From the IMG/VR virus record IMGVR_UViG_3300025671_000515, positions 1-24,377 of that record: a DNA stretch of 24,377 nucleotides. One strand, written 5' to 3'. Position numbers and translations under genes: made by a program. Under the pieces are notes generated by a model that saw only the letters and a list, made by a program, of their open reading frames with translations, was not told the DNA's origin and searched no databases. The stretch is from a virus. Shown in pieces: positions 1 to 24,377 of the stretch. Positions within the stretch are counted from its first letter, which is position 1. Every line of letters begins with the position of its first letter.

Positions 1-23
1 TTTCTCTATTCCTTTAGGTTAAA

Positions 24-722
24 TTAGGTTGCCATGTTGAACACGTTATCGGCCAAGACGAGATGAACCCAGCTATCCGTAGCCGGACCAAGTTCAAGGT
101 CGATACACGTCGCAGAGGCCCCTGTGGATACCGCAATATCCGCACGAACATCTTTCAAATCCGTGGTCAACGTGACACCTGTAAGACCAATATTCACACC
201 GGCATAGCAGAACTTATCCCCCACCGCAGACGCATAGGGGAACGGGACAATCACCGTTGCCGTCACAGACGACGTAGACGTAATCTTGCGAGAACGCCCC
301 ACATTGGAACCACTCGTAAACCAAATCACCCCTTCGTCCATATCGGGAGAGGCCACTGATGTGCCCCCGACAACCGTGAGACCATTCGACACTGCCGTAG
401 CAACGGTATCCTCAGTGATCGAAGTACCCGTGGCACCCGTCACCATTCTTGCGCGAAGAACCGCATCAGGATTCACAAGTACCCCAAAGACCGCTTCATC
501 CGCGCCTTGAGTCGTGCTATAGGTAAGGGATCCACCAATAGCGGTCCCGTTATCCACACAGAGCCCAACCGAATCCGCAAATGACGTGGTAGTAGATGTA
601 GACATCTGACCACTCGCACCACCAGCAGAACGAATCACGACGGTTCCAACGGCCTGAGCCGCAGAGGCTTTGTACTTCTTAATTACCGGAGTCGAACTCG
701 ACAACAAATATGCAAATTTCAT
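24..722 (-). CDS. Putative virion (head decoration/coat-like) protein, 232 aa
   Basis: The protein is rich in Ala, Gly, Ser, Thr and Val, has few charged residues after the first 20 and no membrane segment. This composition suits an all-beta virion surface protein. It is the last complete gene of the leftward structural arm, after the scaffold-like gene, where decoration or capsid-cement proteins often precede the major capsid gene. The start ATG lies at 720-722. Its stop (TAA at 24-26) is followed on the minus strand by an AAAGGA Shine-Dalgarno-like sequence, so another leftward gene probably begins just outside the window. I do not recognise a specific family; the decoration role is inferred from position and composition, and a minor coat or fibre protein is an alternative. 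Confidence 0.55.
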   Translation of the reverse strand: MKFAYLLSSSTPVIKKYKASAAQAVGTVVIRSAGGASGQMSTSTTTSFADSVGLCVDNGTAIGGSLTYSTTQGADEAVFGVLVNPDAVLRARMVTGATGTSITEDTVATAVSNGLTVVGGTSVASPDMDEGVIWFTSGSNVGRSRKITSTSSVTATVIVPFPYASAVGDKFCYAGVNIGLTGVTLTTDLKDVRADIAVSTGASATCIDLELGPATDSWVHLVLADNVFNMAT

Positions 723-769
723 CTGAACAATCCTTTCAACCCTGCTTCAAAGGTCCAGGGGTGTGACCG

Positions 770-1129
770 TTAGAAATGACCTCGTTCAATCCCTAGTTGA
801 CGACGACGGGCGCTTTCCCGACGTTCTTCTGCTGTGGATCGCACTTGGCTATACAATTCTGAATAGATATACATTGAGCACTTTGGGTCTGTGACAGAAC
901 ACCCATCACACTTCGCAATACACACCGGGTATTCCTTTTCTTTGCGATATCCCACCTTTCCAGGGTTAAATTTCCCCGTACAGAGGGGGCATAACGTAAT
1001 GACCTTCTTCTGAGCCGCCAATTCATCGACCCACCCACCAGCAGTCCGGCCCCGTTTTCGCCCCCCCGCTTCGTGGGCAGCGAGGATGGATTCACGGGTC
1101 CATTCTTTCTTGATGAGCAGATGCGACAT
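770..1129 (-). CDS. Small cysteine-rich (zinc-binding) protein, 119 aa
   Basis: The N-terminal third is basic. A cysteine cluster follows: CPLC near residue 48, then CIAKCDGC around residues 70-77 and a further Cys near 84. This spacing suits a zinc ribbon or treble-clef fold. The C-terminus is a charged, probably helical tail. Its ATG at 1127-1129 overlaps the TAA of the upstream scaffold-like gene (TAATG), which implies translational coupling in the structural operon. The role is unknown; a head-assembly accessory or nucleic-acid-binding protein would fit. The family is not recognised. Confidence 0.6.
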   Translation of the reverse strand: MSHLLIKKEWTRESILAAHEAGGRKRGRTAGGWVDELAAQKKVITLCPLCTGKFNPGKVGYRKEKEYPVCIAKCDGCSVTDPKCSMYIYSELYSQVRSTAEERRESARRRQLGIERGHF

Positions 1130-1980
1130 TATCGGCGTCCTTGGTTAATGGCCTTAGGGGCCCATTTTTGTTCTTCCTCGACTTCCTTCCAATCTTTGTA
1201 GACGTGATTCTTAATCAATCGCTCATAACCTTCACGCTCCCATGGTTGGAGGGTATCTTTAAAAGATTTCACATTAGACTTCTGACGTTGAGCGGTATGA
1301 GTTTCCATAAAGGGTTCCTGTTCAGTGGTCACATGTTTAGAAGCACGGCGTGTTTTCACCGTTTCCATATCACCGAATGCGGCACGAACCGCTGCTAATT
1401 CAGTGGCATGGTTGTTCGGCATTCCCAGTTCACGAACCATATAGACATACTCTCGTTCATACTTGGCTCGTTCCTCACTCCCCGGTTGCATCACTTCAGG
1501 AATAAGTTGCTGGTATTGTCCGATTTCACTCAGAATACGAGTTGAGGCCATCTTCTGGCGTTCTTGCTCCTCGAACTTCTTCGCCAGACGTTGCTCAGTC
1601 ATCTTGTCTTTGTATTCTTGTGCCTGTGCCCGTGACCACTTCCCTTCCGCGATGCCATTCTCCAGTTCTTCCCATGACATCTCTTTCTGAGTCTGTTGCT
1701 CCTCTTTGACCTTGAGCCGTTCCTCCAATCGGATCCGTTCTTCACGTTCCCGCTGGCGTTCCGTTTCAAGTTCTTTTAAGCGCGCTTCAGACTTTTTAGC
1801 TCGTGCCCACACTTCCTTAAATCGAGAACCACCTGGCTCAAGTGGGTTCACCTTCTCTTCTGTTGGTGTGTCCTCTTGGGCTACTTGACCATCTGGTTTC
1901 GGTGTGGTATCCTCGGCTTGAGTAGAGATATCTGTCTTGGGTTCCTCCTGAACTACTGGATCGCTGGCTTCCTCACTCAT
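1129..1980 (-). CDS. Scaffold-like, coiled-coil head assembly protein, 283 aa
   Basis: The first ~50 residues are acidic and low in complexity (runs of E, D, P, T, Q). They are followed by a long Glu/Lys/Arg/Gln-rich helix around residues 55-140 and a basic C-terminal region. This is the usual composition of tailed-phage scaffolding proteins, whose basic C-terminus contacts the capsid protein. Its place between the portal and the head-protein genes fits. The start is ATG at 1978-1980, with GAGGAG six bases upstream; an in-frame GTG at 1986 has no better site. Function is inferred from composition and order, not from a recognised motif. Confidence 0.6.
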   Translation of the reverse strand: MSEEASDPVVQEEPKTDISTQAEDTTPKPDGQVAQEDTPTEEKVNPLEPGGSRFKEVWARAKKSEARLKELETERQREREERIRLEERLKVKEEQQTQKEMSWEELENGIAEGKWSRAQAQEYKDKMTEQRLAKKFEEQERQKMASTRILSEIGQYQQLIPEVMQPGSEERAKYEREYVYMVRELGMPNNHATELAAVRAAFGDMETVKTRRASKHVTTEQEPFMETHTAQRQKSNVKSFKDTLQPWEREGYERLIKNHVYKDWKEVEEEQKWAPKAINQGRR

Positions 1981-2052
1981 ACACACTCCTCATCGATTGT
2001 GGTTGATGTTGGACCGCACCCGCTTCTGGTGGGGTGAGAACCTCGTGGTACA

Positions 2053-2397
2053 TTACTTCGGGAGTTCTTGATAAGTCCGTAACAATTCGTTGGGTAACGC
2101 CATCACTTTCTCTAAGGCGTCCACGTAGCCTTTGTGATATTGATACTTGACCCGTGCCAATTCGTCTGAGGTCTCCCCACACAGACGGAGGCATTCATTG
2201 CGTTCTTTGAGATGTCCTTCAAGATCAGCTTGGATATAGGATAAGAAACGATCCCATTCTGGGTTATTGGTAAGGTGTTCGAAAGAGACAGCTGCGGTTT
2301 TAACCAATCCGACAGCAGTTTCTAAGGACGTGATATAAGGGCGACCCAGGCTTTCCTGTTGGATCAATGAAAGATATTCTTGACGGGTAGGGGGCAT
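2053..2397 (-). CDS. Hypothetical structural-arm protein, 114 aa
   Basis: A soluble, mostly helical protein with a central Lys/Glu-rich stretch and a C-terminus ending in a Leu-rich helix (ALEKVMALPNELL). The start chosen is the ATG at 2395-2397, because GGAG lies ten bases upstream. The in-frame ATG at 2412 would add MECSI but has no ribosome-binding site. It lies 72 bases upstream of the scaffold-like gene and is probably co-transcribed with it. Possible roles are a small head-assembly or packaging accessory protein; no family is recognised. Confidence 0.55.
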   Translation of the reverse strand: MPPTRQEYLSLIQQESLGRPYITSLETAVGLVKTAAVSFEHLTNNPEWDRFLSYIQADLEGHLKERNECLRLCGETSDELARVKYQYHKGYVDALEKVMALPNELLRTYQELPK

Positions 2398-2415
2398 TAT
2401 GCTACACTCCATGCC

Positions 2416-2799
2416 ATGGATTGTCCTCGATGTCTCTTATTAAAAGCATACCAACCATGGGAACTTTCATCTGATGTCGAACACCTCCCTAATTGCGAAG
2501 GGATTGAATTTGAACAACGCTTAGAACAACGTGCATCTAACCTTATCAACTCTTATTTTTCCTCACCGATGATCAGTTATAATGACCCCCAAACCAAATG
2601 GACCCTATCGTATCCACGAACAATCAATCCTATTGATCTGTTTCAAGCTGGTGTATTCCTTGGAAATCTTGAAACTGTATCAACATTAGGAACTCCCTTA
2701 GACCAACAAGCTGCACGAGAAACATTATTCCAATTTTGTAAAGCCCATAACATCACGCTTTCCTTACCAAGACCCCCTCACACAAAGAGCACTTCTTAG
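2416..2799 (+). CDS. Orphan opposite-strand gene in the structural arm, 127 aa (hypothetical)
   Basis: This ORF runs against the direction of the surrounding structural genes. It fills the only part of the arm (2398-2752) with no convincing minus-strand gene. Codon use looks natural and the protein is balanced: MDCPRC at the N-terminus with a further Cys near residue 29 (possible metal site), then a Glu/Gln-rich helix and a C-terminal helical part. The ATG at 2416 lacks a strong Shine-Dalgarno; a TTG at 2380 is in frame. Its 3' end overlaps the end of the convergent 57-aa zinc gene by 47 bases. It may be a moron-type accessory gene with its own promoter. Function is unknown. Confidence 0.5.
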   Translation: MDCPRCLLLKAYQPWELSSDVEHLPNCEGIEFEQRLEQRASNLINSYFSSPMISYNDPQTKWTLSYPRTINPIDLFQAGVFLGNLETVSTLGTPLDQQAARETLFQFCKAHNITLSLPRPPHTKSTS

Positions 2800-2926
2800 G
2801 CATTGTTTTGGGTTCTGTATAGTGTTCGTACATCCCATCACGGAGTTCAGTTTTCCAGACTTTCCCTGCGTAGACTCGGCAATCAGGGCACCAGATTTCG
2901 GCTTCGAGGTGTTTGGTTTTTGCCAT
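2753..2926 (-). CDS. Tiny zinc-ribbon protein, 57 aa
   Basis: Reading leftward from ATG at 2924-2926 gives a 57-residue protein. It has CPDC at residues 13-16 and CSLC at residues 46-49, a classical four-cysteine zinc ribbon, and a basic C-terminus. The start overlaps the TAA of the upstream 75-aa gene (TAATG), the junction style used elsewhere in this arm. Its 3' end overlaps the convergent gene 2416-2799. The role is unknown; small zinc-ribbon proteins are common accessory products in phage structural operons. Confidence 0.6.
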   Translation of the reverse strand: MAKTKHLEAEIWCPDCRVYAGKVWKTELRDGMYEHYTEPKTMPKKCSLCEGVLVRKA

Positions 2927-3153
2927 TAGATTTGCTCAATTGCTTTTTGGATACGTTCTTCTTCGTTCCACATAAAGGTGTTTAGTAAATTATTAAAACA
3001 ACATTCTAAACGTATAAGTTGACCCCTCGTTAAAGTGATAGGTTCATCATAATCACTTGCGTGTTCACCTGTAATCTCTCGTAATAATTTACTGAAACTT
3101 TCCTGATTTTGTTCTAAACCAATATAAAACCGAGATCTTACAAGAGGAGCCAC
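2926..3153 (-). CDS. Hypothetical 75-aa protein after portal gene (GTG start)
   Basis: A small soluble helical protein with an acidic centre and a C-terminal amphipathic helix (EEERIQKAIEQI). It begins with GTG at 3151-3153, overlapping the TAG stop of the portal gene (TAGTG), with AAAGGGATGAT upstream as a plausible Shine-Dalgarno. It ends in a TAATG junction with the 57-aa zinc gene. The overlaps at both ends support real, coupled translation. No family is recognised. Confidence 0.55.
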   Translation of the reverse strand: MAPLVRSRFYIGLEQNQESFSKLLREITGEHASDYDEPITLTRGQLIRLECCFNNLLNTFMWNEEERIQKAIEQI

Positions 3154-5510
3154 TACATCATCCCTTTAGCACTTGGCATTGATTCATCCATCACTTGATT
3201 CGGGCCTTGAGGCATCATCTGACCCGCTTGGGGATCCACGGAACCTTGAGGCCCTGGTTGTCCTCCACCTCCACCCATCGATTGAGCAAACTGTTGGGCC
3301 ATCATCGCCATCTGTTGTTCCTGTTGGACCTTTACTTGTACCTGTTGCAGATAAGCCTGATAGATCATCCCAAAAGCAGGATCATTCTGGAGTAAGGGGG
3401 CAAAGCGAGGATCCTGTTGGAAGGTCATCAGGGTTTGGAGATGAATCTGTGCTCCTTCCGCTGGAACCCCTTGAGGGATGATTCCCTGAACCATCTGGCC
3501 CATCGCTTGTTCGGCTGAGATCCGTGGGGCATCTGCATCTGGAGGGGTATTCAAATAGCGATGTTCATCCTGGCCCACACTCACAATGTAATCCCGTAGA
3601 AGGTTATACATCTTGTCAGGGGCAGTCAGGCCCATCTGGATCGTCATCGGGTTCATAATCATGGGCATTAATTCTGACAAGATCTGACTCTGAATGGCTT
3701 TTGTGGTATTGAGAGAATTAGCCTTGAAATCAAACTGGAACATCCCCTGGATTTCCTTCACATCTTCCACCATCTGATAAGGATCTGCCCCTTGATGGGT
3801 GATGCCTGTAATACGGTATTGCTTTTGTGGGGGGAGGAAGACTTTATTCAATTCGTGCATCTGCTGATAGACTTCAGCCATACCCTTGAAGAAGCGACGA
3901 AGGATTCTTTCAGGGCGAGCATCCCCTTGTTGCATCAAGGCCATCATGTTCGTAGAGGTACGGAGAGCAGAGGCTTTCCCTTGAGGGACAGCCCCCATTT
4001 GGAGGGAACCTTGCATCGATTGACGCTCTGACCACTGTTGGACAAGGGCAATGATATTCATTGCCATGGCTTGATCGTCTTGAGGGAATTGGGGGATATA
4101 AATGTCCTGTTGGGGGTTCGAGACAGGATAACCACTCCCTGGTTCCATCTTGATCACTTCTGGTCGTACACCTGACGTAGAGCGATACAAGAACCATGGG
4201 GTATTACAAATCGTATGCTTATCAATGGCCTGATCCAAGATGATCTTGGTCAGGTCTTGCATGTGTTCGAGTAATTCAAGAAGACTCATCCCATAGAACT
4301 GACCAGGGATCGGGATAAACGCAGGAGAACAGGCAAAGGGACGTGGCCGTGAGAGGTCTTCCCTAGGAAATTCCTCCTCCAGATACCTCAAACGAGCAAG
4401 GGCTTTGATATTTCGAGACGGTCCTAGAATGACACGCGCCACGACTTCTTCTTCAAATTCATCATCCTTGAGTTGCCACTTCCCGAAATAGGTAAGGCGA
4501 GTGAATGTTTTAGAGGTAGTACGGGCGTTTCCATACTTCATTCCAGCCATGGAGTCCATGGCGATTTTGTGTTGTTCCGTATCCCCCGTCATCCCGGCAG
4601 GTTGATCACCCACTTCTGATTCAACACGTTCCTCGAATGCTTCAAAATCCTCTTCCGTAAGCAGGTCATAATACCCACTCTTATAAAGACGATGAATCTC
4701 ATCCCATGAGGGATAATCCACCATGATTACATGATCTGCCCCCATCGGGTTCGAGGGGGAGGGCGGTTGGAGATTCTCACACCGCGAGGGAATAATAATG
4801 TCTTCGAGCGATTTCGGGATAACACATGGTGCATCAAAAATAACTTTATCCCGAGTAATGATGCAATAATGCTGATCATCATCAACATAGAATTCACCCT
4901 TGATGGTTTCGAAATCCTTCTTTTCAGGGTGCTTGATAATGACGGTATAGGTATTCTCCTTTGTCGCCTTCACCATTCCTTGGGGGAAGGTATCATAAAG
5001 AAATTTCTCATAGAAGAGGCGAGGATCCACATTTGCGGGGAGAGGTGGTAGACGATGGACTTCACGCGCTTTTCGCTTTTCCTTGACCCATGGGACAAAG
5101 GCTATAAAGCGTGAGTCATTGACGAAGCTATCTGCCAGCATCGCCAATTTCTCCTCTCCATTCTGTTCCACAAAGAATTGATAATCTTGTAATTGGTCAA
5201 TCGTTTTGCCTTTATCACTGTCTCCTTTATTGACAGCCGTAGCAGACATAAGGGGACGAGCTGTGAGGGCCGCATTCTGAAGGGTATCCTGGGTCCTCTG
5301 GGTATTCGTCATCAACATGGGAACATGCTGATTGGAGGCATTGGGCCATGGATAATGCTTGGGTTCGAGCCAGCCAAACATCTTGGCATATCGCTGAATC
5401 CGACGAGAGGCCCAATCAGATCGATCTTGGATATCCTCGTCATACCGTTGGATGACAGTCTTGACGAAATCAGTTTTGTCTTCAGGTGTGATTGACTTAC
5501 GGGGTTTCAT
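3153..5510 (-). CDS. Portal protein, P22-like, 785 aa
   Basis: This is the dodecameric vertex ring through which DNA is packaged and ejected. The N-terminal region has the motif PWPNASNQHVPML (about residues 54-66), typical of long P22-type portals in which a helical start is followed by P-W-P-x-A-S-N. The length (785 aa) is near the 725 aa of P22 gp1 and much longer than HK97-type portals. The C-terminal ~100 residues are Gln/Met/Gly-rich (a QQ-repeat helix, a G5 run and a disordered tail), possibly equivalent to the barrel or tail region. The gene follows TerL with a TAATG overlap at 5508-5512, the standard terminase-portal order. The start has no clear Shine-Dalgarno, so coupling to TerL translation is likely. 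Confidence 0.88.
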   Translation of the reverse strand: MKPRKSITPEDKTDFVKTVIQRYDEDIQDRSDWASRRIQRYAKMFGWLEPKHYPWPNASNQHVPMLMTNTQRTQDTLQNAALTARPLMSATAVNKGDSDKGKTIDQLQDYQFFVEQNGEEKLAMLADSFVNDSRFIAFVPWVKEKRKAREVHRLPPLPANVDPRLFYEKFLYDTFPQGMVKATKENTYTVIIKHPEKKDFETIKGEFYVDDDQHYCIITRDKVIFDAPCVIPKSLEDIIIPSRCENLQPPSPSNPMGADHVIMVDYPSWDEIHRLYKSGYYDLLTEEDFEAFEERVESEVGDQPAGMTGDTEQHKIAMDSMAGMKYGNARTTSKTFTRLTYFGKWQLKDDEFEEEVVARVILGPSRNIKALARLRYLEEEFPREDLSRPRPFACSPAFIPIPGQFYGMSLLELLEHMQDLTKIILDQAIDKHTICNTPWFLYRSTSGVRPEVIKMEPGSGYPVSNPQQDIYIPQFPQDDQAMAMNIIALVQQWSERQSMQGSLQMGAVPQGKASALRTSTNMMALMQQGDARPERILRRFFKGMAEVYQQMHELNKVFLPPQKQYRITGITHQGADPYQMVEDVKEIQGMFQFDFKANSLNTTKAIQSQILSELMPMIMNPMTIQMGLTAPDKMYNLLRDYIVSVGQDEHRYLNTPPDADAPRISAEQAMGQMVQGIIPQGVPAEGAQIHLQTLMTFQQDPRFAPLLQNDPAFGMIYQAYLQQVQVKVQQEQQMAMMAQQFAQSMGGGGGQPGPQGSVDPQAGQMMPQGPNQVMDESMPSAKGMM

Positions 5511-7171
5511 TAATATCCATTCATCCGACCAGATCGCACTTCAATCGGCTTTCCAAGAGATTTCAAGCCACGAAAGGTGGGTTGATTGTTCATGACATAT
5601 TTGTTCAATGTGGGATAATCATCATATTTCTGCTTGGCCTTTTGCTTCTGATCCTTCTCCATAGACTTTTTGAAATCATCCCACGAATAGCGTTTCATCT
5701 GCTGAATGGTCCGCATACAACGGGGATCAATCATCCATCGTGGCTTTTGAGTCGATTGATCGGGCTTTAAATAATCATTCAACGCTTGCCGTCCTGCTTC
5801 CCCGTCATCCGCAAGATCAAACGTAAGGCCAGCTGTTTCAAAGGCATCTTGCCACGTAGTCTGACGATCAGTACTAGAAGGGCTCCGACCCATATTAGGG
5901 TCCATAATCCGCTGAATAGTTTTCCATCCATATTCACTTTCCAAGTCTTTCACTCGTTGAGCGACAATATCAGGAGAGCCATCGACTTCCATTTCCGCCA
6001 CTTGTTCCAGGTCATCATCAGGTGTGACTTGGACCCAGATTAACATGTGGGGCTTGCGGGGATGAGGATCTAAGGCATTAATCACTGGATACAGAGGATT
6101 CACTTGCAGTGGCTGTACGTGATTAAATGAGACTACTGAAGAGGATGAGCAGGTCCCGCAAGCCCCTGTTTCTGTAAGGATGGTAAGATCATTACACTCA
6201 AAACACCAAGTATGATCAGTATCAGTAAAGAGAGGGTGGACACGATTAGAAAGACGAAGGTGCTGACCGTAAATGCGAGTAGCCCGTTCAGCAGCTGTTA
6301 AATTTTTTGCCATTTGCGCAATGGCATCTTGATCCAAATTCTTATTTTCGGTTGCGTACATTTCAACCATTTCGTAATTTGGATCACGATCTTTTCCGGG
6401 GATACATTTTTCATAAACTCGATCAATCAGCCAATCAACGGGAATAGTCGGGTCATCTGGCCATGTCATGGAAAGGAACATTCGACCTTTGACACGGGCC
6501 GTTCGAACACTATTCTCAACCCAAATCATTTCTTTAGGTGGCTCATCATGCAGTACAATATGAAAGTCACCCGATGCAAAATCACTTGGATCTTGATCGT
6601 ATGACATGCACTGCAAACGAGAAATCCCTTTATACACACCTGTCACAGGATCATGATAGCGAACTTCCAACGTCCTTGTACGAGCCGTCCATGAATGGTC
6701 CCATTCGCCACGAATCAAACAATGCTGAGGTATCCACCCAAAATGCCCACGTGCCCCACCGGGTTGATCAACTCCTTGCCAATTCCACCACTTAAGTTTT
6801 GGAAGTATGATTGTTTCAAGTGTATTAGTAATTGATTCAACCACTAATCGACAATTGATAGGACCTCTAAATTTTTCTAATGGATAGATCTGCTTAAGAG
6901 AATCAGGTATAATCCCTGTCATACAAATAACCATATCCACCAAAGCCGTGTCCGTTTTGCTCGCCCCATTCCCTCCAGCTAAAAAGAACACACTCGTATT
7001 TGATTGATGAACACGGATTGCTTTTTCTGAAACAGGGATATAGTATTTTAATTGATTGGTTTGACGATCTTTTGCTTGTAAAGATAAAGCGTAATTTGCT
7101 AACTGGTTGAGTTCATCATCAGACAGTGAACCAAGTGAATTGATATCTAAATCAAGAAGATTAGTAGACAT
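5510..7171 (-). CDS. terL: Terminase large subunit (ATPase-nuclease), 553 aa
   Basis: This is the packaging motor that translocates and cuts concatemeric DNA at the portal. Walker A is GGNGASKT (residues 66-73) and Walker B is FHIVLHDE (203-210, with D209 and catalytic E210). A coupling-type segment FLSMTW lies near 232-237. The C-terminal RNase H-like nuclease has acidic candidates D368 (NALDPH), D424 (MDPNMG) and the DDY at 517-519. A four-cysteine cluster, CFEC (323-326) and CGTC (338-341), sits between the two domains and looks like a zinc-ribbon insertion. The gene follows an HNH gene and precedes the portal by a TAATG overlap. The family assignment is firm; the role of the zinc insertion is inference. 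Confidence 0.93.
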   Translation of the reverse strand: MSTNLLDLDINSLGSLSDDELNQLANYALSLQAKDRQTNQLKYYIPVSEKAIRVHQSNTSVFFLAGGNGASKTDTALVDMVICMTGIIPDSLKQIYPLEKFRGPINCRLVVESITNTLETIILPKLKWWNWQGVDQPGGARGHFGWIPQHCLIRGEWDHSWTARTRTLEVRYHDPVTGVYKGISRLQCMSYDQDPSDFASGDFHIVLHDEPPKEMIWVENSVRTARVKGRMFLSMTWPDDPTIPVDWLIDRVYEKCIPGKDRDPNYEMVEMYATENKNLDQDAIAQMAKNLTAAERATRIYGQHLRLSNRVHPLFTDTDHTWCFECNDLTILTETGACGTCSSSSVVSFNHVQPLQVNPLYPVINALDPHPRKPHMLIWVQVTPDDDLEQVAEMEVDGSPDIVAQRVKDLESEYGWKTIQRIMDPNMGRSPSSTDRQTTWQDAFETAGLTFDLADDGEAGRQALNDYLKPDQSTQKPRWMIDPRCMRTIQQMKRYSWDDFKKSMEKDQKQKAKQKYDDYPTLNKYVMNNQPTFRGLKSLGKPIEVRSGRMNGY

Positions 7172-7523
7172 AAGATTCTCGATTCTTTCGTCGTCTAATA
7201 ACTTCTTTCTTTAGATTGCAATTTGCGCACAAAACTTGGAACCCATCAGGATAATCGTTTTTTATTAGCCACCATAAAAACTTACCTGTTGGAACATCTT
7301 TTCGATGTTCTTTCCCATTATTTTCGATATGATCGAATGTTAAAACATCAAGGTCACCTTGACCACAATTACGACATGTTCCTTCGCCATTTGTTAAGAC
7401 ATTTACAGCGGCTAATTTCCACTTCTCACGACGTGCAGCATTCCAATCAGCAAGATATCGCCTATGCTTTGGTGATGTTCTATTCCTTCTCGGATACTTA
7501 ACTATTTCTTGTCTTTTAAACAT
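7161..7523 (-). CDS. HNH endonuclease, 120 aa
   Basis: The N-terminus is very basic. The HNH core follows: CRNCG (about 51-55), then FDHIENNGKEHR (about 68-79, with the DH pair), and CANCNLKKE (about 99-107) providing the second zinc CxxC and the N/K-rich end. Such small HNH proteins next to terminase genes are known to assist terminase cutting in some phages (HK97 gp74 type); free-standing homing endonucleases have the same core. It overlaps TerL by 11 bases and the upstream putative TerS by 8, so it is built into the packaging operon, which favours a packaging role over a recent mobile insertion. Confidence 0.85.
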   Translation of the reverse strand: MFKRQEIVKYPRRNRTSPKHRRYLADWNAARREKWKLAAVNVLTNGEGTCRNCGQGDLDVLTFDHIENNGKEHRKDVPTGKFLWWLIKNDYPDGFQVLCANCNLKKEVIRRRKNRESYVY

Positions 7524-8031
7524 TTGGTGGAACTTCTAGTGAAACTTTTCGTTCAGTTACATCTGCTTTTATGCCACGTCTTTTCACTTCAAGCAACAAA
7601 GCTGGTATTAGATCTTCAAGTTTCTTTGATTCCGCTTGCCCAATTATCGAAGTCGGTTGTCCTTCTAAAAGTAGGACCTTTTCGGTTGCTATACCCAACA
7701 TCACCCCAATATCCCTTAGCTTCGTCTCGGCCATCATGTCCTCGAGCCGATTGCCCTGATGGAGCCAATCCATCATTCTTCCTGAAAGCGTCTGCCATCG
7801 GTCCTTCAGATAGTCCCGATTGTACCGCTTGGTTGGCTCGGAGGAGTTCGGAATGGGTTCGGCTAACAAGCCCCCATTCGGTGTACGGTTTCGTAAGGTA
7901 AGGGGAGGCGTCGCCTTCGGCTCCGCATTCGGAGCTTTTAGGTTCTTCTGATTGGGGCTTTTCGTACCAGAGGACCCCCGTTGCGGGGTGTTGGGACTGG
8001 AGAGGACATTGTGGAATTTCTTGATCGGCAT
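7516..8031 (-). CDS. Putative terminase small subunit, 171 aa
   Basis: This is the first gene of the leftward arm, upstream of HNH and TerL, the usual place for TerS. The first ~65 residues are Pro/Asn/Ser/Lys-rich and probably disordered. From about residue 70 there is a helical domain with the segment RDIGVMLGIATEKVLLLEGQ, followed by a short Glu/Lys-rich helix and a basic C-terminal end. I recall this R/K-D-x-x-x-LGI-x-x-D/E-K-x-LL-EG pattern from small phage HTH or terminase-associated proteins. The start at 8031 has AGGTG about seven bases upstream. An overlapping frame from 8035 gives a less protein-like product. The TerS role rests mainly on position. Confidence 0.6.
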   Translation of the reverse strand: MPIKKFHNVLSSPNTPQRGSSGTKSPNQKNLKAPNAEPKATPPLTLRNRTPNGGLLAEPIPNSSEPTKRYNRDYLKDRWQTLSGRMMDWLHQGNRLEDMMAETKLRDIGVMLGIATEKVLLLEGQPTSIIGQAESKKLEDLIPALLLEVKRRGIKADVTERKVSLEVPPNV

Positions 8032-8177
8032 CCATATTCACCTAAGATAAGGAGGAAGAAAAGGGCCTTGTTGCCTCACTCGCACACACTACGGGCTCCC
8101 TATCACGGGACGATCTACGCATAGACCAGAGAGAGTTCCTGTACCCTTTCCCCTTTCATCCCATATCCCATATCTCT

Positions 8178-8186
8178 ATTATATCA
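8178..8186 (-). promoter_or_regulatory. Extended -10 promoter for the structural arm
   Basis: On the minus strand the sequence reads TGATATAAT, a perfect extended -10 (TGnTATAAT) for a housekeeping sigma factor. The -35 region is weak, as is usual for extended -10 promoters. It lies about 150 bases upstream of the putative TerS start and points leftward, so it could drive the packaging and structural operon. Confidence 0.5.
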
Positions 8187-8403
8187 CAATTGTCTCCTTT
8201 CTGACACACCCCTGATTTTTTCAGGAAAAGTGCTCCCATTCCCTGAACGGCTCTTCTCCCCCAATCCCCATAAACCCAAATAAATCAATTCGTTATCACA
8301 ATCATTATATAAGTCATTGATCTGGCTCATTTTGTTTGGGCGGTGCAAAGGGGAAATGGGACCCAAACACATGACGGCGGGGGGTCTGCCTGATCGATGC
8401 CGG

Positions 8404-8420
8404 TGGCATAGATCTTGCAT
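8404..8420 (+). promoter_or_regulatory. Sigma-54-type -24/-12 promoter element A
   Basis: The sequence TGGCATAGATCTTGCAT matches the sigma-54 (RpoN) consensus TGGCAC-N5-TTGCA with one mismatch in the fixed positions. The diagnostic GG and GC doublets are separated by exactly ten bases. It points rightward, toward the early arm. Sigma-54 promoters need an AAA+ activator; none is encoded in this window. Confidence 0.55.
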
Positions 8421-8429
8421 ACAATGACA

Positions 8430-8446
8430 CGGCACAAGCTTTGCAT
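8430..8446 (+). promoter_or_regulatory. Sigma-54-type -24/-12 promoter element B
   Basis: The sequence CGGCACAAGCTTTGCAT has GGCAC and TTGCA with ten bases between the GG and GC doublets. It lies 26 bases downstream of element A in the same orientation, so the two may be alternative start sites of one regulated promoter. Confidence 0.5.
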
Positions 8447-8572
8447 GTGGCTCAGGTTCCGATAATGTTTCATTATGTTAAAACGTATGTCCTTATATAT
8501 CAATAGCTTACACCACATGCCCCATACTTGATGGATGCTTAGTGCCCCAATCAAGTACCCTTGCTTCCATGC

Positions 8573-8589
8573 CTGCAATGCTTGTGCCC
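8573..8589 (-). promoter_or_regulatory. Sigma-54-type -24/-12 promoter element D (leftward)
   Basis: The minus strand reads GGGCACAAGCATTGCAG: GGCAC, ten-base doublet spacing, TTGCA. It closely resembles element B (GGCACAAGC then TTGCA). It points toward the structural arm, about 540 bases upstream of the putative TerS gene. A degenerate relative with altered spacing and a CC in place of the GC lies at about 8537-8555. Confidence 0.5.
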
Positions 8590-8652
8590 CATTGAGTGTA
8601 ACCTATGGATACATTGTTGAGTAGGTTAGTCAACATTCTTTTTATACCGGGC

Positions 8653-8669
8653 TGGCATGGTTCTTGCAT
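8653..8669 (+). promoter_or_regulatory. Sigma-54-type -24/-12 promoter element C
   Basis: The sequence TGGCATGGTTCTTGCAT differs from the TGGCACG-N4-TTGCA consensus only at one base of the -24 block and keeps the ten-base GG-GC spacing. It shares most positions with element A. It points rightward, toward the iterons and the early arm, about 690 bases upstream of the first early gene. Confidence 0.55.
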
Positions 8670-8798
8670 GTATCTACGTCCATCCCTTGTCCAATGTTTG
8701 TATCATGTGTGTCCAATGTGTGCACCCATGCACACCCATCCTTGTAGATATGAGGGAGTGTGTCATTTCTACAACAGAGTGTGTGATAAATACCACAG

Positions 8799-8816
8799 TG
8801 TATCTCTTTGGATACA
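8799..8816. repeat. Short inverted repeat (6-bp stem)
   Basis: TGTATC at 8799-8804 pairs with GATACA at 8811-8816 across a six-base loop. It lies between element C and the iterons. It could be a small operator half-site pair or a hairpin in a transcript from element C; no function is shown. Confidence 0.35.
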
Positions 8817-8826
8817 TCTATAGGGT

Positions 8827-8850
8827 GTAGGCATGGATGGAGATGCCTAC
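8827..8850. repeat. Inverted repeat, perfect 8-bp stem
   Basis: GTAGGCAT at 8827-8834 pairs perfectly with ATGCCTAC at 8843-8850 across an eight-base loop, just left of the first iteron array. There is no T-run after it, so it is not a standard terminator. An operator or origin-associated hairpin is possible. Confidence 0.45.
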
Positions 8851-8867
8851 CCCTCTACTACCACAAC

Positions 8868-8903
8868 CGTATAAAACGTATATTTCGTATATTTCGTATA
8901 TAA
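8868..8903. repeat. Iteron array 1: four tandem 9-bp units
   Basis: Four consecutive 9-mers follow the pattern CGTATANNN: CGTATAAAA, CGTATATTT, CGTATATTT, CGTATATAA. The array is preceded by CACAAC. The same arrangement recurs at 8937. Tandem iterons beside inverted repeats and AT-rich DNA are typical of phage and plasmid origins, where an initiator protein binds them; operators for a repressor are the alternative. Confidence 0.65.
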
Positions 8904-8936
8904 ACCCCACCGATGACCCTACCCCCCAGACACAAC

Positions 8937-8972
8937 CGTATATTTCGTATAAAACGTATATAACGTATATAA
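8937..8972. repeat. Iteron array 2: four tandem 9-bp units
   Basis: Four 9-mers, CGTATATTT, CGTATAAAA, CGTATATAA and CGTATATAA, are again preceded by CACAAC. Start-to-start distance to array 1 is 69 bases. Both arrays have exactly four units with the same core, the order of the variable last three bases differing. This argues for a maintained protein-binding array rather than drifted simple sequence. Confidence 0.65.
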
Positions 8973-8986
8973 CTAACTACAACCGG

Positions 8987-9011
8987 CGCCCCCCAAGACA
9001 AAAGGGGGGCG
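8987..9011. repeat. GC-rich inverted repeat, 8-bp stem
   Basis: CGCCCCCC at 8987-8994 pairs with GGGGGGCG at 9004-9011 across a nine-base A-rich loop. It is a strong hairpin in an otherwise AT-rich area immediately after iteron array 2. No T-run follows on either strand, so a rho-independent terminator is unlikely. A structural origin element is a reasonable alternative. Confidence 0.5.
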
Positions 9012-9022
9012 ATAAGTTTAGT

Positions 9023-9059
9023 GTATATATAGCATTTATCGTGTATTTGCTATATATAC
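9023..9059. repeat. Perfect 12-bp dyad (operator/origin element)
   Basis: GTATATATAGCA at 9023-9034 pairs perfectly with TGCTATATATAC at 9048-9059 across 13 bases. The inner half-sites TATAGCA and TGCTATA also occur as a dyad in the divergent promoter at 17342-17372, so both may bind the same dimeric regulator. Confidence 0.55.
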
Positions 9060-9100
9060 GGTCCCTATTATAGGGGCCACCCTCTCTATCTTGGGTGGCC
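9060..9100. repeat. Two abutting inverted repeats
   Basis: A 19-base near-palindrome (9060-9078, GGTCCCTATTATAGGGGCC) overlaps an 8-bp stem-loop: GGCCACCC at 9075-9082 and GGGTGGCC at 9093-9100 with a ten-base loop. A further 5-bp stem (CTCCG/CGGAG) lies at 9123-9137. The overlap means the two larger hairpins exclude each other, a layout that could act as a switch in RNA or as a protein-binding site in DNA. Confidence 0.45.
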
Positions 9101-9171
9101 TGCTATAGGATAGACTGGATGCCTCCGAATACCGGAGCGGAGCGACGGCCTGAGAGGATATGTAGCACATT

Positions 9172-9242
9172 TGAAATGGCAAACAAAAACGCCACACTTA
9201 TCTAACTATATGTAATATATCACAAATAGTATGAAATGGCAA
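9172..9242. repeat. Direct repeats of TGAAATGGCAAA
   Basis: TGAAATGGCAAA occurs at 9172-9183 and again at 9231-9242. Between them is AACTATATGTAATATATCA at 9203-9221, a near copy of a box at 9311-9327. The region is AT-rich and lies just upstream of the early promoter, so the repeats are candidate activator or repressor sites, or part of a DNA-unwinding element. Confidence 0.4.
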
Positions 9243-9287
9243 AAATCACACACTTCATTAATGCAAATTCGCCACAACTTGTAAGTG

Positions 9288-9296
9288 TGATATAAA
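9288..9296 (+). promoter_or_regulatory. Extended -10 promoter for the early arm
   Basis: The plus strand reads TGATATAAA, an extended -10 sequence (TGnTATAAT with one mismatch). It lies about 60 bases upstream of the first early ATG at 9358. The -35 region is poor. It mirrors the TGATATAAT promoter of the structural arm. Confidence 0.45.
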
Positions 9297-9314
9297 TCAT
9301 ACAATCTCATAACT

Positions 9315-9330
9315 ATATGATATATCATAT
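9315..9330. promoter_or_regulatory. 16-bp perfect palindrome, candidate operator
   Basis: ATATGATATATCATAT is a perfect palindrome flanked by two ATAACTATA copies (from 9309 and 9329). It lies just downstream of the extended -10 element, where a bound repressor would block early transcription. The very AT-rich composition makes chance palindromes more likely, so confidence is limited. Confidence 0.4.
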
Positions 9331-9357
9331 AACTATACGATTTTATAGGATGGCATC

Positions 9358-9576
9358 ATGTGTGCAATAGGTAGAGGTATGAATACAAACAACAATCAGA
9401 GATGCTTCTTGTGTGACAAACTTATGAAGCGTCCTATTATGGCAGACACACATGATGGGCAGATTGTTCTGATTGGCCCTGAATGCCACAAACATGTGAA
9501 AGCAGCAGGAGAGCAAGGGTATGGCGGAAAAGATTGGAAACCAGGGTATGTAAGAGTGTATCCTATGAAGGCATGA
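9358..9576 (+). CDS. First early gene: small zinc-binding protein, 72 aa
   Basis: It has CFLC at residues 16-19 and a GPEC segment about 28 residues later, followed by HKHV. This is a Cys/His arrangement suited to one zinc ion and common in small phage early proteins. The start has AGGATGG about six bases upstream. It is the first gene after the control region and ends in a TGA immediately followed by the first copy of the repeated leader cassette. Function is unknown; regulators or host-takeover proteins often occupy this place. Confidence 0.65.
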   Translation: MCAIGRGMNTNNNQRCFLCDKLMKRPIMADTHDGQIVLIGPECHKHVKAAGEQGYGGKDWKPGYVRVYPMKA

Positions 9577-9605
9577 ACGCACACACCAACCAGGAGGACA
9601 CAAAC
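9577..9605 (+). promoter_or_regulatory. Repeated leader cassette, copy 1
   Basis: The bases between one stop and the next ATG read ACGCACACACCAACC followed by AGGAGG and ACACAAAC. Five copies of this CA-rich plus Shine-Dalgarno leader occur between 9577 and 11880, each exactly filling an intergenic gap. It is a translation-initiation module; the CA-rich part could be a translation enhancer or a protein or sRNA target. Confidence 0.65.
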
Positions 9606-9929
9606 ATGAGTATCAACAGAATTCAAGACGAAATTGATTACCGCTTAAAAAATGGATGGGTCAGGTGCACAATTTACACATTGCAGAAAGAATATGAAAA
9701 ACTGGGATATACCTTTGATCGGTCTTGCGATTGCCGATCCAATGCACAATATGTAACGGGTGAGCGCATAGGTGCGACCTATCCAGTACTTACATTGTAC
9801 CCAATTGAGATGGATACACGACTATCAGCGTTTCACGTGGATGCTAGACGGGACAAAAATTTTAATTTAATGCAACAATTGAGAAATACACATTACGCAG
9901 TCGCACCAGGTAGAATCGTTGAGGTTTAA
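9606..9929 (+). CDS. Hypothetical early protein, 107 aa
   Basis: The start ATG at 9606 is chosen because it follows the AGGAGG of the leader cassette; the reading frame is open further upstream but that part overlaps the previous gene. The protein is alpha/beta in character, with an N-terminal helix, a CDC pair near residue 40 and a basic middle (RRDKNF). No membrane segment is visible. I do not recognise the family. Confidence 0.6.
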   Translation: MSINRIQDEIDYRLKNGWVRCTIYTLQKEYEKLGYTFDRSCDCRSNAQYVTGERIGATYPVLTLYPIEMDTRLSAFHVDARRDKNFNLMQQLRNTHYAVAPGRIVEV

Positions 9930-9960
9930 GCGCACACACACACAACCAAGGGAGGATGAG
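9930..9960 (+). promoter_or_regulatory. Repeated leader cassette, copy 2
   Basis: Between the TAA and the next ATG are GCGCACACACACACAACC then AAGGGAGGATGAG. The GGAGGATGAG-ATG end is shared with copy 3 and, with single changes, with copies 4 and 5. Confidence 0.65.
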
Positions 9961-10236
9961 ATGAGAAAAGGCACATTGTCAAGACAGCAGGCTATCGATC
10001 AGGTCGGCGCCGAAGCAGTCAAGCGGGTTGAGGCGGAGAATTGCGACTTTACAAACCGCTTGATGCTGGCAGGATGGGAAGATGAGATTGAGTTTAGCTC
10101 GTCCATCATATGCACTGATCATAATGGAAATGATTGCCGACTGATCGCCTACTATTACCAAGATGCCGACACAGTTAATGAAGCGGAGGGGTTAGACCAC
10201 CTAGACTGGATCATACATGGGTATGAGATTGTCTAA
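9961..10236 (+). CDS. Hypothetical early protein, 91 aa
   Basis: An acidic protein rich in D and E in its second half (DADTVNEAEGLDHLDW), with an N-terminal basic helix. The start follows leader copy 2 with ideal spacing from GGAGG. The fold is probably alpha/beta; residues IICTDHNGNDCRLIAYYY suggest a beta hairpin. Small acidic early phage proteins are often inhibitors that bind host enzymes, but nothing specific supports that here. The family is not recognised. Confidence 0.6.
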   Translation: MRKGTLSRQQAIDQVGAEAVKRVEAENCDFTNRLMLAGWEDEIEFSSSIICTDHNGNDCRLIAYYYQDADTVNEAEGLDHLDWIIHGYEIV

Positions 10237-10270
10237 CGCTAACCGCGCACACACCACCACGGAGGATGAG
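10237..10270 (+). promoter_or_regulatory. Repeated leader cassette, copy 3
   Basis: CGCTAACCGCGCACACACC followed by ACCACGGAGGATGAG fills the gap between the TAA at 10234-10236 and the ATG at 10271. The GCGCACACACC block and GGAGGATGAG end match copy 2. Confidence 0.65.
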
Positions 10271-10438
10271 ATGAAGCTAATAACTGCGGCGGAAATAATC
10301 TATATGCGTCGTCATAACCGTGTCGTCTATGTGTACCCTCGGAAACATGAGGTTAGCGTTGACGGATTCAAGGGGTATCGCATTACTGCAAATGAATTGG
10401 CAGCATTGAAACAAGCAAATAATGGGTTCGTCAATTAA
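10271..10438 (+). CDS. Hypothetical early protein, 55 aa
   Basis: A small basic protein with alternating hydrophobic residues (VVYVYPR, EVSVDGF) suggesting a small beta sheet, followed by a helix (TANELAALKQA). The start is fixed by leader copy 3. Too short for a family call; a small nucleic-acid-binding or inhibitor protein is possible. Confidence 0.55.
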   Translation: MKLITAAEIIYMRRHNRVVYVYPRKHEVSVDGFKGYRITANELAALKQANNGFVN

Positions 10439-10463
10439 CGCACACACCAACCAGGGGGATGAG
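10439..10463 (+). promoter_or_regulatory. Repeated leader cassette, copy 4
   Basis: CGCACACACCAACC followed by AGGGGGATGAG precedes the ATG at 10464. Relative to copies 2 and 3 the Shine-Dalgarno is GGGGG rather than GGAGG. Confidence 0.65.
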
Positions 10464-10673
10464 ATGACCCATACGTCAAAACGAACACGTAAACCTAAAT
10501 GTGAATCACAATACATTGTAACCTATCATCATCGTGATACGCAGGAGACAATCTATCGAGTCTGTAATAGCCTCAAAACTGCAAATGATTGGGCAGAATG
10601 GACTAAACGACAGAAATGGGTAGAACCAGGTACGGTAGAAATTACAGTACAGCAAGGAGGGATGCTCTTATGA
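10464..10673 (+). CDS. Hypothetical early protein, 69 aa
   Basis: A basic N-terminus (about residues 4-12) leads into a small alpha/beta unit: SQYIVTYHHRDTQETIYRV, a helix with ANDWAEW, and a final strand (TVEITVQQ). The pattern of two strands, helix and strand resembles small single-domain binding proteins, but I cannot name a family. The start follows leader copy 4. Its TGA overlaps the next ATG (ATGA at 10670). Confidence 0.55.
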   Translation: MTHTSKRTRKPKCESQYIVTYHHRDTQETIYRVCNSLKTANDWAEWTKRQKWVEPGTVEITVQQGGMLL

Positions 10674-10846
10674 ACCACACACCACTAGACGAAAATGAAG
10701 AAAGACGACGTGGTGAATTATTAATCGAACTATTAGGGTTGAAATTCACCAAACAATACCCTGATAGGGTAGAGACAAGTGGGGGAACGAAGACAACACT
10801 TGGATTGTATCGGACCATTAAACGATTGGTTGAAACAGGAGAATAA
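10670..10846 (+). CDS. Hypothetical early protein, 58 aa
   Basis: It starts at the ATG at 10670, preceded by AAGGAGGG, and overlaps the previous stop by ATGA. The sequence is charged: an acidic start, a helix (RRRGELLIELLGLKF), then TSGGTKTTLGLYRTIKRL. The latter half resembles small phage proteins with a substrate-like G-G-T-K-T-x-L-G motif, but no function is assigned. Confidence 0.55.
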   Translation: MNHTPLDENEERRRGELLIELLGLKFTKQYPDRVETSGGTKTTLGLYRTIKRLVETGE

Positions 10847-10850
10847 CAAG

Positions 10851-11060
10851 ATGAAACAATACCTCACACAATACTACGATGCAATCCCAATCGTCCGAGC
10901 CTGCAATGCCCATGAGGAATTGTTGGAGGCATTGAAAGAGCTTGTGAATGAATTAGAAATCTGTAGGGAATGGGGCAGCTTAACAAATGACCATGTTATA
11001 CTCAATGAACCGTTAACAGCAGCAAAGAAGGCCATTGCCAAGGCGGAAGGGAAGGAATAA
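10851..11060 (+). CDS. Phage early protein with ACNAHEELLEALK motif, 69 aa
   Basis: The segment ACNAHEELLEALKELV, followed by a spacer and the helix LTAAKKAIAKAEG, is a pattern I know from many small uncharacterised phage and prophage proteins: a helical hairpin with N/S-H-x-x-L-x-x-A-L and a C-terminal A-x-x-A-I/L-A-K-A. CAGGAG lies upstream of the ATG. The neighbouring 11065 gene carries a related ACNAHGEL segment, so the two are likely distant paralogues. Function is unknown. Confidence 0.65.
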   Translation: MKQYLTQYYDAIPIVRACNAHEELLEALKELVNELEICREWGSLTNDHVILNEPLTAAKKAIAKAEGKE

Positions 11061-11064
11061 CAAG

Positions 11065-11376
11065 ATGAACCATACACCACACAAATGGATACTCGATGAA
11101 GATGGAGAGCCAGTCATTTATCAACTTAATAAAGCAGGAACGAATTTATTTTATCTCAATGTACAAGGTGGGGTTGTCGATACCGGCGAACGTACAAGTA
11201 AAGAGCAACTTCGGGCAATAACTGAATTTATCTATACCGCATGCAATGCCCATGGGGAGTTGGTAGCACTATTAAAGCGGGCACGCTATTACCTCAAGTC
11301 GGACCATTCAATCCCATGTACTGACTTAATCAATGAGATAGATGAGAAACTCACCACCATCAAGGAAGGAGCCTAG
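11065..11376 (+). CDS. Phage early protein with ACNAHGELVALLKRA motif, 103 aa
   Basis: The N-terminal half has a beta-rich segment (NLFYLNVQGG). The C-terminal half carries TACNAHGELVALLKRARYYL and ends LTTIKEGA. The helical part is related to the 10851 product. The last ~25 bases of the gene and its stop resemble the end of the 11881 gene (LATIEKGV), which shows a local duplication. Its TAG at 11374-11376 is followed directly by the start-less reading frame 11380-11499. Confidence 0.6.
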   Translation: MNHTPHKWILDEDGEPVIYQLNKAGTNLFYLNVQGGVVDTGERTSKEQLRAITEFIYTACNAHGELVALLKRARYYLKSDHSIPCTDLINEIDEKLTTIKEGA

Positions 11377-11379
11377 ATC

Positions 11380-11499
11380 ATACTCACAAAATTAGCTTGT
11401 AAAATAGGATTGCATAGGTATGCAATTGTGCATGAAGTATATGCCACGATATTTCTACAGTGTAAAATGTGTGGGAAACATAAGACACAATTTGTTTAA
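11380..11499 (+). pseudogene. Start-less 39-codon gene (zinc-knuckle-like peptide)
   Basis: An open frame with protein-like content: KLACKIGLHRY, then a hydrophobic stretch and LQCKMCGKHK, giving one Cys and a CxxC pair that suit a small zinc protein. No ATG, GTG or TTG begins it; the frame opens right after the previous TAG with ATC ATA CTC. A good AGGAAGGAG lies just upstream, so an AUA or AUC start is conceivable. The downstream homologous junction at 12051-12077 reads TAG ACC ATG AAA GCC ATT CTC ACA, so this copy looks as if nine bases with the ATG are missing. It ends TAA at 11497-11499. Confidence 0.45.
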
Positions 11500-11516
11500 T
11501 GAAGGGAGTTAAAATC

Positions 11517-11855
11517 ATGACAAAACAAGATACTGAACGAAAAACACATGCGTATGAATTGTTCTATAAATGGCTTAAGCCTGGTGATACGGTCTACTCC
11601 GTACTCCGCCATGTGTCACAGAGCGGAATGCAGCGGCGAATTGATTTCTATGCGATTGGAGAAGACCGAAGACCACTATATCTCACAGGCTATATGGAAG
11701 CCATTGGCTTAGGAAAGCGACACGCTAAGAAAGACGGGCTGATAGTCAATGGGTGTGGAATGGACATGGGCTGTCATCTTGTAATGAATCTCTCGCGTGC
11801 CTTATTCAAAGACTATGACAGACCAGATTATGTCTTAAATCATTCATGGCTCTAA
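11517..11855 (+). CDS. Conserved phage protein with HVSQSGMQRRI and GCGMDMG motifs, 112 aa
   Basis: I recognise the pattern from an uncharacterised family of small phage and bacterial proteins: VLRHVSxSGMxRxI in the first half and GCGMDMGxxLVxxLSxxLF in the second. Both motifs are intact here (about residues 30-42 and 85-102). Function is unknown to me. The ATG at 11517 is preferred over 11499 because GAAGGGAG lies about eight bases upstream. Its TAA is followed by leader cassette copy 5. Confidence 0.7.
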   Translation: MTKQDTERKTHAYELFYKWLKPGDTVYSVLRHVSQSGMQRRIDFYAIGEDRRPLYLTGYMEAIGLGKRHAKKDGLIVNGCGMDMGCHLVMNLSRALFKDYDRPDYVLNHSWL

Positions 11856-11880
11856 CACACACACAACCAAGGAGGACGAG
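11856..11880 (+). promoter_or_regulatory. Repeated leader cassette, copy 5
   Basis: CACACACACAACC followed by AAGGAGGACGAG fills the gap to the ATG at 11881. It is nearest to copy 2 but lies almost 1.4 kb downstream of copy 4, so the cassette moved or was kept through insertion of the genes in between. Confidence 0.6.
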
Positions 11881-12051
11881 ATGCCACAAACACCACGGGG
11901 AGCTTATTGCAACACGCCACACAAAACGATTGAGGAGTTGGTAGCAATGGTAAAAGAGTTCATCCAAGACTATCAAGAAATGGGGATTGGAGACAAACAG
12001 ACCGTGCATAATGCCCAGCAACTCCTCGCCACCATCGAGAAAGGGGTCTAG
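11881..12051 (+). CDS. Hypothetical early protein, 56 aa
   Basis: A small helical protein: a short polar start with one Cys, then a helix (IEELVAMVKEFIQDYQEM) and a second helix (NAQQLLATIEKGV). It is similar in layout and at its C-terminus to the 11065 product (LTTIKEGA), supporting a duplication. The start is fixed by leader copy 5. Its TAG lies three bases before the ATG of the interrupted gene at 12055. Confidence 0.6.
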   Translation: MPQTPRGAYCNTPHKTIEELVAMVKEFIQDYQEMGIGDKQTVHNAQQLLATIEKGV

Positions 12052-12054
12052 ACC

Positions 12055-12321
12055 ATGAAAGCCATTCTCACAAAATTTATTCCATGCACAAATACCAAGC
12101 CAACATGAATCAAAGCCTATACGGAGGGAGGAAACAATATCACGGTGAGTTGGTCAGAATGTGCGGGGGATGGGAAGAGGACACAAGGGCAAGCACATAT
12201 GTATGCTGCCAGGCAATTGTGCAATAAGATGAAATGGGAAGGAAAATTGATAGGTGGAGGAACACCGACGGGATATTGTTTTGTATTTCAACATTCTTTG
12301 ATAAGGGAGGAAACACAATGA
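12055..12321 (+). pseudogene. Conserved phage early gene interrupted by in-frame TGA, 87 aa if read through
   Basis: From ATG 12055 the frame reads MKAILTKFIPCTNTKPT, then TGA at 12106-12108, then continues in the same frame with IKAYTEGGNN, a central Ala/Gln helix (QGQAHMYAARQLCNKM), WEGKLIGGGTPTGYCFVF and a stop at 12319-12321 that overlaps the next ATG (ATGA). Both halves together match a small phage family that I recall: a start like MxAIxTKxxxxTNxxxxR, then IKAxxxGG and a C-terminal GxxxGYxFVF. Arg is expected at the stop position, so a single C-to-T change (CGA to TGA) explains it. Other genes here use TGA as a normal stop, so general recoding is unlikely. A sequencing error, a population variant or readthrough remain open. 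Confidence 0.65.
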
Positions 12322-12536
12322 ACACTGAAAAAGTCGATTTGGTATCTGATATCTTGGAGCCTTTGGTTGATCGCCATGGGCTGTTACATATCTTGGTTTC
12401 GTTGGAAATCATGTGCCAAGAGAAATCAGCACATATCGAGTCCGCCTGGCAAGATCGTGCATTGGTAAAACAATGGAATACAGCGTCGTCCATATGCGGA
12501 AAGGCTGCTAGGGAAGTCGAAAAACTTACAATCTAA
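12318..12536 (+). CDS. Hypothetical early protein, 72 aa
   Basis: A helical protein with two Cys residues and a C-terminal KAAREVEKL helix. The ATG at 12318 overlaps the stop of the TGA-interrupted frame and has GGGAGG seven bases upstream; the open frame extends further left but without protein-like content. No membrane segment is visible. The family is not recognised. Confidence 0.55.
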   Translation: MNTEKVDLVSDILEPLVDRHGLLHILVSLEIMCQEKSAHIESAWQDRALVKQWNTASSICGKAAREVEKLTI

Positions 12537-12553
12537 ATGAAGGAGAAATACAC

Positions 12554-12796
12554 ATGGACTGTCTCAACGAATGGGATATGTTGAAACCATCGGAGACGCA
12601 ATGGTTGATGGAAATGGGCGCTGAATTGCTGAAACTGGAAGGGGAACAACGGTATATCAAGATGGTTTGTTATGCCTATCAATTATATCGAGAGGGCATG
12701 ACAGCATCTATCGAACGAGCATGGTGTCTTGTCTGTGAAGCCTACGCAAATGTTATGACTATCGAAACATTACAATCACTACAAAGGAGGGTATGA
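12554..12796 (+). CDS. Hypothetical early protein, 80 aa
   Basis: An all-helical protein with regularly spaced Leu, Met and Trp residues, resembling a TPR-like or helical-bundle unit (LMEMGAELLKLEGE, YAYQLYREG, CLVCEAYANVM). GAAGGAG precedes the ATG. Its TGA overlaps an ATG (ATGA at 12793) of the next frame, indicating coupling. No known family can be named. Confidence 0.55.
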   Translation: MDCLNEWDMLKPSETQWLMEMGAELLKLEGEQRYIKMVCYAYQLYREGMTASIERAWCLVCEAYANVMTIETLQSLQRRV

Positions 12797-12798
12797 AA

Positions 12799-13236
12799 AT
12801 GAAACAACAAGTACAAGCCGGTGCGCAATTTGGTCAATTGACTTTGCTGGAAGAAATAGGGGTTTCTAGTAAACACAAGAAACCATATTGGATGGTGCAG
12901 TGCGTGTGTGGAGTAAAAAAGGTGATCCGCCTTGAATCTATGAAAAAGGGGTCATCTACATCATGCGGATGTATGCGAAAGAACAAAGCAAAACCGCGGG
13001 AAGTGGTTGAAATTCGTGATCGTACTCTTGTAAGAAGGATTCACGAACTCGCCAAGCAAGCAGAAACAACCCCGATACTGTGGGTTGAAGAATTACTTGC
13101 GGATTGGATTCAAGAGCATCGCTCAAATAAGATACAATTTGATCCAGATCGGCATACAGCACGGCGGGATATTGACGAGTGGGCGCATTTTGAGGACGTG
13201 TATGATTCGTCGGACGTGCGAGAGGTTCTTTTATGA
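12799..13236 (+). CDS. Protein with AP2/HNH-associated CGC zinc domain, 145 aa
   Basis: Residues ~8-60 show FGQLTLLEE, then WMVQCVCG and SCGC. This F-G-x-L-x-V/L-L start with CxCG and SCGC is the small beta-rich zinc domain that often precedes AP2 or HNH domains in phage homing-type proteins. Here no AP2 or HNH domain follows. The remainder is helical and acidic (LAKQAETTPILWVEELLADW), more like a Rep- or MobC-type helical part. It could be a decayed homing protein or a small DNA-binding regulator. ATG 12799 is preferred over 12793 because AGGAGG then has eight-base spacing. The TGA overlaps the next ATG. Confidence 0.65.
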   Translation: MKQQVQAGAQFGQLTLLEEIGVSSKHKKPYWMVQCVCGVKKVIRLESMKKGSSTSCGCMRKNKAKPREVVEIRDRTLVRRIHELAKQAETTPILWVEELLADWIQEHRSNKIQFDPDRHTARRDIDEWAHFEDVYDSSDVREVLL

Positions 13237-13661
13237 CATTCCTTTGTCTTGCCCCTATTATTCTTTTCGGGTATAGCCATACCATTCAAACGTCTTGGCA
13301 TACCTCACAGGATATCTCAGGGCCTATGGTGGAGGTACAATCTTGTAAGGACGGATTAGGAGGAAGAATCGCTTATGGTTCTGCATGGGTGCAAGTGGGG
13401 CCACAATATGGGGTGTCCTATAAAATTCAAAACTTGACAATTATAGGACAATTACATGGAGGGTTAGGTTATTCAAATACCCATCACCCTGATTCACATA
13501 TCCGCCAACTTACAAAATGGAATGGGGGAGTATCATTTATGCTACAGTATGCTAGGTATGGGGTGAAAATAGGATATGATCATATGAGCAACGGGAGGGG
13601 GTTAGATCTCACAAATCATGGTCAAGATATGCTTTCTATGGGCGGCTATTATGAATTCTAA
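13233..13661 (+). CDS. PagL-like lipid A deacylase / outer-membrane beta-barrel, 142 aa
   Basis: The first ~16 residues form a hydrophobic signal-like segment, although without a basic N-terminus. The rest alternates hydrophobic and polar residues with many Gly and Tyr, as in an eight-stranded beta-barrel, and ends in an aromatic residue (GGYYEF). DHMSNGRG at residues 116-123 matches the PagL active-site H-x-S-N signature (H117, S119). An N-x-G-x-D segment follows (N128, G130, D132), where family members have an acidic third catalytic residue. PagL removes the 3-O acyl chain of lipid A in the outer membrane. It is near the family's usual length and overlaps the previous gene by ATGA. It may change the host surface during infection. 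Confidence 0.6.
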   Translation: MTFLCLAPIILFGYSHTIQTSWHTSQDISGPMVEVQSCKDGLGGRIAYGSAWVQVGPQYGVSYKIQNLTIIGQLHGGLGYSNTHHPDSHIRQLTKWNGGVSFMLQYARYGVKIGYDHMSNGRGLDLTNHGQDMLSMGGYYEF

Positions 13662-13821
13662 TATGACTCGTGAAGAAGCGATGACTATTGTGATGCAAGC
13701 TGCTCAGAAGTATCTGATTCATTTAGGTACTTTAATACGGCCAGGCCCAGAAGGAATTGAAGTCTATCGCTCATCAGATCAATTATATCGTGCGATTCTA
13801 TTATTACAGGAAGGAGAATGA
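13651..13821 (+). CDS. Hypothetical early protein, 56 aa
   Basis: The ATG at 13651 overlaps the end of the PagL-like gene by 11 bases, with GGGCGG upstream; an internal ATG at 13663 has no better site. The protein has a helix (REEAMTIVMQAAQKYL), a Gly/Pro turn and a short C-terminal helix ending LLLQEGE. No family is recognised. Confidence 0.5.
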   Translation: MNSNMTREEAMTIVMQAAQKYLIHLGTLIRPGPEGIEVYRSSDQLYRAILLLQEGE

Positions 13822-13823
13822 CT

Positions 13824-14210
13824 ATGGATGTGCATACCCAAGTCATGAAGGAAATGCGTGTTCCGGTTGAATTTTATATCAATAAACTCCAAAATGGGGA
13901 CATTGAACCTATTCCCGTTGTCAATTATCATGTCCCTTTTATGGTTGAGCAATGGCTCCAGACACAGGCAGTATATGATTTCCTCATGACCTGGAAGGAG
14001 AGATTTGATATGGCTGAAAGGATCGATCGAGTTGTCACGTTTGAAGTGCTTCTAGATATCAATAACGATGGGGTCGCTTATAGTGCGAATTGTCAAACGA
14101 TTTGCCCCGCATTCGTTGCAGCGTGGATTGAACTTGAAGCCAGGAAACAATATAACCAATCAAAGGAGAAATTATCATGTACATCCTCATTATCACGTTG
14201 TACTCAGTAA
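13824..14210 (+). CDS. Hypothetical early protein, 128 aa
   Basis: A soluble protein with an N-terminal helical part, a middle rich in aromatic residues (VPFMVEQWLQTQ, FLMTWKERF) and an acidic strand-turn segment (VLLDINNDGVAY) reminiscent of a metal-binding loop D-x-N-x-D, then two Cys. The ATG at 13824 is chosen because GGAG lies seven bases upstream; ATG 13818 lies too close to it. The C-terminal ~11 codons overlap the next gene, as often seen in this arm. Function is unknown. Confidence 0.55.
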   Translation: MDVHTQVMKEMRVPVEFYINKLQNGDIEPIPVVNYHVPFMVEQWLQTQAVYDFLMTWKERFDMAERIDRVVTFEVLLDINNDGVAYSANCQTICPAFVAAWIELEARKQYNQSKEKLSCTSSLSRCTQ

Positions 14211-14368
14211 TCGGGGTGTCACATCCTGTTGTTTTACATAATGACCCTATGAAGGATTATCAATATTCCTCATATGGAGAATGTCAAAAGGCAGGCGAAC
14301 AAGTTCAAGATTGGTTGACACAGGATTTCATGCGGGTGCAATATGAATGTAGGAGGGTTCAGCCATGA
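14177..14368 (+). CDS. Small secreted protein, 63 aa
   Basis: The N-terminus is a hydrophobic signal-like segment (YILIITLYSVIGVSH). It is followed by a soluble part with two cysteines (GECQKAGE and YECRR) that could form a disulfide in the periplasm. Small F/Y-x-S-x-x-x-C-containing periplasmic peptides are common among uncharacterised phage gene products. AAAGGAG precedes the ATG; the gene overlaps the previous one by 34 bases and the next by ATGA. Confidence 0.6.
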   Translation: MYILIITLYSVIGVSHPVVLHNDPMKDYQYSSYGECQKAGEQVQDWLTQDFMRVQYECRRVQP

Positions 14369-14466
14369 AACACAGTACGAATATTGCTCCTCCAGATTTT
14401 GGGGTCAATTTATTTGTTCTTGTCTGCCTGATTGCCTTTGTGGTGTATAACCTTTTATCGAGGTGA
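14365..14466 (+). CDS. Single-pass membrane peptide, 33 aa
   Basis: The peptide has a polar start, one transmembrane helix (NLFVLVCLIAFVVYNLL) and a final Ser-Arg, suggesting an N-out or spanin-like small inner-membrane protein. Its ATG overlaps the previous stop (ATGA) and has AGGAGGG upstream. It belongs to a run of envelope-directed small genes from 13233 to 14783. Confidence 0.55.
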   Translation: MKHSTNIAPPDFGVNLFVLVCLIAFVVYNLLSR

Positions 14467-14469
14467 TGT

Positions 14470-14664
14470 GTGGATATCCAGAAGGCCTTGGAACGAATTC
14501 AGGCGAGTGAGAAATTACTTGAGATGGTCATAGGTCAAGATTTGTGTGCCCGTCCTAAAAAATATGCGAACGTAGAATCAATTGAACAACAAATTGGTGG
14601 AATTTTACTTGAATTGCTTCACATCAAACGAGAATTGAAACAACTAGAAGGAGATGTATTATGA
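14470..14664 (+). CDS. Hypothetical helical protein, 64 aa (GTG start)
   Basis: It starts with GTG at 14470, three bases after the previous stop, with GAGGTGAT as Shine-Dalgarno. The whole protein is helical with heptad-like Leu and Ile spacing (IEQQIGGILLELLHIKRELKQL), consistent with a coiled-coil dimer. Its TGA overlaps the next ATG. A small structural or regulatory coiled-coil is possible. Confidence 0.5.
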   Translation: MDIQKALERIQASEKLLEMVIGQDLCARPKKYANVESIEQQIGGILLELLHIKRELKQLEGDVL

Positions 14665-14783
14665 ACTGGATCCGATGGTTTCTCTTAACGTGTATCGTCT
14701 TCACTCAATTTAATCCTGATGGATCGATCAGGACGTGTACCCAATGCTGTATTAGTAATATCTGCACGGTTACGTGTCAATAA
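14661..14783 (+). CDS. Secreted cysteine-rich peptide, 40 aa
   Basis: A signal-like N-terminus (WIRWFLLTCIVFTQF) is followed by a short polar linker and a tail with five cysteines in 15 residues (TCTQCCISNICTVTC). After secretion, the tail could form disulfides or bind a metal. AGAAGGAG precedes the ATG, which overlaps the previous stop by ATGA. No family is recognised; the tight operon position supports expression. Confidence 0.5.
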   Translation: MNWIRWFLLTCIVFTQFNPDGSIRTCTQCCISNICTVTCQ

Positions 14784-14794
14784 AGGGGTAAAAT

Positions 14795-14941
14795 ATGCTT
14801 ACGTACATCAAAGATGCGAAGAATGATATGATTGATTATTTGAACGGTGAGCCGATTACAGAAGCGGAATGGCTCATTTATATGGAACGCATAATGGAAG
14901 AAGCAGAAAGGTGGAAAGAAGATGATTATTGTGGGGAATGA
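14795..14941 (+). CDS. Small acidic helical protein, 48 aa
   Basis: A 48-residue peptide with helices around YIKDAKNDMIDYL and EAEWLIYMERIMEEAERW. AAAGGGG lies upstream of the ATG. It overlaps the next gene by 20 bases. The charge pattern suggests a small amphipathic binding protein; no function is assigned. Confidence 0.5.
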   Translation: MLTYIKDAKNDMIDYLNGEPITEAEWLIYMERIMEEAERWKEDDYCGE

Positions 14942-15149
14942 TTTCTGGTGGTCCCAAGTACGAAATATTCAAGAAGAATATGGGATTAAGTCCTATCGTG
15001 AAGCGGAGTTGAAAGCGTTTGAGATTCTCTATAAACGGATGAAAGAAGATGGAATGAAGACAGGGGAAATGATTGAGCACTTTAAGGCAACCTTTGCAAT
15101 CGGGTATACGGCTTTTTACACTCGATTGCGAAAAATGGGGGGAGTATGA
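14922..15149 (+). CDS. Small putative HTH protein, 75 aa
   Basis: The C-terminal half, around MIEHFKATFAIGYTAFYTRLRKM, has the helix-turn-helix spacing of a small DNA-binding domain with a basic recognition helix. The N-terminal half is helical and acidic. GGTGGAAAG precedes the ATG at 14922. It could be an early transcription regulator; the HTH call is from pattern only. Confidence 0.5.
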   Translation: MIIVGNDFWWSQVRNIQEEYGIKSYREAELKAFEILYKRMKEDGMKTGEMIEHFKATFAIGYTAFYTRLRKMGGV

Positions 15150-15457
15150 AACAATACGTACAACATATCTCAGGACAGGGGAAGAAGTGGGAAGTGCACA
15201 CGGAATACCCTGATTATTGGTTAGTCTATACAGGACTAGATCATCCAGTTTGCTTTGTATATCCAAAATCCGAATATCGCCTCTGTGAGCCGCCGGAGGA
15301 ATGGGAGGATGTGACTGATGAATACACTGTAAATGGTGGACGGGTGATTTCTTATAACGGTGAAGGGTATCAATGTATTCGCTCATCTGATCGTATCCGT
15401 AAGATCAACCACCTTCACAACGGACCTTGTTTTATTATTGAAAGGAAAAAATCATGA
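15146..15457 (+). CDS. Hypothetical protein, 103 aa
   Basis: A beta-rich, aromatic protein (many W, Y and H residues; WEVHTEYPDYWLVY near the start) with two Cys in its second half. The segment EEWEDVTDEYTVNGGRVISYNG resembles the W-E-D-V-T motif seen in small phage proteins that bind other proteins or ligands. Its ATG overlaps the previous stop by ATGA. Function is unknown. Confidence 0.55.
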   Translation: MKQYVQHISGQGKKWEVHTEYPDYWLVYTGLDHPVCFVYPKSEYRLCEPPEEWEDVTDEYTVNGGRVISYNGEGYQCIRSSDRIRKINHLHNGPCFIIERKKS

Positions 15458-15606
15458 ACTGCATTAAATGTAACGGCCTTGTAATCAGCGAACGATTACC
15501 CTTTAAGCACTCTCTCAAAGAACACGATACGATGTGGAAATGTATCAATTGTGGACATCGGATGTTTGAAAAGATTTCTACGGCACAAGAAGTGGCAAAA
15601 TCATGA
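15454..15606 (+). CDS. Zinc-ribbon protein, 50 aa
   Basis: CIKC at residues 3-6 and CINC at residues 31-34, followed by GHRMF, form a classical zinc ribbon with 24 residues between the pairs. GAAAGGA precedes the ATG; both ends overlap neighbours by four bases. It could be a small transcription or nucleic-acid-binding factor. Confidence 0.6.
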   Translation: MNCIKCNGLVISERLPFKHSLKEHDTMWKCINCGHRMFEKISTAQEVAKS

Positions 15607-15824
15607 AAGTAAAGAAGAAATCACAGAAGAAATGGCCTCAACCGAAATGGGCAATTCTACAAATCTTCCGTGAAAATGGGGTAGTAGAAAACTTATGTAA
15701 ACATGGTGTAGGGCATCCTAATCGAGTCTGGTTAGAGCAAAATCCCTCACCATATGCTGACATTCACGGTTGTGATGGGTGTTGTTGGAAGGAAGAGTAT
15801 GAAAGCAATCAAAAAACTTCTTGA
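15603..15824 (+). CDS. Phage protein with CKHGVGHP motif, 73 aa
   Basis: A lysine-rich start (MKVKKKSQKK) is followed by LCKHGVGHPNR and HGCDGCC. The C-x-H-G-x-G-H-P and C-x-x-C-C arrangement is one I know from small conserved phage proteins and suits a Cys/His zinc site. The role is unknown. It overlaps the upstream zinc-ribbon gene by ATGA. Confidence 0.65.
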   Translation: MKVKKKSQKKWPQPKWAILQIFRENGVVENLCKHGVGHPNRVWLEQNPSPYADIHGCDGCCWKEEYESNQKTS

Positions 15825-15975
15825 TGAATGCAGGCGACAGGGACATGATATGTTTGGATTTGTTCACTATATCCCGAAGGAGTTAATTGACGATGCCACC
15901 ACGGAATATGAATCCCTTACCAGGGAAGATGCCAAACGGACAAGACAAGGAAGAATACACAAGAAAGTGCCATGA
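15799..15975 (+). CDS. Hypothetical protein, 58 aa
   Basis: The ATG at 15799 is chosen because GGAAGGAAG lies just upstream; the longer frame from 15754 is only overlap with the previous gene. The peptide is helical with a basic C-terminus (REDAKRTRQGRIHKK). It overlaps the sigma-factor gene by 83 bases. The overlap lowers confidence somewhat. Confidence 0.45.
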   Translation: MKAIKKLLDECRRQGHDMFGFVHYIPKELIDDATTEYESLTREDAKRTRQGRIHKKVP

Positions 15976-16498
15976 ACTCATAGAAACACAATACAAAAAA
16001 CTTGTCAAAATTGCTCGTTATGAAACACGAGGAGATGAGATCTGGGCACAGGAACTTCTTCAAGATACCCTTCTACTACTCTTAGAGGGCTATCATAATG
16101 TGAACTTTAATAAGTCTCCTATGACGTATATTCAAATTATGATGCGACATTTGAAGGGGAGGCATAAGCAACTCAAGCAGAAGAATTTCAATCGAACCGC
16201 TTTAGTGGCGTATGATCCGAGAAGTCCTACAATTGAAAAGTATTTAGAAGAGGAAGGAAAACAAACGGATATTGAATTTTTACTAGAACATTTTCATGAA
16301 TTACGATCTGGGTTAACTGCGAAACAAATGCAAATTATTGAATGGCATTTAGATGGGTGTCCTCAATTAGCTATAGCAAAGACTCTTAATGTTTCTAAGA
16401 CTCGGGTGGGTCAGATTCTCCTAGAGGTAAAGAAGAGACTACGGAAGAAGGGCTTAATTCTTCTTCGAGGCGACTCATCAAATGATCGGGGATCGTGA
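15893..16498 (+). CDS. Sigma-70-family RNA polymerase sigma factor (ECF-like), 201 aa
   Basis: Residues ~28-95 fit sigma region 2: a helical block with ELLQDTLLLLLEG and a PMTYIQIMMRHLKGRH segment like the -10-binding helix. Residues ~139-187 fit region 4: LTAKQMQIIEWHLDG, then LAIAKTLNVSKTRVGQILLEVKKRL, a clear helix-turn-helix for the -35 box. There is no region 1.1 or 3, as in ECF factors. It would redirect host RNA polymerase to phage promoters, plausibly those of the late arm or the divergent promoter at 17342. GGAG lies ten bases upstream of ATG 15893. Its 3' end overlaps the convergent helicase gene by 104 bases. Confidence 0.75.
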   Translation: MPPRNMNPLPGKMPNGQDKEEYTRKCHELIETQYKKLVKIARYETRGDEIWAQELLQDTLLLLLEGYHNVNFNKSPMTYIQIMMRHLKGRHKQLKQKNFNRTALVAYDPRSPTIEKYLEEEGKQTDIEFLLEHFHELRSGLTAKQMQIIEWHLDGCPQLAIAKTLNVSKTRVGQILLEVKKRLRKKGLILLRGDSSNDRGS

Positions 16499-17333
16499 CA
16501 AGGGTATGGGTGATATGCTTACGAAACACGAGCCAATTTTCCCACTTCTTCGAGGCCCATAGTTCTCGTACCTTTACTTCCTGCTTGGAAATCTTCTCGG
16601 TATCTGGAAAGACCCACAGTTTTGTAATCTCATCTCTCTCTACATGATACTCTGTTGATTCATCAAATCGACAGTCTGTCGAAAGATACTTTCCATACAA
16701 TAAATATACAGCATCGACTTCTCCACTAAAGAAGGACGATCCTCTTACAGAATCAACAGGGGATATCTTATGCTGGATTTTTTGACCAGGAGGTGGTGAT
16801 AATTTGTGCGTGTGGTGGATATAAATAACCGCTTGTTCCTTGAATATCTCATTTAAGGTGTTAAATACCGTAGCTCCGACATCACTACTATTTTCATCCC
16901 CACTGAAGACCTTTCTTAACGTATCGATAATGACAAGTTTCGGTTGAATTTCTGAAACAACATCTTGTAAGTATTGAATATCACTTGGTTTTGTCGTGAT
17001 ATCAAGGGAGCCTTTCGCTTCGATGGGATCAATCATTACAAAATTAGGATGAAATGTGACTCCTGCTTTACGAAGGTCTTTGAGTCGTTTCAGCCATAAG
17101 CCATGTGGGGTATCATATTGTAAATAGAGGACTTTTGCAGCTTTCGATGGACGACCCATGAAGGGTTCTCCCTTAGCTACAGCAAGTCCTATTTGAAGGC
17201 CGAGGTAGGATTTTCCTTTTTTGGGTGGGCCTACTAAAAGAACCCGGCCAGGACACGGGATAAATTTATCAATGAGATAGGAAGAATCTGTTTCGGGGAG
17301 ATCCGCATATTCATCAAGTGTGAGTGTTTTCAT
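16395..17333 (-). CDS. RecA-fold helicase/ATPase, RepA (AAA_25) type, 312 aa
   Basis: Walker A is GPPKKGKS (residues 35-42) and Walker B is LVIID (133-137). The conserved IHHTHK follows at 172-177, and SVRGSSFFSGEVDAVYLL fits the C-terminal core of RepA/KaiC-like hexameric ATPases. Such proteins act as replicative or recombination helicases on ssDNA. It lies on the minus strand among rightward replication genes and its tail overlaps the sigma-factor gene. No Shine-Dalgarno precedes the ATG at 17333; a TATAGT -10 at 17341-17346 would give a nearly leaderless mRNA. The charged C-terminal ~90 residues are less conserved and may load partners. Confidence 0.85.
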   Translation of the reverse strand: MKTLTLDEYADLPETDSSYLIDKFIPCPGRVLLVGPPKKGKSYLGLQIGLAVAKGEPFMGRPSKAAKVLYLQYDTPHGLWLKRLKDLRKAGVTFHPNFVMIDPIEAKGSLDITTKPSDIQYLQDVVSEIQPKLVIIDTLRKVFSGDENSSDVGATVFNTLNEIFKEQAVIYIHHTHKLSPPPGQKIQHKISPVDSVRGSSFFSGEVDAVYLLYGKYLSTDCRFDESTEYHVERDEITKLWVFPDTEKISKQEVKVRELWASKKWENWLVFRKHITHTLVTIPDHLMSRLEEELSPSSVVSSLPLGESDPPES

Positions 17334-17340
17334 ATGTCGG

Positions 17341-17373
17341 ACTATAGCATTATTTTCTGGGGAATGCTATAGT
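17341..17373. promoter_or_regulatory. Divergent promoter with perfect 10-bp dyad
   Basis: CTATAGCATT (17342-17351) pairs perfectly with AATGCTATAG (17363-17372) across 11 bases, centred in the 60-base gap between the helicase and the Cas4-like gene. Each arm contains a TATAGT -10 hexamer pointing outward (17341-17346 minus, 17368-17373 plus), so one symmetrical site serves both genes. No good -35 is seen, suggesting an activator or an alternative sigma factor. The half-sites match those at 9028-9054. Confidence 0.6.
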
Positions 17374-17393
17374 AGGTGAAAAAGGAGTGTCAT

Positions 17394-18263
17394 ATGTATA
17401 TCTATAGCCCCTCATCTCGTGAAGAATACTGTTTCTGTCCTCGTAAGCTCTGGCTTAGGAAAAATGGATGGGTTTCTTCTCTTATTACATATCCTGAATT
17501 ATGTGGGATGGGTGGAGCTGCGATTGGAAAAGCGATGGAGCGATGGAATAATGATATTATGACATTAGTGAATAAAGATGCTGATTACTATGTCAAGATT
17601 GGATTGACAGAACTTGAAGAAGCAATGGGGAAGATGGCTCGTTATGGGCGTATTGTGAGCCATGCCAAAGATCGTGAATTTGCTGATTCCCTTCCCGCTT
17701 TAGTGGAACAGGGTATCCGTCTACTCTATCGAATCAATCCCCTTAAACAGTATGCTATTATCGGGGCTGAAATAGAGTTTCCCCATGCTGGAAAATCCCG
17801 ACTAGATGTTCTAGTGAAACAACCTGATGGCCGAGGGATTGTATTTGATTACAAGGTGAAGTTTGGAGAAATGGAAGAGAAGTGGTTAGACAAGGAATTT
17901 GAGAAACACTTCAACGGAGAACAGAAGTATACCTACACCACCTTGACACAGACAGATATGTTTGGTATTATCCTCGTCGTCTTGAAACCACGAAAGGATA
18001 AACGTCATATTGACCCCAAAATCGTTGTACGTACAGTGAATGTCACTGATCAGGAGAAACAAGTGTGGCTGAGAGATGCCCAGTTATTGACAGAACCTAT
18101 GAATCGAACGCTGCTCATCCAATCACCCACACTTGTTCCTGGGAAAACCTTTCCCCATCGGAATGAATATGGTCCGTGTGTGTATGAAGATGCGTGTATA
18201 CGATATGGGTTGGATGAATCAAGGATGGGTTTAGATTACATCAAGATCAATAAGGGGGTTTAA
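17394..18263 (+). CDS. Cas4-like PD-(D/E)XK nuclease with Fe-S cysteines, 289 aa
   Basis: The nuclease motifs are E128 (EIEF), D138 (SRLDVLV) and D152-x-K154 (FDYKVK), followed by the Q-x-Y-type segment GEQKYTYTTL (175-184). Cysteines C13 and C15 near the start and C262 and C268 near the end (PCVYEDACIRYG) match the split Fe-S ligands of Cas4/RecB-family enzymes. These process DNA ends during recombination. It is not CRISPR-linked here: no cas1, cas2 or array is present, and the neighbours are a Sak4-like ATPase and a possible SSB. ATG 17394 follows AAAAGGAG; an in-frame GTG at 17376 lacks a site. Confidence 0.8.
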   Translation: MYIYSPSSREEYCFCPRKLWLRKNGWVSSLITYPELCGMGGAAIGKAMERWNNDIMTLVNKDADYYVKIGLTELEEAMGKMARYGRIVSHAKDREFADSLPALVEQGIRLLYRINPLKQYAIIGAEIEFPHAGKSRLDVLVKQPDGRGIVFDYKVKFGEMEEKWLDKEFEKHFNGEQKYTYTTLTQTDMFGIILVVLKPRKDKRHIDPKIVVRTVNVTDQEKQVWLRDAQLLTEPMNRTLLIQSPTLVPGKTFPHRNEYGPCVYEDACIRYGLDESRMGLDYIKINKGV

Positions 18264-18264
18264 G

Positions 18265-18429
18265 ATGGAACATTTTAAGATTGTGACTGCGAGTTCAGCG
18301 TCTAATTTGGAAACTAATCTAAATTTGGCATTTAAGAATGGGTATCGTTTGCATTCATACAGGATGGTTACTGATCCCGTCATTGAAGATTTTTTCTATT
18401 CTGCTGTATTGGAATTGAAAGGGGAATAA
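18265..18429 (+). CDS. Small DUF1737/DUF4177-like protein, 54 aa
   Basis: The sequence FKIVTASSASNLETNLNLAF, then NGYRLHSYRMV and FYSAVLELKG, fits the small beta-alpha-beta pattern of DUF1737/DUF4177-type proteins: a strand, a helix ending in x-x-G-[WY]-x-L, and closing strands. Their function is unknown. AAGGGGG precedes the ATG. It lies between the nuclease and the Sak4-like gene, in the same operon. Confidence 0.55.
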   Translation: MEHFKIVTASSASNLETNLNLAFKNGYRLHSYRMVTDPVIEDFFYSAVLELKGE

Positions 18430-18433
18430 ATAA

Positions 18434-19165
18434 ATGCCACTTCACGAAAAGAAACCAGGTGAATCCGCTGCCGGTGCTAAACGACTACAAATTGTAGGAC
18501 CACCGTATGGGATGAAAACTACAGTAGCATCATGGTTGGCGAAGGATGGTCCTACCACAATTGTCGGTCTACCAGGAGAAAAACATACTGATATTCTCAC
18601 CCCTCGTGAGAATTTGAAAGTACTCCTATTTGATCCTCTCGATACCACAAATGATAAGATTGACTACATGGGGATATGGAATGATATTCGTGTTGAATCC
18701 GCAAAGTTATTGGCTGATAAATCCATCAAGCATTTGATTTTTGATGGGGCTCATAAAGCGTTTGATGTGTGTCGAATGGCGGGGCAACAAAAACATCCAG
18801 CAGATGGATGGAAAGCATGGGATTTTGCTTCTTCTGATTTCCTGAAATGGTTTCAACAAGGTATTTACAGCCAACATGTTGAATGGGTCATCTGGCTCGC
18901 TTGGAGTGCCCGTGAACAAAGCCCTATTGAGGGGTCTAAAAAGAAGTCTATTTATCCTGATTATATGGGTAAGATGCAGCAGACAGTGGTGGGTGAAATG
19001 AATATCATTTACCAATACGTGGAAGGAGGGCGTCCAATATGGCAATTGCGACAAACTGAGGACGCGATGGGGATTGGGATTCGTACAGCTCCTGAGAAGG
19101 CGGAGAAGGTACCTGTACGGATACCAGCGGATTGGGGAAAGTTGAAGGAGATTCTTTTAGGATAG
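18434..19165 (+). CDS. Sak4-like RecA-fold ATPase (AAA_24), 243 aa
   Basis: The order RLQIVGPPYGMKTTVASWLA (17-36), then HLIFDGAH and a later VEWVIWLAW strand, fits the AAA_24/Sak4 single-domain RecA-like phage recombinases, which promote ssDNA annealing with an SSB partner. The P-loop is unusual: G21-P-P-Y-G-M26-K27-T28 has Met where the family has Gly before the Lys. The gene lies between a Cas4-like nuclease and a possible SSB, a known recombination grouping. The protein is within the usual 200-250 aa range. The start has a weak Shine-Dalgarno (GGGGAA) four bases after the previous stop. Confidence 0.7.
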   Translation: MPLHEKKPGESAAGAKRLQIVGPPYGMKTTVASWLAKDGPTTIVGLPGEKHTDILTPRENLKVLLFDPLDTTNDKIDYMGIWNDIRVESAKLLADKSIKHLIFDGAHKAFDVCRMAGQQKHPADGWKAWDFASSDFLKWFQQGIYSQHVEWVIWLAWSAREQSPIEGSKKKSIYPDYMGKMQQTVVGEMNIIYQYVEGGRPIWQLRQTEDAMGIGIRTAPEKAEKVPVRIPADWGKLKEILLG

Positions 19166-19179
19166 GAAAGGGGGGTATT

Positions 19180-19572
19180 ATGCTCTATCCAAAATTAAAT
19201 GATGATGTGGAGTGGAATCACCTTTTGAAAGGTCCGCGACGAAATGTGAATGAAGAGAAATATCGAACATGGTTAGGTACCTGTTCCTATGCAAGGGGAA
19301 TTATGAGGCTTTTTGAAGGGTTTGCCCTTGCAAAAGCAAATGCAGGTCAGCCATTTGGAGCACGGGCATTGATGGAGCGTGTACGGTGGGAAATGTTTGT
19401 TGATACGTCAGAAGACGAAGAAGAAGGGTACAAAATCTGTAATACCCATTCCCCGTACATTGTGAGAGATTTGATCACGTTACATCCAAAATTGATTGAA
19501 TTTATAAGTTTGAAAATAGTCGAAGGGGAGATAGAAAATGATCAACGAAGGGAGGGTATTTCTATAGGATGA
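19180..19572 (+). CDS. Hypothetical protein of the recombination operon, 130 aa
   Basis: A mixed-charge helical protein with a central stretch ARGIMRLFEGFALAKANAGQ and two Cys. The segment NEEKYRTWLGTC could be a small binding helix. GGGGGG precedes the ATG at 19180; the longer frame begins inside the Sak4-like gene. Between a Sak4-like ATPase and a possible SSB, an accessory role in recombination is plausible. No family is recognised. Confidence 0.55.
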   Translation: MLYPKLNDDVEWNHLLKGPRRNVNEEKYRTWLGTCSYARGIMRLFEGFALAKANAGQPFGARALMERVRWEMFVDTSEDEEEGYKICNTHSPYIVRDLITLHPKLIEFISLKIVEGEIENDQRREGISIG

Positions 19573-19646
19573 TTATTGAAATTGTGGCGGTGTTGGTGTT
19601 TGGTATATTTGTGGTGGGCGTTGTGGAGTATTTATCTAAACAATAA
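19569..19646 (+). CDS. Single-pass membrane peptide, 25 aa
   Basis: The peptide is almost entirely one transmembrane helix (IIEIVAVLVFGIFVVGVVEYL) with a short polar tail ending SKQ. Its ATG overlaps the previous stop (ATGA), and the next gene has its own AAGGAGG right after its stop. The coupling and composition suggest a real small membrane peptide rather than chance. Confidence 0.45.
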   Translation: MIIEIVAVLVFGIFVVGVVEYLSKQ

Positions 19647-19658
19647 GGAGGTTCTATT

Positions 19659-20114
19659 ATGAGCTTGATGGAAGAAGTTAAGGGTGTATCAACAGAAGCA
19701 TTTTTAGCTCGCCAAAAGGAAAAAGCCGAGGAGAAAGTTGTCCCTCCAGGTACATGGGAAGGACTCGTGTTTTCATATAATCTTATTGAGCAAAATGAAA
19801 AAACTCCAATAGATTGGCGCGATAAGCAGATGTATAATGTGGGTATACGTTTTTACGATTGCCCTGCCTATGGGGAATCAAAATCAGCATGGTTTAAATT
19901 GACTCCTGATCTTTTGCTTACAGAAAAAGGAAAGAAAAGTAATAAGTATAATGTAGCTGTAGATATGGCAGGGTTTACTGGAACGTGTGGTGAATCTTTT
20001 GAGACTACTCTCGAACAAGCAAAGGTAACACGATTGAAGTATAGAATATCAAACTTCAAACCTGAAAATAAAGATGAAGTGTATAATGTTTTGAATGAGG
20101 TGAAGGCTCTTTAG
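19659..20114 (+). CDS. Possible ssDNA-binding protein, 151 aa
   Basis: A soluble beta-rich protein: a helical start (EAFLARQKEKAEEK), then GTWEGLVFSYNL, MYNVGIRFYDCP and a YRISNF strand near the end. Strong aromatic and Lys content and a position after a Sak4-like ATPase resemble the SSB-like proteins that accompany AAA_24 recombinases (DUF669/DUF2815-type partners). I see no diagnostic motif, so the function is inferred from context. AAGGAGG gives a strong start at ATG 19659. Confidence 0.6.
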   Translation: MSLMEEVKGVSTEAFLARQKEKAEEKVVPPGTWEGLVFSYNLIEQNEKTPIDWRDKQMYNVGIRFYDCPAYGESKSAWFKLTPDLLLTEKGKKSNKYNVAVDMAGFTGTCGESFETTLEQAKVTRLKYRISNFKPENKDEVYNVLNEVKAL

Positions 20115-20120
20115 ATGAAT

Positions 20121-20258
20121 GCCCCAGATACCGATGGTGAGGTGCTGGCATTTAGGCTTGATGGTCTCTGTGAACCATGGATAACGGTAAAATCGTCACC
20201 AGGCACAACTTGAAACTCAAGAGCTGGGTACGTTGGTTCGAATCCAACCTGGGGCCCA
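20121..20258 (+). other. tRNA-like element, interrupted or degenerate
   Basis: The 5' GCCCCAG (20121-20127) pairs over seven bases with CTGGGGC (20249-20255), followed by CCA at 20256-20258. A perfect T-arm lies just before the 3' acceptor strand: GTTGG / TTCGAAT loop / CCAAC (20232-20248), including the GGTTCGAATCC consensus. A D-arm-like ACC...GGT occurs at 20130-20143. The element is about 138 bases, too long for a normal tRNA, and no convincing anticodon arm can be placed. The middle holds other stems (ATGGT/ACCAT at 20161-20178; CTTGA/TCAAG near 20209-20221). It could be a tRNA with an insertion, a decayed tRNA or a tRNA-mimicking leader of the polymerase mRNA. Confidence 0.4.
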
Positions 20259-20259
20259 T

Positions 20260-22755
20260 ATGAATCAGAAACCTGATACGTGTAAAGGATGCCCTCTCTA
20301 TAAGGAAAGTTATGGCTTTGTCCCTGATGAAGAGCGTCCTTCTACCGTGGCAGTCTTGGGGTATATGCCTTCGAAGGAGGATGTTCAAGGGAGACACCTC
20401 GTTGGGTATGCTGGAAAAGGTCAGCCACTCTATGAAACAGTGCCGTCTAAGCCCTTTATTGGCTCAGCGGGGTGGTTACTCACCAATACCTATCTTCCAT
20501 CTGCCTCCCTCAAACGAGAGGATGTCTCCCTCCATCATATCCTCAAGTGTCATGCTCCAGGGAAATTACCTTGGGATACTCAACTCGCAGCAGAACATCA
20601 TTGTGTCAGTACGCACCTCACTATCTCAGATGAGTGTCAACTGCTGATTACAATTGGTGAGGACCCCTGGAGAGTTCTTCAGGGGTCCGCTCTGCCGCTG
20701 ATTGATTGGAGGGGATTTTGTGGGCCTAAACCTTTACTTGAAGGACAATGCCAAGTGTACGCGACGAGTGACTTGGGTGATTTGTATCGTGATCCCCATC
20801 TTCGTTTTGTTACTCGTCTTGACTGGAAAAAAACTAAGTCAATCCGGTCGGGTGATTATCCCTCACCCATCCCACAACAATGTATTGCCTCCCCCTCCAC
20901 ACGGGGAGAATTTATCCGCCTATTAGATGAGGCGTTATGTCAACCAGAGATCATGGTCGATACCGAATATATCCCCTCCAAGGGGCTTCTCACCCATGTT
21001 GGCGCTGCGTGGCTTGCTTCCCCCTCGAAGGAATTGACGAATACACCGAACTCCAAGTTATCGAAGGTGCGGGGTTTCCAGCTCGAATGGGTACATGGAA
21101 GTGCGACCAGTGTCGAGCGAGCTATCTTTATGAGGTATTGGCCCCAACTGTGCCGGAAGGTTAAGATGGGGTTCTGGAATGCCAAGGCGGATCTTCCTAT
21201 TCTTGAGAATAATCTTCATGATATCCCTGATCGAATAGAAGATCCCATGCAAGCCCATGCGGTCTTGTGGTCTGATATGCCCCATGATTTTGAATTTGTG
21301 GCTTCCATTTATGGAAAGTACCCCAAGTTAAAACATCTCTCTAAAGAGAATATCCTACTCTACCATTGGGGGGATTGTATCGATCTGGTGTGGATCTGGG
21401 AAGCCTTGAAGGAGGAATTTAAGCATGAAAAGAAGTGTGAAGAAAAATACCGAGGACAAAACCTTAAACTCATCCCTCTTATACTCGAACGAGAAAAAGA
21501 AGGTATCCGAGTCAACCAGAAACGGGTTGCAGAAGCCATACCAGAACACGAAACCCTCTCGCAAGCCGCCTCCGTCCTTGCCCAAGCATACTGCGGATTT
21601 CCTATCAACCTCGGATCCTATGGACAACTTATGGGTTATCTGGGGTCTGGCGAGGGTCTTAGATTACGATCAATGGATCAAGATACTCTCTCCGTCAGTC
21701 GTGCAAAGTATCTCCCATTCGATCCTGATCAAGAAGACAGGGAAGGATTCTCCGTTAGCTACATACACCAGCGGACCTCCCAAGGTGCGCATCCACTCCT
21801 CGAACTAAGGACGATGTATGCGAAAAATGAAAAAATCGTGTCAGGATATCTGGGAGCATTATCAGGCGTTGGAAGGGTCTATCCGCAAATCAATTTCCAT
21901 ACGCAAGTTACAGGCCGACATTCCACTACAAACCCTGCTCTTGCGACTTTCCCAGACTACCTCAGAGATACTGTCATGCCTGATGAAGGGTGCTGTTGGA
22001 TCGGGTTCGATTGGGATGCCCAAGAACCACGGATCCAGTGGGGGGAAAGCGGAAGTAAAGTCCTTGAACGAGCTTTTACAGCAAACGAAGACATCCATAC
22101 TACCTTCGTCTGTGATCTTTACGGATGGGCGTATCCAACAGATCGTGGAAACCCCCACAGTTCCAGCGTCGACTGTGGTTGGCGGGATGCTCACAATTGG
22201 GGTGGCAAAGAAGATCCACGACGCATTTTCGCTAAGCAAGTCCGCTACGAAATCAACTATGACCACACAGAAAAAGCGTATAATGCCCAACAAAAGGCAA
22301 CAAGAATGGGAATCAATCCGGCCATTGCTGGACAAGCTGCCCAAGTCCTCTTGAATAGTGACCCTGAATTACGTTCATGGTTTCAACAAATCATGAAAGA
22401 TGGTGAAAAGACTCGTATCACTCGATCATGGGGTGGGGGTCGGAGGGTGTATTATTGGGCTGATTCCTTTGCGAAGTTACCCCTGAATGAAATGCGGAAT
22501 TATCCTCTTCAAGCAGGTGGGGCTGATCTCTATAATTTGACGATTGTAGAAGTGTGTGAGAAAGTGAAGGAGGCAAAATTTGTCTATGGGATGCACGATA
22601 GTATGTGGTTCTCTGTTCCTACTGATCGTGTTGAATCTCTGTTACCTCGAATACAGGCTGTGGTCACACAGCCACGATTGATCAATAGCAGGATGATTCC
22701 GTTTCCGGCATCTTTTAAGATTATGTATGACGATGGACGAGTGAAAAAATTATGA
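20260..22755 (+). CDS. UDG-like domain fused to family A DNA polymerase, 831 aa
   Basis: Residues 1-190 resemble family 4 uracil-DNA glycosylases with four Fe-S cysteines (C8, C11, C97, C115), a fusion known from SPO1-type polymerases. The GEAPG motif is replaced by GYMPS and the HP(S/A) motif has no His, so glycosylase activity is doubtful. The 3'-5' exonuclease has D234/E236 (VDTEYI), D311 and Y368-x3-D372. The polymerase has motif A DWDAQEPR (584-591), motif B with R655 and K659 followed by YEINYD instead of the usual [FY]G..YG, and motif C HDS (779-781) instead of HDE. It replicates the phage genome. ATG 20260 is preceded by GGGG only, directly after the tRNA-like element. Confidence 0.9.
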   Translation: MNQKPDTCKGCPLYKESYGFVPDEERPSTVAVLGYMPSKEDVQGRHLVGYAGKGQPLYETVPSKPFIGSAGWLLTNTYLPSASLKREDVSLHHILKCHAPGKLPWDTQLAAEHHCVSTHLTISDECQLLITIGEDPWRVLQGSALPLIDWRGFCGPKPLLEGQCQVYATSDLGDLYRDPHLRFVTRLDWKKTKSIRSGDYPSPIPQQCIASPSTRGEFIRLLDEALCQPEIMVDTEYIPSKGLLTHVGAAWLASPSKELTNTPNSKLSKVRGFQLEWVHGSATSVERAIFMRYWPQLCRKVKMGFWNAKADLPILENNLHDIPDRIEDPMQAHAVLWSDMPHDFEFVASIYGKYPKLKHLSKENILLYHWGDCIDLVWIWEALKEEFKHEKKCEEKYRGQNLKLIPLILEREKEGIRVNQKRVAEAIPEHETLSQAASVLAQAYCGFPINLGSYGQLMGYLGSGEGLRLRSMDQDTLSVSRAKYLPFDPDQEDREGFSVSYIHQRTSQGAHPLLELRTMYAKNEKIVSGYLGALSGVGRVYPQINFHTQVTGRHSTTNPALATFPDYLRDTVMPDEGCCWIGFDWDAQEPRIQWGESGSKVLERAFTANEDIHTTFVCDLYGWAYPTDRGNPHSSSVDCGWRDAHNWGGKEDPRRIFAKQVRYEINYDHTEKAYNAQQKATRMGINPAIAGQAAQVLLNSDPELRSWFQQIMKDGEKTRITRSWGGGRRVYYWADSFAKLPLNEMRNYPLQAGGADLYNLTIVEVCEKVKEAKFVYGMHDSMWFSVPTDRVESLLPRIQAVVTQPRLINSRMIPFPASFKIMYDDGRVKKL

Positions 22756-22832
22756 CCAAGGAGGAACGAAGAAAATACCAACGGTGGTTGACACATTCAG
22801 AAAACTCCTCACTTGGTGCGAGAAATAGATGA
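22752..22832 (+). CDS. Tiny coupled ORF between polymerase and exonuclease, 26 aa
   Basis: Its ATG overlaps the polymerase stop (ATGA at 22752-22755) and its stop overlaps the exonuclease start (ATGA at 22829-22832). The peptide begins TKEERRKYQRWLTH, a basic helix. The double overlap suggests a role in coupling translation of polymerase and exonuclease, with or without a functional peptide. Confidence 0.4.
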   Translation: MTKEERRKYQRWLTHSENSSLGARNR

Positions 22833-23575
22833 AAATTCTAATGCTCGATATCGAGACTTCCCCTAATACAGCCCATATTTGGGGGTTATTTGACCAAAAT
22901 GTGGGGATTAATCAACTTCTTGAGAGTAGTTACGTACTTTGTTGGGCGGCTAAGTGGCTTGGCGAGGATACCATCTATTGGAGACGTTCTTATGGGAAGG
23001 GAGGGCGATTTCGTAAAGATATGCTCAGGGCTATCCATAAGATGCTTGACCAGGCAGATGCCATAGTGCATTATAATGGAACACGATTTGATATTCCCAC
23101 ACTTAATAAAGAATTTCTTCTCCATGACATGATACGCCCTTCCCCTTCAAAAGAAATTGATCTTTTGAGGATTGCTAGAAACCAGTTTAAGTTTACATCA
23201 AACAAACTTGATTATGTTGTTCAGGCGCTTAAATTAGGGGCAAAGGTCAAGCATAGAGGGCATGAACTCTGGTTAGGCTGCATGAATAATGATCAGGGAT
23301 GCTGGAAAGAAATGGAATCATATAACAAGCATGATGTAATGATTCTTGAGAAATTGTATTATAAGCTTCTTCCTTGGATCAAAACACATGCAAATTATTC
23401 AGCCCATCACCCAGGAAAAGTTTGTCCAAATTGTGGCTCCTCACGGTATCAAAGACGTGGTTATGCGATATCTCAAGCAGGGCAATATCCACGGTTCCAG
23501 TGCCAAGAATGTGGGTCATGGTATCGCGGAGCGAAATTGGCATCACCAAGGGGCGAGCGAATGGTTTCATTGTAG
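22829..23575 (+). CDS. DEDDy 3'-5' exonuclease with C-terminal zinc ribbon, 248 aa
   Basis: The RNase H-like exonuclease motifs are D7-x-E9 (LMLDIETSP), HYNGTRFDIPTL (about 81-92, Asp of motif II) and Y-x3-D (YNKHDVMIL, about 167-175) of the DEDDy group, as in YprB-like proteins. The last ~55 residues add CPNC and CQEC pairs about 24 residues apart, a zinc ribbon likely to bind nucleic acid. It follows the polymerase and may process ends or proofread in trans, alongside the polymerase's own exonuclease domain. No Shine-Dalgarno is clear, so coupling through the ATGA overlap is likely. Confidence 0.8.
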   Translation: MKILMLDIETSPNTAHIWGLFDQNVGINQLLESSYVLCWAAKWLGEDTIYWRRSYGKGGRFRKDMLRAIHKMLDQADAIVHYNGTRFDIPTLNKEFLLHDMIRPSPSKEIDLLRIARNQFKFTSNKLDYVVQALKLGAKVKHRGHELWLGCMNNDQGCWKEMESYNKHDVMILEKLYYKLLPWIKTHANYSAHHPGKVCPNCGSSRYQRRGYAISQAGQYPRFQCQECGSWYRGAKLASPRGERMVSL

Positions 23576-23587
23576 GAGGTGGGTATC

Positions 23588-23806
23588 ATGTGGGAGCGAG
23601 TTTTGGATGGCTTGGCGATTATCGTCGGATTGATTATCGGCATCGCATGCGTGCCTGTCGTGATTGGGTTCTTGGTTTTGGTGTTGGTTATCTGCTTCCT
23701 TCTGGGGTTGTATTTGTGGTGCCTGTTCCTATTATCAATTATAGTGCAGTTGTGGAAGGGCAGTTATTCAAAGCTTAGGAGGTGGTGGAATGGGATGGCA
23801 TTATAG
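23588..23806 (+). CDS. Small membrane protein, 72 aa
   Basis: After MWERVLDG the protein has long hydrophobic stretches (LAIIVGLIIGIACVPVVIGF, then LVLVICFLLGLYLW and LFLLSIIVQL), enough for two or three transmembrane helices, and a basic C-terminus (YSKLRRWW) that would stay in the cytoplasm. TAGGAGGTGG precedes the ATG at 23588. A holin-like or membrane-anchoring role is possible, but the position beside replication genes does not specify it. Confidence 0.6.
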   Translation: MWERVLDGLAIIVGLIIGIACVPVVIGFLVLVLVICFLLGLYLWCLFLLSIIVQLWKGSYSKLRRWWNGMAL

Positions 23807-24011
23807 GGCTCACAAAACATATGACGTAATGACGAAAGAAGCTAAATGGGGGGTTGTAGAATATTTTCCTGATTTGAAGTCATGGACAGAACATAAAATA
23901 TATCCTGAATCAGATACATTTATAGGATTAGTAGAATGCTTGGAACGTATGTTGAAGGATATTAAAAAGTATAGGCCAATTGTGGAAAGGAAAAAGGATG
24001 GGAAGGAATAG
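23790..24011 (+). CDS. Hypothetical protein, 73 aa
   Basis: A small soluble alpha/beta protein with WGVVEYFPDLKSW early and the helix FIGLVECLERMLKDIKKY late. AGGAGGTGG precedes the ATG at 23790, inside the end of the membrane-protein gene (17-base overlap). The pattern of two strands then a helix ending in a basic tail resembles small uncharacterised phage proteins; no family is named. Confidence 0.6.
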   Translation: MGWHYRAHKTYDVMTKEAKWGVVEYFPDLKSWTEHKIYPESDTFIGLVECLERMLKDIKKYRPIVERKKDGKE

Positions 24012-24300
24012 TAAACCATTGACAATTCTATGTACGGATGATTGGATATTTCATAGCGAAGCTATTAAAAAGTTTATTGCAAAGGGGCACACTGTAGTAG
24101 ATGAAGCGAACACAAGTCAAGTTGATGTTGTGATAAGCCCTAAATGTTGGCGAATCGATCCCAAACTAAAACTCGGGGATGATTCTACAGAAGAAGAATC
24201 CCTTGAACGGCAATTAGAAATGATGGAAAAAGGTATACGAGCAATTAAATATCCAAAGGAGAAAAAAGATGCCAAAACCACGAAAAATTCCTCCAATTGA
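23998..24300 (+). CDS. Hypothetical protein, 100 aa
   Basis: It begins near PLTILCTDDWIFHSEAIKKF, continues with a strand-loop DVVISPKCWRIDP, and ends in a lysine-rich helical tail. The first half looks like a Rossmann-like beta-alpha-beta unit (the C-T-D-D turn after the first strand could bind a ligand). ATG 23998 follows GGAAAAAGG and overlaps the previous gene by 14 bases. Function is unknown. Confidence 0.55.
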   Translation: MGRNSKPLTILCTDDWIFHSEAIKKFIAKGHTVVDEANTSQVDVVISPKCWRIDPKLKLGDDSTEEESLERQLEMMEKGIRAIKYPKEKKDAKTTKNSSN

Positions 24301-24377
24301 TCTGAAAGACTACTCAGAACCAGGGTGTGTGTATTTCAAACCCTATCCCCCACAGCAAGTGGCGATTGAGATGCACT
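24269..24377 (+). CDS. Start of a gene cut by the window edge (36 codons seen)
   Basis: ATG 24269 follows AAAGGAG with good spacing and opens a frame that runs off the window. The visible part is basic and Pro-rich and ends with YPPQQVAIEMH. A Pro/Tyr-x-x-Q-x-x-A/G-I segment near the start is seen in DEAD/SNF2-type helicases (Q-motif-like), which would fit the replication module, but too little is visible to decide. Confidence 0.5.
   Translation, partial: MPKPRKIPPIDLKDYSEPGCVYFKPYPPQQVAIEMH

Follow-up and report, generated by a model that had tools for sequence, protein, structure and literature searches.

Sigma-54-type elements in the control region of a virus record and in arrays across other phages

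The control region between the two gene arms of an IMG/VR virus record carries four copies of a motif resembling the promoters of bacterial sigma-54 (RpoN), which raises the question of whether a phage could place part of its gene programme under this host factor. The record was analysed over its whole length of 24,377 bases, hereafter the window. Its left part is a leftward structural arm, encoding the portal protein, the terminase and an HNH endonuclease, and its right part a rightward arm of small genes with an ECF-like sigma factor, a family A DNA polymerase and an exonuclease. An AAA_25 (RepA-like) protein is encoded on the strand opposite to the right arm. A divergent control region, spanning roughly 8031–9358, separates the two arms and holds the sigma-54-type elements. 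The main genes are as follows:

3153..5510, minus strand: portal protein (SU10_portal)
5510..7171, minus strand: terminase large subunit, weak profile match; structural arm, leftward; 15 relatives
9358..9576, plus strand: first well-supported right-arm open reading frame, 72 aa, Shine-Dalgarno present; opens the plus-strand non-structural arm
15887..16498, plus strand: ECF-like sigma-70-family protein, 203 aa, inside the arm to which the elements point
20233..22755, plus strand: family A DNA polymerase

The ECF-like protein matched PHROG sigma-factor families (E 3e-7) and, in Pfam, region 2 followed by region 4 in the proper order, both below the cut-off. Its best Foldseek matches were likewise ECF sigma factors, as judged from a query model of modest quality, and a homolog with 34% identity lies at L135 5493–6080, in the syntenic arm of a 51-kb relative. 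Of note, a sigma-70 region 2 protein was also found in one group of the array-bearing loci described below (L022, L031, L040, L060, L157, L205 and L208).

Four elements between the arms

The elements and the conserved block that precedes them are:

8339..8363, plus strand: conserved block GGYGKTGCAA...GAAATGGGACC, 66–70 bp upstream of the first element; also in L003, L004, L010 and L006
8404..8420, plus strand: sigma-54-type element E1, TGGCATAGATCTTGCAT, exact match, 20.4 bits; counterpart in L003, L004 and L010
8430..8446, plus strand: sigma-54-type element E2, CGGCACAAGCTTTGCAT, exact match, 16.5 bits; 26 bp after E1
8573..8589, minus strand: sigma-54-type element E4, GGGCACAAGCATTGCAG, exact match, 15.0 bits; no counterpart in relatives
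8653..8669, plus strand: sigma-54-type element E3, TGGCATGGTTCTTGCAT, 24.1 bits, the best of the window; counterparts in L003, L004 and L010

Positions and strands agree with those given in a preliminary description of this DNA, and the improbable clustering claimed there was confirmed. The pattern GGCAYN5TTGCA occurs exactly four times in the window, all within 266 bases, compared with 0.09 expected from 100 dinucleotide shuffles of the window (maximum 1). When two mismatches were allowed, 46 matches were obtained against 37 expected, with no clear excess elsewhere in the window, and the stringent pattern yielded three sites in the control region and none in the other 23 kb. The GG and GC doublets lie 10 bases apart, as required by sigma-54-dependent promoters (−24 GG, −12 TGC). 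The scan with an RpoN matrix that had been proposed at the outset was performed with a position matrix derived from 223 sites in the arrays of phages of an unrelated lineage; E3, E1, E2 and E4, in this order, took the first four ranks of the window, and the next site scored 10.7 bits. Over 30 shuffles, the best score per shuffle averaged 13.6 bits and reached 17.6 bits at most. E1 and E3 score higher than any site in the 30 shuffles and are therefore individually beyond chance, whereas E2 and E4 fall inside the shuffle range and are significant mainly through clustering.

A search with the terminase recovered 15 related loci. Among relatives with enough upstream DNA, elements equivalent to the plus-strand ones were kept in the same place in L003, L004 and L010, where the first element or pair sits 66–70 bp after the conserved block and the counterpart of E3 follows 240–277 bp past the first element. 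L004 carries a tandem pair, 28 bp apart, at the position of E1 and E2, and both L003 and L004 have a third element directly before the first gene of the right arm. Stringent matches in the 51-kb relative (G002) were confined to the control region, with four there versus none elsewhere. L006, which keeps the conserved block, and L013 have no elements at the corresponding region, which indicates that elements have been gained and lost.

The minus-strand element E4 has no counterpart among the relatives. As only plus-strand elements are matched there, the earlier proposal that the promoters face both arms proved unsupported: the minus-strand element is the weakest of the four, and its role as a leftward promoter was rejected for lack of conservation. 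E4 is probably non-functional or an extra; the credible elements are the three on the plus strand. These point toward the right arm, with E3 approximately 690 bp from the first clear gene of that arm and strong hairpins lying in the interval.

Several other features were noted around the elements. The conserved block at 8339–8363 is followed by a G-rich run. Since L006 keeps the block without any elements, it is probably a packaging or other site, and its reading as an enhancer was set aside; an apparent dyad around the block was not conserved in L003. Farther right, clustered direct repeats of the CGTATATTT/CGTATAAAA type, a candidate binding-site array, occupy 8862–8972 just upstream of three consecutive strong hairpins (8975–9125, plus strand; z-score −5.5), a possible structured leader, small RNA or terminator. 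The preliminary description had also suggested that the elements could drive small RNAs or link infection to the nitrogen, motility or stress status of the host. Rfam and tRNA scans returned no matches. From the terminase arm to the opening gene of the right arm, the plus strand showed no sigma-70-like promoter, and overall, sigma-70-like promoter matches were at the chance level of the shuffles.

Arrays of the motif in other phages

The motif recurs in arrays of 2–11 copies, spaced every 24–30 bp, in well over 100 IMG/VR contigs from several unrelated lineages. At least 119 loci carried tandem pairs, at least 120 carried triples and at least 120 carried pairs at the single fixed spacing of 27 bp, although some of these matches in the viral collection are still coding repeats or may be host DNA. 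Such patterns might in principle arise by chance or from tandem repeats in protein-coding sequence: a scrambled pair of equal composition gave 64 matches in IMG/VR, and a search of 257 billion bases of cell genomes with the triple pattern gave 115, nearly all of them coding repeats. The scrambled matches had a spacing divisible by 3 in 64 of 64 cases, and 36 of the 64 were nearly identical copies in tandem, as coding repeats would produce. The real pairs behaved differently, as their spacing remainders modulo 3 split 42/34/43 and their copies had diverged in 99 of 119 cases, both among the 119 matches listed, and a mirrored-pattern control gave 3 matches. Together with the four elements in the window against 0.09 expected, these controls answer this explanation for the window and most loci, and we consider it extremely improbable. 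As to the cell-genome triples, inspection left about eight of the 115 with diverged copies in mostly non-coding DNA. At least two of them lie in phage contigs (L230 and L259), and L230 matches array phages at up to 93%.

The details of the motif bear on its identity. Across some 200 array loci, which had been fetched for holding at least one pair with the 5-base spacing, only the 5-base spacer was enriched, with 595 matches versus 1–12 for spacers of 2–4 and 6–9 bases. When GG-N10-GC alone was fixed beside another site, the columns converged on TTGGCACGrNtNTTGCAtg, in agreement with the RpoN sites listed in PMC3844500. Owing to this preselection, the spacer and consensus counts describe the arrays, and it is the scrambled and mirrored controls that show enrichment. 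The motif could also be the site of another protein, such as a phage regulator or replication initiator, that merely resembles an RpoN site; dense arrays do look like iterons or operators, and some pairs are near-palindromic. We regard this as quite improbable, given that the RpoN consensus accounts for both the fixed and the free positions, with a free 5-base spacer and an exact GG-N10-GC, that spacers vary between the copies of one array, unlike in iterons, and that the motif recurs across unrelated lineages.

By gene content, the loci can be sorted into several groups. The largest has 85 of its 86 arrays on the 5′ side of the terminase, at a median distance of 1.25 kb, with 312 of 407 elements oriented away from that gene. 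After dereplication to 28 terminases below 80% identity, 16 lineages were net away and 7 toward (P = 0.09), a bias so weak that orientation alone leaves function unsettled. Same-strand spacing peaked at 26–29 bp, and convergent pairs at 20–21 bp were common. The 236-kb viral contig L125 carries repeated convergent pairs, 21 bp apart, at 1864, 7567, 9889, 10406 and 10972, and the two members of such a facing pair could hardly be active together. In 23 of 71 loci of the largest group, e.g. L149 and L096, a GTGG(C/T)-ACTAC-ATTAT block precedes the first element by 52–53 or 72–73 bp; it is a possible enhancer or packaging site.

Searches by tblastn with terminases, capsid, primase, helicase and polymerase revealed no close isolate carrying arrays, and the sequenced phages related to array lineages (HTVC115P, HTVC103P and DSL-LC05) have no elements. 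The terminase of the pelagiphages HTVC115P and HTVC103P is 64–66% identical to that of an array-bearing phage; Pelagibacter is not known to encode RpoN. The GenBank podovirus MW202742 (L457), whose DNA polymerase is 30% identical to that of the window, has two strong sigma-54-type elements near the terminase, at 7041 (minus strand) and 7228 (plus strand). Shine-Dalgarno usage was uninformative for host inference. Six of seven metagenome-assembled genomes (MAGs) with non-coding arrays encode RpoN, a weak indication, since phage contigs are liable to mis-binning.

Promoters or decoys

We favour, with a probability of roughly 0.7, the reading that the control region is a small array of promoters for the host sigma-54 (RpoN) RNA polymerase serving the right arm. 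The evidence comprises the motif, its spacing and clustering, its conservation among relatives, its orientation in the lineage of the window and its recurrence in other phages. The core of the preliminary description, i.e. sigma-54-type elements in a phage control region, stands on spacing, consensus, relatives and the arrays of unrelated phages, and its extension to both arms is unsupported. Sigma-54 polymerase forms stable closed complexes without an activator, and its promoters are silent without one driven by ATP. In the proposed mechanism, RpoN-polymerase would bind E1, E2 and E3 as stable closed complexes, on which an AAA+ enhancer-binding activator, presumably of the host, would act. 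Transcription would then run rightward into the non-structural arm, i.e. the small genes and those of the ECF-like sigma factor, DNA polymerase and exonuclease, and the ECF-like factor may thereafter serve other, later genes.

The search for a phage-borne AAA+ activator, which the preliminary description had recommended outside the window, found none: PF00158 was absent from the 51-kb relative and from 38 other viral array contigs. Sigma-54 itself (PF04552) was absent from 40 viral records, and T7-type RNA polymerase (PF00940) from 40 records, the latter model detecting T7-like phages as a positive control. As many of the searched records are fragments, the absence of these partners is not final.

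Several observations speak against promoters. Some arrays are mixed or convergent, so that not all elements can fire, and a spacing of 24–30 bp looks too tight for neighbouring polymerases acting at once. The weak orientation bias after dereplication, the lack of elements in L006 and L013, and the distance of E3 from the first clear right-arm gene, with hairpins in that interval, count on the same side. The elements might instead be decoys that tie up the host sigma-54 polymerase and thereby shut down host functions under RpoN control, or stress responses. Arrays of up to 11 copies every 26–28 bp, often on both strands and with convergent pairs, have the look of maximal packing, and the records searched encode no activator. 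Against such a sponge, the window and its relatives hold few elements, mostly in plus orientation, and the arrays remain beside the divergent junction. Moreover, elements sit just upstream of individual genes in a 383-kb jumbo contig (G043:C75), which was binned with a Chitinophagales MAG and is a phage as judged by its DNA polymerase, terminase and tail sheath. There, 34 of 51 elements are found inside one 20-kb stretch of small genes (300001–320000, L379), and the element nearest to a gene generally precedes the ATG by 59–168 bp. No other observation favours promoters over decoys as strongly as this placement, and we deem decoys unlikely. A GGATCGCATCTTA-like leader recurs after several arrays of the same contig.

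If promoters they are, the need of sigma-54 promoters for an activator would tie a phage gene arm to the regulatory state of the host, unlike classic sigma-70 early promoters. The arrays suggest that the host RpoN switch sets off part of the gene programme in many phages. We further consider it a slightly less than even proposition that unrelated tailed phages, including a jumbo phage, independently made the host sigma-54 polymerase a dedicated switch via dense junction arrays, in some lineages with a sigma factor of their own, yielding an RpoN-first programme possibly accompanied by titration of host RpoN. Should promoter function hold for the many phage contigs recovered, phages would commonly use a mode of transcription that is open to testing, their hosts would be strongly required to possess RpoN, and array carriage could help predict the hosts of uncultured phages. 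Almost all Actinomycetota lack rpoN (PMC12316311). If the elements were decoys instead, they would constitute a DNA-based way of disarming a host sigma factor.

Comparison with known systems

The promoter type itself is known. No account of phage control regions using it, and above all none of dense sigma-54 promoter arrays in many phages, was found in the open-access literature searched. The −24/−12 promoters of bacterial sigma-54, such as those of pspA, glnA and glnK (PMC3844500), share the same TGGCAY-N5-TTGCA with an exact GG-N10-GC. The phage elements differ from them in often forming dense arrays and in having no identified enhancer or activator gene. Among the 257 billion bases of cell genomes, such arrays turned up outside coding repeats in only about eight cases, at least two of them in phage contigs. 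The tandem early promoters A1–A3 of phage T7 are likewise clustered host-polymerase promoters ahead of a gene arm, but they use sigma-70 and are activator-free, whereas the elements described here are of the activator-dependent sigma-54 type. Finally, T7 Gp2 and Xp10 P7 (PMC3778932, PMC5053324), as well as phage-encoded sigma factors, also manipulate the usage of host RNA polymerase, and the window also encodes an ECF-like sigma factor. Gp2 and P7, however, are protein inhibitors, whereas the elements of the control region are DNA sites that would recruit the host sigma-54.
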